52,122 nt of DNA from an uncultured Oscillospiraceae bacterium (lineage in GTDB: Bacteria; Bacillota; Clostridia; Oscillospirales; Oscillospiraceae), in the NCBI GenBank assembly GCA_947626905.1, contig CANQUE010000010.1, forward strand, positions 1-52,122, written 5' to 3'. The position numbers and the translations under genes are program-made. Of the stretch, positions 1-52,122 are shown piece after piece. The notes beneath the pieces are model-generated. The model was not told the DNA's origin and ran no database searches. It was given only the letters and a program-made list of their open reading frames with translations. The first letter of the stretch is position 1; each line of letters opens with the position of its first letter.

Positions 1-501
1 ATCAAGGTGGGCGCGGCCACCGAGACCGAGATGAAGGAGAAGAAGCTCCGCATCGAGGACGCCCTGAACGCCACCCGCGCGGCGGTGGAGGAGGGCATCG
101 TGGCCGGCGGCGGCACCGCCTACATCCTGGGCGCCAAGGCCGCGGCCAAGGTGGCCGAGGGCATGGACGGCGACGAGAAGACCGGCGCCAAGGCCGTTGC
201 CAAGGCTCTGGAGGCCCCTGTGATGCAGATCGCCGCCAACGCGGGGCTGCAGGGCGCCGTGATCCTGGACAAGATCATGTCCAGCGACGTGCCCACCTTC
301 GGCTTCGACGCGGCCGCCGAGGTCTTCTGCGACATGATCGCCGCGGGCATCGTGGATCCCACCAAGGTCTGCCGCAGCGCGCTGGAGAACGCCGCCTCCG
401 TGGCGGGCATGGTGCTGACCACCGAGAGCCTGGTCACCGACATCAAGGAGCCCCCCGCGCCCGCGGCCGCTCCCAGCCCCGACATGGGCGGGATGTACTA
501 A
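1..501 (+). CDS. groEL: Chaperonin GroEL (Hsp60), 3' part only
   Basis: The reading frame is open from base 1 and gives the last 166 residues of the 60-kDa chaperonin, which folds proteins in the cytoplasm as a double heptameric ring with GroES. The stretch [20 protein letters not shown] followed by GGGTAY is the family hallmark near the return to the equatorial ATPase domain. The later segment with [12 protein letters not shown] and LTTE is also canonical. The C-terminus ends GGMY rather than in a long Gly-Gly-Met tail, which is common in Clostridia. The N-terminal two thirds, groES and the promoter lie outside the window. A strong hairpin terminator follows directly. Identity is clear; only the 5' part is missing. 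Confidence 0.98.
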
Positions 502-516
502 TCCCCAATAAACGCA

Positions 517-556
517 AAACCTCCCCTGTCCGTCCGGACAGGGGAGGTTTTTTGTC
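517..556 (+). terminator. Rho-independent terminator of groEL, probably bidirectional
   Basis: CCTCCCCTGTCCG and CGGACAGGGGAGG pair as a 13-bp stem around a 2-base loop, followed by a T-run on the plus strand. A shorter T-run is present on the minus strand, so it can also end the convergent gene at 562-1125. Confidence 0.93.
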
Positions 557-561
557 CGCTT

Positions 562-1125
562 TCAGCGGATGAAGCTGTAAAGGATATCCAGGGCGAACAG
601 CCCCGCGGGAATCAGGGTCATCAGGGCGAAGGTGCGCTTTTTCATGCTGGCGGCCAGATGGGTGGCCAGGGGCACCAGCAGATACACCAGAAACAGCCCC
701 GACAGGCCGAAAAACAGCACCGACCGGGCGCAGATATAGCCGTTGATGTTGCCCCAGTTCCAGATCTCCGTGTTGTAGTCCCACAGCCGGGTCTGCCGGT
801 AAGTCCACAGCAGCCAGCCCACGGTGTATTCCAGCACGCCGGAGGACACCGTACCCAGCAGGAACACCGCCAGGGGATGCTTGCGGAAGCGGTAGGCGAA
901 CAGGAGGATGAAAAACGAGCCGTAGGCGTAAATGGGGATCCAGGGGCCCAGGGTGGTGCCCCGCTTGACGAAATAGCCCAGGTCGATCCGGTAGAAGAAG
1001 GTCTCATAGATGAAACCGAATATGCCCCCGCAGGTACACAGGAACAGGAGGATCACGAATTTTTCCCAGCGGGTGAAATGGTGTTCCGCCCGGGCCCAGG
1101 CCCGGACCGTGGCGACAGGATGCAT
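562..1125 (-). CDS. Putative ABC-transporter permease-like membrane protein (CmpB/PF06541 type)
   Basis: This 187-residue polytopic membrane protein has about five hydrophobic segments. The central pattern FGFIYETFF, then RGTTLGPWIPIYAYGS, and later EYTVGWLLW and LWDY, matches the small Firmicute family annotated as 'putative ABC transporter permease' (PF06541). In that family the YE, GP.IPIYG and LWDYS-like motifs are the conserved parts. No ATPase or binding protein is encoded next to it, so the transporter label is only a family name and the function is unknown. AAAGGAGG sits 6 bases before the ATG. It converges on groEL and shares its terminator. Confidence 0.75.
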   Translation of the reverse strand: MHPVATVRAWARAEHHFTRWEKFVILLFLCTCGGIFGFIYETFFYRIDLGYFVKRGTTLGPWIPIYAYGSFFILLFAYRFRKHPLAVFLLGTVSSGVLEYTVGWLLWTYRQTRLWDYNTEIWNWGNINGYICARSVLFFGLSGLFLVYLLVPLATHLAASMKKRTFALMTLIPAGLFALDILYSFIR

Positions 1126-1174
1126 GGGGCGCCTCCTTTATAAGCTGTAGTTTGTGCGGCGGCGGAACGCCCGC

Positions 1175-2212
1175 TCACGATGGGGCGTCCGGCCGGGCCC
1201 AGGGCTGGAGCAGGTCGGTAAGGTCCTCGTGACCGGCGTAGTTCAGGCCGAGGACATAGCCGCCCGGCTGGCTGGGCAGGCTCCCGGCGGGGAAGGACAG
1301 CGACAGGTGCTCCGGCAGCAGAAGGACGTATTCCGGCCGGAAGGCGGCGCGCATCTCGGCCAAAAGGACCTCGTCGCCCACGTCGGCCTGGGCCAGGGCG
1401 GCCTCCGCCAGCGCCTCCGCGCCGCAGGTGAACAGCGCCTCCGGGGGGATGGGCTCTCCCGTGGCCCGGTCGAAGGCAGCGCCCAGCTGGTCCTCGGTGA
1501 CGGTCCCGTCCTCCAGCGGCTGGGTCACGGTGGTGATGAAGAAAATAATGCTCTCGTTGGACATGGCGGGGGAGATGGTCTGGCCCAGCCGGCGGGACAG
1601 ATAACCCTGGGGGTCCGCCTGCCAGGCGGCATAGGCGCTCTCCAGCTGCGATCGCTCGTCATAGAGCAGGCCCTGTTCGTCATAATAGGCCCGGATCTTC
1701 TCCCAGGCGGCGTCGGAAAGCGTCTTGTCCACCCCGGAGACCATCGTGTTGTCCGGGCCGGAGCAGTCCTGCACCGTGAGCAGCTCCCGGTGGCCGGGGA
1801 GCATGTACACCATTTCGCCGAAGCCCTGCCATATCCCCAGCGCCGTCCCGTCGGAGAGGGCCGTGGTCTTTCCCGTGTCCACGATCCGGACGGAGACTGT
1901 TTCGGCGTCATAGGCCTTGCAGGTCCAGCCCTCGGCGGCGTTGGTGAACGAGCCGTTCCGCCGGCCCCGGGTCACGGTGAGGGCGGCGTCCGGGCACCGG
2001 CCGGCCAGCATATCCTCCCGGGCCAGTTCCCCGGGCAGGAAAAATTCCGTGTCCTCCGTCAGGTGGAAGGCGGTGCGCGTCCCGTCCGGATCGGCCACCA
2101 CCAGCAGGCCCGGGTCCGAGTCCGCCGTGAAGCCGGCGACCGTTTTTTCCCCGCAGGCGCACAGCGCCGCCAGCGCCGTCAGCGCCAGCAGCAGCGTCAG
2201 CATCCGTTTCAT
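1175..2212 (-). CDS. Secreted lipoprotein, possibly DUF3298/RsiV-like
   Basis: A 345-residue protein that starts with a Lys/Arg-plus-Leu/Ala signal sequence ending in LCAC, a plausible lipobox with the lipidated Cys near residue 20. The mature part has no enzyme motif that I recognise. The C-terminal half, with FFITTVTQP, an FDRATGEPIPPEALF segment and then a VLLLPEHLSLSFPAG strand, resembles the DUF3298 fold found at the C-terminus of RsiV-type anti-sigma factors. There is no sigma-factor gene beside it. AAGGGGG precedes the ATG by 7 bases. It is transcribed in the same direction as the downstream membrane protein but separated by 49 bp. The lipoprotein call is firm; the family call is tentative. 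Confidence 0.65.
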   Translation of the reverse strand: MKRMLTLLLALTALAALCACGEKTVAGFTADSDPGLLVVADPDGTRTAFHLTEDTEFFLPGELAREDMLAGRCPDAALTVTRGRRNGSFTNAAEGWTCKAYDAETVSVRIVDTGKTTALSDGTALGIWQGFGEMVYMLPGHRELLTVQDCSGPDNTMVSGVDKTLSDAAWEKIRAYYDEQGLLYDERSQLESAYAAWQADPQGYLSRRLGQTISPAMSNESIIFFITTVTQPLEDGTVTEDQLGAAFDRATGEPIPPEALFTCGAEALAEAALAQADVGDEVLLAEMRAAFRPEYVLLLPEHLSLSFPAGSLPSQPGGYVLGLNYAGHEDLTDLLQPWARPDAPS

Positions 2213-2299
2213 GGCAACGCCCCCTTCCTATCCCATGATAGCACGGCCTGGCCGCCAGCGGCTTCGGGGAATTTGATGTTGCGGCGGCATCCGGCGCTG

Positions 2300-3556
2300 T
2301 CAAATGCACCAGGTGCTGTACGCGGTGCCCTCCGCTTTCAGCGGCGAGGGCGCCGACAGGCTCGCGATCTCGTTATACCGTATGGAGGCGCGGTTTTCCT
2401 CGGCCACCCGCTCATATTCTTTGTTGATCTCTTCGGTCCAGCCCGCCTTTGCCGCCACGTCGAAGAGCTGCTGGGCCAGCTTGGTGTCCTCGGGCACGCC
2501 CTTGCCCAGCTCGTACAGACACCCCAGCAGGTAGATGGCCCGGGGCTCTCCGGCCTTGGCGGCGCTTGTGAGCAGCCTGGCCGCGTGCGGATAGAGGGGC
2601 TCGTCGTCGCGCGTCAGGCCCTTCATCAGGGCGACCGCGTAAAACATCTGGCAGCGGGGGTCTCCCAGCCTGGCGCCCTCCGCGTACCAGCGGATCGCCA
2701 CGGGGAGGTTCGCGTCCTGGGTCTGCTTATAATCTCCCACCATCCCCATGGCGTAGGCGTCCTTATATCGATCGGCAGCCCCATAGAAAAAGCCGTACTC
2801 AAACAGCTCCGGCCGGTGGAGATGTCCCTCGTGCAGCATCCTGCCGACCATACAGAGGGCGTGGCCGTAATAGGGATTGCAGTCCTTCAGGGCCTGTTCG
2901 CTCTTCGCAAGGTCATCTATCTTAAGGAATTTCTCCGCCGCGGCGTCATACTCCCCGCTCTCATAGGCGCTGTCGCCCTCCGCGCTGAGCTTTTTCACCA
3001 GCTTGCGGTGCTCCGCCGCCCGCTGCCTCGCGATCTCCATGATCTTATTCAGGTCACGGGTGTAAAACTCCGGGTGCTCGGCCTTGTCGGCCTCGATGGC
3101 CTTCAAAAGCTCCTCGTAGTATGCCCGGTCCTCCGGGTCGTCCCAGCCCTGGGCGAAGGCCTTGTCATAGTATTCTTTTGCTTCTTTCAAGGCGATCCGC
3201 CAGTAGGTCACATGGTCCTTGTCCGTGGTATACTTCGCCTTTTCCCGTGTCAGGGGGATGCCCCGCACCGCCGTGAAAAAGTTCTTGCGCGCCTCGCGCA
3301 CCTGGGCTTCCATGATGCCGCCGAAGGCCGCCTCGCCGAGAGCACGATAGGCCTCCGGGGAGGTATGGGGATAATCCTCCAGCCTGGCGCTGCACTCGCC
3401 GAATATGTAAAGCGCCTCGTAATCCCGTTGTTTTTTGTACTGCTCCACATATGGCTGCAGCATCTTCACGATCTTGCGATAATTGTGCGCGGCAAAGGAT
3501 GTCTGTTTGGCAAAGAGCTCCTTTGCTTTTTCTGCCGCCCGTTCCGCCTTGTCCAT
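2300..3556 (-). CDS. Sel1-like repeat protein
   Basis: A 418-residue, mainly helical protein with no signal sequence. It begins with a charged helical region rich in Lys, Glu and Tyr. The C-terminal third carries Sel1/TPR-like repeats, seen as AIRWYAEGARLGDPRCQ, AARLLTSAAKAGEPRAIYLL with GKGVPED, and LAQQLFDVAAKAGW. Such repeats make solenoid scaffolds for protein-protein contacts; the partner is not evident here. GGAGG lies 8 bases before the ATG. It is flanked upstream by the rpsI terminator and downstream by the lipoprotein gene 87 bp away, and probably has its own promoter. Confidence 0.8.
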   Translation of the reverse strand: MDKAERAAEKAKELFAKQTSFAAHNYRKIVKMLQPYVEQYKKQRDYEALYIFGECSARLEDYPHTSPEAYRALGEAAFGGIMEAQVREARKNFFTAVRGIPLTREKAKYTTDKDHVTYWRIALKEAKEYYDKAFAQGWDDPEDRAYYEELLKAIEADKAEHPEFYTRDLNKIMEIARQRAAEHRKLVKKLSAEGDSAYESGEYDAAAEKFLKIDDLAKSEQALKDCNPYYGHALCMVGRMLHEGHLHRPELFEYGFFYGAADRYKDAYAMGMVGDYKQTQDANLPVAIRWYAEGARLGDPRCQMFYAVALMKGLTRDDEPLYPHAARLLTSAAKAGEPRAIYLLGCLYELGKGVPEDTKLAQQLFDVAAKAGWTEEINKEYERVAEENRASIRYNEIASLSAPSPLKAEGTAYSTWCI

Positions 3557-3596
3557 CGTATTTTCCTCCGCAGAATGATCTCAGGGTCTTGGGTAT

Positions 3597-3638
3597 GAGA
3601 AAAGCCCGGAAAATAGCGTATTTCCGGGCTTTTTTCGC
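3597..3638. terminator. Terminator after rpsI
   Basis: AGCCCGGAAA and TTTCCGGGCT pair around TAGCGTA. A TTTTTT run follows on the plus strand and CTTTTCT on the minus strand. Its position, 17 bases past the rpsI stop, makes it the end of the rplM-rpsI transcript. Confidence 0.85.
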
Positions 3639-3654
3639 ATATTGCAGCGCTCGA

Positions 3655-4065
3655 TCAGCGCTTGGAGAACTGGGGCGCGCGGCGGGCGGCCTTGAGGCCG
3701 TACTTCTTGCGCTCCTTCATGCGCGGGTCGCGGGTGAGGAAGCCGGCGGCCTTCAGAGGGGCCCGGTATTCCTCGTTCACCAGCAGCAGGGCACGGGCGA
3801 TGCCGTGGCGGATGGCGCCGGCCTGGCCGGTGACGCCGCCGCCGGACACGGTGGCCTCGATGTCCACCTTGTCGGTGGTGCCGGTGGTCACCAGGGGCTG
3901 ACGGACGATCAGCTTCAGGGTCTCCAGACCGAAGTAGTCGTCGATGCTGCGGCCGTTGACGGTGATGACGCCGGTGCCGCCGGGGATCAGGTGGACGCGG
4001 GCAACGGAGCTCTTACGCCGGCCGGTGCCGTAAAGGTACGGACGCTTGGACTGATAGGTAGCCAT
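3655..4065 (-). CDS. rpsI: 30S ribosomal protein S9
   Basis: 136 residues covering the full S9. [17 protein letters not shown] lies near the N-terminus, then the motif with [23 protein letters not shown] in the centre, and the basic tail ending QFSKR. That tail reaches the P-site tRNA in the small subunit. The family normally ends KRR(A/G)PQFSKR, as here. The ATG overlaps the stop codon of rplM by one base (TAATG), which implies translational coupling, and a purine-rich AGGAGG lies inside the end of rplM. Transcription comes from the promoter at 4576-4604. Confidence 0.99.
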
Positions 4066-4505
4066 TAGTTGCTGCCTCCTTCCACATACATCTCAGGCTT
4101 CTGGGCCTGGTGGGTGTGCTCGCTGCCCTTGAAGACGCGCAGCCGGGTCAGCTGGTTCTTGGCCATGGCGTTCTTCTGCAGCATGCCCCGCACGGCCAGA
4201 CGCATGGCCAGCTCGGGCTTGGACGCCATCAGGCGGCTGTACTGGGTCTCATGCAGCCCTCCGGGATAACCGGAGTGGGTGCGGTAGTATTTCTGCTCCA
4301 GCTTCTTGCCGGTCAGGACGGCCTGCTCGGCGTTGATGATGATCACATAGTCCCCGCAGTCCACGTGGGGCGTGTAGTCCACCTTCCGCTTGCCCCGCAG
4401 CAGGTCGGCGGCGATCACCGCGGTCTTGCCCATGGGCTTGCCGGCGGCGTCCAGCACATACCACTTGCGGACGACATCGGCAGGCTTCACCATAGTCGTG
4501 CTCAT
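4065..4505 (-). CDS. rplM: 50S ribosomal protein L13
   Basis: 146 residues, with [15 protein letters not shown] at the start, then [32 protein letters not shown] and VRGMLQKN, all L13 signatures. L13 is an early-assembly protein of the large subunit. The ATG at 4505 is chosen because GGAGG lies 8 bases upstream and the protein then starts [15 protein letters not shown]. The frame stays open to 4604 but that would run through the promoter. It forms the standard rplM-rpsI operon. Confidence 0.98.
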
Positions 4506-4575
4506 TCGTTTTCCTCCGCATATGCAAAATGTTTTTTGACAGTCGTTCACACGCCCTCCGGGAAGGCGCTTTCTC

Positions 4576-4604
4576 TTTATAGCACAACCGAAAGAGCATG
4601 TCAA
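4576..4604 (-). promoter_or_regulatory. Sigma-A promoter of rplM-rpsI
   Basis: On the minus strand TTGACA (4599-4604) and TATAAA (4576-4581) are separated by exactly 17 bases. The start site should fall near 4569, giving a leader of about 65 bases. The leader contains a small GC-rich hairpin (CGCCTTC/GAGGGCG). This occupies the place where an L13 autoregulatory leader would be expected, but I cannot match it to that family by eye. Confidence 0.9.
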
Positions 4605-4700
4605 CAGAATTTTTTAGTATTTCTATGTTTACTCAAAAATACTCATTATTTCGCCGGATATCTCCCGATATCTCAAAATGGATTTTCTGCGTCCGGCCGC

Positions 4701-4729
4701 TTGATGGGGCGGGCCGGGTGTGCTATACT
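4701..4729 (+). promoter_or_regulatory. Sigma-A promoter of the ThyX-family gene
   Basis: TTGATG (4701-4706) and TATACT (4724-4729) with a 17-base spacer. The ATG at 4760 lies about 24 bases after the expected start site, with GGGAGGGA in between. Confidence 0.88.
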
Positions 4730-4759
4730 GGGCAAAGAAACAGACAGGGAGGGACCGGT

Positions 4760-5326
4760 ATGAGCGAGCTGAATACAAGACTGCTGTTTTTCCAGCATGA
4801 GGACAACTGGCAGGATATCAAAAACGCCACCATGAACACCATCGGAAAGGAAAAGGGAAAATATCCCGACTCCGAATGGAAGCGCAGGCTCATCCTGGCC
4901 GAGCACTCCCCCATCCGGAAGATGAAGTTTTCCTGGCGGTGGGTGGATCTGCCCTATTGGGTCAGCGTCCATTTTGTCCGGCACAAGATCGGCATCGAGC
5001 ACTTCGTCAAGACCCAGCGCTCCGACCGCACCGGCGTGGACCGGACGCAGATCCCCCAGGGAGCCCCGGTGAGCCATGAGTGCGAGGCGGACGCCCAGGC
5101 CCTCATCACCATCAGCCGCAAGCGGCTGTGCTCCAGCGCCAGCCCGGAGACCCGGGCGGCCTGGCAGATGGTGAAGGACGCGGTGGCCCAGGTGGAGCCG
5201 GAGCTGGCCAGCTGCATGGTCCGGGAGTGCGTGTACAGGGGCTTTTGCACGGAGATGTTCGGCTGCGGCTTCGACAAGACCGAACAGTTTCAAAAGGAGC
5301 GGGAGGCCTATATCAAGGGCCTTTGA
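4760..5326 (+). CDS. ThyX-family protein (flavin-dependent thymidylate synthase-like) with a non-canonical signature
   Basis: A 188-residue soluble protein. The order LAEHSPIRKMKFSWRW, VSVHFVRHKIG, then ALITISRKRLCSSASPETRAAW and MVRECVYRGFC follows the ThyX fold: the substrate-binding helix after the signature, the NARELxxxFxxRxC-like block, and the late GFC. ThyX makes dTMP from dUMP with FAD and methylene-tetrahydrofolate. The family signature RHR-x7-S is here RHK-x7-K, so the conserved Ser is absent and the second Arg is Lys. Catalysis is therefore uncertain. The gene is monocistronic with a good promoter and terminator. AGGGAGGGA precedes the ATG. I leave the symbol blank because of the altered motif. 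Confidence 0.75.
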   Translation: MSELNTRLLFFQHEDNWQDIKNATMNTIGKEKGKYPDSEWKRRLILAEHSPIRKMKFSWRWVDLPYWVSVHFVRHKIGIEHFVKTQRSDRTGVDRTQIPQGAPVSHECEADAQALITISRKRLCSSASPETRAAWQMVKDAVAQVEPELASCMVRECVYRGFCTEMFGCGFDKTEQFQKEREAYIKGL

Positions 5327-5335
5327 GCGGACAGA

Positions 5336-5378
5336 GAAAAAACCGGGACCGGCATTGCGCCGGTCCCGGTTTTGGTAT
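5336..5378. terminator. Bidirectional terminator between the ThyX-like gene and ridA
   Basis: AACCGGGACCGGC and GCCGGTCCCGGTT pair around ATT GC. There is a T-run on the plus side and an A-run (T on the minus strand) on the other side, so it serves both convergent genes. Confidence 0.92.
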
Positions 5379-5389
5379 GCCGGAAAGAC

Positions 5390-5764
5390 TTATTTCAGCT
5401 CGGCGATGACCTCGATCTCGCACAGGACCTGCTTGGGCAGATCTTTTACCGCCACGCAGGAGCGGGCGGGCTTGCCGGTGAAGTACTTGCCGTACACGCC
5501 GTTGAAGGCGGCGAAATCGCCCATGTCGGCCAAAAAGCAGGTGGTCTTCACCACGTCCTCAAAGGTGAGTCCGTTGGCGGCCAGGATCGCGCCCACGTTC
5601 TTGCAGGACTGCTCGGCCTGCTCTTCGATGGTGGAGCCTACGATCTGTCCGTCGGCGGGGGACAGGGGGATCTGGCCGGAGGCGAACAGCAGGCCGCCCG
5701 CGCTGATGGCCTGGGAATAGGGGCCGATGGCGGCCGGGGCGTTGGGGGTGGAGGTCTTCTTCAT
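5390..5764 (-). CDS. ridA: RidA family enamine/imine deaminase
   Basis: 124 residues, the usual length. AIGPYSQAI, FASGQIPL and DFAAFNGVYGKYF are RidA hallmarks, and the conserved Arg lies in GKPARSCVAV. RidA is a cytosolic trimer that hydrolyses reactive 2-aminoacrylate and related enamines released by PLP enzymes, above all threonine/serine dehydratase. The gene lies 47 bp behind ilvA on the same strand, so the product that makes the toxic intermediate and the enzyme that clears it are co-transcribed. The start at 5764 follows AAAGGATG; an upstream in-frame codon has no such site. It is the last gene before the terminator. Confidence 0.95.
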   Translation of the reverse strand: MKKTSTPNAPAAIGPYSQAISAGGLLFASGQIPLSPADGQIVGSTIEEQAEQSCKNVGAILAANGLTFEDVVKTTCFLADMGDFAAFNGVYGKYFTGKPARSCVAVKDLPKQVLCEIEVIAELK

Positions 5765-5811
5765 GGGAGTGTCATCCTTTCGTTTCGTATTTTGTATACA
5801 GGCTCCGCCGC

Positions 5812-7005
5812 CTATTGGGTCAGCAGAGGATAGCCTTTGGAACAAAGGGCGTTTTTGATCCGGGCCACATGGGCCTCGTCCCGGGTCTCCAGCACCATGG
5901 ACACGGTACAGGCGGCCACGTCGGCCCGGGCGTCCTCCCGGGCGTGGCGGATGCTGACGATGTTGGCCCCGGTCTGGGACACGATCTGCAGCAGGGCGAT
6001 GAGGCTGCCGGGCTTATCCACCACCCGGGTGGTCAGATCCACGATCCGGCCGGACTTGACCAGGCCCTTGGTGATCACCCGGGACAGGGTGGTCACGTCC
6101 ACGTTGCCCCCGGATACCACGCACACCGTTTTCTTCTCCGAGAGATCCACCTTGCTGAACAGGCACGCGGCCACGCTGGCGGCGCCGGCGCCCTCCGCCA
6201 CCGTCTTCTGATTCTCCATGAGGGAGAGGATGGCGGCGCAGATCTCGTCCTCGGTGACGGTGACGATCCCGTCCACGTATTCCTGGCACAGACGGAAGGT
6301 CAGCTCTCCCGGCGTCAGGACATGGATGCCGTCGGCGATGGTGTCCTGGTCGGGGACGGTGACGATGTGTCCCGCGTGGCGGGAGGCGGCCATGGACCCG
6401 GCGGCCTCGGCCTGTACGCCGATGATCCGGCAGGAGGGCTTCAGTGTCTTCACCGCCAGAGCCACGCCGCTGATGAGCCCGCCGCCGCCGATGGGACAGA
6501 CGACCTGCTCCACGTCGGGCAGCTGCTCCAGGATCTCCAGGCCGATGGTCCCCTGCCCGGCGATCACATAGGGATCGTCGAAGGGGTGGGCGAAGGTATA
6601 GCCGTGCTCCTGGGCCAGGCGGGCGGCCTCCCGGGCCGTGTCGTCGTACACCCCGGGCACCAGCACCACCTCCGCGCCGTAGCTCCGGGTAGCCTCCACT
6701 TTGCTGATGGGCGCGCCGGCGGGCATGCAGATCACCGAACGGATGCCCAGCTTCGAGGCGGACAGGGCGATGCCCTGGGCGTGGTTTCCGGCCGAGCAGG
6801 CGATGACGCCCCGGGCGGCCTCCTCGGGACGGAGGGAGCGTATCTTGTTGTAGGCGCCCCGGAGCTTGAACGCGCCGGTGAGCTGCAGGTTCTCCGCCTT
6901 GATATAGAGATTCTCCCCCAGGCGGGGAGCGCTTTCCAGGGGCGTGCGCCGGGCGATGCCCCGCAGGGCGGCCTGGGCGTCCAGGATCATGTCAAAGGTC
7001 AGCAT
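5812..7005 (-). CDS. ilvA: Threonine ammonia-lyase (threonine dehydratase) with C-terminal ACT domain
   Basis: 397 residues. The PLP-dependent fold type II domain spans about 1-320. The Schiff-base Lys is in GAFKLRGAYNK, the substrate loop is SAGNHAQGIA, and the phosphate-binding loop is CPIGGGGLISG. A single ACT domain occupies about 325-397 (starting near VVDKPGSLIALLQ). This is the short form with one ACT domain, not the two-domain E. coli biosynthetic form. The enzyme converts threonine to 2-oxobutanoate and ammonia, for isoleucine synthesis or threonine fermentation. No ilv/leu genes are adjacent. AGAGGTGG precedes the ATG. Only 20 bp separates it from the YdcF-like gene upstream. Confidence 0.95.
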   Translation of the reverse strand: MLTFDMILDAQAALRGIARRTPLESAPRLGENLYIKAENLQLTGAFKLRGAYNKIRSLRPEEAARGVIACSAGNHAQGIALSASKLGIRSVICMPAGAPISKVEATRSYGAEVVLVPGVYDDTAREAARLAQEHGYTFAHPFDDPYVIAGQGTIGLEILEQLPDVEQVVCPIGGGGLISGVALAVKTLKPSCRIIGVQAEAAGSMAASRHAGHIVTVPDQDTIADGIHVLTPGELTFRLCQEYVDGIVTVTEDEICAAILSLMENQKTVAEGAGAASVAACLFSKVDLSEKKTVCVVSGGNVDVTTLSRVITKGLVKSGRIVDLTTRVVDKPGSLIALLQIVSQTGANIVSIRHAREDARADVAACTVSMVLETRDEAHVARIKNALCSKGYPLLTQ

Positions 7006-7025
7006 CGGTCCACCTCTTTACAGGT

Positions 7026-7784
7026 TTATGGTCCAAAGATCCAGAATTTCCACATGGCGAAGGCCTCCCGGACCGCGTAGTTGATGAAAAGGCTCGGCTT
7101 GGTGGTCCGGGCGGCCACCAGCACCGGCTCGCAGCCCAGCTTCCTGGCCATGCAGCCCAGCCGGTGCAGATGGTACTCGCCGGAGAGGATGGCTACCCGG
7201 GGGTTCGTTTCCGCGGGGGAGATCAGGGCAAGGGAGTTGGCGAGGTTCTCGTAACTGCTGCCAGCCTGTTCCTCCAGAATGAGCCGGGCCGGGTCCACCC
7301 CTCTGGCGGTGAGCCAGTCGAACATGGCCTGGGCCTCGGACAGGTCCTCGCCCGGGCCCTGGCTGCCGGACAGGATCGCGTCGGAGCCGGGGTTGGCCTC
7401 CAGCCAGACGAGAGCCTGGTCCAGCCGGTCTGTCAACGAGAGGCTGGGGATGGAACCGTTCACCCCCGCGCCGCAGACGATGAGATGGGGCGCGGATGTA
7501 TCCGCATCGGAGCGGCAGTCTGCCAGCACAGGGATCTCCGCCACTAGAAACAGGACAAGACCGACGGCCAGCAGCGCGGACATGCCCCGCCGCCACCAAC
7601 GGGCGGCGGCGGTCTTCTTCGGGGCCAGGACCCCGTAAAACGCGAAGCATGCCGCCAGCCCCCAGAATACCAGGGCGGTCATAAGGTAGCCGACCAAGCA
7701 GAACCCAAAGACCGCGCCCAGCACAAGGCATACCGCCGCCAGGGAAAAGAGTATCCGCTGGGCCTTCGTCAGATCCTTTGTCAT
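7026..7784 (-). CDS. YdcF/SanA-like (DUF218) membrane protein
   Basis: 252 residues. Three or four hydrophobic helices fill about residues 12-95, followed by a DUF218 domain. Seen there are LIVCGAGVNG, LTDRLDQALVWLEANPG, AILSGSQGPGEDLSEAQAM, EEQAGSSYENLANS and ILSGEYHLHRLGCMARKLG, which form the usual Rossmann-like pattern of this family. DUF218 proteins are linked to envelope biogenesis and vancomycin sensitivity in E. coli (SanA), but the reaction is unknown. Its position in a unit with FtsW/RodA and a PBP fits an envelope role. The ATG overlaps the ABC-F stop by four bases (ATGA), with GGAGG in the end of that gene. Confidence 0.85.
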   Translation of the reverse strand: MTKDLTKAQRILFSLAAVCLVLGAVFGFCLVGYLMTALVFWGLAACFAFYGVLAPKKTAAARWWRRGMSALLAVGLVLFLVAEIPVLADCRSDADTSAPHLIVCGAGVNGSIPSLSLTDRLDQALVWLEANPGSDAILSGSQGPGEDLSEAQAMFDWLTARGVDPARLILEEQAGSSYENLANSLALISPAETNPRVAILSGEYHLHRLGCMARKLGCEPVLVAARTTKPSLFINYAVREAFAMWKFWIFGP

Positions 7785-9649
7785 TCCGCCAGCTCCTCCC
7801 ACTGGGCATATAAGCCGTCCAGCCGCTCCTGCAGGGCGGATCTCTCTTCGCCCAGCTCCAGCAGTTTCTGATAGTCGGACGCGTATTCCTCCTCCCGGGA
7901 GGCGACATGGGCCAGGGAGGCCTCCAGTTTTTCGATCTCCCGCTCCAGTTTGGCCAGGGCCTTGGCCGGATCGGCGGGCCGGGCCGGCCGGGGGGCCGCC
8001 TTGGCCTTGGGCTCGTGGCGCCGGAGGGCATGGTCCAGCTCGGTCTGCCGGGCTTTGTACTGCTGATATTCGGTGTAGCCCCCAGCAAAGTCCGTAAGGG
8101 TCCCGTCCTTTATCTCCCAGATGCGGGTGGCGAACCGGTCGGTGAACCAGCGGTCATGGCTGACGAACAGGAGCGTGCCCCCGTAATCGTCCAGTGCCTG
8201 TTCGATCCACTCCCGGCTGGCGATATCCAGGTGGTTGGTGGGCTCGTCGAGGATGAGGAAGTTCACGTCCGCCTTCATCAGCATGCACAGCCGCAGGCGG
8301 CTCTGCTCTCCGCCGGAGAGGCTGCCCACGGTCTTGAATACGTCCTCGCCGGTGAAGTTGAAGGCCGCCAGCCGGTCCCGGGCGTCCTGGGGCTGGGCCC
8401 GGTCGTCGTAGATGAGGGTGTCCACCAAGGTCCGGTCGGGGTGGGAGAAGGTCACCAGCTGGGGCAGATAGGCCGTGCGGACGGCGGGGCCCAGGCGGGT
8501 ATAGCCCCGGTCCGGGACCTCTTCCCCCAGGATGAGCTTCACCAGGGTGGACTTGCCGCTGCCGTTGTCCCCCATGACGGCCACCCGCTCTCCGGGCCGA
8601 ATCAGCAGATCCAGGTGGTCGAACAGGCGCTTTTCCCCGAAGGACTTGCCCAGATCCTGGGCCACCAGCACCTCGTCGCCGAGAAATTCCTTCTCCTTGA
8701 ACCGGGCCTTCAGCTTCCGCTCCGTCTGGGGGCGGGGGGCGGTCTGGAGCCGGGCGATGCGCTTTTCCATGGAAAAGGCCCGCTTATAGAGCTTGTCGTT
8801 GCCCAAGAAGGCCCACAGCCGCAGATCCCGGGCCGCCTGTTCCAGGTGGGCGATCTGCTTTTGGTTTTTTTCGTATTGCCGGCGCAGCTCCTCATAGCGG
8901 CGCTGCTTTTCGGCGATGTAAAAGCTGTAGTTGCCCGCGTAAAAGCGGCATACGCCCCCGTCCAGCTCGATGGTGCGCTGGACCACCGTGTCCAGGAACC
9001 ACCGGTCGTGGCTGACGGTGAGCACGGTACCCTTGAACCGCAGCAGAAAATCCTCCAGCCACTGGGTGCTCTTCAGATCCAGGTGGTTGGTGGGTTCGTC
9101 CAGCAGCAGGATGTCCGTGTCCTCCAACAGCAGCCGGGCCAGGTTCACCCGGGTCTTCTCCCCGCCGGAGAGGCTGTCGAAGCTCTGGGAGCGCATGGCC
9201 GGGCCGATGTCCAGGCCGTTAGCCACCCGGTCCCGCTCGTAGTCGGTGGCATAGCCGCCCAGCCGGTCATATTCCGCCGCCAGTCGGTCATATTTTGCCA
9301 GGGTGGAGGCGGAGCTGTCCGTCTGCATGGCCGCCTCCAGGGCGGTCATCCGCTCCCGGAGCTGATCCAGATGGCGTACGGCGGAGCGCAGCACATCCTC
9401 CACGGTATAGCCGTCGGGATATACGGGGATCTGGGAGATGAGGCCGATCCGCTTGTCCGCGGCCAGGACCACCTCTCCCTCGTCCGGCTCCAGAGCCCCG
9501 GTCAGGATGCGCAGCAGCGTGGTCTTGCCGGCCCCGTTGGGGCCCAGCAGCGCCACCCGCTCCCCCGCCTGGACATCAAAGCTCACATCCAGCAGGACCT
9601 GCACGCCGCCGAAGCTCTTCTTTATATTTTGCAGGGATATGTCGATCAT
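7781..9649 (-). CDS. ABC-F family ATPase (Uup/YdiF type)
   Basis: 622 residues with two ABC cassettes and no membrane segments. The first has GPNGAGKTT, LSGGEKTRV and LLLDEPTNHLD. The second has GDNGSGKST, LSGGEQSRL and LILDEPTNHLD. An interdomain linker of about 80 residues (the P-site tRNA interaction motif region, rich in Arg, Gln and Glu) lies between them, and a charged coiled-coil C-terminal domain covers about 540-622. ABC-F proteins act on the ribosome, either as translation factors or in antibiotic protection. The coiled-coil tail points to the Uup/YdiF branch rather than to a resistance branch. The gene lies 45 bp behind the PBP gene and overlaps the YdcF-like gene. Confidence 0.92.
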   Translation of the reverse strand: MIDISLQNIKKSFGGVQVLLDVSFDVQAGERVALLGPNGAGKTTLLRILTGALEPDEGEVVLAADKRIGLISQIPVYPDGYTVEDVLRSAVRHLDQLRERMTALEAAMQTDSSASTLAKYDRLAAEYDRLGGYATDYERDRVANGLDIGPAMRSQSFDSLSGGEKTRVNLARLLLEDTDILLLDEPTNHLDLKSTQWLEDFLLRFKGTVLTVSHDRWFLDTVVQRTIELDGGVCRFYAGNYSFYIAEKQRRYEELRRQYEKNQKQIAHLEQAARDLRLWAFLGNDKLYKRAFSMEKRIARLQTAPRPQTERKLKARFKEKEFLGDEVLVAQDLGKSFGEKRLFDHLDLLIRPGERVAVMGDNGSGKSTLVKLILGEEVPDRGYTRLGPAVRTAYLPQLVTFSHPDRTLVDTLIYDDRAQPQDARDRLAAFNFTGEDVFKTVGSLSGGEQSRLRLCMLMKADVNFLILDEPTNHLDIASREWIEQALDDYGGTLLFVSHDRWFTDRFATRIWEIKDGTLTDFAGGYTEYQQYKARQTELDHALRRHEPKAKAAPRPARPADPAKALAKLEREIEKLEASLAHVASREEEYASDYQKLLELGEERSALQERLDGLYAQWEELAE

Positions 9650-9694
9650 ATAATCGGTCTGCCTTCTCTTGATCGCCCCATGCGGGGGGAAAAT

Positions 9695-11017
9695 TCAGCC
9701 GCCGAGGACCGCCACCGCCTTTTGCAGCACCGTGCTGGCGATGGGGGAGGCCACGTAGTACCCGCCGCCGGCCCGCTCCGCCAGGACCACGAAGGCCAGC
9801 GGCGCGCCGGGGTTGGTGATGAACCCGGCGAACCAGGCGTGGGTGCCGCCGTATGTCTCGGCGGTGCCGGTCTTGGCGTGCATCTCCAGGCCCGGGTAAT
9901 TGCCCGCGCCGTACTCGTACTGGACGTTGTAGCTCATCATCTCCGACAGGGTGCGGGCGGTGGAGGGGTCCATGAGCTGCTCTGTGGCGGGCTTGCTGCC
10001 GGCGAAGAGGACGGGCTCCACGCACACCCCGCCGTTGGCGATGGCCCCCATGAGGCGCAGGAAGGCGTAGGGGTTGATCAGGTCCTCATACTGGCCGATC
10101 CCGGCCCAGGCCGCGTCCCCGTCGGACTGGGCGGCGGGCACGCTCCCGGCGGCCGTGGGGATGTCCTCCGACAGGGCGTGGGGGGAGGTGAGGCCGTAGG
10201 CCTCGGCATAGCGGGCGATGGTCTGGCCCCCCAGCTGCCGGGCGATCTCTCCGAAGGCCACGTTGCAGGAGTGGGCCAGGGCCTGATCCACGGTGATGGT
10301 GCCGTGGTGGCCGGTGCATACGATCCGCTGGCCGCCGATGATGGTCTCGCCGGTGCAGGTGAAGGTCTGCTGCCAGAGGTCGGGGATCTGTTCGATGGCG
10401 GCGGCCAGGGTCACCAGCTTGAACACGGACCCGGGGGTGAAGGTGGAGCTGATGGCCCGGTTGATGAACGCGCCCTCATAGTCCGGGTCATCCAGGTCGA
10501 AGGTGACGCCTTGCTGGGGGTCCCAGCCGGGCGTGGAGGTCATGCAGAGGATCTCTCCGGTCTGATAATTATATACCAGCACGGCGCCCTTCTTGCCGCT
10601 CAGCGCGTCGTAGGCCGCGGCGGATATCTGTGGGTCCAGGGTCAGCTGGATGGTGCCGCCCTCGGTGGTGGTCCCGGTGAAGAAGGAATAATTGACCAGC
10701 TCCGGGCGGCAGTTGGACAGGATGCTGGTGCCGATGTTTCCCGCCAGGTCGCCCACCACATGCAGGCATCCCCGGCGCACGGAGGCATCGTCGGCGTAGG
10801 TCAGGCCGCCCTCCCCGGCGGCGGCCAGCACCGCCCCGTTCCGGTCCAGGATGGCGCCCCGGTTGAGCACGCCCTGGGTATATACGCTGTCGTTGGCGTA
10901 GAAGGAGGCCCATTCGCCGCCGTCCCGGACCAGGCGGAACAGGTATATGCCCATGCCGCCCACCATGATGGCCGCCAGCAGCAGCACGGCAAAGGCCCGG
11001 CGAGTCACTTTTCTCAT
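9695..11017 (-). CDS. Class B penicillin-binding protein (PbpA-like transpeptidase)
   Basis: 440 residues with one N-terminal membrane helix (about 7-27), a short dimerisation/pedestal region and a transpeptidase domain. All three active-site motifs are present: SVFK with the nucleophile near Ser197, SCN near 250 and KTG near 382. Between them lie DPQISAAAYDAL and the YNYQTGEILCM segment typical of PbpA/MrdA/FtsI enzymes. It cross-links peptidoglycan outside the membrane. It is shorter than most FtsI proteins and lacks PASTA domains. The ATG overlaps the SEDS gene stop by four bases, so this is a SEDS-PBP pair, the polymerase-transpeptidase arrangement known from RodA-PBP2 and FtsW-FtsI. Confidence 0.94.
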   Translation of the reverse strand: MRKVTRRAFAVLLLAAIMVGGMGIYLFRLVRDGGEWASFYANDSVYTQGVLNRGAILDRNGAVLAAAGEGGLTYADDASVRRGCLHVVGDLAGNIGTSILSNCRPELVNYSFFTGTTTEGGTIQLTLDPQISAAAYDALSGKKGAVLVYNYQTGEILCMTSTPGWDPQQGVTFDLDDPDYEGAFINRAISSTFTPGSVFKLVTLAAAIEQIPDLWQQTFTCTGETIIGGQRIVCTGHHGTITVDQALAHSCNVAFGEIARQLGGQTIARYAEAYGLTSPHALSEDIPTAAGSVPAAQSDGDAAWAGIGQYEDLINPYAFLRLMGAIANGGVCVEPVLFAGSKPATEQLMDPSTARTLSEMMSYNVQYEYGAGNYPGLEMHAKTGTAETYGGTHAWFAGFITNPGAPLAFVVLAERAGGGYYVASPIASTVLQKAVAVLGG

Positions 11018-12837
11018 TCGCGTCCTCCCCGGGGATCATACCCGCCGTCATACCAATCGCCGTCCTGACCGTCATATCCGCCGTCTTCCTCCCAGCCGTC
11101 CTCTTCGCCGTCCCCGGCGCCGGCCACGCCCGCGCCGCCGGAAAACCGCTCCGGACGCATCACGGCAAAGCTGGCGTTGGCCCGGGTGTCGCAGCCCTTG
11201 ACGAAGGCCAGCATCATCCAGCAGCCCAAAAGGCTGCTGCCGCCCACGGAAACGAAGGGGAACGTGACCCCGGTGAAGGGCAGGATGTCCATGGTGCCCA
11301 GCACGTTCAGGATCATCTGCGTCATCATCATGCTCACCGTGGCGGCGGCGGCGATCACGAAATAACTGGAGCGGCCCGCGGAGGCATTTTTCACCACGAA
11401 TCCGGCCATGGCCAGCAGGCTCACCACGCAGCACAGCGCCGTGATCAGGCCCAGCTCCTCGCTGACCACGGCAAAGACCATATCGGTCTCCGCCGCGTAG
11501 ATATCCACCAGCCAGCCGTTGCCGGCCCCCTGGCCGAACAGGCCGCCGCTGGCGGCGGCGCTCATGGCCCGGACCTGCTGGAAGCCCTTGTCATAGATGT
11601 CCTCCCACACGTGGCCCCACATGGCGAACCGGCTCAGGGTCTCCGGCTTCAGCGACAGCACCACCATCACCGCCAGCACCGCGCTGCCCACCGCCAGAAA
11701 GGCCGTGGCGAAGCTGCCGGAACGCATGAAGGAGATCACCAGGAAGGTGACGAAAAACACCAGCGCCGTGCCGAAGTCGCCCATCAGGGCCAGCAGCCCC
11801 ACGCAGGCGGCGGAAAAGCCGATGTAAAAGATCAGGTTCCGGTCCACGAACAGCCGGTCCAGGGTGGCCGCGCCGGCGTATATGTACAGCACCTTCACCA
11901 GCTCCGACGGCTGGATGGTCAGCTGGCCGCCCAGCTCGATCCAGCTGTAGGCCCCGTTCCGGGGCGTGGCCAGCAGCCGGGTGGCCGCCAGCATCGCCAC
12001 CGCGGCGATGAAGGCGTACATCCGCACGCTCTTGACCCGTCCCAGGTCCCGTATCCACAGGCACAGGAACACGTAAAGGCTCACCGCGGTCAAGAACAAG
12101 ATGATGTACTTGATCATGTCGTCCGGCGTCTTGGACGCAGCCACGCTCATGCCCACCGAGGTCAGGAAAAAGGCCAGCAGCTCCGGCTCGAAGCCGGTCT
12201 GGCCCGAGGCGCGCAGCACGATGAAGTAGGCCCATTGCACCGCGGCCACCACGCCGAAGGCGATGGCTACGCCGGCGCCGGCGCCGGGGTTATAGGTGAG
12301 CTGCTGCAGCAAGAGCAGGATCTGGAACACCGTCAGCAGCAGCAGCGTGGCCCCCGGACGCACCCGGCGCCCGGGAGCGTGGCGGTATTTGAGAAGGCTG
12401 GCCCGCTCCTCCTCCGTCAGATCCACGAACCGGGCGGCGGCGGAGCCCATGGTGAGCACGTCCGCGTCCTGGATGGGCGCGCCCCCCGCCGGCACCAGGT
12501 CCCCGTTCACGAAGGTCTGGCCCCGGCCCAGATTGTATATCTTCCAGCCTCCGGCGGCGTCCCGGATCAGACAGGCGTGCAGCCGCTCCACGGAGGGATC
12601 GTTCACCTGGCCGTCCACGCTCTTGGCCCGGCCCAGGATGCACTCCCAGTGGCGCAGAGGCACCATGATGTTGCCGGGCAGATAGAGATAGGCCCAGGTC
12701 TCCGGCTCATACCGCTCCCGGAGCATACTGCCCACGCACCGGGCCACGATGACCGCGGCCACCAGCGGCAGGATATACCGGCTCATACGCGCCAGGGCCG
12801 GCGCGGTCTCGCCAAAGAGCGCCGTGATCAGTTCCAA
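11014..12837 (-). CDS. FHA domain fused to an FtsW/RodA/SpoVE (SEDS) glycosyltransferase
   Basis: 607 residues. A membrane helix (about 20-37) precedes an FHA domain (about 50-140): ILGR at 67-70, the motif VERLHACL at 83-90 and the FVNGD turn with Asn at 111. The remainder is a SEDS membrane domain with about ten helices, including IELGGQLTIQPSELVKVLYI, GDFGTALVFF and the FPFVSVGGSSLL motif near the end. SEDS proteins polymerise lipid II. An acidic, Gly/Asp/Tyr-rich cytoplasmic tail of about 45 residues ends the protein. The FHA residue that usually reads Ser before Arg is Glu84 here. It is the first gene of a unit continuing through the PBP to ridA. Confidence 0.92.
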   Translation of the reverse strand: MELITALFGETAPALARMSRYILPLVAAVIVARCVGSMLRERYEPETWAYLYLPGNIMVPLRHWECILGRAKSVDGQVNDPSVERLHACLIRDAAGGWKIYNLGRGQTFVNGDLVPAGGAPIQDADVLTMGSAAARFVDLTEEERASLLKYRHAPGRRVRPGATLLLLTVFQILLLLQQLTYNPGAGAGVAIAFGVVAAVQWAYFIVLRASGQTGFEPELLAFFLTSVGMSVAASKTPDDMIKYIILFLTAVSLYVFLCLWIRDLGRVKSVRMYAFIAAVAMLAATRLLATPRNGAYSWIELGGQLTIQPSELVKVLYIYAGAATLDRLFVDRNLIFYIGFSAACVGLLALMGDFGTALVFFVTFLVISFMRSGSFATAFLAVGSAVLAVMVVLSLKPETLSRFAMWGHVWEDIYDKGFQQVRAMSAAASGGLFGQGAGNGWLVDIYAAETDMVFAVVSEELGLITALCCVVSLLAMAGFVVKNASAGRSSYFVIAAAATVSMMMTQMILNVLGTMDILPFTGVTFPFVSVGGSSLLGCWMMLAFVKGCDTRANASFAVMRPERFSGGAGVAGAGDGEEDGWEEDGGYDGQDGDWYDGGYDPRGGRE

Positions 12838-12872
12838 GGGTCCTTTCCTCCCTTCTTTCCCGTGGATCTTGT

Positions 12873-12902
12873 CCGGACGCCTGGAAGAATGTGGGCGTCC
12901 GG
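12873..12902 (-). other. Stem-loop in the leader of the FHA-FtsW operon
   Basis: CCGGACGCC and GGCGTCCGG form a perfect 9-bp stem around 12 bases, located between the promoter and the ribosome site. No T-run follows, so it is not a terminator. It could stabilise the messenger or bind a regulator. Confidence 0.6.
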
Positions 12903-12915
12903 GCCAAGAATCTTA

Positions 12916-12944
12916 TTGACATTATACATTCCTGTAACTAAAAT
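12916..12944 (+). promoter_or_regulatory. Promoter of the NusG-II gene, implying a leaderless transcript
   Basis: TTGACA (12916-12921) and TAAAAT (12939-12944) with a 17-base spacer. The ATG begins at 12952, eight bases after the -10 box and so about at the expected start site. No purine-rich ribosome site lies in the 20 bases before it. Confidence 0.75.
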
Positions 12945-12949
12945 GTAAA
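12921..12949 (-). promoter_or_regulatory. Promoter of the FHA-FtsW/PBP/ABC-F/ilvA/ridA unit
   Basis: On the minus strand TTTACA (12944-12949) and TATAAT (12921-12926) with a 17-base spacer. Its two boxes lie within the oppositely oriented promoter at 12916-12944. Confidence 0.85.
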
Positions 12950-12951
12950 CT

Positions 12952-13287
12952 ATGAAGAGAAAAACACTTTTCTGGGCCGGACTTTTTGCCCTGCTGGCCG
13001 TGGCGGGCGGGGCGGTGGCCCTGCTCCGCGGGGGCGGGACCGTGGCGGTGGTCACGGTGGACGGCCGGGCGGTGGACCGGGTGGATCTGGCGGCGGTAGC
13101 GGCGGCCTATGAGCGGACCTATGAGACCCCGTGGGGGTGGAACACCGTCCGGTTCTCTCCGGGCCGGGTGGCCGTCGTGGACGCGGACTGTCCGGGACAC
13201 GACTGCGTGAAGCAGGGGGATATCGCCGACGGGGCCATCCCCATCGTGTGCCTGCCCCACCGGCTGGTGATCGAGATCGAAGAATAA
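12952..13287 (+). CDS. NusG domain II-containing protein
   Basis: 111 residues. A membrane anchor or signal helix occupies about 6-25. The rest is a NusG-domain-II-like beta fold (PF07009), with VVTVDGRAVDRVDL, VAVVDADCPGHDCVKQGDI and IVCLPHRLVIEI. The two Cys of DCPGHDC and the later IVCLPH are typical of this extracytoplasmic family. It is followed one base later by a Gx transporter gene. From memory, the same pair of families appears as EetA/EetB in the flavin-based extracellular electron transfer locus of Listeria, but no Ndh2, PplA or ApbE gene is present here. The ATG has no Shine-Dalgarno sequence. It is not a transcription factor despite the domain name. Confidence 0.88.
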   Translation: MKRKTLFWAGLFALLAVAGGAVALLRGGGTVAVVTVDGRAVDRVDLAAVAAAYERTYETPWGWNTVRFSPGRVAVVDADCPGHDCVKQGDIADGAIPIVCLPHRLVIEIEE

Positions 13288-13288
13288 G

Positions 13289-13798
13289 ATGTCAAAGACG
13301 CGAAAACTTGTGCTGATGGCCCTGCTGACGGCGGTGGAGCTGACGGTGTGGGTCGCCGAGGGCCAGATCCCCGCCCCCATCCCGGTGCCGGGGGTGAAGC
13401 TGGGGCTGGCCAGCGTGGTGACCCTCACGGCCATGTCGGTGCTGGGCCGCCGGGAGGCGGGGTGCATCCTGCTGGGGCGCATCCTGCTGGGGAGCCTGTT
13501 CGCCGGGAGCTTTTCGGCGGTGATCTTTTCCCTGGCGGGGGGCGCGGTGAGCTGGGCCGTGATGAGCGCGCTGCTGGACCGGTTCCCGGAGAAGCTGCTG
13601 TGGGTGGTCAGCGTGTTCGGCGCCATCGGCCACAACCTGGGCCAGCTGCTGGCGGCGGTGGCGGTGACGGGAACGCCCTCCCTGTTCTGGTATGGCCCCG
13701 CCCTTCTGACGGCGGCCATCCTCACCGGGACCTTTACCGGCCTGGGGGCCATGTATCTCGTCCGGGCCCTGCGGGCTTATGAACACAGACGTAAATGA
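13289..13798 (+). CDS. Gx transporter family protein (heptaprenyl diphosphate synthase component I family)
   Basis: 169 residues, nearly all membrane (about five helices). The early VKLGLASVVTLTAM, then LLGRILLGSLFAGSFSAVIFSLAGG and GHNLGQLLAA, match PF07456. That family has an ECF-S-like topology, suggesting a small-molecule binding component rather than a prenyl synthase. The ATG starts one base past the NusG-II stop. The stop at 13798 lies within the ribosome site region of the next gene, so the three plus-strand genes form one operon. Substrate unknown; a quinone precursor or flavin is a reasonable guess from the family's usual neighbours. Confidence 0.85.
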   Translation: MSKTRKLVLMALLTAVELTVWVAEGQIPAPIPVPGVKLGLASVVTLTAMSVLGRREAGCILLGRILLGSLFAGSFSAVIFSLAGGAVSWAVMSALLDRFPEKLLWVVSVFGAIGHNLGQLLAAVAVTGTPSLFWYGPALLTAAILTGTFTGLGAMYLVRALRAYEHRRK

Positions 13799-13814
13799 AA
13801 GGAGCAAAGTTCCC

Positions 13815-14624
13815 ATGACGATAGACAGAAGATCCCTCAAACGCTCGGCCAGGGACGCCATGCGCCTGGCCCGTCCCGCTCCCTTTTGGATCTCCCTGCT
13901 GGCCACGGCCATCGTGATGCTGCTGGGAGGGCTGGGCATGAGCCTGGACGGCACTCTGGCCTCCCTCAGGACCATGCTCGCCGCCGCCATACAGGGGGGA
14001 CCGGTGAGCTATGTGGCCCCGGTGGCCCGGGGCGGCACGTTCGGCTCCATCCTCAACGCCGCGCTGGAGATCATGACGGCGGTGGTGAGCGTAGGGTTCG
14101 TGGTGTACGCCATGCGGGTATGGAGAAGGCTGAGCGCCTCGGCGGGGAACCTGTTCGACGGGTTCGGCCTGTTCTTCCGGGCGGTCCTGATCCAGATCCT
14201 GCCCTCGGTGCTGGTGGGCCTGTGGTCCCTGGTATATGTGGTGCCCGTGACCGGCCTGGTGGCCGCCACCGGCCACAGCTGGTGGATGTTCGCGGGGCTG
14301 CCGCTGATGATCCCCGCCCTGCGGGCCGCGTATTCCTACCGTCTGAGCGTGTACATCATGCTGGACCGGCCGGATATGGGGTGCTGGCAGTGCGTGGTCA
14401 TGAGCAAACAGCTGATGCAGGGCCACAAATGGGAGCTGTTCGTGCTGGAGCTGAGCTTTTTGGGCTGGTACCTGCTGGCGGCGGTCATCCCCATCGGCGG
14501 GCTGCTGCTGATGATCTGGGCCAACGTCTATCAGCAGGTGACCTTCGCGGGCTATTACGACGCCGTGGCGGGGGTGGCCCCGGCGGAGGACATCCCGCCG
14601 CTGGACGTGCCTCCGGCGGTGTGA
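13815..14624 (+). CDS. DUF975 family membrane protein
   Basis: 269 residues. The start is the family signature SLKRSARDAMR, followed by five or six helices. The late block SKQLMQGHKWELFVLELSFLGW is the second DUF975 signature, and the C-terminal NVYQQVTFAGYYD ends the domain. The function of DUF975 is unknown. An earlier in-frame ATG overlaps the Gx gene, but AAAGGAG lies 12 bases before the ATG at 13815 and the conserved part begins there. It converges on the rodA gene and ends with a hairpin terminator. Confidence 0.85.
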   Translation: MTIDRRSLKRSARDAMRLARPAPFWISLLATAIVMLLGGLGMSLDGTLASLRTMLAAAIQGGPVSYVAPVARGGTFGSILNAALEIMTAVVSVGFVVYAMRVWRRLSASAGNLFDGFGLFFRAVLIQILPSVLVGLWSLVYVVPVTGLVAATGHSWWMFAGLPLMIPALRAAYSYRLSVYIMLDRPDMGCWQCVVMSKQLMQGHKWELFVLELSFLGWYLLAAVIPIGGLLLMIWANVYQQVTFAGYYDAVAGVAPAEDIPPLDVPPAV

Positions 14625-14628
14625 GAAG

Positions 14629-14664
14629 CGAAAAGCAGCAGATGGCGTATCTGCTGCTTTTCCA
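14629..14664 (+). terminator. Terminator of the NusG-II/Gx/DUF975 operon
   Basis: AAGCAGCAGAT and ATCTGCTGCTT pair around GGCGT, followed by TTCC. The T-run is short. It also lies directly after the convergent rodA gene, with AAAAGC giving GCTTTTC on the minus strand. Confidence 0.8.
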
Positions 14665-14667
14665 CAC

Positions 14668-15831
14668 TCAGAATTCCGAGGAATAGGCCCGGAACTGGAC
14701 CGGTTTTGGTCGGTATCGTATGCCGGACACGATGCCCATGGCGGCGAACATGGTGAACAGGCTGGACCCGCCGTAACTGAAAAAGGGGAGGGTCAGACCG
14801 ATGACCGGGGTCAGGCCGGTGCACATGCCCACGCTGTTGAACAGCTGGAAGCAGATCATGGAGGCCATGCCGATGCACACCAGCATACCGAAGGTGCTGT
14901 GGCAGTGCAGGCCCACGTATACGCACCGGAGGATGATGGCCGTCAGCAGCAGGATCACCACCACGCAGCCCACCATGCCCATCTCCTCCCCGATGCAGGC
15001 GAAGATGTAGTCCGCGTGCTTGCTGCGCAGGGCGCTGGACTGGGTCTGGGCGCCCTGGCCGAGGCCCGTGCCCCACAGCCGTCCGGCGGACAGGGCCAGC
15101 TTTGCCCGGGTGGGCTCCCAGCTCAGATTGAAGCCGGAGGGGTCGATCGTGTCCTGCATATAGGGCAGGAGGATGCGGTTTTTCTGGTTGTCCGAGAGCA
15201 CATAGTTCCACGCCAGGGGCACCGCCAGGGCCATCGCCGCGCCGCCGAACAGGAACCAGTACAGCTTGATCCCCGCCGCGAACACCAGCACGGCGAACAC
15301 GAAGAAGAACACCAGCGCGTTGCCCAGATCGCTGGAGATCACCATGTAGAGGGCGAACAGCGCCCCCAGGTGGGCCACCAGCTGGAAAACGGATAGGGGC
15401 GAGTTCAGGTTCCGGTATTCTTTCAGATAGGACAGGTGCTTGGCCGTGAGGATGATGTAGATGACCTTGATGACCTCCGCCGGCTGGATGCCGATGCCCA
15501 AAAACCGCAGCCAGGCGCGGTTGCCGGTGTCGTCCTTATAGCCGAGGGGCGTCAAAAGGGAGAGGATCAGCCCGAACTCCACCACCAGCAGCAGCGGCCA
15601 CTGGTCGGCGAAGATGTCCGCGTCGATGACCGTCAGGACGAAATACAGCACGATGCCGATGATCATGGCCAGCAGCTGGACGTATATGTAAGAGGAGCCC
15701 ATGGTCCGGGTGGCGCTGGAGATGGCGACCAGCCCCATGATGGCCGAGGCCAGGCAAAGGGTGAACAGCAGCATATCCGCCCGCTTGAAAAAATCGCGGA
15801 TCAGAGAGGCTTTCGACTGCAACGGGAGCAT
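14668..15831 (-). CDS. rodA: SEDS peptidoglycan polymerase RodA (FtsW/RodA/SpoVE family)
   Basis: 387 residues with ten or so membrane helices. Diagnostic parts are NRAWLRFLGIGIQPAEVIKV, SSDLGNALVF, GRLWGTGLGQGAQ and LTPVIGLTLPFFSYGGSSL. This one has no FHA domain, unlike the gene at 11014. It polymerises lipid II during cell elongation or another wall-building process. Start choice is open: the ATG at 15831 has AGGAGG directly against it (zero spacing), while a TTG at 15822 lies 9 bases after the same AGGAGG and would be the better-spaced start. A consensus promoter lies upstream. Confidence 0.92.
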   Translation of the reverse strand: MLPLQSKASLIRDFFKRADMLLFTLCLASAIMGLVAISSATRTMGSSYIYVQLLAMIIGIVLYFVLTVIDADIFADQWPLLLVVEFGLILSLLTPLGYKDDTGNRAWLRFLGIGIQPAEVIKVIYIILTAKHLSYLKEYRNLNSPLSVFQLVAHLGALFALYMVISSDLGNALVFFFVFAVLVFAAGIKLYWFLFGGAAMALAVPLAWNYVLSDNQKNRILLPYMQDTIDPSGFNLSWEPTRAKLALSAGRLWGTGLGQGAQTQSSALRSKHADYIFACIGEEMGMVGCVVVILLLTAIILRCVYVGLHCHSTFGMLVCIGMASMICFQLFNSVGMCTGLTPVIGLTLPFFSYGGSSLFTMFAAMGIVSGIRYRPKPVQFRAYSSEF

Positions 15832-15909
15832 CCTCCTTTCTCGGCGGGGAGGGCGCAAAATGTGCCCTGCCGCCCGATCTCGGCCCTGCCGGGAGCAAAA
15901 CCGCCTCAA

Positions 15910-15938
15910 ATTATAGCACATAACTGCCCCTGTGGCAA
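15910..15938 (-). promoter_or_regulatory. Sigma-A promoter of rodA
   Basis: On the minus strand TTGCCA (15933-15938) and TATAAT (15910-15915) with a 17-base spacer. Confidence 0.88.
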
Positions 15939-15971
15939 ATGAAGAAATTATTAAGATGAAGGAGCGGCCTC

Positions 15972-16652
15972 ATGGAAGAGCACGCCGGACACCGGGAGAG
16001 GATGCGCAGCCGCTTTCTGCGCTATGGACTGGACAATTTTGACGACCACAACGTACTGGAGCTGCTGCTGTTTTACGCGCTGCCCCGGCGGGACACCAAT
16101 GTGATCGCCCACCGGCTGCTGGACGCGTTCGGCACACTGGACGGCGTCTTTGACGCCACGGCCGAGGCGCTGATGGCTGTGGAGGGGATGGGTCCCGGCG
16201 CGGCGGCCCTGATCCGGCTGGTGCCGGAGGCCGCCCGGCGGTATTTCCTGGCCCGGATGAAGCCCGGCCAGATCCTGGCCGACAGCGCCGCCGCGGGCCG
16301 GTATCTGGTGCCCCGGTTCCTCACCAGCCGGGACGAGGTGATGTACCTGGTGTGCATGGACGCGAAGCTGAAGGTGCTGGACTGCCGGGAGGTGGCTTAT
16401 GGGAGCGTCACCTCGGTGACGGTCAATCCCCGGCGGATCGCCCAGGTGGCCCTGGGACAGAACGCCTCCGCCGTGCTGCTGGCCCACAACCACACCAGCG
16501 GCATCGCCGTGCCCTCCCAGGAGGATATCTCCGTCACGCTGCGGCTGCGGGACATACTGGCGCAGGTGGGCGTGACGCTCACCGACCACATCGTCGTGGC
16601 GGGGGACGACTTCGTTTCCATGGCCGACAGCGGACTTTTGACCGGGCGGTGA
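15972..16652 (+). CDS. radC: RadC-like JAB/JAMM domain protein
   Basis: 226 residues. A helix-hairpin-helix region comes first (HRERMRSRFLRYGLDN, LELLLFYALPRRD, AVEGMGPGAAALIRL). It is followed by a JAB/MPN domain with the metal motif HNHTSGIAVPSQED, where the family usually reads HNHPSG-x-x-x-PS-x-x-D; Pro is Thr here. The last part is LTDHIVVAGDDFVSMAD. RadC proteins are widespread and were once linked to recombination repair, but their biochemical role is unsettled. AAGGAGCGGCCTC precedes the ATG. It is divergent from rodA. Confidence 0.93.
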   Translation: MEEHAGHRERMRSRFLRYGLDNFDDHNVLELLLFYALPRRDTNVIAHRLLDAFGTLDGVFDATAEALMAVEGMGPGAAALIRLVPEAARRYFLARMKPGQILADSAAAGRYLVPRFLTSRDEVMYLVCMDAKLKVLDCREVAYGSVTSVTVNPRRIAQVALGQNASAVLLAHNHTSGIAVPSQEDISVTLRLRDILAQVGVTLTDHIVVAGDDFVSMADSGLLTGR

Positions 16653-17076
16653 ACCGGCGGATGCAGGATCTGCCGGCGGAGTTGCACAGGGGCGGCTTTT
16701 ATGCAAAAGCCAATGAAAATTGTGTGATTATGTCAAACTGTAAATTGATACAATTTGTTTCTGGACACGATACAGGAATTTGAAATATTTGGTAATTATC
16801 CGGTTTTAGGCGGTGCTATAGGGGGAAAATGCCTGTTGAAATCTCTGTTGGAAATGTCGATAACTCTTTGCATTATAAATGAACAAAAATAATTATGTAA
16901 AACGGATCGAATGGAAGCGGATTTGGGAAAATACCGAAATAGCAGGGAATTTTCCCGGCGCTGTGTTTGAATATAGCCAGCCGGATGAAGAGAGCCGGCG
17001 GGGAATATGATGGGATATGTTCATTTTTTGAAAGGATAATACGGTCCGTAATCACCGCTCCCCGGGAGATTGGTTA
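16653..17076. other. AT-rich intergenic region before tRNA-Thr
   Basis: About 420 bases with visibly lower GC than the flanks and no convincing reading frame. It holds a short palindrome AAATTG-ATA-CAATTT near 16742 and several T- and A-rich runs. No tRNA, riboswitch or terminator could be recognised. It may be decayed sequence or an unrecognised small RNA. Confidence 0.5.
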
Positions 17077-17105
17077 TTGACTTCCCCGGAGGGCTATGCT
17101 ACAAT
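17077..17105 (+). promoter_or_regulatory. Promoter of tRNA-Thr
   Basis: TTGACT (17077-17082) and TACAAT (17100-17105) with a 17-base spacer, ending 15 bases before the mature tRNA. Confidence 0.88.
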
Positions 17106-17120
17106 ACGGACGCGCAAAAC

Positions 17121-17196
17121 GCTAGTGTAGCTCAGTCGGTAGAGCAGCTGATTCGTAATCAGCAGGTCGTGTGTTCGAGTCACATCACTAGCTCCA
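17121..17196 (+). tRNA. tRNA-Thr (anticodon CGU, reads ACG)
   Basis: A complete cloverleaf. The acceptor stem pairs GCTAGTG with CACTAGC, and the D arm is GCTCAGTCGGTAGAGC. The anticodon stem pairs GCTGA with TCAGC around TTCGTAA, giving anticodon CGT. The T arm contains GTTCGAGTC, followed by discriminator base T and an encoded CCA. It is a single gene with its own promoter and terminator. Confidence 0.97.
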
Positions 17197-17200
17197 GGAT

Positions 17201-17239
17201 GTGCCCGGAGGCCAGCGGTTTCCGGGCACGATTTTTTTG
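17201..17239 (+). terminator. Terminator of tRNA-Thr
   Basis: GTGCCCGGA and TCCGGGCAC pair around a GC-rich loop, followed by GA and seven T. Confidence 0.93.
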
Positions 17240-17269
17240 CCCGGCCGGCGATTTGGAGAAAAGTGCCAG

Positions 17270-17298
17270 TTGACGGCGGCGAGCAGATACAATATAAT
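17270..17298 (+). promoter_or_regulatory. Promoter of the Cys/His-rich SLH lipoprotein
   Basis: TTGACG (17270-17275) and TATAAT (17293-17298) with a 17-base spacer. The start codon is 224 bases further on, so the transcript has a long leader. Confidence 0.88.
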
Positions 17299-17305
17299 GT
17301 TAGGG

Positions 17306-17522
17306 ATATATTACCCGAACGCGGTTTGCGGGCCGCTCAAAAAATTTTTTTGAAAAAAGTGAAAAATCCTGAGCTGTTTTTCCGCGCCGCGCCGTCTTAA
17401 TAGGAAAAGGGTGTATCAGTGGAAGAGGACAGCGGCCCGCGCCGCCGTGCTTTTCCATGAAAGTGAAGGTCGGACATCCTTGCGAGCCATCGGCTCACGG
17501 CCTTTTGAAAGGAGAAATCAAA
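17306..17522 (+). other. Long structured 5' leader
   Basis: About 215 bases between the promoter and the ATG, without a credible reading frame. GGAAAAG (17403-17409) can pair with CTTTTCC (17450-17456) around a very GC-rich centre. GAGCC-ATC-GGCTC (17484-17496) is a perfect hairpin nested inside AAGG/CCTT (17466-17469 with 17501-17504), directly before the ribosome site. I could not match it to any riboswitch class by sequence. Confidence 0.5.
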
Positions 17523-20500
17523 ATGATCAAGAAGCACCGCAGACTCATGGCCGCTCTCCTGTGTTTGGTCATGGTGCTCTCCCTTGCCGCGTGCGGCACT
17601 GCCGGCACGGCGGAGGAGCATGACCATGACCACGAGAGCGAGATCCAGGCCCCGGCATCTCCTGAGGTGACCAGCCTGGAGGATGGGACCGTGCCGCTGG
17701 CCGAGGGCCCGGAGGGGGCCCCCGAAATGGCTGACGGAACGGGCAATGATCTCGCGGCCGTGCAGAGCGATCCTCAGCCTGCCGACGACGCGCCCGCCGC
17801 CCCTCCCGAGCAGGTACAGGAAGATACTCCCGAGCCGCAGCCCACCACCTCGTCCGGCGGTGGAGAGTCCGGCGGCGGACAGTCTGGCGGCACGTCCGGC
17901 GGCACGTCCAGCGACGATGTGGCCGCGGACGGCCACGTGCATAACTGGGTGACGAAGTCGGAAGTGGTCAGCAACGACTGCTACTACGGTCCCACAGAGC
18001 GCATCTATGACGAGTGCACGATCTGCCATGTGACCGCCCATACCGCTCTGCGGCCCAGCTCGTCTTGGCCCAAGAAGGAGCACACCTGGGTGACCAGCTA
18101 CACCGAGCATGGCGCCTGCCCCAAGAAGTCCATCGTCCACAAGACCTGCAGCGTGTGCGGCTTCAGCGAAGTGGAGTACATCGGCGGAACGACCAAGAAC
18201 GGCGACCACGAGTGGGGCCCCTGGAGCGAGGCGACCGGCACGGTGTGCACCGGCACGGTCCGGGAGCGCCGTTGCACCGTCTGCGGCACTGTTGAGACCC
18301 AGAGCAGCGGCAGCGGCAGCCACGCCTGGGTCTGGAAGGAGACCCCGGCCAGCTGCACCGCCCCCGGCACCAAGTGGCAGGAGTGCACCCGCTGCGGCGC
18401 CACGCAGAACCAGCAGACCACATCCCCCAAGGCCCATAAGTGGGAGGCGGACGACGGCAACTGCGCCACGCCCATCAAGTGCGCCCTGTGCGGCGCCATC
18501 GTGCAGCCGGCCATGACCCACAAGTATTCTTCTACTTACAGCCACGACAACGTGCAGCACTGGCGGCAGTGCACCAACCCCGGCTGCACCCAGAGGACCG
18601 ACGTGGGGGCCCACAAGGGGACCACTTCCAACGACTGTACCCGGCTGTCCTCCTGCTCGGTGTGCGGGATCGCGGGCGGTTCCTCCGGCATGAGCCATAA
18701 CTTCGACGGCAGCGGCGGCTACATCATCTCTTCCACCAGAGGCCACCAGATCCGCTGCGGCAATCCCGGCTGCACCCAGGTGTCCACGGAGCGGCCCCAT
18801 GACAAGCCCGGCACCGTGGCCAAATGTGGGGAGGAGCTGGACTGCGTGTGCGGCTATCCTCTGGTGAGAGGCAGCAGCAGCCATAACTTCGGCCCCTGGA
18901 CCGCCACCGCCTCCGGCCACAGCCGGACCTGCAAGACCTGCGGTTACGTAGAGTCCAATACCCATACGTCCACCAGCACCGGCACGGGCAGCTGCACCGC
19001 CACCATCAGCTGCAGCGTCTGCGGCTATGTGCTCAGCCGGGGCAATGGTTCCCACTCCTTTGGCGTGTGGATGTCCAACGGCAGCACCCATTACCGGACC
19101 TGCACCCATCCCGGATGCACGGCCATAGAGAGTTCCGCCCATACCGGCGGCAAGGCCACCTGCACCTCCGCGGCGGTGTGCAGCATCTGCGGCGCGACCT
19201 ACGGCTCCAAAGCGGCCGGCACCCATGTGGGCGGCACGGAGCTGCGCAACGCACGGCCCGCCGAGGTGGGCAAGGCCGGCTATACCGGCGATACCTACTG
19301 CCTGGGATGCGGCAAGATGATCAGCGCCGGCACTACCATCAAGGCCCTGGAGGAGGACCACAAGCACAGCTTCTCCAGCAGCTGGCGCAGCGACAGCGGC
19401 AGCCACTGGCATCAGTGCTCCTGCGGCGAGCACAAGGATGAGGCGGCGCACAGCTTCTCCAACGGCAAATGCACCGTCTGCGGCGCGGCGGACCCCGATT
19501 ACAGGGTCTGCTCCGGCGGCAGCCACGTGGGCGGCACGGAGCTGCGGGATGTGAAGGCCGCTGAAGTGGGCAAGACCGGCTACAGCGGAGATCTTGTGTG
19601 CACCAGCTGTGGCGCGGTCATCAGCAGAGGCCACACGATCGCGGCCCTGAAGGAAGACCACGAGCACGAATACTCCGTGACCTGGCGCACCGACGGCACC
19701 AGCCACTGGAGAGACTGCCCCTGCGGCGAGATCACCCGCAAGGCGGCCCACACCTTCGTCAACGGCGCCTGCTCCGTCTGCGGCGTGGCCGATCCCAACG
19801 CGAAGGAAGCCGCTCATACCCACAGCTTCGGCAGCCTGCACAGCAACGGCCAGTACCATTGGCGTGAGTGCACCACCTGCGGCTTCCAGGCGGAAAAGGC
19901 CGCCCATGTGATGCTCAACGGCGCCTGCATGACCTGCGGCTACAAGGCGTCCAACATGGAGAGCGTGCAGGACGTAAAGACCCAGGACTGGTTCTATGAG
20001 CCGGTCAAGCAGGTCCTGGAGGCCGGCCTTCTCAGCGGCGGCAAGAGCGCCGGTGAGACCACCAGCTTCAAGCCGGAGGAAAAAGTGGTCCTGGCGGAAG
20101 TGGTGGACGCCATCTACCGCCTGGCGGGCAGCCCCGCCGCGGCCTCTGAGAACCGGTTCACCGACGTGGGCGAGGACGATTACTTCGCTTCCGCTGCCAC
20201 CTGGGCGACGGAGAACAGCATCGTGGACATCTTCGGCGAGAGCTTTGAGGGCGATAAGGCCACCACGCTCCAGGAGATGATCACCTTCCTGTGGCGCTTC
20301 GCCAAGACCGCCGGCTGGGATGTGGAGACCTCTGACGAGGTAGAGCTCCCCAATGCCGAGGAGATCGACGACTATGCCGCCGAGGCCATGGCTTGGGCCG
20401 CCGAGGCGGGCCTGATCGCCGGCATCGACGAGAGCGAGGAAGCGGCGATGAGCCCTGACGGCGTCGTGACCAGAGCCGAGGCCGCCGCGATCCTGGCCAA

Positions 20501-20570
20501 CTTCATGGAGATGATCGAGGAGAATGGCCTGCCCGAGATCGAGAATGGCGTCGAGGAGATCGAAGGCTAA
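17523..20570 (+). CDS. Large Cys/His-rich repeat lipoprotein with C-terminal SLH domains
   Basis: 1015 residues. The signal peptide ends LSLAAC, a clear lipobox. A His/Asp/Glu segment (EEHDHDHESE) follows, then a Pro/Ser/Gly-rich linker to about residue 140. Residues about 140-830 hold roughly twenty CxxC-type knuckles (CTVCG, CSVCG, CTRCG, CALCG, CGNPGC and others), each paired with His-Trp or His-Phe segments such as HSFGVW, in irregular repeats. A longer module starting HVGGTELR and ending ALxEDH occurs twice, 300 bases apart. Three SLH-like repeats occupy about 835-1010. Metal (zinc) binding by the Cys/His pairs is an inference. A lipid anchor plus SLH cell-wall binding would be a double attachment. 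GAAAGGAG precedes the ATG. Function unknown. Confidence 0.85.
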   Translation: MIKKHRRLMAALLCLVMVLSLAACGTAGTAEEHDHDHESEIQAPASPEVTSLEDGTVPLAEGPEGAPEMADGTGNDLAAVQSDPQPADDAPAAPPEQVQEDTPEPQPTTSSGGGESGGGQSGGTSGGTSSDDVAADGHVHNWVTKSEVVSNDCYYGPTERIYDECTICHVTAHTALRPSSSWPKKEHTWVTSYTEHGACPKKSIVHKTCSVCGFSEVEYIGGTTKNGDHEWGPWSEATGTVCTGTVRERRCTVCGTVETQSSGSGSHAWVWKETPASCTAPGTKWQECTRCGATQNQQTTSPKAHKWEADDGNCATPIKCALCGAIVQPAMTHKYSSTYSHDNVQHWRQCTNPGCTQRTDVGAHKGTTSNDCTRLSSCSVCGIAGGSSGMSHNFDGSGGYIISSTRGHQIRCGNPGCTQVSTERPHDKPGTVAKCGEELDCVCGYPLVRGSSSHNFGPWTATASGHSRTCKTCGYVESNTHTSTSTGTGSCTATISCSVCGYVLSRGNGSHSFGVWMSNGSTHYRTCTHPGCTAIESSAHTGGKATCTSAAVCSICGATYGSKAAGTHVGGTELRNARPAEVGKAGYTGDTYCLGCGKMISAGTTIKALEEDHKHSFSSSWRSDSGSHWHQCSCGEHKDEAAHSFSNGKCTVCGAADPDYRVCSGGSHVGGTELRDVKAAEVGKTGYSGDLVCTSCGAVISRGHTIAALKEDHEHEYSVTWRTDGTSHWRDCPCGEITRKAAHTFVNGACSVCGVADPNAKEAAHTHSFGSLHSNGQYHWRECTTCGFQAEKAAHVMLNGACMTCGYKASNMESVQDVKTQDWFYEPVKQVLEAGLLSGGKSAGETTSFKPEEKVVLAEVVDAIYRLAGSPAAASENRFTDVGEDDYFASAATWATENSIVDIFGESFEGDKATTLQEMITFLWRFAKTAGWDVETSDEVELPNAEEIDDYAAEAMAWAAEAGLIAGIDESEEAAMSPDGVVTRAEAAAILANFMEMIEENGLPEIENGVEEIEG
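19216..19815 (+). repeat. Tandem in-gene module repeat, two units of about 300 bp
   Basis: The segment beginning HVGGTELRNARPAEVGKAGY (from about 19226) recurs as HVGGTELRDVKAAEVGKTGY (from about 19526). Each copy continues through a CxxCG-IS-G-TI-AL-EDH stretch and a second SHW-x-CxCGE and CTVCG/CSVCG half. A degenerate third half-unit follows. Confidence 0.8.
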
Positions 20571-20605
20571 CGGATCATCGGAGATCTGAACCGTATCTAT
20601 AGCAT

Positions 20606-20658
20606 GAAAAAGACCGTTGACCCACCGGCTTCCCGGTGAAAGTCAACGGTCTTTTTTC
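20606..20658 (+). terminator. Terminator of the SLH lipoprotein gene
   Basis: AAGACCGTTGAC and GTCAACGGTCTT pair around a second small hairpin (CACCGG/CCGGTG), followed by a T-run. Confidence 0.93.
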
Positions 20659-20694
20659 GTATCCAGCTTTATGGGCGAGGCGATAAATGAGAGA

Positions 20695-21114
20695 TCAACC
20701 CTCAAACGCGAACAGATTTCCAAGCGGAACAGAAAAGCCTAACGACTGATACATTTTGATGTCGCAATCTGCGCATCCAACGGTGAGAGAACCCACACCG
20801 CTTTGTTGATAAGCAAATCTGACCAACTGCCTTGCGATCCCTTTGTGCCGGTATTCGGGGACGATGTAGAAATCCTCAAACACGCCTCCTGTTTGGTAGT
20901 TAAACGTGGAATAGGTCGGCGTGATGGAGCAGCAGGCGATCAATCTATCCTCATCAGTACACCCGTAAAAGATGATCTGCCCCTTTTTGATCGCCTCAGA
21001 AAGACTGTCAAAGTTCTCATCCGTAGGCGGTCCTTCTCCGATCTCCTGTTTGTAACCTATGTGAAGCGCTTTGAGCCCGTCCATATTGCCATTCGTTATG
21101 CGAATATATTCCAT
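20695..21114 (-). CDS. GNAT family N-acetyltransferase
   Basis: 139 residues, single GNAT domain. The acetyl-CoA motif is FEDFYIVPEYRHKGIARQLV (the R-x-x-G-I/V-A pyrophosphate loop). Before it lies the LIACCSI strand, and after it YQSLGFSV, the usual end of the fold. The substrate cannot be told from sequence. Its codon use is clearly more AT-rich than that of its neighbours (frequent AAA, ATT, TTT), which suggests recent acquisition. It stands alone, with no obvious partner, between the SLH gene terminator and the rex operon. Confidence 0.88.
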   Translation of the reverse strand: MEYIRITNGNMDGLKALHIGYKQEIGEGPPTDENFDSLSEAIKKGQIIFYGCTDEDRLIACCSITPTYSTFNYQTGGVFEDFYIVPEYRHKGIARQLVRFAYQQSGVGSLTVGCADCDIKMYQSLGFSVPLGNLFAFEG

Positions 21115-21204
21115 CTGTTCTCTCCATTTCAGATCCCGATCGGTCGATAGTTCACATTTTTATGACCGGCCCGGAAAAGCGGGGCGACGGTCTCATGGAA
21201 AAGA

Positions 21205-21912
21205 TCAGAGATCGATCTGGGTCACCGCGCCGTCCAGGCGTTTTTTGTAGGCGGACACGAACCGGTGGCCCCGGTCGCCCCATTGGGTGAGATGAAACAC
21301 CAGGAAACGGGTCTCGTTCGGCTGGCCGCCGTCATAGCCGAAGATCAGAAAGCGGTCCCGGCTGCGCACAGACCGGCGGCGCACGCCGCCGCCCACCGCG
21401 GCGCCCAGAGGGCCCAGCAGCATGGCGCCCGCCACGGCGCCGCCGGCGCTGGAGACATACTGCCGCTGGACTTCCTTCCGGGTGAGAAGGGACGCGGAGC
21501 GGACCTTTTCGTGGGGAAGGGTGAAGTCGTGGTTCAGCGCGGAGATGTGCAGGGCGCTGTCCCAGTAGGATATCCGGCATTTTGCCCCGGCCGGGATGCC
21601 CAGGCCGGATACGTGGGCGAAGGTGCCGGAAAAGCGGGGCCCGTCCGGGATCGAAACGGGGGCGGCCTCCTGGGGAGGGGGATCGGACCCGGCGTCGGAG
21701 GAAACCGGGGATGGCTCTTGCTCCGGGGAGGGTTTGCGCCGGATCGCGGCCCAAAGACAGACCGCCAGCGAGATCAGCGCCGCGCCTGCCGCCGCCATGG
21801 CCACGTCGGGAAACGGTCCGTACAGGGCCCAGGCGCAGAAGGCGAAAAACACCGTCCCCGCCGCCCCGGCTACGGCCAGGACGATCCGCGCCGCCACAGA
21901 CAGTCCTCTCAT
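21205..21912 (-). CDS. Hypothetical membrane-anchored protein in the rex-mnmE operon
   Basis: 235 residues. Two hydrophobic helices (about 8-30 and 37-58) are followed by a Pro/Ser/Glu linker and a beta-rich cytoplasmic or external domain (GTFAHVSGLGIPAGAKCRIS, ALHISALNHDFTLPHEKV). This resembles the PH-like or SHOCT-associated domains that sense protein load, but I cannot assign a family. A Gly/Ala-rich segment AGGAVAGAMLLGPLGAAVGG could be a glycine-zipper helix. AAAGGAG precedes the ATG by 7 bases, and the gene starts 13 bp after mnmE. Function unknown. Confidence 0.7.
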   Translation of the reverse strand: MRGLSVAARIVLAVAGAAGTVFFAFCAWALYGPFPDVAMAAAGAALISLAVCLWAAIRRKPSPEQEPSPVSSDAGSDPPPQEAAPVSIPDGPRFSGTFAHVSGLGIPAGAKCRISYWDSALHISALNHDFTLPHEKVRSASLLTRKEVQRQYVSSAGGAVAGAMLLGPLGAAVGGGVRRRSVRSRDRFLIFGYDGGQPNETRFLVFHLTQWGDRGHRFVSAYKKRLDGAVTQIDL

Positions 21913-21925
21913 GGGCCAGCTCCTT

Positions 21926-23314
21926 TCATTTGCCCACGCAGAAGCGGGCGAAAATGCCGTTGGTCACGTCCTCCCGCACCGTCCGGCCGGACAACTCTCC
22001 CAGAGCCGTCATGGCCCCCTCCAGCTCGGTGAGCACCGCGTCGGGGGGGAACCCGGCGGCCATGGCTTCCCGGGCGGCGCGGACGTAATCCAGCGCCCGG
22101 CCCACGGCGTCCGCCTGGCGGGGATTGGTCAGCGTTTCGCCCGGGGCCACAGGCTCGTCGGGGCGGAACAGGTCCGCCACCGCCTGCTCCAGCCGGTCCA
22201 AGCCCGCGCCGGTACGGGCGCTGACCGGGATGGCGTCCTGCCGGGACCAGAGGGCGGGCAGATCGGATTTGTTTTGCAGAAGGATATGCCGGGGGGCCTG
22301 GCGGGCGGCCTCCAGGACGGCGTCATCCTCCGCCGTGAGGGGCCCGGAGCCGTCCAGTACCGCGATCACCAGCTCCGCGGCCTGCGCCGCCTGCCGGGCC
22401 CGGGCCACGCCCTCCCGCTCCACCGGGTCCCCGGTGGGGCGCAGGCCGGCGGTGTCCAGCAGCCGCAGCAGCGTCCCGCCCAGCACGGCCTTCTCCTCGA
22501 TGGTGTCCCGGGTGGTGCCGGGGATGTCGGTGACGATGGCCCGGTCATAGCCCAGAAGAGCGTTCAGCAGGGAGGACTTGCCCACGTTGGGCCGGCCGAT
22601 GATGGCGCAGGGCACGCCGTTTTTCATCAGCCCGCCCCGCCGGAAGGTGGCCAGCAGGGCCTTCAAGGCCTGCTCCGCCTGTTCCAGCACGGCGGCGTAG
22701 TCCGCCATTTCAAAGGGTTCGATGTCCTCGTCCGGATAGTCGATCACCGCGTGGTAGTGGGAGCAGATGGCCGTCAGGCGCTGGTATATGCCGTCGGTGC
22801 GGCGGCGGATGGCGCCGTCCAGCTGGGCGGCGGCGTTGGCGGCGATCTGGGGCGTTTCCGCGTCGATCAGGTCGATGACCGCCTCCGCCTGGGTCAGATC
22901 CATCCGGCCGTTGAGGAAGGCCCGGCGGGTGAATTCCCCGGCCTTGGCCTGGCGGGCCCCGGCGGCGAAAAGGCTCTCCAGGGCCTGGGCCAGCACCACC
23001 GGGGAGCCGTGGCACTGCAGCTCGGCGGTGTCCTCGCCGGTGTAGCTGCCCGGGCCCCGGGACACGGTGGCCAGACACTGGTCCAGCACCGCCCCGTCCG
23101 GGCCGGTGAGCCGCCCCAGCACCAGCTTCCGGTCGGGCCGGGCGCTCATGGGCGCGCCGGACAGGGGGGTGAACACCCGGTCCAGCACGGCCAGGGCCTG
23201 CGGACCGCTGATGCGTACGATGCCGATGGCCGCCAGCTGGCGGCCAGTGGAGATGGCGGCGATGGTGTCAAATACGCCGCCCTGGCGGGCGGCGTGGAGG
23301 TGGTCTGCGTTCAT
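21926..23314 (-). CDS. mnmE: tRNA uridine-5-carboxymethylaminomethyl(34) synthesis GTPase MnmE
   Basis: 462 residues, the usual length. The N-terminal tetrahydrofolate-binding domain starts DTIAAISTGRQLAAIGIVRI. The G domain inserted in the helical domain has GRPNVGKSS (G1), the switch DIPGTTRDTIEE (G2) and DTAGLR (G3). The C-terminus is FARFCVGK, the invariant (C/F)CIGK-type tail. With MnmG it modifies U34 of several tRNAs. mnmG and jag, the common neighbours, are absent; instead the gene overlaps rex by four bases (ATGA) and is followed by a membrane protein. Confidence 0.97.
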   Translation of the reverse strand: MNADHLHAARQGGVFDTIAAISTGRQLAAIGIVRISGPQALAVLDRVFTPLSGAPMSARPDRKLVLGRLTGPDGAVLDQCLATVSRGPGSYTGEDTAELQCHGSPVVLAQALESLFAAGARQAKAGEFTRRAFLNGRMDLTQAEAVIDLIDAETPQIAANAAAQLDGAIRRRTDGIYQRLTAICSHYHAVIDYPDEDIEPFEMADYAAVLEQAEQALKALLATFRRGGLMKNGVPCAIIGRPNVGKSSLLNALLGYDRAIVTDIPGTTRDTIEEKAVLGGTLLRLLDTAGLRPTGDPVEREGVARARQAAQAAELVIAVLDGSGPLTAEDDAVLEAARQAPRHILLQNKSDLPALWSRQDAIPVSARTGAGLDRLEQAVADLFRPDEPVAPGETLTNPRQADAVGRALDYVRAAREAMAAGFPPDAVLTELEGAMTALGELSGRTVREDVTNGIFARFCVGK

Positions 23315-23958
23315 TGCTTTTCCCTGTCGTCTTCCTGGGCTAGGTGATAGGTCAGGACCAAAAAGCTGTCGGAGAAATGGATGCTCTCCACCAGCGGCCC
23401 GTCCTCTCCTACCTCCAGCTCTGTGTTGGTGAAATTCCAGATGGCCCGGATACCGGCTTCCCGCAGTATATCGGTCAGGGTTTGGGCGGCGTGGCGGGGC
23501 ACGGTGAGGATGGCGATGTCGACTTTGTGTTCCCGGACGAAATCTCCCAGCTGCGCCACGTCATAGACGGGGAAGCCGTCGATCCTTGTGCCGATGATCT
23601 CCGGATCGATATCGAACGCTCCCAGGAAAGTATAGCCCTCAATGATAAAATCGAAGTTCTGCACCAGCGCGGTGCCCAGCTTTCCCGCGCCCACCAGGAT
23701 GGCGGAATAGCCCCGATAGGTGCCCAGGATCTGGCCGATCTCCTTGCGCAGGGAGTCGATGTTGTAACCATAGCCCTGCTGCCCGAATTCGCCGAAGCAG
23801 GAGAAATCCTGCCGGATCTGTGACGGCGTCAGCCCCATCTGGCGGCCCAGCTTGTCGGAGGAGATGCGCTCCTCTCCCTTGCCGGCCAGGTCGTCCAGCT
23901 TCCGCAGGTACCGGGGCAGCCGTCGGATCACATTGTTGGAAACGTTGCTGCGTTTCAC
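23311..23958 (-). CDS. rex: Redox-sensing transcriptional repressor Rex
   Basis: 215 residues. A winged helix domain (about 1-80) carries RRLPRYLRKLDDL and the recognition region SDKLGRQMGLTPSQIRQDFS. A Rossmann domain follows with VGAGKLGTALV and AFDIDPEIIGT for NAD(H), and a C-terminal swapped helix lies near the end. Rex senses the NADH/NAD+ ratio and represses fermentation and respiration genes in Gram-positives. The start is GTG with AAGGAG 8 bases before it. It heads an operon with mnmE and the hypothetical membrane gene. I see no clear Rex operator in its own promoter. Confidence 0.97.
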   Translation of the reverse strand: MKRSNVSNNVIRRLPRYLRKLDDLAGKGEERISSDKLGRQMGLTPSQIRQDFSCFGEFGQQGYGYNIDSLRKEIGQILGTYRGYSAILVGAGKLGTALVQNFDFIIEGYTFLGAFDIDPEIIGTRIDGFPVYDVAQLGDFVREHKVDIAILTVPRHAAQTLTDILREAGIRAIWNFTNTELEVGEDGPLVESIHFSDSFLVLTYHLAQEDDREKQ

Positions 23959-24015
23959 CTTACTGACTCCTTCCTGTGATGAATACCAGCGTTAAATCCC
24001 ATCCTATTCATTTTG

Positions 24016-24044
24016 AATTTACCATATTTTTGGAGAAGTTGCAA
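24016..24044 (-). promoter_or_regulatory. Promoter of rex-mnmE
   Basis: On the minus strand TTGCAA (24039-24044) and TAAATT (24016-24021) with a 17-base spacer. Confidence 0.7.
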
Positions 24045-24050
24045 ATGATA

Positions 24051-24080
24051 TTGTAAGCGGAAAAGAAAATATGCTATAAT
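24051..24080 (+). promoter_or_regulatory. Promoter of holB-ricT
   Basis: TTGTAA (24051-24056) and TATAAT (24075-24080) with an 18-base spacer. It lies back to back with the rex promoter. Confidence 0.75.
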
Positions 24081-24155
24081 GAACATATTGAAGCCGGGGC
24101 GGGTGAGCATATTAGACAAAGCCCGGCACAAGCGGGAGGCGGATGGAGCGTCGAA

Positions 24156-24938
24156 ATGGCGGAGAAACGGTTGAGCCACGCGTATATGCTCCTGGGTCCG
24201 GAGGGGCCTGGGCGGGACGAAGACGCTCTGCGCCTGGCGGCGAAGCTGCTGTGTCCGGAGCCGGACGCCCCCTGCGGCCGGTGCCGGGACTGCCGGAAAG
24301 TACTGGCAGGCGTCCATCCGGACGTGATCCGGGTGGGGCGGGAGATGGCCGGGAAGGAGCTGCGCCGGGATCTGGTGGTGGGCCAGATCCGCGCCATGAC
24401 GGCGGACGCGGCGCTGGCGCCCAACGAGGCGGCCCGGAAGGTGTACATCATCTCCCCGGCGGACCGGATGAACGCCCAGGCGCAAAACGCCCTTTTGAAG
24501 GCGCTGGAGGACCCGCCCGGCCACGCCTGCTTCATCCTGTGCGCCGAGGCGGCGGACGCGCTGCTGCCCACGGTCCGGTCCCGGTGCGTCCGGGCGGAGG
24601 CGGCCGGCGGCGGGAGAGAGCGGCCCGAGGGCATGGACGAGCTGGCCAGGGCCTATCTGGAAACGGCAGCCGGCGGCGACAGAGCGGCGGTGGCGCTGTA
24701 CTGCATGAGCCGGGCCAAGCTGACCCGGGAGCAGACGGAGGCCTTTGCCGGCGCGGTGAAGGACGCCCTGTGGCAGATCCTGTGCGGCAGAGCGGAGGAC
24801 CCCGGCCTGGGCAGGAACGCCCTGTTCCGGCTGGCCGGGCTGATGGACAAGACGGAGGACTATCTGCGGCATAACGTGGCGCCCAAACAGATCTTTGGGC
24901 TGCTGGCCGTGGAAACTTTAGAGGAGACCTGTACATGA
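24156..24938 (+). CDS. holB: DNA polymerase III delta-prime subunit
   Basis: 260 residues. The N-terminal AAA+ domain has a degenerate P-loop, GPEGPGRDED, as expected for the non-ATP-binding delta-prime. The zinc module is CPEPDAPCGRCRDC, then HPDVIRV, and the central VYIISPADRMNAQAQNALLK followed by LEDPPGHACFIL is the clamp-loader signature. The last third is a poorly conserved helical collar domain. The protein is part of the clamp loader that places the beta ring on primed DNA. The next gene, ricT, overlaps by four bases. The order holB-ricT is also that of Bacillus subtilis (holB-yaaT). Confidence 0.92.
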   Translation: MAEKRLSHAYMLLGPEGPGRDEDALRLAAKLLCPEPDAPCGRCRDCRKVLAGVHPDVIRVGREMAGKELRRDLVVGQIRAMTADAALAPNEAARKVYIISPADRMNAQAQNALLKALEDPPGHACFILCAEAADALLPTVRSRCVRAEAAGGGRERPEGMDELARAYLETAAGGDRAAVALYCMSRAKLTREQTEAFAGAVKDALWQILCGRAEDPGLGRNALFRLAGLMDKTEDYLRHNVAPKQIFGLLAVETLEETCT

Positions 24939-26233
24939 CAGAAGTAGTGAGCATAAAATTCCGCGGCCGGGGAAAGACCTATTATTTTGACCCGGCGGGG
25001 CTGACCTTGGCCACCGGCGGCAAAGCGGTGGTGGAGACCTCCAAGGGCCTGGAGATCGGCACGGTGATCCAGGGGAACCACACCGTGGACGACGGGCAGG
25101 TGGTCCAGCCTCTGCGGCCTGTGGCCCGGGCGGCCACGGAGGACGACCTGCGCATCGAACAGCTGTGCCGCCAGCGGGAGCGGGAGGCGTATACCATCGG
25201 CCGGCAGAAGATCGAGGCCCACGGTCTGGATATGAAGCTGGTGGACGTGGAGTGCAGCTTCGAGGGCACGAAGATCATATTCTTCTTCTCCAGCGAGGGC
25301 CGGGTGGATTTCCGGGAGCTGGTGAAGGATCTGGCGGGGGTGTTCCGCACCCGCATCGAGCTGCGGCAGATCGGCGTCCGGGACGAGGCCCGGATGCTGG
25401 GGGGCCTGGGCATATGCGGCCGGCCGTTTTGCTGCGGCACCTTCATGGACGAGTTCAAGCCCGTATCCACCAAGATGGCCAAGATCCAGAACCTGAGCCT
25501 GAATCCCACCAAGATCTCCGGCTGCTGCGGCCGGCTCATGTGCTGCCTGCGGTATGAACAGCCGGCCTATGAGGAGCTGGTGAAGAACGTGCCGAAAAAC
25601 GGCGCGTTCGTGGAGACCCCGGACGGTTACGGAAACGTGAACCAGGTGAATATCCTGCGCCAGACGGTGCGGGTGAAGCTGGACGGGGAGGGGGACGATG
25701 TGTTCCGCCAGTACGACATGGACGAGGTGGCGGCCATCCCCGGCGGCAGGCCCCGGGACGGCAGCCAGCCGCCCCATGTGCTGGTGCTCAAGCCCAAGGA
25801 AACCCCGGAGCCGGAAATAGAGGCCGATCCCTGGCAGATGCCGGAGATGATCGTCTCCGCCCCGGCAGAGGAGCCCGCCCCGGAGAGGGCCCGGTCCGCC
25901 GGGCGCCGGGAGCGGCCCCGCCGGTCCCGGCGGGAGGACGCCCAGCCCGCCGGAGAGGGAGGCGAGGGGGCCAAGTCCCGTCAGGCCCGTTCCGGCCGGC
26001 CCCGCCACCGGAGCGGCCAGAACAAGGGCGCGGACAACCGCCCCGCCGGGCAGGCGGCCGCCGCCGCGGAGAAGGGCCATCCCGCGAAAAAGAACAAGCC
26101 CCAGCGGCCCAAGACGGACATGCCCGCGCCCCAGGAGCAGCCCCAGAAGGCGGCCCACGGCAAAAACTATTATAACCGCCGCCGGCCCCATAACCGCCGT
26201 CCCAAGAGCGAGGGCGGCCAGAATCGGGAGTGA
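24935..26233 (+). CDS. ricT: RicT/YaaT, PSP1-domain protein of the Y-complex
   Basis: 432 residues. The PSP1 domain occupies about 1-270: VVSIKFRGRGKTYYFDP at the start, then KIIFFFSSEGRVDFRELVKD. A Cys block follows with CGRPFCCGTF and SGCCGRLMCCLRYE, which holds an iron-sulfur cluster in the Bacillus complex with RicA and RicF. Residues about 285-432 form a long basic, Pro/Arg/Lys/Gln-rich tail that Bacillus YaaT lacks. RicT promotes RNase Y-dependent mRNA processing and, in Bacillus, sporulation and competence. The ATG overlaps the holB stop. Confidence 0.94.
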   Translation: MTEVVSIKFRGRGKTYYFDPAGLTLATGGKAVVETSKGLEIGTVIQGNHTVDDGQVVQPLRPVARAATEDDLRIEQLCRQREREAYTIGRQKIEAHGLDMKLVDVECSFEGTKIIFFFSSEGRVDFRELVKDLAGVFRTRIELRQIGVRDEARMLGGLGICGRPFCCGTFMDEFKPVSTKMAKIQNLSLNPTKISGCCGRLMCCLRYEQPAYEELVKNVPKNGAFVETPDGYGNVNQVNILRQTVRVKLDGEGDDVFRQYDMDEVAAIPGGRPRDGSQPPHVLVLKPKETPEPEIEADPWQMPEMIVSAPAEEPAPERARSAGRRERPRRSRREDAQPAGEGGEGAKSRQARSGRPRHRSGQNKGADNRPAGQAAAAAEKGHPAKKNKPQRPKTDMPAPQEQPQKAAHGKNYYNRRRPHNRRPKSEGGQNRE

Positions 26234-26236
26234 GCC

Positions 26237-26374
26237 GTGGACAGACGGAAGAAGGCCGGCTTGCTGGCCGGCGTGTTCGCCGGGGCCCAGGCGGTGCTGC
26301 TGGCGGCCATGGCCCTGGCCCGGCCGAAAAAGGACAGGCCCCGAAACGAGAAGAACGGCAACAAAAAAAGCTGA
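26237..26374 (+). CDS. Small hydrophobic ORF after ricT (45 residues)
   Basis: A GTG-initiated frame of 45 residues three bases after the ricT stop, with GGGAG in the ricT end as a possible ribosome site. It encodes one membrane helix (GLLAGVFAGAQAVLLAAMAL) between basic ends (RRKK and RPKKDRPRN). The stop lies inside the left arm of the terminator. The architecture looks like a real small membrane protein, but I recognise no family. It could also be chance in a GC-rich strand. Confidence 0.45.
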   Translation: MDRRKKAGLLAGVFAGAQAVLLAAMALARPKKDRPRNEKNGNKKS

Positions 26375-26396
26375 CCGGCAGGTCAGCTTTTTTGTA
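26361..26396. terminator. Bidirectional terminator between ricT unit and foldase gene
   Basis: AAAAAAAGCTGACC and GGTCAGCTTTTTT pair around GGCA, with T-runs on both strands. Confidence 0.94.
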
Positions 26397-26421
26397 TCCG
26401 GGTCCTTGCCCCGGGCGGGGA

Positions 26422-27891
26422 TCAGTGGTTCTTGCCAGCCATGCCCAGGTGGGCGGTGGCGGCGGTGTAAGAGGCCATCTGTTCGTCCATCCAGGACTGA
26501 TAGGCCTCGCCGCGCATCTCATTGTCCATCTGGTACTGAGCGTAGGTCAGATCGCTCTGGCCCACATAGTACACCACATGGGTGCCGGTGTAATTGGGCC
26601 CGTCGTAGGAAACGACGGTGGTGTCCCCGGGCTTCCGGCCCTCCTCGAACAGCCAGTCGTTGATGGGATCGACCATGGTGTTTTTGGCCACGTTCTCATA
26701 AAGTCCGCCGTTGGAAACGGAGCCGGAGTCGTCGGAGTGGTCGGGCACCATGGCGGCAAAGCTCTCCTCGGTGGCGTCGCCGTTCTGCCACAGGGTATAC
26801 ACGCCCATGGCCTCTTCCGCGGCGGCGTCCTTCTCCTCCTGAGAGAACTCGCCGTCCCCGTCGGAATCCACCGCCTCGATCAGGATGTGGCGGAAGGAGG
26901 CCATGGGATAGTCGTTGTCGTCCCGGCTCAGGAACATGACCACATAGTGGTTGTCCCCGTCCTCCACGCTGGTGGTGTCGCCGGCCTGGCGGGCGCTGTC
27001 CGAAAGCCAGTCGGCGTAAGAGCCGTTCAGGCTGGAGCAGGTCAGGTTCTGTTCCGTGGGCTCGTCGCCGTCGGTGTTATCGGCGAGATAGGCGGCGAAC
27101 GCCTTCTGATCGGTGCCGTCAAGGGCCTCCGCCATGGCGGCGGCGTCCAGCTCGCTGTCGGCGGCAACGGTGTAGGAAACGAAGTTGATCACGTCCAGGC
27201 TGCCGTTCTTCTCGGCATAGTGCGCATCCAGCTGCTCAGGGGTGTATTCATAGCCCTCGTACACCGACTGGGAATAGGCGCTGGCCACATAGGTCCGGTA
27301 CAGCTCGGTGCGGATCATGTCCATGTCCACGCCCTTGCCGTAGCAGAGATTGATGAACTGCTCCAGATTGGAGTAGCCCAGGTCCTGCCAGCCATTTTCC
27401 AGAGAGGCGATCTCGTCCTCATAGGCGGCCTGCTGCTCGGCAGGCAGAGTGAAGCCCTCGGCCTGGGCCTTGTCGTTGAGCATCTGCACCTGGGTCATGC
27501 TGTTGACGGCGGCGTCCAGGAAATAGTCCCGCCAGCTCCGGCCCTCGGTATATTCCTGATCCGCCAGGCTCTGGCTGGGATCGAAGAACATGCTGATGTA
27601 GTTGCCGTAGCTGTTGTAAAAGCTCAGGTAGCTGGTGGAATAGTAGTAGTTCAGCTGCGCCACGGAGTATTTCTCCCCGTTGATGGTGACGGCGGTGGTG
27701 TGCCGGCTGGGCAAGGCGGAGTTGAACAGGAACACGAAGGCAAAGAACACCACCAGCAAAGCGGCCACCACGGAATAGAGGATGGTGTTCTTGCGCTGCT
27801 GGGCCTTCTCCTTGGCCAGGGCCACGGAGCGCTTGTCCGTTCCGGCCTCGATGTTCTGCTTGCGGAGGAGCTTGTCTTTGGATGCACTCAT
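26422..27891 (-). CDS. Membrane-anchored parvulin-type peptidyl-prolyl isomerase (PrsA/SurA-like foldase)
   Basis: 489 residues. A short basic cytoplasmic N-terminus and one membrane helix (about 39-60) lead to an external SurA/PrsA-like N-terminal domain: VTINGEKYSVAQLNYYY, and later LNDKAQAEGFTLP and the LxxHYAEK segment. A PpiC rotamase-like domain covers about 330-450, starting MASFRHILIEAV. Directly after that first strand sits DSDGDGEFSQEE (residues 342-353), a full 12-residue EF-hand calcium loop. The protein probably folds secreted proteins at the outer face of the membrane. The start at 27891 follows AGAGGTG; the frame stays open upstream through the promoter. Convergent with the ricT unit. 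Confidence 0.85.
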   Translation of the reverse strand: MSASKDKLLRKQNIEAGTDKRSVALAKEKAQQRKNTILYSVVAALLVVFFAFVFLFNSALPSRHTTAVTINGEKYSVAQLNYYYSTSYLSFYNSYGNYISMFFDPSQSLADQEYTEGRSWRDYFLDAAVNSMTQVQMLNDKAQAEGFTLPAEQQAAYEDEIASLENGWQDLGYSNLEQFINLCYGKGVDMDMIRTELYRTYVASAYSQSVYEGYEYTPEQLDAHYAEKNGSLDVINFVSYTVAADSELDAAAMAEALDGTDQKAFAAYLADNTDGDEPTEQNLTCSSLNGSYADWLSDSARQAGDTTSVEDGDNHYVVMFLSRDDNDYPMASFRHILIEAVDSDGDGEFSQEEKDAAAEEAMGVYTLWQNGDATEESFAAMVPDHSDDSGSVSNGGLYENVAKNTMVDPINDWLFEEGRKPGDTTVVSYDGPNYTGTHVVYYVGQSDLTYAQYQMDNEMRGEAYQSWMDEQMASYTAATAHLGMAGKNH

Positions 27892-27934
27892 GTTGTAGAC
27901 ACCTCTTGCGGAAGTTTTCTTCAGAATCTTAGTC

Positions 27935-27963
27935 ATTATAGTACAGGCCCCGGCGCGTTTCAA
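27935..27963 (-). promoter_or_regulatory. Promoter of the parvulin foldase gene
   Basis: On the minus strand TTGAAA (27958-27963) and TATAAT (27935-27940) with a 17-base spacer. Confidence 0.87.
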
Positions 27964-28022
27964 GTTTTTTCTTTTGTCATGCAGGAATGTTTACAATTTG
28001 AAGATGAATTATGTAAACTAAC

Positions 28023-28051
28023 TTGCAAATCATGTCCACATCCTGTATACT
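28023..28051 (+). promoter_or_regulatory. Promoter of the NYN/LOTUS gene
   Basis: TTGCAA (28023-28028) and TATACT (28046-28051) with a 17-base spacer. The ATG follows at 28076 after GGAGGGAT. Confidence 0.87.
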
Positions 28052-28075
28052 ATGAGAGAAACGGAGGGATATGAC

Positions 28076-28927
28076 ATGCCCATAACAGATAACGACAAAA
28101 ACCTGCGGCTGGCGGTGCTCATCGACGCGGACAACGCCCCCCGGGACTGTCTGCAGGGGATCATGGAGGAAGTGGCCATTTACGGCACGCCCAATCTGAA
28201 AAGAGCGTATGGGGACTGGTCCACCCGGAACCTGGCCGGATGGAAGCAGGCGCTGCTGGACAATTCCGTCACACCGGTGCAGCAGTTCGCCTATACCAAG
28301 GGGAAAAACTCCACCGACTCGGCCATGATCATCGACGCCATGGACATCCTCTATTCCGGCAATACCGACGGGTTCGTGCTGATCTCCTCGGACAGCGACT
28401 TCACGGGCCTGGCCCGGCGGCTGCGGGAGGCGGGCCAGTTCGTCATCGGCATCGGCGAGCAGAAAACGCCCAGCCCCCTGATCGCCGCCTGCAATAAGTT
28501 CATCTACATCGAAGTCATCCGGGAGCGGGCGGCCAAGGTCACCGCCAAGAACAGCCAGCCGGCCCGGAAGAAGAAGGCCGAACCGCCCAAGAAGGCGGAG
28601 CAGCCAAAAAAGACGGAACAGCCAAAAAAGACGGAGCCGGAGACCCGTCCCGCCCCCGCCGAAGAGCGCCAGATCCCCGACAGCATCGTCTGGCTCATCG
28701 CCGACTCCATCCTGGACCTGTCCGGCGCCGGGGACGAGGACTATGTTTCCCTGGGCGCCGTGGGCCAGCTCATCCAGAAAAAGCGCCCGGACTTCGACAC
28801 CCGTAGCTATGGCTTTTCCAAGCTGTCCGGTATGGTGAAGGCCATCGACCGGTTCGAGGTCATGGAGCGGGAGGACAAATCCGATCCCCGCTCCAAGCTG
28901 GTGTATATCCGCGACCTGGAGATGTGA
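28076..28927 (+). CDS. NYN (LabA/DUF88-like) nuclease-fold protein with C-terminal OST-HTH/LOTUS domain
   Basis: 283 residues. The NYN domain covers about 10-150. LAVLIDADNAP carries the first acidic residues, KGKNSTDSAMIIDAMDIL the next, and VLISSDSDFTGLARRLRE the last DSD motif. These form the PIN-like acidic pocket. A Lys/Pro/Glu linker with PKKxE repeats (about 165-195) leads to a winged-helix OST-HTH/LOTUS domain (IVWLIADSILDL to YIRDLEM). This two-domain layout is widespread in bacteria and is presumed to act on RNA; the substrate is not known. Monocistronic with its own promoter and terminator. Confidence 0.92.
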   Translation: MPITDNDKNLRLAVLIDADNAPRDCLQGIMEEVAIYGTPNLKRAYGDWSTRNLAGWKQALLDNSVTPVQQFAYTKGKNSTDSAMIIDAMDILYSGNTDGFVLISSDSDFTGLARRLREAGQFVIGIGEQKTPSPLIAACNKFIYIEVIRERAAKVTAKNSQPARKKKAEPPKKAEQPKKTEQPKKTEPETRPAPAEERQIPDSIVWLIADSILDLSGAGDEDYVSLGAVGQLIQKKRPDFDTRSYGFSKLSGMVKAIDRFEVMEREDKSDPRSKLVYIRDLEM

Positions 28928-28941
28928 GCTGCGCCGGGATC

Positions 28942-28984
28942 GGGCTCTCCCGCCTGTTTTACAGGCGGGAGAGCCCGTTTTTTG
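28942..28984 (+). terminator. Terminator of the NYN/LOTUS gene
   Basis: GGGCTCTCCCGCCTGT and ACAGGCGGGAGAGCCC form a perfect 16-bp stem with a TTT loop, then G and six T. Confidence 0.96.
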
Positions 28985-29409
28985 GGCATTACGGCGAAAA
29001 AACGGGCGAATATTTTTACAGAATATGGGATTGTTATTTTTTGATAAGTAGTATAAAATGAACAATAGACCAGTGTCTGTTTTGTCCACACTGGAGAAAC
29101 ATTGCAGCGATCGGAGATCCGGCCCGGGCCGGCGGGGAGCGTGCGCGCCAGGACGCGGCGCCCAGCGGCGGCGCCCGGAGAGAAGACCGGACGGAGCACA
29201 GGAAGCGGAGCAGGCGATGACGCGCCGGGGCGGAGCGCTCCGGCGGCCGGGAAGAGGAAGGAGAAGGAGAACAGACAGGGCATCAGAGCGAACCGGCGGG
29301 GCGAGCCCGACCGGTGTGGCAGTCAGAAGAAATGTCCCCTCCGGAGGGACGGCCCGGGGAAGAGGCCCTGCCCGGCCGGCCTGTCGCGGATGGGAGCGTA
29401 TCACATCCC
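28985..29409 (+). other. GC-rich 425-bp region before the SLH-transglutaminase gene
   Basis: No credible protein is seen: the open frames give Arg-rich shadow sequence. A -10-like TATAAA near 29048 follows an AT-rich stretch (28995-29055), with a TTGTTA 15 bases upstream, so a promoter is possible but imperfect. Just downstream, CCAGTGT and ACACTGG (about 29069-29093) make a perfect stem. The following 300 bases are extremely GC-rich and self-complementary. This is either an unusually long leader or an unannotated RNA. Confidence 0.45.
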
Positions 29410-30678
29410 ATGAGAGAGAACAAGTATTTTGTGTATATCCTTTTGGCCGTCTTGTCACTGGCGATCCTGGTGTCGCTGGCCATTCTCGCGTCGCTGCTGC
29501 TGCGGGCGGGCGAAGAGGAGGTCCCTGCGCCCGCGCCAACGCCAGTGGAGGCCCCGGCGCCGCTGTTGGCCATCGCCGGACAGGCGGGACATCCGGCGCT
29601 GATGGAGCTTCCCGATGACAGGATGTTCCGGCCCGACGGGACCGTGGCCAGAGGGGAGATGGCCCAGTGGATGGTCCACATGCTGGAAGGGCTCCGGCGG
29701 AGCGCGGGGGAGAGCCGGTGGACCGATCTGCCGGCCGGCGACGGCCGCTATCACGCCGCGGCCCGGCTGGACGCTGCGGGACTTTTGCCGGAGGACGACA
29801 GCTTCCGGCCTGACGACCCCCTGACCCGGGGGGAACTGGGCCGGTTCATGGAGCGGCTGGCAGAGCGGCTGGCCGGGGAAGAACGGGCCAGGGCGGCGGC
29901 CCTGGCGGAGGAGCTTACCGGAGAGGATACCCTGACCCGGCGGGAGGCCGCCGCAGTGCTCGTCGAACTGTCCGGCCGGGAGATGCTGGAGGAGGACCGC
30001 CTGTTCCTGGGCGGGTGCGTGCCCTCCGACATGACCCGGGCCGACGAGGGATGGCAGGCGGTGGCCGACGCGGTGACGAACGGCCGTCCCGCCTGGAAGG
30101 AGCCGGGGCTGTACCGGCTGTACGGCTGGCTTTACGCCGTGGCAGAGGGCGGCGTTCCGGCGGAAAACACGTCTGTCGGCGTCTGGTCCTTCGGACCGGA
30201 CGGGGGATATACCACAGGCAACCGGGAGCTGGACGGGTACCTGGCCCAGGCCCTGGAGGACAGCGGCGCCAACGAACTGTCCGGCCGGGAGGCCCTGGAG
30301 GCGGTATATCTCTACGTAAAAAACAATTTTGAATACAAGGTGACCCCCCTGGACCAGATGATCGAAGAGGAAGGCGAGACCGGCTGGGAGTGTAAGCGCG
30401 CCGTCCGCTTTTTCCGCAACGGCGGCGGTACCTGCTACGGCTACGCGGCTGCCTTCGGCCTGCTGGCCAGGTGTCTGGGGGAGGACGCCAAGATCGTATC
30501 CGCCACGATCAACCAATTCAACGGGGCCCACAGCTTCGTGGTCATTCCGGAGGACGGGATCGACTGGATCTATGACGTGGAGCTGGAGGATGCCCGGCCG
30601 GAGCGGCATGCCGACCTGGATCTGTTCCGGATACAGAATTATCTCATTTACAACTACTGGTATACGCCGGATTGGTGA
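29410..30678 (+). CDS. Membrane-anchored protein with SLH repeats and a transglutaminase-like domain
   Basis: 422 residues. A basic start and a membrane helix (about 7-32) are followed by a Pro/Ala linker. SLH-type repeats occupy about 60-200, with FRPDGTVARGEMAQWM, WTDLPAGDGRYHAAARLDAA and FRPDDPLTRGELGRFM. The C-terminal transglutaminase/protease-like domain (about 290-410) has GGGTCYGYAAAFGLLA (Cys), GAHSFVVI (His) and WIYDVELED (Asp), a full Cys-His-Asp triad. Such proteins are probably surface cysteine hydrolases or crosslinkers; the substrate is unknown. The start is set by the basic-plus-helix N-terminus, since the ribosome site (GGGAG, about 13 bases away) is weak. It lies 6 bp before the PPTase gene. 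Confidence 0.85.
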   Translation: MRENKYFVYILLAVLSLAILVSLAILASLLLRAGEEEVPAPAPTPVEAPAPLLAIAGQAGHPALMELPDDRMFRPDGTVARGEMAQWMVHMLEGLRRSAGESRWTDLPAGDGRYHAAARLDAAGLLPEDDSFRPDDPLTRGELGRFMERLAERLAGEERARAAALAEELTGEDTLTRREAAAVLVELSGREMLEEDRLFLGGCVPSDMTRADEGWQAVADAVTNGRPAWKEPGLYRLYGWLYAVAEGGVPAENTSVGVWSFGPDGGYTTGNRELDGYLAQALEDSGANELSGREALEAVYLYVKNNFEYKVTPLDQMIEEEGETGWECKRAVRFFRNGGGTCYGYAAAFGLLARCLGEDAKIVSATINQFNGAHSFVVIPEDGIDWIYDVELEDARPERHADLDLFRIQNYLIYNYWYTPDW

Positions 30679-30684
30679 GTTATT

Positions 30685-31338
30685 ATGACTGATATTTTTA
30701 TATTGAAAAACAGCGCGCCTGTATCGGAGGAACAGGCCGTGCTGCTGCCCCGGTGGCGGCGCCGGAGGCTGGAGCGGCTGCGCTATGCCGCGGCCCGGGA
30801 GGCCAGCTTGGGGGCGGGCCTGCTGTGGCGGTATGCGATGGAGAGCCACGGCATCCACCCGGAGGAGCCGGTGCGGTTCCTGCAGGCGGGAAAGCCTGTG
30901 TTCGCCCAGCGGGAGGACGTGCATTTCAGCCTGTCCCACTCGGGACCCTATGCCATGTGCGCCGTCAGCGACCGGCATGTGGGCGTGGACGTGCAGCAGA
31001 TCAAACCGGTGCACCTGTCGGTGGCCCGCCGGTTCCACTTCCGGGAGCGGGATTGGCTGGCCGAACAGCCCCCCGCGGAGCAGATCGGGGCATTTTTCCG
31101 GATCTGGACCCGGAAGGAGGCATGGGTCAAGGCCGTGAGCCATGACCAGCTTTTGAGCCTGGACCAAGAGGACGTGATCCACGGGGTGTCTGGCTGGCAG
31201 TTCGGGGAATACGACCTGGACGGGGAGTATTTGGCGGCGGTCTGCGCCCGCTGGGAGGAAAAGCTCCCGGTGCCGAAGATCCTGTCCCCCCAGGAGCTGC
31301 TTGCGGAGCTGAAGGGGCCCTGCCCGGAGTTGGGATAA
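30685..31338 (+). CDS. 4'-phosphopantetheinyl transferase superfamily protein (Sfp type)
   Basis: 217 residues. GKPVF, FSLSHSGPYAMCAV, VGVDVQQIK and FFRIWTRKEAWVKA are the ordered Sfp motifs. Enzymes of this type move phosphopantetheine from CoA to a Ser of acyl or peptidyl carrier proteins. In Sfp the metal-binding motif is G(I/V)DxE; here it reads GVDVQ, replacing one Mg-ligand carboxylate by Gln, while the Glu of WTRKEA is kept. No NRPS, PKS or ACP gene is in the window. The gene starts 6 bp after the SLH-transglutaminase gene, with GGTGAG as a weak ribosome site. Confidence 0.88.
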   Translation: MTDIFILKNSAPVSEEQAVLLPRWRRRRLERLRYAAAREASLGAGLLWRYAMESHGIHPEEPVRFLQAGKPVFAQREDVHFSLSHSGPYAMCAVSDRHVGVDVQQIKPVHLSVARRFHFRERDWLAEQPPAEQIGAFFRIWTRKEAWVKAVSHDQLLSLDQEDVIHGVSGWQFGEYDLDGEYLAAVCARWEEKLPVPKILSPQELLAELKGPCPELG

Positions 31339-31362
31339 TGTTTTATGTAAACTTGATCGGGA

Positions 31363-31398
31363 TGGAAAACCGTTGCCCTGAGGCAGCGGTTTTCCTTT
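31363..31398. terminator. Bidirectional terminator between the PPTase gene and the ABC unit
   Basis: AAAACCGTTGCC and GGCAGCGGTTTT pair around CTGA (one mismatch-free pairing except the central bases), with short T-runs on both sides. Confidence 0.82.
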
Positions 31399-31990
31399 AT
31401 ACCGGTTCAAACCGGCCGTTATGATAGGCGTATGTCTGATCGGCCAGGGAGCCGGTCTCCTCCCGGTCATGGGTGGCCAGAAGCAGGGTCCGGCCGGCGC
31501 TGCGGCTTTGCAGAAGGGAGAGGATGCTGTCCCGGCGGCTGGGGTCCAGCTCTTTGAGCGGCTCGTCCAGCAGCAGCAGGTCCCCCTCGCAGGCCAGGGC
31601 CCGGGCCAGATTCACCCGCTGGCGCATCCCGCCGGACAGGGCGTGGGGCAGCCGCTCCGCCGCGTCGGCCATGCCTACCAGATCCAGCCATTCCAGGGCC
31701 CTGGGCATGGTGGCCTGGCTGTCGCCCAGCACCAGATTCACATTTTCCGCTGCGGTGCGCCAGGGGAGAAGGCGGTGCTCCTGGAAGGCATAGGCCGTGC
31801 GCCGGGCGGCCACACGTACCGTACCGGCGGTGGGCCGCAGCAGTCCGGCGGCCAGGGACAGGACCGTGGTCTTGCCGCAGCCGGAGGGGCCGGTGAGGGC
31901 CACGTGAGCGCCGGGGGGGACGTGCAGGTCCAAGCCGGTCAGGACGGCCTTGTCCCCGTAGGCCAGGGTGACGTTGTCGAAGTGTATCAC
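31397..31990 (-). CDS. ABC transporter ATPase, nitrate/sulfonate/taurine (SsuB/TauB) type
   Basis: 197 residues, a short form. Walker A is GPSGCGKTT, the Q-loop is FQEHRLLPW (typical of the SsuB/TauB/NrtD branch), the signature is LSGGMRQRVNLARAL and Walker B is LLLLDEPLKELD. The start is a GTG at 31990 that overlaps the permease stop (GTGA), with GGGAGGGAG before it. It drives import together with the permease and lipoprotein upstream. In this ABC branch the substrate (sulfonate, nitrate, thiamine precursor and others) cannot be predicted from the ATPase. Confidence 0.93.
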   Translation of the reverse strand: MIHFDNVTLAYGDKAVLTGLDLHVPPGAHVALTGPSGCGKTTVLSLAAGLLRPTAGTVRVAARRTAYAFQEHRLLPWRTAAENVNLVLGDSQATMPRALEWLDLVGMADAAERLPHALSGGMRQRVNLARALACEGDLLLLDEPLKELDPSRRDSILSLLQSRSAGRTLLLATHDREETGSLADQTYAYHNGRFEPV

Positions 31991-32754
31991 AGCCCTCTCC
32001 CTCCCAGCATCCGGCGCCGCCGCAGTTTGCGGACCAGGGCCGCGAACATCTTTTCCAGCGCGATGGAGCACAGCACGACTATGGCCGTCCAGGCAAAGAG
32101 ATCAGTCATCTCCATGTACAGTTTGGACTCGTACAGCCGCCGGCCGATGGACAGCGCCGGCATGGTGAGCACCTCCGCCGCCACGCCGGATTTCCAGGCC
32201 AGCCCCAGACTGGTGTGGCAGGCGCTGAGAAGATAGGGCCCGACGGAGGGGATATAGATGCGCCGGGCGGTCTGCCAGCGGCTCAGGCGGTAGACCCGCG
32301 CCATCTCCAAAAGCTGCCGGTCCGTGGCGGCCACCCCGGCGGACACGTTGCCCCAGACCACCGGCAGCACCATCAGAAACACGATCACGCAAGGCAGTAT
32401 GTCCCGGCCCACCCATATCAGCATCAGCAGGATGAAGCTGGCCACAGGCGTGGCCCGGATCACCGAGAGCATGGGGGAAAGCACCGTGTCCAGAAACTGG
32501 GAGCGGCTGGTCCCGGCGGCCACGGCGATCCCCGCCAGGATGCCCAGCGCCGCCCCCAGCAGGATGCGGCCCAGGCTCACGGCGGTGATCTTCCAGAAAG
32601 ACGCCGTCCCGGCCAGCCGGATCAGCCGCTCCGCCACGGCCCAGGGGGCGGGCAGCAGCAGCGGCCGGGCGACCAGCACAGACAACAGAGCCCAGACGCC
32701 CAGCCAAAAGGCCAGGGCGCCCAGGCTCTTTGCCGTTGTTCCGCGCCGGCGCAT
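31987..32754 (-). CDS. ABC transporter permease, SsuC/TauC type
   Basis: 255 residues with about six helices. LGRILLGAALGILAGIAVAAG, PVASFILLMLIWVGRD and the EAA-like loop (YRLSRWQTARRIYIPSVGPYL with SACHTSLGLAWKS) are those of the BPD_transp_1 permeases of the sulfonate/nitrate/taurine group. The ATG at 32754 is one base past the binding-protein stop. A longer frame would overlap that gene. It pairs with the ATPase through a GTGA overlap. Confidence 0.93.
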   Translation of the reverse strand: MRRRGTTAKSLGALAFWLGVWALLSVLVARPLLLPAPWAVAERLIRLAGTASFWKITAVSLGRILLGAALGILAGIAVAAGTSRSQFLDTVLSPMLSVIRATPVASFILLMLIWVGRDILPCVIVFLMVLPVVWGNVSAGVAATDRQLLEMARVYRLSRWQTARRIYIPSVGPYLLSACHTSLGLAWKSGVAAEVLTMPALSIGRRLYESKLYMEMTDLFAWTAIVVLCSIALEKMFAALVRKLRRRRMLGGRGL

Positions 32755-32755
32755 A

Positions 32756-33817
32756 TCAGGCGCCGTAATAGAAATCGTCTCCGGGCAGGGCTCCGCCCAC
32801 AGACTGGGGGGCAAATTCATACAGGACCGAGAGATAGCCGCTCATGGCGTCCTTCATCTCCGGGCCGGTGATAAAGCACACATTGCAGTAGGGGATGGCC
32901 TTCTGTGCCACGGCGGCCTGGGCGAAAACGCCGGTCTGCTCGATCAGTCCGGCGGCGGCCTCCGGGTCCTGGGTGAGCAGAGCCACGGAATCGGCATACT
33001 CGGCCAAAAAGGCGTCCACCGCGTCGGGGTGGGCCTGGACGAACTCGGTCCGGGCCACCACGCAGCCCTGGACCAGACTCCCGGCGGGATAGACCTTGTC
33101 CCACTCCGCCGTCAGGTCCAGCGCCACGGTCAGGTCCGGGTTGGCGGCCCGGGCGATGGTCACCATGGGCTCGGGCAGCACGGCCACATCCACCTCGCCC
33201 GCCGCCAGGGCGGTGCGCAGGTCGGCAGGCTGGGCATAGGTGTCGTCCGCCGTCACGTTCACGCCGGCGGCCTGGCACAGGGCCTGGAAGATAAAGGCGG
33301 GATTCTGAGCGGGGACGTATACGGTCATCCCCTCCAGATCGGCCAGGCTGTCCACCGCCGCTTTTTGGCTGTTCACCACCAGATACAGCACGCCCCGGGT
33401 GTTCAGGGCCAGAAGCTGCACCCCGCCCTGGGTCTTGTTGTAGACCGCGGCGGCGGCGTTGGTGGGAAGGGCCGCGATGTCACAGCTGCCGCTCACCAGG
33501 GCGGCGGTGACGGTGCTGGCGTCCGTTTCCACGGAAAAATCGTAATCCAGCGCCGCGGTCCCCTGGGCGGCGGCGTCCATCAGCTTCGCCATGCCAAAGC
33601 CGGTGGCGCCGTTGAGGACCATCACGCTGGGCGCGGCGGGCTGTTCCGTGGGACTCGGTTCCGGCGTCGGGGTCTCCGCCTCCGGGACGGGAGTCTCCGC
33701 CGGCTGGGCGGGGGCGGGCTGTTCCGTGGGAGCGGCGTCCGCCGCCGGCGGGGCGCCGCAGGCGGCGAGCCCTGCCAGAAGGGCCAGCGCCAGCAGCATC
33801 GGAACGATACGCTTCAT
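32756..33817 (-). CDS. ABC transporter substrate-binding lipoprotein (SsuA/NMT1-like)
   Basis: 353 residues. The signal peptide ends LAGLAAC, a perfect lipobox, and is followed by a long Pro/Glu/Thr-rich tether (about 25-65). The binding domain has LNGATGFGMAKLMD, SGSCDIAALPTNAAAAVYN, LALNTRGVLYLVVNS, GMTVYVPAQNP and VDVAVLPEPMVTIA, in the order of the SsuA/TauA/NMT1-like proteins. The late PYCNVCFITG carries two Cys. GGAGTG precedes the ATG at 33817. It lies 28 bp behind the TM1266-type regulator, so the unit is regulator, binding protein, permease, ATPase. Confidence 0.92.
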   Translation of the reverse strand: MKRIVPMLLALALLAGLAACGAPPAADAAPTEQPAPAQPAETPVPEAETPTPEPSPTEQPAAPSVMVLNGATGFGMAKLMDAAAQGTAALDYDFSVETDASTVTAALVSGSCDIAALPTNAAAAVYNKTQGGVQLLALNTRGVLYLVVNSQKAAVDSLADLEGMTVYVPAQNPAFIFQALCQAAGVNVTADDTYAQPADLRTALAAGEVDVAVLPEPMVTIARAANPDLTVALDLTAEWDKVYPAGSLVQGCVVARTEFVQAHPDAVDAFLAEYADSVALLTQDPEAAAGLIEQTGVFAQAAVAQKAIPYCNVCFITGPEMKDAMSGYLSVLYEFAPQSVGGALPGDDFYYGA

Positions 33818-33845
33818 AGGGGGCACACTCCAGATTTCAAAGGTC

Positions 33846-34106
33846 TTAGGACCTGGTGATGACGTGGGAATAGGCGGTCTTTACGTTCACGCCGGGAAGA
33901 GCGCCGATCTCGCCGGCCATGGTGTTGGTCACATCCTGGGGCGCGTCGACGGCGATACTGATGATGTTGATCTCTCTGTCCCGATAGGGTATGCCCATCC
34001 GGCCGAGGATATAGCCGGAATACCGGTGCAGAATGGCGTTGAGCTGGTCTGTCGCGTCCAGATTCTCCACAATGATGCCGAGTACGGCAACGCGCGTAAC
34101 CATCAT
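33846..34106 (-). CDS. TM1266-type iron-only hydrogenase system regulator
   Basis: 86 residues with a ferredoxin-like/ACT-type fold. VAVLGIIVENLDATDQLNAI, YSGYILGRMGIPY, INIISIAVDAPQDV and GEIGALPGVNVKTAYS are the family's conserved blocks. Members are usually found beside [FeFe]-hydrogenase maturation genes (HydE, HydF, HydG) and are presumed regulators, though the signal is unknown. No hydrogenase gene is in this window; instead the gene leads an ABC importer. GGAGGAG lies 10 bases before the ATG. A second ATG follows immediately. Confidence 0.88.
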   Translation of the reverse strand: MMVTRVAVLGIIVENLDATDQLNAILHRYSGYILGRMGIPYRDREINIISIAVDAPQDVTNTMAGEIGALPGVNVKTAYSHVITRS

Positions 34107-34224
34107 AAGAATACTTCTCCTCCTGTGAATAATAATTGCCCGCGCCGAAGGACGCGGGCATGGATATAGCGATCCGTTGTACCGTGTCTTTCGCTGTAAC
34201 TCCCCAGTTTTGGCGTCAGGTCAC
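34107..34224 (-). other. Structured leader of the TM1266/ABC operon
   Basis: About 115 bases between the expected start site and the ATG. The centre contains GGGGAGTTAC, GCGAAAGAC and ACGGTACAACGG. The 3' part is a strong hairpin (GCCCGCG and CGCGGGC, about 34140-34161) directly before an AT-rich stretch and the ribosome site. The hairpin has no true T-run. The layout (aptamer-like region, then a hairpin near the ribosome site) suggests a riboswitch, but I could not match a known class. Confidence 0.5.
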
Positions 34225-34230
34225 AGTTGC

Positions 34231-34259
34231 ATTATAGATGTACGGCCGGAGAAATTCAA
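34231..34259 (-). promoter_or_regulatory. Promoter of the TM1266/ABC operon
   Basis: On the minus strand TTGAAT (34254-34259) and TATAAT (34231-34236) with a 17-base spacer. Confidence 0.87.
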
Positions 34260-34298
34260 TCATTATTTCGACTAAAAAAAGACAAACAGGAAAAAGAC

Positions 34299-34328
34299 TT
34301 GACAGAAAGAAGTTATTTGCATTATATT
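34299..34328 (+). promoter_or_regulatory. Promoter of the GntR-family gene
   Basis: TTGACA (34299-34304) and TATATT (34323-34328) with an 18-base spacer. The -10 box lies within the inverted repeat at 34313-34343. Confidence 0.85.
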
Positions 34329-34343
34329 AAGTAATGCAAATAA
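34313..34343 (+). promoter_or_regulatory. Perfect inverted repeat, probable GntR operator
   Basis: TTATTTGCATTA (34313-34324) and TAATGCAAATAA (34332-34343) are exact reverse complements separated by 7 bases. The repeat covers the -10 box and start site, so binding would block transcription. This is the expected layout for autorepression by the YtrA-type GntR protein encoded just downstream. Confidence 0.85.
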
Positions 34344-34362
34344 TGCATAAGGGGAAGCACCG

Positions 34363-34734
34363 ATGCTTTTAAAGCTGGATTTTGGGTCCGACCAGCCCAT
34401 CTATATGCAGATCCGCAACCAGATCGTCCTGGGCATCGCCCAGAGACAGCTCCGCCCCGGGGAGCGGCTGCCCACCATCCGGGCCCTGGCGGAGGAGTGC
34501 GGCATCAACATGATGACGGTCAGCAAGGCCTATCAGCTGCTGCGCCAGGAGGGATATATCGCTACCGACCGGCGGCTGGGCGCGGTGGTGGCGGAGCGGG
34601 AGGAACCGGCCGGGCCCTCCCGGGAAACGGTGGAGGGCCTGCGGCTGCGGCTGGGGGAGCTGCGGCTGGCGGGGCTGGACGTGGACCAGGCGCTGCGGCT
34701 GTGCCGGGAGCTCTATGAGGAGGGAGAAGGATGA
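34363..34734 (+). CDS. GntR family transcriptional regulator, YtrA subfamily
   Basis: 123 residues. The N-terminal winged helix begins PIYMQIRNQIVLGIA, then GERLPTIRALAEECGINMMTVSKAYQLL and the wing EGYIATDRR. The short helical C-terminal dimer region (about 80-123) replaces the large effector domain of other GntR proteins, as in YtrA. Relatives repress their own operons, usually an ABC transporter or membrane protein, in response to cell-envelope stress. The next gene starts in the stop region (ATGA overlap), which makes the membrane protein its probable co-regulated partner. AAGGGGAAG precedes the ATG. Confidence 0.94.
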   Translation: MLLKLDFGSDQPIYMQIRNQIVLGIAQRQLRPGERLPTIRALAEECGINMMTVSKAYQLLRQEGYIATDRRLGAVVAEREEPAGPSRETVEGLRLRLGELRLAGLDVDQALRLCRELYEEGEG

Positions 34735-36074
34735 ATATAACGGTCTTTGTGTGGCTGGTCGCCGCGCCGGTGGCGGTGCTGCTGTGTATCGTCAACTGCA
34801 ACGAGGCCAAATTCAAGAAAAACCTGGTCGTAGGAGTCACGTTCCCCCTGAAGGGGCGGATGGACCCGGAGGTGCAGCGGCTGCTGAAGGGCTTCAGGCG
34901 GGCGCAGATCCTTCTCTGCCTGGGGATGCTGGCGCTGGCGGCGCTGTGCGCCGCGCTGCTGGGCGAGGGGACCGAGCTGCTGGCGCTGTGCCTGTGGGTG
35001 GACCTGCTGATGGCGGCCCAGTTCGTCATCTATGCCCGGTATAACGGCAGGCTCAAGGCGGTGAAGCGGGCGCGGGACTGGACGGTGCCCGCCGTCCGGG
35101 CCGCCAGCGTCACCGCGGCGGCCGCGCCGGTGAAGCGGCCCGGCGTGTGGTGGTTCGTCGCCGCGGCGGTGATCGCGGCTGTGCCGGCGGCGCTCGACCG
35201 GGAGCTTTGGTTTTCGTACCTGCTGGACGCGGCGCTGGCCCTGGGCTGCTGGGCGGGGGCGAAGTACCTGTACCGCAACCGGTCGGAAACAGTGGACGAG
35301 AACGACGCTGTGACGGCGGCGCTGACCCGGGTCCGCCGCCGGGCCTGGGACCGGGTGTGGGTGCTGTGCGCCTGGATGATGGCGGCGGTCAGCCTCGGCA
35401 TCTGGCTGAGCACGGCGGTGGTCCCCGCCGGCGGGGCCATGGTCTGGCTCACGGCGGCCCTGGGCATCGGGGTGTGCGCCGTGGCCGTGGCGCTGGAGCT
35501 CCGGGTCCGGCGGGTGCAGGAGAAACTCACCGCTTCCAGCGGCGAGGGCTTTTACGTGGACGAAGACGACAAGTGGCTCTGGGGCCAGGTCTACTACGAC
35601 CCCAACGACAGCCGCACCATCGTCAACGCCCGCACCGGCGTCAACACCACCGTGAATCTGGCCCGGCCGGGAGGAAAGGCGGTCGCGGTATTCACGCTGG
35701 CGCTGCTGTTCGTGGCGATGCCCCTGCTGGGGGTATACGTCAATATGATGTCCGCCGCGCCGCTGCCGCTGAAGATCGAGGACGGGGCGCTGGTGGCGGC
35801 CAACTACGGCGCCCGCTATGAGATGCCCCTGGACGAGATAGCGGACGCGGAGCTTCTGGACACGCTGCCGGCCATCACGGCCCGTGTCTGGGGCGTGGGG
35901 ATGGACAGCCTGCTCAAGGGGACGTTCCAGACCCAGTGGGGCCGGGCCACTTTGTGTCTGGACCCCCGGGAGGGGCCATGGCTGAAGGTGACCATGGCGG
36001 ACGGGACGCTGTATATCCTGGGCGGCGGCGAAAACGCCGGCGTGGAGAGCGTCCTGGCGCAGATACAACAATAG
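34731..36074 (+). CDS. DUF5808-containing membrane protein
   Basis: 447 residues. Seven or so membrane helices occupy the N-terminal two thirds and about 315-345. Between them lies the DUF5808 segment GFYVDEDDKWLWGQVYYDPN with the NARTGVNTTVN that follows. The last 90 residues form a PH-like beta domain (MPLDEIADAELLDTLP to LYILGGGENAG). Proteins of this kind typically sit behind a YtrA-type GntR regulator, as here (four-base overlap). The activity is unknown; envelope homeostasis is a guess from context. Confidence 0.85.
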   Translation: MNITVFVWLVAAPVAVLLCIVNCNEAKFKKNLVVGVTFPLKGRMDPEVQRLLKGFRRAQILLCLGMLALAALCAALLGEGTELLALCLWVDLLMAAQFVIYARYNGRLKAVKRARDWTVPAVRAASVTAAAAPVKRPGVWWFVAAAVIAAVPAALDRELWFSYLLDAALALGCWAGAKYLYRNRSETVDENDAVTAALTRVRRRAWDRVWVLCAWMMAAVSLGIWLSTAVVPAGGAMVWLTAALGIGVCAVAVALELRVRRVQEKLTASSGEGFYVDEDDKWLWGQVYYDPNDSRTIVNARTGVNTTVNLARPGGKAVAVFTLALLFVAMPLLGVYVNMMSAAPLPLKIEDGALVAANYGARYEMPLDEIADAELLDTLPAITARVWGVGMDSLLKGTFQTQWGRATLCLDPREGPWLKVTMADGTLYILGGGENAGVESVLAQIQQ

Positions 36075-36076
36075 AG

Positions 36077-36108
36077 TTCCCGCCTCCGCCCAGTCACGGG
36101 CGGGGGCA
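36077..36108 (+). other. GC-rich hairpin after the DUF5808 gene
   Basis: GCCTCCGCCC and GGGCGGGGGC pair (one G-T) around AGTCAC, but only CAAATT follows. It may be a weak terminator or an RNA-end stabiliser rather than a true intrinsic terminator. Confidence 0.55.
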
Positions 36109-36116
36109 AATTAGCG

Positions 36117-36145
36117 TTGACCAAGGCCTGGGGAAGGAATATAAT
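36117..36145 (+). promoter_or_regulatory. Promoter of the Gfo/Idh/MocA gene
   Basis: TTGACC (36117-36122) and TATAAT (36140-36145) with a 17-base spacer. Confidence 0.9.
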
Positions 36146-36178
36146 CAAAGGATCAAAGAAAACGGCGAGGTGGATATC

Positions 36179-37462
36179 ATGGCAGGATTCACAGTGGCTA
36201 TATGCGGCTGTGGCAGCCGGGGCCTGGACGCTTACGCCCCCTATGCCAAGGAGCATCCGGAGCGGATGCGCGTGGTGGCGGGAGCGGACCTGCGGCCGGA
36301 GCGGCTGGAGAAGCTGCGGGAGGAATACGGCGTGGCGCCGGAGATGTGCTTTTCCTCTGACGAGGCGCTGCTGGCCCAGCCCCGGCTGGCGGACGTGATG
36401 ATCGTGGCGACCCAGGACAGGACCCACGTGAAAAACGCCCTGGCGGCCCTGGACCGGGGCTATCACGTGCTGTTGGAAAAGCCCATCTCCCCGGATCTGG
36501 CGGAGTGCATCGCCCTGCGGGAAAAGGCCGCCGAAACAGGCCGGGCGGTGGTGGTGTGCCATGTGCTGCGCTATACCCGGTTTTATGCCGCGCTCCACGA
36601 GCTGCTGGACCGGGGCGCGGTGGGAAAGGTGCAGACCATCGACGCGACGGAAAACGTGGCCTTCTGGCACTTTGCCCACAGCTTCGTGCGGGGCAACTGG
36701 CGGCGGGAGGATGAGACCAGTCCCATGATCCTGGCCAAATGCTGCCACGATATGGACCTGTTCCGCTGGCTGGCGGGCCAGCGGTGCCTGGCGGTGCAGA
36801 GCTTCGGCTCCCTGGACTGGTTCCGACGGGAGAACGCCCCCGCCGGCTCGGCGGAGCGGTGCCTGGACTGCCCGGTGAGCGAAAAGTGCCTCTACGACGC
36901 CCGGCGGCTGTATCTGACCGATCCCCACTGCGGCTATGAGCGGGTGAAGGACGGCTGGCCGGTGAACGTGGTGGCCACAGACCCGGACCCGGACAAGCTC
37001 CTGGCCGCCCTGCGCACAGGCCCGTACGGCCGGTGCGTGTACCGCTGCGACAACGACGTGGCGGACCACCAGACGGTGAACATGCTGTTTGAAACAGGCA
37101 TTACCGGGTCCTTTACGGTCAGCGCTTTCACGGACCGGTGCTACCGCACGGTGAAGATCACCGGCACCGCCGGCCAGATCGAGGGGGATATGGGAGAGAA
37201 CCGGCTGCGGCTGCTGCCCTTCGGCGGGCCGGAGCAGATCATCGACCTGAATGAGAGCGGCGGCGCCTTCTCCGGCCACGGCGGCGGAGATTACGGGCTG
37301 CTGGACGGGCTTTTCGACCTGCTGGAAGCGGGGCGGGTGGACGGCCTGACCAGCGTGGAGGCCTCGGTGGAGAGCCATGTGATGGCCCTGGCGGCGGAGT
37401 GGTCCCGGACCCATGGGGGCCAGACGGTGACGCTGGCGGAATTTGAAGAGCAGGGCCGGTAA
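36179..37462 (+). CDS. Gfo/Idh/MocA family oxidoreductase
   Basis: 427 residues. The Rossmann NAD(P) domain has VAICGCGSRGLDAYA, VVAGADLRPERLEKL, VMIVATQDRTHVKNALAAL and the catalytic-lysine motif LLEKPISPDLAE. The second alpha/beta domain has WHFAHSFVRGNWRRE, then ILAKCCHDMDLFRWL and a Cys-rich insert CLDCPVSEKC that may bind metal. The tail ends ASVESHVMALAAEWSR. Relatives act on sugars or inositols; the substrate is not evident. The start at 36179 is the first residue of the Rossmann strand, and the open frame upstream runs through the promoter. The CDF gene follows 53 bp later. Confidence 0.92.
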   Translation: MAGFTVAICGCGSRGLDAYAPYAKEHPERMRVVAGADLRPERLEKLREEYGVAPEMCFSSDEALLAQPRLADVMIVATQDRTHVKNALAALDRGYHVLLEKPISPDLAECIALREKAAETGRAVVVCHVLRYTRFYAALHELLDRGAVGKVQTIDATENVAFWHFAHSFVRGNWRREDETSPMILAKCCHDMDLFRWLAGQRCLAVQSFGSLDWFRRENAPAGSAERCLDCPVSEKCLYDARRLYLTDPHCGYERVKDGWPVNVVATDPDPDKLLAALRTGPYGRCVYRCDNDVADHQTVNMLFETGITGSFTVSAFTDRCYRTVKITGTAGQIEGDMGENRLRLLPFGGPEQIIDLNESGGAFSGHGGGDYGLLDGLFDLLEAGRVDGLTSVEASVESHVMALAAEWSRTHGGQTVTLAEFEEQGR

Positions 37463-37515
37463 CAGCGGCGGCGGCAGAGGCATACTATGGCGCAGACCCC
37501 GGGGGAGGATGAAGG

Positions 37516-38694
37516 ATGTTTCAGCGTCTGGCCGCAAAGTATATAAAGGACTATGACCGCACGGAGCTGAGCCGGGTGCGCCTGGCTTACGGGCGGCTGG
37601 CCAGCGTGATCGCCATCGGGGCCAATGGGCTGCTGTTTTTGATGAAGCTGCTGGTGGGGCTGACGGCCGGATCGGTGGCGGTGGTGGCCGACGGGGTGAA
37701 CAATCTGTCGGACGCGGCCTCCAATGTGGTGAGCCTGCTGGGCTTTCGGCTGGCGGCCCGCCCGGCGGACGCGGAGCATCCCTATGGCCACGGCCGGTAT
37801 GAATATCTGGCGGGGCTGACGGTGGCGGTGCTCATCCTGGCGGCGGGCGTGGAGCTGGCGCGCAGCGGCGTACTGCGGGTGCTCCACCCGGAAAAGCCGG
37901 CCTTCTCCTGGCTCATGGCGGCGGTGCTGGCCGGGTCCATGGCCGTCAAGCTGTGGATGATGGCGTTCCAGCGGGAGGCGGGCCGCCGCATCGGCTCCGG
38001 GACCCTGACCGCCACGGCGGCGGACAGCCGCAACGACGTGATCGCCACCGCCGTGGTCCTGCTGGGCATGGCCGCCGGCCGGCTCACCGGGCTGGACCTG
38101 GACGGATGGCTGGGGATCGGCGTGGCGGCGTTCGTGCTGTACAGCGGCTATACCCTCGTGCGGGACACCCTGGACCCGCTGCTGGGGAAAATGCCGGAGC
38201 CGGAGGAGATCGAGGCCATCCGCCGGCGGATCATGGCCTGCCCCGGGGTGATCGGCACCCATGATCTGATGCTGCATGACTACGGCCCCGGCCGCCGGTT
38301 CGCCAGCGCCCATGTGGAGATGGCGGCGGAGGTGGACCCGGCGGTGTGGCACCAGACGCTGGACGCACTGGCCCGGCAGTTCCTCCAGGAGGAGGGGCTG
38401 CATATCCTGTTCCAGTACGACCCCATCTCTCAGGCGGATACGGCGGAGAACCGGCTGCGGGACCATCTGACCCAGCGGCTGGGCGGCATCGACCGGCGGG
38501 CGGCGGTCCACGACCTGCGCCTGGAAAAGGGCGAGGCGGGGACCCGGGTGGAGTTCGACTGCTATATCCCGGCGGAGGTGGCCCTTCCGGAGGAGCAGCT
38601 GCGGCGCCAGGCGGAGGAGGCGGTCCGGGAGCTGTATCCCGGGGCGGCGTGTCAGATCACCCTGGACCGGGGCTATATGGCCCCGCCGCAATAG
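37516..38694 (+). CDS. Cation diffusion facilitator (CDF) family metal transporter
   Basis: 392 residues. Six membrane helices (to about 215) contain the metal-site motifs. The helix II motif is DGVNNLSDAASN, where the usual HxxxD/DxxxD reads DGVNNLSD, and the helix V motif is DSRNDVIAT; HPYGHGRYEY connects helices II and III. The cytoplasmic domain is long (about 215-392). It contains a first CTD-like part (GTHDLMLHDYGPGRRFASAH) and a second repeat of the same fold. The DSRND/DGVNNLSD pairing is seen in the manganese-type MntE branch, so Mn or Fe export is likelier than Zn, as inference. GGGGGAGGATGAAGG precedes the ATG. Confidence 0.92.
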   Translation: MFQRLAAKYIKDYDRTELSRVRLAYGRLASVIAIGANGLLFLMKLLVGLTAGSVAVVADGVNNLSDAASNVVSLLGFRLAARPADAEHPYGHGRYEYLAGLTVAVLILAAGVELARSGVLRVLHPEKPAFSWLMAAVLAGSMAVKLWMMAFQREAGRRIGSGTLTATAADSRNDVIATAVVLLGMAAGRLTGLDLDGWLGIGVAAFVLYSGYTLVRDTLDPLLGKMPEPEEIEAIRRRIMACPGVIGTHDLMLHDYGPGRRFASAHVEMAAEVDPAVWHQTLDALARQFLQEEGLHILFQYDPISQADTAENRLRDHLTQRLGGIDRRAAVHDLRLEKGEAGTRVEFDCYIPAEVALPEEQLRRQAEEAVRELYPGAACQITLDRGYMAPPQ

Positions 38695-38699
38695 AGCGA

Positions 38700-38739
38700 T
38701 AAAAAATACGTCCCCGGGACAGCCTGTCCCGGGGACGCG
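38700..38739 (-). terminator. Terminator of yitT-like gene
   Basis: CGTCCCCGGGACA and TGTCCCGGGGACG form a perfect 13-bp stem. On the minus strand it is followed by TATTTTTT. It lies directly after the convergent CDF gene and may serve it too. Confidence 0.92.
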
Positions 38740-38749
38740 CCATAGGGGC

Positions 38750-39643
38750 TTATTCCGTTTCCTGCTCCGGCAGGAGGAAATTCCGCTCCAGGGTGAAGCC
38801 CCGGCCCCGGACCTCCTTCACCTGGGTGATGGTGATGAACGCCGCCGGGTCCACGGCCTGGATCATCTCCTTGGCGTTGAACAGCTTCCGGTTGGGGATC
38901 ACGCACAGCACCCCCTGCTGCCGCTCCTGGAGGGCCCCGGTCTGGACCTCGATCATGGTGACGCCGGCCTGGAGCCTGGTCAGAAGCAGCTGGCGCAGCT
39001 CATCGTATTTTTGGGAGATGATGAACAGCTGGATCTGGGCCTGGCCCAGGATCATCACCTTGTCCAGCATGATGGACTCCAGCACCAGCACCACCAGCCC
39101 GCACAGTATGGGCTCAAAGGAGGCGGCGAACAGCGCCTGGCTGCCGATGACCGTCACGTCCAGAACGTACACGCAGGTGGACAGGGGCACATGGGTCCAT
39201 TTGTGCAGGATCAGGCTGGCGATGTCCATGCCGCCGGTAGAGGAGCCCACCCGCATCACCATGCCCAGGGACGCGCCGAGCAGCACCCCGCCGAACAGGG
39301 ACGCCAGGAGCATATTGTCCGTGAGGGCGGCGACGCCGGGCACCCGCTCCAGCAGGCCTAGGAACAGCGGATACAGCAGAGAGCTGGCCACGGTGGTGGC
39401 CACCAGCTTCCGGCCCAGTATGATGCCGCCCAGGGCCAGCAGTGCCCCGTTGAGGATCAGCACCAGCATGGCCCGGTCGATGGGCACCAATCCGTCCAGC
39501 ACGATGGCCAGGCCGGTGGTGCCGCCCATGATGATGCCATGGGGGACGATGAAGGCCTCCACGGCGAAGGCCAGCAGCGCGTTGCCCGCCACAATGGCTC
39601 CGCCGGTCCACAACAGGGAGGCGAGCGTTTTTTTCGACTTCAT
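38750..39643 (-). CDS. YitT family membrane protein (DUF2179 C-terminal domain)
   Basis: 297 residues. Six helices carry the YitT signatures FIVPHGIIMGGTTGLAI and VGSSTGGMDIASLIL. After residue about 215 comes the soluble DUF2179 domain with LQAGVTMIEVQTGAL and VLCVIPNRKLFNAKEMI, then VDPAAFITITQV. Members are widespread in Firmicutes; their function is not established, though some are in sporulation regulons. GGAGG precedes the ATG at 39643 by 5 bases. The promoter sits 30 bp upstream, divergent from spoVAC. Confidence 0.92.
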   Translation of the reverse strand: MKSKKTLASLLWTGGAIVAGNALLAFAVEAFIVPHGIIMGGTTGLAIVLDGLVPIDRAMLVLILNGALLALGGIILGRKLVATTVASSLLYPLFLGLLERVPGVAALTDNMLLASLFGGVLLGASLGMVMRVGSSTGGMDIASLILHKWTHVPLSTCVYVLDVTVIGSQALFAASFEPILCGLVVLVLESIMLDKVMILGQAQIQLFIISQKYDELRQLLLTRLQAGVTMIEVQTGALQERQQGVLCVIPNRKLFNAKEMIQAVDPAAFITITQVKEVRGRGFTLERNFLLPEQETE

Positions 39644-39675
39644 GGCGACCTCCAAAGTTGTATATTATTAACTGT

Positions 39676-39704
39676 ATTATACGATAAGTTTTCCCGTTTG
39701 GCAA
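39676..39704 (-). promoter_or_regulatory. Sigma-A promoter of the yitT-like gene
   Basis: On the minus strand TTGCCA (39699-39704) and TATAAT (39676-39681) with a 17-base spacer. Confidence 0.9.
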
Positions 39705-39716
39705 TCGTCCATGCCC

Positions 39717-39745
39717 GCATATTCCGCCGGTCCCGGGCCATACTA
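39717..39745 (+). promoter_or_regulatory. Sigma-G/F-type (forespore) promoter of spoVAC
   Basis: GCATA (39717-39721), 17 bases, then CATACTA (39739-39745). This matches the forespore sigma-G consensus of Bacillus (GHATR and CATACTA-like boxes). No sigma-A promoter is seen here. The GTG start lies 18 bases after the -10 box, so the leader is only about 11 bases long. The same arrangement is repeated at 49556-49585 on the other strand. Confidence 0.8.
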
Positions 39746-39762
39746 GCGGCAGGTGATCGAAC

Positions 39763-40203
39763 GTGAATATGACCAACAGAGAGTACAACGAGTATATCAA
39801 GAGCATGGCCCCCGGCTCCCCGGTGGGGAAGGATCTGGTCAAGGCCTTCGTGGTGGGCGGGCTGATCTGCTGCCTGGGCCAGGGCCTTTCCATGGCTTAC
39901 AAAGACTTTGCCGGCCTGGGGGAGGAGGACGCGGCCACGGCGGTGAGCATGACGCTGATCTTCCTCTCGGCGCTGCTGACGGGTCTGAACGTATATGACA
40001 AGCTGGCCCGGTTCGCCGGGGCGGGAACGCTGGTGCCCATCACCGGCTTTGCCAATTCTGTGGTGAGCCCGGCCCTGGAATTCAAGACGGAGGGCTTCAT
40101 CCTGGGCACGGCGGCGAAGATGTTCACCATCGCCGGCCCGGTGATCACCTTCGGCCTGTCCGCCTCGGTGATCTACGGGCTCATCCTGTGTTTGCTGCAA
40201 TAG
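39763..40203 (+). CDS. spoVAC: Stage V sporulation protein AC
   Basis: 146 residues. KAFVVGGLICCLGQGLS, then LIFLSALLTGLNVYDKLARF, GAGTLVPITGFANSVVSPAL and FKTEGFILGTAAKMF are the SpoVAC hallmarks. SpoVAC is an inner spore-membrane protein and a mechanosensitive channel involved in moving dipicolinic acid. Normally it is followed by spoVAD and spoVAE; here it stands alone, between yitT and padR. AGGTGA lies 6 bases before the GTG at 39763, which I prefer over the ATG two codons on. A forespore-type promoter and an intrinsic terminator bound it. Confidence 0.94.
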   Translation: MNMTNREYNEYIKSMAPGSPVGKDLVKAFVVGGLICCLGQGLSMAYKDFAGLGEEDAATAVSMTLIFLSALLTGLNVYDKLARFAGAGTLVPITGFANSVVSPALEFKTEGFILGTAAKMFTIAGPVITFGLSASVIYGLILCLLQ

Positions 40204-40208
40204 AGGAA

Positions 40209-40250
40209 GGATATTTCCCGCCCCCTGCGAGGGCGGGAAATATTTTTGCA
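40209..40250 (+). terminator. Terminator of spoVAC
   Basis: ATATTTCCCGCCC and GGGCGGGAAATAT pair around CCTGCGA, followed by TTTTT. Confidence 0.94.
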
Positions 40251-40253
40251 GAT

Positions 40254-40287
40254 ATACCTTGACAGGCGAGGTATCATGTGGTATCCT
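40254..40287 (+). promoter_or_regulatory. Promoter and candidate operator of padR-DUF4097 operon
   Basis: TTGACA (40259-40264) and TATCCT (40282-40287) with a 17-base spacer. ATACCT (40254-40259) and AGGTAT (40269-40274) are an exact inverted repeat spaced by 9 bases that overlaps the -35 box, a likely PadR binding site. Confidence 0.75.
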
Positions 40288-40342
40288 GCCATTGGAAAGT
40301 ACATCGGCTGATGAAGTATATCGAACATAAGGAGGGAGCGGC

Positions 40343-40678
40343 ATGCCTATATCCGCGGACATCCTGCGGGGACACACGGATACCATCATCCTGGCCCAGC
40401 TGGAGGCCGGCGACAGTTACGGATGGAGGATCAACAAGACCGTCGCCCAGCGCACCGGCGGGGCGTACGGTTTCAAGGAGGCCACGCTGTACACCGCCTT
40501 CCGGCGCCTGGAGCAAAACGGCATGATCACCGCCTACTGGGGAGAGGACGGGCCCGGCGCCCGGCGGCGCTATTACGCCATCACCCCGGCGGGCAGAGAG
40601 CAGCTGGCGGCGGACCGGCGGGAGTGGGAGCAGACGCGGCGCGTGCTGAACGCGCTGATCGAGTTTGAGGAGGGCTGA
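40343..40678 (+). CDS. PadR family transcriptional regulator
   Basis: 111 residues, the short PadR type (subfamily 2). The winged helix has DTIILAQLEAGDSYGWRI at the start, KEATLYTAFRRLEQNGMI as the recognition helix, and the wing GARRRYYAITPAGREQL. A C-terminal helix for dimerisation follows. PadR regulators of this kind control the adjacent DUF1700/DUF4097 gene, as here, with 3 bp between them. GGAGGGAGCGGC precedes the ATG. Likely autoregulated through the inverted repeat at 40254-40274. Confidence 0.95.
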   Translation: MPISADILRGHTDTIILAQLEAGDSYGWRINKTVAQRTGGAYGFKEATLYTAFRRLEQNGMITAYWGEDGPGARRRYYAITPAGREQLAADRREWEQTRRVLNALIEFEEG

Positions 40679-40681
40679 AAA

Positions 40682-42079
40682 ATGGAGGAGATCAAGAGAA
40701 GATTCATGAACGATATCGCCGCCCGGCTGGCCGGAGCGGCGGAGAGCGACGCCAAATCGGAGATGACGGAGGAGCTGGCGGAGAATCTCACCGGCCGGTA
40801 CCAGGACATGGTGTCCGCCGGGATGCCGGCGGAGGAGGCCTATGGGCGGGCCATGGGTGAGCTGGGGGACGTGGACGAGCTGACGGCGTACCTGAACAGT
40901 CTGGAGCCGGAAGGGCCGGCCCGGACGGGGGAGAAGGACAGCCTGGACGGGCTGGTCCGCTCCCTGGGGCAGATCGCGGACCAGGCCGTGAAGGCCGCGG
41001 AGGACGCCCTGGGAAAGCTGAAGCGCAGCGGCGTGCGGTGGAGCGGCCAAGATGTGACATCCGTGGACATAGACCGGGACGGGAACGTGTCCGAGGCGGT
41101 CTTCTCCGACGGCCGGACCTATCGGAGCGGTACGACGGAGATCCATTTTGAGGGCCCGGGCGGCGGCGAAAAAGAGGAGCAGAGCGTCCCCTCTCAGGGG
41201 GTCTTTCGCCTGGACATGGAAACGGCCGGCGGCGACGTGGACCTGTATCTGGACGACGACCCGGACAGCCCTGTCCGGCTGGAGGGGAATCTGTCCCGGC
41301 TGGATGTGTTCGTGACGGCGGACGGCGTGCTCACCGTCCAGCCCAAATCCACCGCCAGCAACCAGTTTTTCACCTTCCGCGGCGCGTCCAGCCAGGACGT
41401 GTCCCTGACCATCCCGGCCCGGCGCTGGGAGAGCATCCGGGTGTTCACAGCCAGCGGCGACGTGGACATGGGCGACGAGCTGGAGGTCGATCGGCTCACC
41501 GTCCAGACGGCCAACGGGGACGTGAGCTGCCGGGTGCGCAGCTGCGGGAAGGCGAGGCTGAAGTCGGCCAGCGGGGATATCTCCCTGGAGGGGAGCGTCG
41601 GAGAGCTGGCCGTGGAAACAGCCAACGGGGACGTGGACTGCCGGGTGCAGGACTGCCGGCGGGCGGAAGTGAGATCGGCCAGCGGCGATATCGCCCTGAC
41701 CGGCGGCGCGGAGGAGCTGCGGGTGAAGTCGTACAACGGGGACGTGGCGCTGGAGGGCCCGGTGGGCGAGGCGGAGGTGTTCTCCTCCGCCGGGGACATC
41801 ACCCTGTCCGGCTCTGTGGCAAAGGTCCGGGCCGAATCCTACAGCGGGGACATCCATGTGGAGAGCATGACCCTGCCGGACGCCATGGCGCTGTCCTCCA
41901 AGAGCGGCGACGTCAGCGCCCGCATCCCGGATAACGGCCCGTTCCAGGTGCAGATCTCCAGCATCGGCGGCCGGGTGGACCTGCGGCCGTTCAGAAAGTG
42001 GCCCGGGACGGAGGACGCCTGTGAGCGCCGATATACGCTGACCAGCATCGGCGGCGATGTGTCGCTGAGCAAGTATTGA
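40682..42079 (+). CDS. DUF4097 beta-solenoid protein with DUF1700-like N-terminus
   Basis: 465 residues. The first 80 are a DUF1700-like helical part (RRFMNDIAARL, then GRYQDMVSAGMPAEEAYGRAMGELGDVDELTAYL). After an amphipathic linker, residues about 170-460 form the DUF4097 beta-solenoid. Here the pattern SASGDI, TANGDV or SYNGDV recurs roughly every 19-20 residues at least ten times. No signal peptide or membrane helix is visible, so it is probably cytoplasmic, unlike many relatives with a helix. It is co-transcribed with padR. Function unknown; PadR-DUF1700-DUF4097 units are common in Firmicutes and respond to envelope stress in some. Confidence 0.9.
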   Translation: MEEIKRRFMNDIAARLAGAAESDAKSEMTEELAENLTGRYQDMVSAGMPAEEAYGRAMGELGDVDELTAYLNSLEPEGPARTGEKDSLDGLVRSLGQIADQAVKAAEDALGKLKRSGVRWSGQDVTSVDIDRDGNVSEAVFSDGRTYRSGTTEIHFEGPGGGEKEEQSVPSQGVFRLDMETAGGDVDLYLDDDPDSPVRLEGNLSRLDVFVTADGVLTVQPKSTASNQFFTFRGASSQDVSLTIPARRWESIRVFTASGDVDMGDELEVDRLTVQTANGDVSCRVRSCGKARLKSASGDISLEGSVGELAVETANGDVDCRVQDCRRAEVRSASGDIALTGGAEELRVKSYNGDVALEGPVGEAEVFSSAGDITLSGSVAKVRAESYSGDIHVESMTLPDAMALSSKSGDVSARIPDNGPFQVQISSIGGRVDLRPFRKWPGTEDACERRYTLTSIGGDVSLSKY

Positions 42080-42116
42080 CCTGCCGGGCCGGGGAAAGAC
42101 CGCCGGCCGGGATCAC

Positions 42117-42151
42117 AGAAAAAGCCTCCCCCGCCCGGGGGAGGCTTTGCC
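42117..42151 (+). terminator. Terminator of the padR-DUF4097 operon
   Basis: AAAGCCTCCCCC and GGGGGAGGCTTT pair around GCCC, with a short A-run upstream and a T-run within the stem. It also faces the convergent lipoprotein gene. Confidence 0.88.
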
Positions 42152-42163
42152 GGTCCATATCGT

Positions 42164-42949
42164 CTATTTCATGTAGTACGCCGTCACCAGGCTGGAGGAC
42201 AGCACGCCGTCCACTTCGCCCATCATCAGGGCCTGGAACAGGCCCTCCGTATTGGTCTGATATGTGACCGAGCCCAGGCTCTTCACGAATTTTTCGTCGG
42301 TGTACAGCACCCGCTCGTCCGCCACGGTCACGCCCAGCGTCTTGCCCTTCAGGCCGGACCGGCGGCGGATGTGGCTGCCCGTCCGGGCCACCAGCACATA
42401 CCGGCTGGTCAGATAGGCGGGGGACACGTCCAGATCCCCCACGTCGGATTCCGGCACGGACATGGCCACGTCGATGTTTCCGGCGTTCAGCTCGATGGTG
42501 GCGTCCGCCAGGTCGATGGGGTAGATCAGCAGATCCCAGCCCAACAGGCCGCAGACATAGCCGATCAGCTCCACGTCGAAGCCCCGGTAGCCGTCGTTCT
42601 CAAAATAACTCAGGGGCATATTGGATATGTCCACCCCCACGGTGATGGTGCGGTGGGGGACTTCCTCCTGGAGCTCTTCCAGCGCCGTTTCGTTTCCCCT
42701 GACGGAGATCAGGTCCTCTCCGAACCAGTTGGAGGAGAGGATGCGCAGGGTGTTGCCCGAGGCCAGCACCTGCAGCGCGGCGGACACATAGTCCCGCAGC
42801 CTGTCCCCCTTGCGGAAAGCGAGATAATAGTTGGTCTCGCCGGAGTAATCGTCCACTATCCGGTAGCCCCCTCCGCCGTCGCAGGCGGTCAGGGGCAGGA
42901 GCAGCGCCAAACAAAGAAGCAGGCAGACCAGGGTCCGAAACGTTCTCAT
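42164..42949 (-). CDS. Lipoprotein with a circularly permuted SBP_bac_3-like solute-binding domain
   Basis: 261 residues. The signal peptide ends LLPLTAC, lipid Cys at 23. Residues 29-78 (YRIVDDYSG, NYYLAFRKGDRLRDYVSAAL, ILSSNWFGED) look like the C-terminal end of an amino-acid solute-binding protein (typically YYIAVRKGD...LL..IN.AL...G...KWFG). Residues about 101-261 start like the N-terminus of the same family (ITVGVDISNMPLSYFENDGY, RGFDVELIGYVCGLLGW). They continue through GLKGKTLGVTVADE and stop at GEVDGVLSSSLVTAYYMK, just where the other piece would begin. The order is therefore rotated. GAGGAGG lies 6 bases before the ATG. It follows the amino-acid ABC operon behind a terminator and may serve as an extra receptor. 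Confidence 0.8.
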   Translation of the reverse strand: MRTFRTLVCLLLCLALLLPLTACDGGGGYRIVDDYSGETNYYLAFRKGDRLRDYVSAALQVLASGNTLRILSSNWFGEDLISVRGNETALEELQEEVPHRTITVGVDISNMPLSYFENDGYRGFDVELIGYVCGLLGWDLLIYPIDLADATIELNAGNIDVAMSVPESDVGDLDVSPAYLTSRYVLVARTGSHIRRRSGLKGKTLGVTVADERVLYTDEKFVKSLGSVTYQTNTEGLFQALMMGEVDGVLSSSLVTAYYMK

Positions 42950-42966
42950 GCCGATCCTCCTCGGGA

Positions 42967-43004
42967 AAGATAAAAGCCGCACGGGTCCCGTGCGGCTTTA
43001 TATT
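42967..43004 (-). terminator. Terminator of the amino-acid ABC operon
   Basis: AAAGCCGCACGGG and CCCGTGCGGCTTT pair with a very small loop. On the minus strand TTTTATC follows. Readthrough into the next lipoprotein gene is possible. Confidence 0.85.
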
Positions 43005-43024
43005 ACCTGATATCGGGGGGAAAA

Positions 43025-43828
43025 TCAAGGGCCGGTGAAGCGATCGCTCTGGTGATAGCTCTCCAGGAACCGGCGGGTCCGCTCCTGGACCGGGTCTTCC
43101 AGCACCTGGCTGGGGGGACCCTCCTCCACCACCTGGCCGCCGTCCATGAAGATGACCCGGCTGGACACGTCCCGGGCAAAGGCCATCTCATGGGTGACGA
43201 TGATCATGGTGGTGCGCTGGTCCGCCAGAGAGCGGATCACCCGCAGCACCTCGTGGGTCAGCTCCGGGTCCAGGGCGCTGGTGGGCTCGTCAAAGCACAG
43301 GATGTCCGGGCTCAAAGCCAGGGCCCGGGCGATGGCCACCCGCTGCTGCTGGCCGCCGGACAGCTGGTGGGGGTAGCTGTCCATCCGGGAGGACAGGCCC
43401 ATCTGGTCCAGCAGCGCCCGGGCCCGTTGGTCCAGCTGGTCCAGAAGCTCCTTTTTGCGGGCCTTATAGTCCGGCTGCTCCTTTGCCAAAAGCCGTCCGG
43501 CCAGCATCACGTTCTCCAGGGCGGTGTATTGGGGGAATAGGTTGAACGATTGGAACACCAGCCCGAAGTGCAGCCGGCTGCGGCGGATGTCCGCTTCCCG
43601 CCGGGAGGCCGCCGCGGCCGCGTCAAAGAGGACCTGGCCGTTGACGGCGATGGACCCCCCGTCCGGCGTTTCCAAAAAGTTCAGGCACCGCAGCAGCGTG
43701 GTCTTGCCGGAGCCGGAGGAGCCGATGATGCTCAGCACCTGCCCCTGCTCCAGGGAGAAGCTGATGCCCTTGAGCACCTCCGTGTTGCCGAAGCGCTTGC
43801 GGATATCTTTTACGTCCAGGATAGCCAT
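43025..43828 (-). CDS. Amino-acid ABC transporter ATP-binding protein (GlnQ/HisP type)
   Basis: 267 residues. Walker A GSSGSGKTTLLRCLNFLE, Q-loop VFQSFNLFPQYTALENVM, signature LSGGQQQRVAIARAL, Walker B ILCFDEPTSALDPELT and the D-loop/H-switch IVTHEMAFAR are textbook for the polar amino-acid family. There is an insert of about 15 residues between the Walker A and Q-loop regions (FDAAAAASRREADI), and another before the signature. GAGGAGG lies 7 bases before the ATG at 43828. It starts 14 bp after the permease gene and is the last gene before the terminator. Confidence 0.95.
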   Translation of the reverse strand: MAILDVKDIRKRFGNTEVLKGISFSLEQGQVLSIIGSSGSGKTTLLRCLNFLETPDGGSIAVNGQVLFDAAAAASRREADIRRSRLHFGLVFQSFNLFPQYTALENVMLAGRLLAKEQPDYKARKKELLDQLDQRARALLDQMGLSSRMDSYPHQLSGGQQQRVAIARALALSPDILCFDEPTSALDPELTHEVLRVIRSLADQRTTMIIVTHEMAFARDVSSRVIFMDGGQVVEEGPPSQVLEDPVQERTRRFLESYHQSDRFTGP

Positions 43829-43842
43829 GGGCGTGCCTCCTC

Positions 43843-44529
43843 TCAGCGGAAATAGTCCAGGCGCTTTTCCAGCCGCCCCAGGGCCACCGTGACCACGCCG
43901 TTGAACAGCAGATAGTACACGGCGGTGAAAAACAGCGGCCAGATGGCCCCGGAGATGCCGTGGGAGCCCCTCATGAAGGACTGACCGGCCCAAATGATCT
44001 CCTGCAGAGCGATGATCCGGGCCAGGGCGGTGTCCTTCACCAGGGTGATGATCTCGTTGGACATGGGGGGCACGATGCGCTTGATGACCTGCAGGAGCGT
44101 CACTCTATAGAATATCTGCCCGCGGGTCATGCCCAGCACCAGCCCCGCCTCCTGCTGGCCCTTGGGGATGGACTGGATGCCGCCCCGGTATATCTCGGAG
44201 AAGTAGCAGGCGTAGTTGAAAATGAAGGCGATAGAGGAGGCCAGAAACCGCCCGGACTCGCCGCCGCCCCACCAGTTGTTGTGCAGCTCGATGCCGGGGA
44301 AGTAGTAGATGATGAGCAGCTGTATCATCAAAGGCGTGCCCCGCACCACCCATATCACCAGCCGGGTCAGGGCGCTCAGGGGCTTGAAGCGGCTCATGGA
44401 GCCGAAGGCGATCACCAGCCCCAGGGGGATGGCCCCCAGGCCGGTGACGAAAAACAGCTTCAGGGTCTGCAGAAAGCCCACGTTCAGCGCCTGGAACACC
44501 ACGGGGAACTGCTGGAGCATCAGGTTCAT
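43843..44529 (-). CDS. Amino-acid ABC transporter permease (HisM/GlnP type)
   Basis: 228 residues with about five helices. VGFLQTLKLFFVTGLGAIPLG, RGTPLMIQLLIIYYFPG, NYACYFSEIYRGGIQSIPKG with QQEAGLVLG, and the EAA loop ending MSNEIITLVKDTALA are the HEQRo/His-Glu-Gln permease signatures. A single permease gene implies a homodimer. It lies 96 bp behind the binding-protein gene across two strong hairpins and 14 bp before the ATPase. Confidence 0.95.
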   Translation of the reverse strand: MNLMLQQFPVVFQALNVGFLQTLKLFFVTGLGAIPLGLVIAFGSMSRFKPLSALTRLVIWVVRGTPLMIQLLIIYYFPGIELHNNWWGGGESGRFLASSIAFIFNYACYFSEIYRGGIQSIPKGQQEAGLVLGMTRGQIFYRVTLLQVIKRIVPPMSNEIITLVKDTALARIIALQEIIWAGQSFMRGSHGISGAIWPLFFTAVYYLLFNGVVTVALGRLEKRLDYFR

Positions 44530-44557
44530 ATGCGGGACTCCTTCATCACACGAATGA

Positions 44558-44606
44558 CCCCCTCCGATGAGGGGGCTGCCGCCTCCCCCGGCAAGGGGGG
44601 AGGCGG
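44558..44606. repeat. Two adjacent GC-rich hairpins between SBP and permease genes (REP-like)
   Basis: CCCCCTC-CGAT-GAGGGGG (44558-44575) and CCGCCTCCCCC-GGCAA-G-GGGGGAGGCGG (44579-44606) stand side by side. Neither has a T-run. Such elements often lower downstream expression, so that the binding protein is made in excess. They also resemble dispersed palindromic repeats of related genomes. Confidence 0.7.
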
Positions 44607-44625
44607 ACCGGGACGGGCAGGATGA

Positions 44626-45420
44626 TCACTGCTCGATCAGCGCGGCCTGGACGCCGTAGGTCTCGGCGATGGCCTGCATGGAGCCGTCGGCATAGCTGGC
44701 GGCGAAGAAGTCGTTCAGGGCCGCGGCCAGGTCGGAGCCCTTGCGGAAGCCCACGCCGTACTGCTCGCTGTTCAGGTTCAAGGTGTTGACCAGGTCGGGA
44801 TAGCTGGTGCCCTCGCCCACCATGGCGGCGGCCATCAGCAGGTCGATGACGGCGGCGTCGGAGGTGCCGGCTGCCACTTCCATCAGCGCGGCGGCCTGGG
44901 TCTCCATCTCCGTGAAGGTGTAGCCCAGGGCCTCCACCTCCGCCTTGCCGGCGCTGCCGGCCTCCACGGCGAAGGTCAGGTCCTTCATATCCTCCACGGT
45001 CTCATAGTCCGCCGCCTTGTCCGCCGGAAGGATGATCGTCTGGGCGTTCTGGCAGTAGGGGTTGGAGCACTCCATAGAGGTGGTCACCTCGTCGGTGAGG
45101 GTCATGCCGTTCCAGACCACGTCGATGGACTTGTTGTCCAGCTCCTGGGTCTTGTAGTCCCAGGTGATCTCCTGGAATTCCACCTCCACGCCCAGGCTCT
45201 CGGCAAAGGCCGCGGCCATGTCCGCGTCAAAGCCGATCCAATTGCCATCGGCGTCTTTGTAGTCCATGGGCTCGAACTCGGTGATGCCCACCACCAGGGT
45301 GCCCTTGTCCTTCACATAGGCAAGATCGCTCTGTTCGGCGTCCCCGGCATTGGAGCCGCCGCAGGCGGCCAGGGCCAGGAGCATCGCCAGGGAAAGGATG
45401 ACGGCAAGTATCTTTTTCAT
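44626..45420 (-). CDS. Amino-acid ABC transporter substrate-binding lipoprotein (SBP_bac_3)
   Basis: 264 residues. Signal peptide ends LLALAAC. The SBP_bac_3 domain runs in normal order: GTLVVGITEFEPMDYKDADG, IGFDADMAAAFAESLGVEVE, DVVWNGMTLTDE, FAVEAGSAGKAEVEAL, AAVIDLLMAAAMV and finally YGVGFRKGSDLAAALNDFF. It should deliver a polar amino acid to the permease downstream. Of two nearby ATG codons I choose 45420, 9 bases after AGGAGG, rather than 45426 at 3 bases. The contrast with the rotated domain at 42164 in the same neighbourhood is informative. Confidence 0.95.
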   Translation of the reverse strand: MKKILAVILSLAMLLALAACGGSNAGDAEQSDLAYVKDKGTLVVGITEFEPMDYKDADGNWIGFDADMAAAFAESLGVEVEFQEITWDYKTQELDNKSIDVVWNGMTLTDEVTTSMECSNPYCQNAQTIILPADKAADYETVEDMKDLTFAVEAGSAGKAEVEALGYTFTEMETQAAALMEVAAGTSDAAVIDLLMAAAMVGEGTSYPDLVNTLNLNSEQYGVGFRKGSDLAAALNDFFAASYADGSMQAIAETYGVQAALIEQ

Positions 45421-45452
45421 GTTCATTGTCCTCCTATCGGGTTGTGTTTAGC

Positions 45453-45481
45453 ATACTACCATGGTAGCGAGCTAAAGTAAA
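45453..45481 (-). promoter_or_regulatory. Promoter of the amino-acid ABC operon with a palindrome over the -10 box
   Basis: On the minus strand TTTACT (45476-45481) and TAGTAT (45453-45458) with a 17-base spacer. CTACCATGGTAG (45456-45467) is a perfect 12-bp palindrome overlapping the -10 box, a candidate operator. Confidence 0.65.
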
Positions 45482-45541
45482 GTCTTTTTTTTCGCGCCTT
45501 TCGCATTTTTTACATTTTGTTCACCCAAGGGTTGCGGCCGG

Positions 45542-45556
45542 GTATATAATTGGGAT
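45542..45556 (+). promoter_or_regulatory. Possible promoter of the two-component system
   Basis: TATATAATT (from 45542) follows TTCACC by 17 bases, and TAGAAT (about 45555) follows TTGCGG by 18 bases. Either could start the transcript. Neither is a strong match. Confidence 0.4.
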
Positions 45557-45610
45557 AGAATGAACAAGGCGCTTCCGGTCCGTCCGGGAGGCGTGAAGGA
45601 GGGCGTAGCC

Positions 45611-46303
45611 ATGGCGAAAAAAGCGCTGATCGTGGAGGATGACGGCAACATCGCGGAGCTGCTGCGGCTGTATCTGGAGCGGGACGGGTTTGAGGTGCTT
45701 CAGGCGGCGGACGGCGGCCGGGGCGTGGAGCTGGCCCGGAGCGAGGCGCCGGACATCGTGCTGCTGGACATCATGCTGCCGGTGAAGGACGGCTGGCAGG
45801 TGTGCCGGGAGATCCGGGGGTTTTCCAAGTCGCCCATCGTGATGCTCACCGCCAAGGGGGAGACCCGGGACAAGGTGGCGGGCCTGGAGATGGGCGCGGA
45901 CGACTATATCACCAAGCCCTTTGAGGTCAAGGAGCTGCTGGCCCGGGTCCACGCGGTGCTGCGCCGCACCGGCGGCGCGCCGGATGAGGACCGGCCCCGG
46001 CGGCTGGAGTTCGACAAGCTGATCATCAATCTGGATTCCTACGAGCTGGTGGTGAACGGCACCAAGGTGGATACGCCGCCCAAGGAGATGGAGCTGCTGT
46101 TCCATCTGGCCAGCGCGCCCAACCGGGTGTATACCCGCAACCAGCTGCTGGACGAGGTGTGGGGCTTCGATTACTTCGGAGATTCCCGGACCGTGGACGT
46201 GCACATCAAGCGACTGCGGGAGAAGCTGGAGGGCGTTTCCGACAAATGGCGGCTGAAGACCGTGTGGGGCGTGGGATACAAATTTGAGGTCGGGGAAGCG
46301 TAA
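45611..46303 (+). CDS. OmpR/PhoB-family response regulator
   Basis: 230 residues. The receiver domain has EDD near the start, the phospho-acceptor Asp in IVLLDIMLPVKDGW, Thr/Ser at VMLTAKGE and Lys in YITKPFEVKELLAR. The winged-helix effector (about 130-228) ends with YTRNQLLDEVWGF, RTVDVHIKRLREKLE and VWGVGYKFE. It is phosphorylated by the kinase that follows 3 bp later. GGAGG lies 8 bases before the ATG at 45611. An earlier in-frame ATG at 45560 overlaps the probable promoter. Targets unknown; the adjacent htrA gene is the obvious candidate. Confidence 0.96.
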   Translation: MAKKALIVEDDGNIAELLRLYLERDGFEVLQAADGGRGVELARSEAPDIVLLDIMLPVKDGWQVCREIRGFSKSPIVMLTAKGETRDKVAGLEMGADDYITKPFEVKELLARVHAVLRRTGGAPDEDRPRRLEFDKLIINLDSYELVVNGTKVDTPPKEMELLFHLASAPNRVYTRNQLLDEVWGFDYFGDSRTVDVHIKRLREKLEGVSDKWRLKTVWGVGYKFEVGEA

Positions 46304-46306
46304 ACG

Positions 46307-47767
46307 GTGAAACAGAGCGTCTTTTTCCGCAACTTCATGGTCACCGCGGCCATGTTCGCGGTGTGCTTTCTGGTGTTCGGCACGACCATGTTCCTCATGG
46401 GCCGGGCCTTCCTGATCCGGGAGAAGCAGGAGAGCCTGTATGCCACCGCCGAGGAAGTGTGCCGCTACGCCGAGGCCATGCACACCGGCGAGGAACTGGA
46501 CAGCTGGGAGATGCGGATGAATCTGGCCGCCATCGCCCAGAGCACCGGGGACCATATCTTCCTGTGCGACCCGGAGGGCACGGTCATCTCCAGCTCGGAC
46601 CGCAGCGCCGCCTCCCCCTATATCGGCCGGCAGCTGCCGGCGTCGGTGATGGACCGGCTGCAGCGGGACGGCAGCTATGAGGAGCTGACCGATCTGGACG
46701 GCTTTTATGAGGGGATGTATTATGTGGTGGCGGCGCCGATCCGGGCCGCCGACGGCCCGGTGGCCGGATACGCCTTCGTCAACTACGCCGGGTCGGACTT
46801 TTTCAGCGTATGGGGCGGGTTCTTGCTGGTGTTCATCATCATCGCCGCCGGGGTGCTGTGCGTGGCGGTCATCTTTGAATACGCCAACGGCCGCCGCCTG
46901 TCCCGGCCCCTGGACGAGATGGCGGAGGCCGCCCACCGGTTCGCCCGGGGCGATTACAGCGCCCGGGTCAGCCCCTATCCCGACGAGGACGAGATCGGCA
47001 CCCTCACCCAGGCGTTCAACACCATGGCCGACAGTCTGGAGCGCAACGAGTCCCGCCGCCGGGAGTTCATCGCCAACGTGTCCCATGAGCTGCGCACGCC
47101 CATGACCTCCATCTCCGGCTTCGCCGACGGCCTGCTGGACGGCACCATCCCCCCGGAGGAGGAAAAGAAGTATCTGCAGACCATCTCCTCGGAGACCAAG
47201 CGGCTGGGCCGGCTGGTGCGGACCATGCTGGATATGTCCCGGCTCCAGGACGGGGACCCGGCGCTTTTGGATAAGACCTTCGACCTGGGGGAGATGGTCC
47301 TGCAGACCATGCTCAGCTTTGAAGAGCGGGTGGATAAGAAACATATGGCCGTGGACCTGCATCTGCCGGAGGACGCGCTGCTGGTCCGGGGCGACACCGA
47401 CTCGCTGACCCGGGTGGTGTACAACCTGGTGGACAACGCCATCAAATTCGCCCGGGAGGGGACCGCCCTCACCGTCAGCGTCTGGAAGGAGGGCGGCAAG
47501 GCCTATACCGCCGTGCAGGATGTGGGCCATACCATCCCGCCCGAGGAGCTGCCGCTGATCTTCGACCGGTTCCACAAGGCCGACCGGTCCCGCAGCCAGG
47601 ACCGGGAGGGCGTGGGCCTGGGCCTGTACATGGTCCGGCAGATCCTGGCGGCCCACGATCAGGATATCTTCGTCACCAGCGAAAACGGCGTCACTGTGTT
47701 CACCTTTACTCTGGCCCTGGCGGAGACCGGCCGCGGCGGGAAGAGCGACGCCGCCCGGACGAAATAG
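46307..47767 (+). CDS. Sensor histidine kinase
   Basis: 486 residues. Two membrane helices (about 10-32 and 160-183) flank an external sensor domain. HAMP follows (RRLSRPLDEMAEAAHRFARGDY), then HisKA with VSHELRTPMTSISGF (His near 260). The HATPase domain has the N box YNLVDNAIKFARE, the G1 box DVGHTIPPEELPLIFDRF and the G2 box GVGLGLYMVRQIL. In G1 the second Gly of the usual DxGxGI is Thr. The start is GTG. The response regulator lies 3 bp upstream and HtrA 73 bp downstream, a layout like that of envelope-stress systems. Confidence 0.95.
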   Translation: MKQSVFFRNFMVTAAMFAVCFLVFGTTMFLMGRAFLIREKQESLYATAEEVCRYAEAMHTGEELDSWEMRMNLAAIAQSTGDHIFLCDPEGTVISSSDRSAASPYIGRQLPASVMDRLQRDGSYEELTDLDGFYEGMYYVVAAPIRAADGPVAGYAFVNYAGSDFFSVWGGFLLVFIIIAAGVLCVAVIFEYANGRRLSRPLDEMAEAAHRFARGDYSARVSPYPDEDEIGTLTQAFNTMADSLERNESRRREFIANVSHELRTPMTSISGFADGLLDGTIPPEEEKKYLQTISSETKRLGRLVRTMLDMSRLQDGDPALLDKTFDLGEMVLQTMLSFEERVDKKHMAVDLHLPEDALLVRGDTDSLTRVVYNLVDNAIKFAREGTALTVSVWKEGGKAYTAVQDVGHTIPPEELPLIFDRFHKADRSRSQDREGVGLGLYMVRQILAAHDQDIFVTSENGVTVFTFTLALAETGRGGKSDAARTK

Positions 47768-47800
47768 ACTGCCGGCTTTAAAGCCATACTGAATATGATC

Positions 47801-47819
47801 GGGCGCGCCCGGCGCGCCC
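47801..47819. repeat. Short perfect inverted repeat before htrA
   Basis: GGGCGCGCC and GGCGCGCCC are exact reverse complements around one base, and a second palindrome GGCTTTAAAGCC (47774-47785) lies before it. They sit between the kinase stop and the HtrA ribosome site. Confidence 0.6.
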
Positions 47820-47840
47820 TACGGAGAAGGAGGAGCCCCT

Positions 47841-49193
47841 ATGGCCCAGGACAGGAACCCGCAATACAACGATTGGTACGCGCAGCCCGCCCAAGAGGAG
47901 CGGAGCGTTCCATATACCGAGCCGGCGCCGGCGCCGGGGCCTGGGAGCGGCTATTCTCAGCCCGCCGGCCCTGTGCCCGGCAGGACCAGCCGCCGGACGA
48001 AGGCGGTATGGATCACGGTCTGCGCGCTGATCCTGTGCCTGGCGGCGGCCGCCGCCGTGTGGCAGGCGGTGAGGCTGACCCGGATGGTGGCGGCCCGCGT
48101 GCCCTCTGCGGACCGGAGCGGCTGGACGGACGGGTCCGGCGTCCAGGTCCCGGGCGATTATTATGAGGATTTTCGGGACTATTTTGACGAGTATTACCAG
48201 TTGTCCAACGAGATCTTCATGCCTCGGGCGGAAACGGGCGCCGGGGTGAGGCTGTCTCTGTTGCCCCGGGCGGAGGAGGAGCTGACGCTCCAGGAGATCT
48301 ATGACCGGGTGAGCCCGGCGGTGGTGGGCATCAGCACCTACCTGGACGGCCAGAGTTTCGGCTGGGGCACCGGGGTGGTGTTCTCTCCGGACGGCTATAT
48401 CGTCACCAACACCCACCTGCTGCAAAGCTGCACCGGGGCCAGGGTGATCCTGGCCGACGGAAGGGAATTTGACGCCCTGCTGGTGGGCGCGGACGAGGCC
48501 AGCGACATCGCGGTGCTGTATGTACAGGCGGAGGACCTGCCCTGGGCCCCCTTCGGGGAATCGGATGACCTGCAGGTGGGGGACACGGCCGTGGCCATCG
48601 GCAACCCCCTGAGCCAGGAATATACCGGCACCATGACCAACGGCATCATCTCCGCCATCGACAGGAACGTGGTCTATGAGGGCCATACCATGACCTTGCT
48701 GCAGACCAACGCCGCCCTGAACGAGGGCAACTCCGGCGGCCCGCTCATCAACGCGGCTGGCCAGGTGGTGGGCATCACCAATATGAAGGTCATGACCTCC
48801 TATGACGCCACGGTGGAGGGCATCGGCTTTGCCATCCCCTCGTCGGTGGTGAAGCAGATCGCCGACCAGCTTTTGGAGCAGGGGGTGGTGTCCGGGGAGC
48901 CCACCATCGGCATCGTGGCCGGACCGGTGAACGACGAGGCCATGGAGCTATACGGCCTGCCCAAGGGCATCTATGTCACGGAGGTGTCCCCGGGCTCCGA
49001 CGCGCTGGAGAAAGGCCTGCAGAAAGGGGATGTGATCACCGCCGTCAACGGCAGGCCGATCACCACCGTGGCCCAGGTGAATCATATCAAAGAGGATATG
49101 AAGGTGGGCGACAGCCTGACCTTGAGCGTGTACCGGGAGGGGAAGAGCTTCGATATAGAGATCCTTCTGGTGGACAAGGCGGATATCCAATAA
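47841..49193 (+). CDS. HtrA/DegP-family membrane-anchored serine protease (S1C) with PDZ domain
   Basis: 450 residues. A Pro/Gln/Tyr-rich cytoplasmic N-terminus (about 1-53), one membrane helix (54-77), and an acidic/aromatic linker with several Tyr and Phe precede the protease domain (about 140-340). The triad is visible as His in YIVTNTHLL (about 192), Asp in SDIAVLYV (about 221) and Ser in NEGNSGGPL (about 298). A PDZ domain covers about 360-440 (GIYVTEVSPGSDALEKGLQKGDVI). It degrades or refolds misfolded proteins outside the membrane. GGAGAAGGAGGAG precedes the ATG. Position after a two-component system suggests stress-induced expression. Confidence 0.95.
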   Translation: MAQDRNPQYNDWYAQPAQEERSVPYTEPAPAPGPGSGYSQPAGPVPGRTSRRTKAVWITVCALILCLAAAAAVWQAVRLTRMVAARVPSADRSGWTDGSGVQVPGDYYEDFRDYFDEYYQLSNEIFMPRAETGAGVRLSLLPRAEEELTLQEIYDRVSPAVVGISTYLDGQSFGWGTGVVFSPDGYIVTNTHLLQSCTGARVILADGREFDALLVGADEASDIAVLYVQAEDLPWAPFGESDDLQVGDTAVAIGNPLSQEYTGTMTNGIISAIDRNVVYEGHTMTLLQTNAALNEGNSGGPLINAAGQVVGITNMKVMTSYDATVEGIGFAIPSSVVKQIADQLLEQGVVSGEPTIGIVAGPVNDEAMELYGLPKGIYVTEVSPGSDALEKGLQKGDVITAVNGRPITTVAQVNHIKEDMKVGDSLTLSVYREGKSFDIEILLVDKADIQ

Positions 49194-49205
49194 AGAAAAA
49201 AGCAA

Positions 49206-49241
49206 AGAGGACGGGGCCGCCGGGCCCCGTCTTTTTGTACG
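49206..49241. terminator. Terminator of htrA, shared with the minus-strand small ORFs
   Basis: GACGGGGCC and GGCCCCGTC pair, followed by TTTTTG on the plus strand. On the minus strand CTCTTTGCTTTTTT follows. Confidence 0.88.
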
Positions 49242-49244
49242 CCG

Positions 49245-49391
49245 TTATTGGATGTGTTCTTCCGCGAAGTCGTCCCGGACGCGCATGCCCATGTCCTCCC
49301 GGGTCCCGGTGGGAAATTTGGCAATGCCGGTGTGATCGAATTTGGCCGCCAGGCGCGTTTCCGGGTCCAGGCGCGGATTTGCCCCTGTCAC
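49245..49391 (-). CDS. Possible 48-residue small ORF downstream of the Asn/Gln-rich gene
   Basis: A GTG-initiated frame of 48 residues. It lies 15 bases after, and in the same reading frame as, the stop of the Asn/Gln-rich gene. It encodes a charged soluble peptide (RLDPETRLAAKFDHTGIAKF, then PTGTREDMGMRVRDDFAEEH). Its third codon positions are GC-rich like those of real genes here. The ribosome site (AAGGCACGG) is weak. It would be part of the same transcript and ends at the shared terminator. It could be a separate small protein, an extension reached by TGA readthrough, or chance. Confidence 0.35.
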   Translation of the reverse strand: MTGANPRLDPETRLAAKFDHTGIAKFPTGTREDMGMRVRDDFAEEHIQ

Positions 49392-49406
49392 GTCAGGGCC
49401 GTGCCT

Positions 49407-49538
49407 TCAATCCTGGCCGTTGTTCTGGCCGGAACGGTTATTCTGACTATTGTTCTGGCTGTTGTTGCCCTGGTTGCCGCTGCGATCATTGTTCTGGCCG
49501 TTGTTTTTGCCGCTGTGCTTGTTGTTCTTGGCAGACAT
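49407..49538 (-). CDS. Asn/Gln-rich 43-residue protein, candidate forespore (gamma-SASP-like) protein
   Basis: 43 residues starting MSAKNNKHSGKNNGQNN and made almost only of Asn, Gln, Ser, Gly and a few Lys, Arg and His, with NNSQNNSQNN in the centre. No hydrophobic residue follows the first Met-Ser-Ala. AGGTGA lies before the second of two ATG codons (the chosen one). The promoter at 49556-49585 is of the forespore sigma-G type and almost identical in layout to that of spoVAC. Gamma-type small acid-soluble spore proteins of Bacillus are also Asn/Gln-rich and sigma-G controlled, but there is no repeat of their AQQVRKQNQ motif. The spore role is therefore an inference from composition and promoter. 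Confidence 0.7.
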   Translation of the reverse strand: MSAKNNKHSGKNNGQNNDRSGNQGNNSQNNSQNNRSGQNNGQD

Positions 49539-49555
49539 GCTCATCACCTCGCCGT

Positions 49556-49585
49556 TAGTATGGCCCGGCGGCCGGGCGGATATGC
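49556..49585 (-). promoter_or_regulatory. Sigma-G/F-type (forespore) promoter of the Asn/Gln-rich gene
   Basis: On the minus strand GCATA (49581-49585), 18 bases, then CATACTA (49556-49562). The bases that follow, ACGGCGAGGTGAT, parallel GCGGCAGGTGAT after the spoVAC promoter. The start codon lies 17 bases after the -10 box, giving an 11-base leader. Confidence 0.75.
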
Positions 49586-49644
49586 GCCCAAAGGGAGCCG
49601 ATGGCCGGAAAGCGGGAAAAATGGGGGCGCAGGGGGATTTTTCC

Positions 49645-49673
49645 TTGACAATTGATCGGGTTTGACGTTTAAT
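49645..49673 (+). promoter_or_regulatory. Promoter of ppdK
   Basis: TTGACA (49645-49650) and TTTAAT (49668-49673) with a 17-base spacer. An overlapping alternative is TTGATC-17-TATAAG. The leader is about 85 bases long. Confidence 0.75.
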
Positions 49674-49694
49674 ATATAAGGTTAAAAATAAGTG

Positions 49695-49720
49695 GGCGCC
49701 GGATCTTGGCGCCGCTTTTA
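49695..49720 (+). terminator. Hairpin in the ppdK leader, terminator-like
   Basis: GGCGCC-GGATCTT-GGCGCC followed by GCTTTTA. The stem is short but GC-only and the T-run has four bases, so it could cause partial termination upstream of ppdK or merely stabilise the messenger. Confidence 0.45.
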
Positions 49721-49765
49721 TAAAAGGTCAATTATTTCACCTATTTACAAGGAGGATACCGCATA

Positions 49766-52122
<2,357 letters not shown>

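Follow-up and report, generated by a model that had tools for sequence, protein, structure and literature searches.

A family 3 solute-binding lipoprotein in circularly permuted order, the probable recurrent re-cutting of its family and the loss of the amino-acid pocket in its class

Behind an ABC importer operon of an uncultured Oscillospiraceae bacterium, a lipoprotein gene appears to encode the two parts of a solute-binding protein (SBP) in the wrong order. A sequence-only reading had proposed that its product is a circularly permuted SBP_bac_3 domain, which raises the questions of whether the order is indeed swapped, how often such a swap has happened and what the resulting protein does. 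The window analyzed here is the whole stretch of 52,122 nucleotides from this genome. The features of the locus are as follows.

42164..42949, minus strand: lipoprotein gene assigned from profile matches to the circularly permuted family 3 SBPs (261 aa, ATG start)
42881..42949, minus strand: residues 1-23, a signal peptide with the lipobox LTAC and its Cys 23 (from the translation)
42722..42865, minus strand: equivalent of the C-terminal end of ordinary SBPs, residues 29-76 (profile positions 170-218 for residues 29-75)
42650..42721, minus strand: linker between the former C- and N-termini, residues 77-100 (within the linker range of hinge-permuted ORFs)
42170..42649, minus strand: equivalent of the N-terminal part of ordinary SBPs, residues 101-260, the chain ending at the second hinge (profile positions 1-164, Pfam, NCBIfam)
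42973..42999, minus strand: terminator-like hairpin in the interval between the ATPase and the permuted gene, also present in 8 orthologous loci
43000..43028, minus strand: promoter-like element TTGATT-17-TAATAT, read by eye and a candidate only, overlapping the ATPase stop codon
43025..43828, minus strand: ABC ATPase of the operon (Pfam ABC_tran)
43843..44529, minus strand: permease of the operon (Pfam BPD_transp_1)
44626..45426, minus strand: ordinary-order SBP of the operon (Pfam SBP_bac_3, profile 2-130 of 132)

The window protein has the lipobox cysteine of a bacterial lipoprotein (Cys 23, within the lipobox LTAC). Pfam SBP_bac_3 (PF00497) matched its residues 102-194 to profile positions 1-97 with 53.4 bits against a curated cut-off of 26.4, and NCBIfam GlnH placed residues 97-260 on positions 22-187 of 248, counted over two stretches. 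The order of the pieces was read from a test profile of 219 positions, which was built from 35 ordinary-order SBPs collinear with the operon SBP and included no permuted sequence. Against this profile, the short stretch of residues 29-75 aligned to positions 170-218 (i-E 2.5e-5 at a database size of 1), and the longer stretch of residues 101-260 to positions 1-164 (i-E 2.6e-20). In place of the linear SBP_bac_3 order, with the N-terminal part followed by the C-terminal part, the window protein has the two pieces swapped; at the level of the sequence it contains one complete domain with a single joining linker. Residues 29-76 correspond to the last strand and helices of lobe 1 in ordinary SBPs, and residues 101-260 to the first part of lobe 1 followed by lobe 2. 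Homologues in the same order, a search for which had been proposed together with the permutation, were found: 37/37 permuted sequences (the window protein and homologues) showed the swapped two-domain order, the first domain running from profile positions 152-180 to 218-219 and the second from 1-3 to 155-167.

The short N-terminal piece was additionally compared with shuffled sequences. Residues 24-100 scored 19.6 bits with a profile of the C-terminal part, while the best of 5000 shuffles reached 10.0. In a more stringent search, with a database size of 10,000 and a cut-off of 0.1, the N-terminal piece of the window protein was missed; the case for this piece therefore draws on the shuffle control and on homologues with better scores, in part by orthology. 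Eight orthologues from metagenome-assembled genomes titled Oscillospiraceae share 66-80% identity with the window protein, seven of them over residues 1-261 and one over residues 20-261; their isolate names ('Lapin') suggest a rabbit gut origin. Altogether, the window protein is almost certainly a lipid-anchored, circularly permuted SBP_bac_3 domain, which by its sequence starts at the hinge where lobe 2 gives way to lobe 1, passes through a linker of about 24 residues and ends with lobe 2. Profile order and shuffle control thereby bear out the permutation, the breakpoint and the completeness of the domain that had been read from the letters. The contrast with the operon SBP of the same locus holds as well, since the latter has the ordinary order, although its gene spans 44626-45426 rather than 44626-45420, the earlier reading having begun it two codons later.

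Structure-based searches added little to this picture. AlphaFold2 gave a mean pLDDT of 41.6 for the permuted protein with its 8 orthologues and of 49.1 for an ordinary-SBP control of equal depth (9 sequences), both alignments being too shallow; because the ordinary-order control also failed at this depth, the low score is uninformative on permutation. With this poor model, Foldseek returned no match at E <= 0.001; its top match, to a glutamine-binding protein (E 0.058), was given no weight. A search for a solved permuted relative matched 179 PDB sequences, and in the top 60 of them no permuted order was seen in the best-matching stretch, which in each starts at profile position 64 or later.

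We also looked at the organization of the locus. The hairpin between the ATPase and the permuted gene is present in 9/9 loci (the window and the 8 orthologous ones), with a stem of varying sequence, and by eye the spacing TTGATT-17-T-A-N-T-A-T ahead of it recurs in all nine. The promoter-like element was not listed by a consensus promoter scan and owes part of its conservation to the overlap with the ATPase stop codon. Simple co-transcription of the permuted gene with the operon appears doubtful, as the hairpin and the promoter-like element separate it from the ATPase; as a candidate arrangement, the operon would end at a terminator and the permuted gene would then have a start of its own.

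Further observations concern the neighborhood and the genome. The operon SBP of the window has Val at the arginine position of the TxxR motif of amino-acid SBPs, and in 5/8 orthologous loci (L004 and L006-L009; L-numbers denote genomic regions fetched around SBP matches) the ordinary operon SBP has a signal peptide without a lipobox, while its permuted partner has one. On the opposite strand, two genes at 40343-42079 face the permuted gene, one for a putative PadR-like regulator and the other for a protein in which SGDV/NGDV motifs recur. Elsewhere in the window genome (G000:C2:53013-53969; L044, L047), an ORF of 1132 aa has two SBP_bac_3 matches and is probably a BvgS-like sensor.

How widespread is the permuted order? 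In a protein search whose table was read by eye, matches spanning both pieces appeared in at least 80 of 400 genomes of the window's family, and such homologues occur in many genera. The regions fetched, namely 60 in the window's family, 39 from other families of the order or class together with special cases, and 8 more, were picked as looking permuted or tandem and therefore give no frequency. A less biased sample is provided by the 30 best places found with the ordinary operon SBP as query, of which 4 were permuted (L067, L068, L071, L073) and 26 ordinary. Junction-spanning matches in ORFs longer than 700 aa were not counted as permuted, as tandem domains give the same signal.

Three cut points were distinguished on the 219-position profile: around position 165 (P165), where the chain returns through the hinge from lobe 2 into lobe 1, around 89-107 (P95) and around 123-128 (P125). 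The distinct ORFs comprise 105 of the P165 type, 12 of the P95 type (L067, L068, L113, L181, L182, L188-L193, L195) and 3 of the P125 type (L071, L165, L166); some order labels were set by hand, L135 being assigned to the hinge type and L108, L103 and L115 being forced to P165. In the 105 hinge-permuted ORFs the joining linker measures 22-42 residues. Truncated tandem SBP-SBP homologues, which would have contradicted the sequence-only reading, were not seen: no scanned SBP ORF had more than two profile pieces, a third being absent from every one. Verified P165 ORFs span 12 families of the class and P95 ORFs seven families, one of them outside the window's class (L188, L195); from the Oscillospiraceae titles we infer that the phylum concerned is Bacillota.

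Elsewhere in the phylum, permuted ORFs head SBP-permease-ATPase operons. Among 37 permuted ORFs, 30 are followed by a permease and an ATPase on the same strand (with a short ATPase piece in L161 and L184), 2 by a permease only and 5 by neither; in a second set the arrangement with permease and ATPase was seen in 7/7. The lipobox test was passed by 83/105 hinge-permuted, 12/12 P95, 3/3 P125 and 50/57 ordinary ORFs.

The relationship between permuted and ordinary proteins was analyzed in a maximum-likelihood tree, for which the protein pieces were placed on profile columns so that like was compared with like. The rows were reduced from 174 to 105 by thinning at 70% identity within each label and then to 72; this final cut kept 11 of the 40 window-type rows (the class defined below) and removed four distant ordinary rows (L039, L041-L043). 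Nine short or single-part rows had been dropped (three of the window protein, namely L001, L046 and the window itself, as well as L008, L103, L115 at 8146, L116 at 12202, L123 and L129), and L188-L195 entered neither the tree nor the pocket count below. Order labels came from the profile and not from the tree, although a FastTree version had been seen beforehand. Ordinary and permuted rows interleave on the 72-row tree, and a single clade of all 37 P165 rows was rejected (p-AU 6.8e-5, log-likelihood lower by 768); the rearrangement therefore probably recurred. The minimum number of changes was 12 with two states, 15 with four states and 10 between ordinary and P165, counts that do not separate gain from reversal. 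In addition, close relatives occur in opposite orders, with identities over all positions, the C-terminal part and the N-terminal part of 71/74/71% for L126/L072, 70/62/74% for L073/L069, 74/57/80% for L135/L105 and 68/67/68% for L113/L133.

Four fused tandem genes, each with two complete SBP domains in one ORF, offer a view on how permutation may have arisen. The tandem copies are 85.4% identical at the protein level in L078:3413-5092, 91.2% in L167:1503-3863, 94.1% in L183:3374-5236 and 80.5% in L194:2091-3674. Three of these ORFs (L078, L183, L194) adjoin separate permease and ATPase genes, and that of L167 is long enough for a fused permease. Fused tandem SBPs are otherwise found as GlnPQ-type proteins and BvgS-type sensors. 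The four tandems contain the same junction of C-terminal and N-terminal parts as the permuted proteins, but have two complete domains per chain instead of one. Trimming of both ends after formation of such a fused pair would leave a permuted protein, and on the strength of these four candidates this is the route that we consider rather probable.

Taken together, permutation of family 3 SBPs has very likely happened repeatedly in the phylum, at three cut points. A single origin, with the ordinary-order proteins among the permuted ones being reversions or misplaced rows, would agree with change counts that cannot tell gain from loss and with a tree in which one branch is long and some rows have an unusual composition. 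We regard it as improbable in view of the three different cut points, the rejection of one P165 clade and the pairs of about 70% identity in opposite orders.

The ligand pocket sets the class of the window protein apart. This window type was defined as the clade of the FastTree version that holds the window orthologues, together with a sister group (L117, L118, L120, L137) and L127. The pocket positions (aromatic, Thr/Ser, Arg, Ser/Thr, Asp) were chosen on the assumption that the contacts of GlnBP and LAO apply; we scored the aromatic position 9, T67, S115 and D156 and left out R72, which the ordinary SBPs here keep in 28/63 rows. All four positions are kept in 58/63 ordinary rows (tandem halves included), 45/50 other permuted rows and 0/61 window-type rows; with R72 added, the numbers are 23, 32 and 0. 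The window's own row is absent from this count, which includes orthologues such as L002 and L003. In L002, for example, the aromatic position is N, T67 is replaced by S, R72 by S, S115 by N and D156 by S. An alpha-amino-acid pocket of the known kind is thus lacking in the window type, and the aromatic residue, T67, R72 and S115 are lost in most rows, with varying replacements. D156 is kept in 37/59 rows, and ligand binding may thus persist in part of the class. Much of the remaining signature is retained (G5, P11, G23, L54 and D60 at 1.0, R189 at 0.97), but W47, K50, Q87, E182 and G185, conserved in ordinary SBPs, fall to 0.02-0.16; given these lost columns, fold and surface may differ too. 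The permuted SBPs at the head of operons, given their place and their retained pocket, are most naturally read as proteins that bind and deliver amino acids in the ordinary way.

The genomic setting of the window type is mixed. It was counted for 61 permuted genes from the fetched regions and the window, after 12 operon-heading or divergent ones had been set aside; this set overlaps with the 61 pocket rows but is not identical to them. Transporter genes on the same strand lie within 4.5 kb upstream in 37/61, with SBP and permease in 33/61. Within this distance and strand no transporter gene was detected in the other 24/61, one of which is near a contig end. A transporter operon is nearby on the opposite strand in L114, L116 and L119.

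Two other kinds of neighbor were noticed. In 13/40 loci from several genera, a gene of one cluster lies near the permuted gene, usually downstream; its one Pfam-tested member (L110:9051-9917) is a SAM-dependent methyltransferase. In most of these 13 loci it is followed by paired ATPases of Ecf-like appearance and a likely EcfT. In 7/40 loci (L128:6858-7775 and six similar ones), a gene of another cluster lies about 1 kb upstream of the permuted gene, and its one Pfam-tested member, from L128, is an MscS-type channel.

What, then, could a protein without the pocket do? One possible explanation is that the window lineage kept much of the fold signature, lost the residues that contact the amino acid and became a 'pseudo-SBP', which would be tethered at its hinge side next to a partner in the membrane, such as an ABC importer, and modulate this partner without carrying an amino acid. 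We favor such an accessory, pocket-less lipoprotein, tentatively and at somewhat below even odds, over the next best account, although a role as a transporter subunit sits poorly with the 24/61 copies that have no detected transporter gene upstream and with the copies that lie beside the methyltransferase/Ecf-like block or the MscS channel. The word 'receptor', used in the sequence-only reading, is accordingly doubtful for a class that has lost its amino-acid pocket.

The next best account, a second binding protein that supplies the same permease with some ligand other than an ordinary alpha-amino acid, is possible with a lower probability. It would suit the commonest setting, behind SBP, permease and ATPase, the invariant stretches special to the window protein and its 8 orthologues (e.g. 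SHIRRRS and YQTNT), the purifying selection and the retention of D156, but the variable pocket replacements look like loss rather than one new specificity, and the 24/61 copies without an upstream transporter gene argue against it too. The permuted gene is under purifying selection, its dN/dS against the 8 orthologues being 0.30-0.57 (0.25-0.47 for the operon SBP), and this, together with constant length, speaks against the idea that the gene is what is left of a tandem SBP-SBP, truncated or degenerate and about to be lost. Tandem SBP-SBP genes do occur in related bacteria and the pocket is degenerate; since the two pieces, joined by linkers of 22-42 residues, make up a single domain without a third piece, and homologues spanning both pieces occur in many genera, a remnant is highly improbable. 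As a whole, the picture of a permuted family 3 domain, recurrent re-cutting and a pocket-less accessory lipoprotein in the window class appears moderately probable.

How does this compare with known systems? Family 3 SBPs (PF00497 SBP_bac_3; GlnH, HisJ/LAO), which are Type II proteins, share with the window protein sequence homology over the whole domain, the lipid anchor and the ABC operon context; it differs from them in its swapped pieces and its class in the lost pocket residues. A close parallel is TpMglB-2 (Tp0684), a glucose-binding Type I lipoprotein that is circularly permuted, has been crystallised and undergoes a conformational change; the available text of its report proposes a 'Type Ic', mentions relatives in Gram-positive bacteria and raises anchoring as a possible reason (PMC4990184). 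Both are natural circular permutations of a tethered binding protein, but TpMglB-2 has a Type I fold, a sugar ligand and another cut point, and the same text describes one topology and not several (PMC4990184). The window protein, homologous to family 3, falls outside the Type I/Cluster B fold of Type Ic. Circular permutation among binding proteins is also on record for a family of glycine-betaine-binding proteins, molybdate-binding proteins and CysB, which according to the available part of the source was found by structure, with less than 24% sequence identity at detection, and is not family 3 (PMC2395249). As far as their available text goes, three further papers concern permutation search (PMC12667903), engineered sensors (PMC7683729) and fluorescent proteins (PMC8666671) and not a natural permutation of family 3. 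In the open-licence literature searched, none was found for family 3 SBPs. The claim that this is not a described receptor class thus stands for family 3, where the case is apparently unreported in that literature, but not for binding proteins at large, as permuted members of other subfamilies are known.

For annotation, these results mean that collinear profiles can misread permuted SBPs as fragments, Pfam having covered residues 102-194 only. For the evolution of the family, repeated re-cutting via fused tandems may have shifted the lipid anchor away from lobe 1, either to the hinge or onto lobe 2, with permuted forms replacing the ordinary SBP in ABC operons and the window lineage becoming a pocket-less accessory subunit. 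This full sequence of events is conceivable, if on balance doubtful; recurrence is its best supported part, whereas it is a proposal that repositioning of the anchor was the advantage under selection, and so is the accessory role. Binding proteins serve as model folds and biosensor scaffolds, and their permutants are usually engineered. Here, natural family 3 permutants come with three cut points, with unpermuted relatives of up to 74% identity and with fused tandems in other genomes, and this opens the duplication route to direct tests, as well as the question of how the position of the anchor affects docking to the ABC importer.
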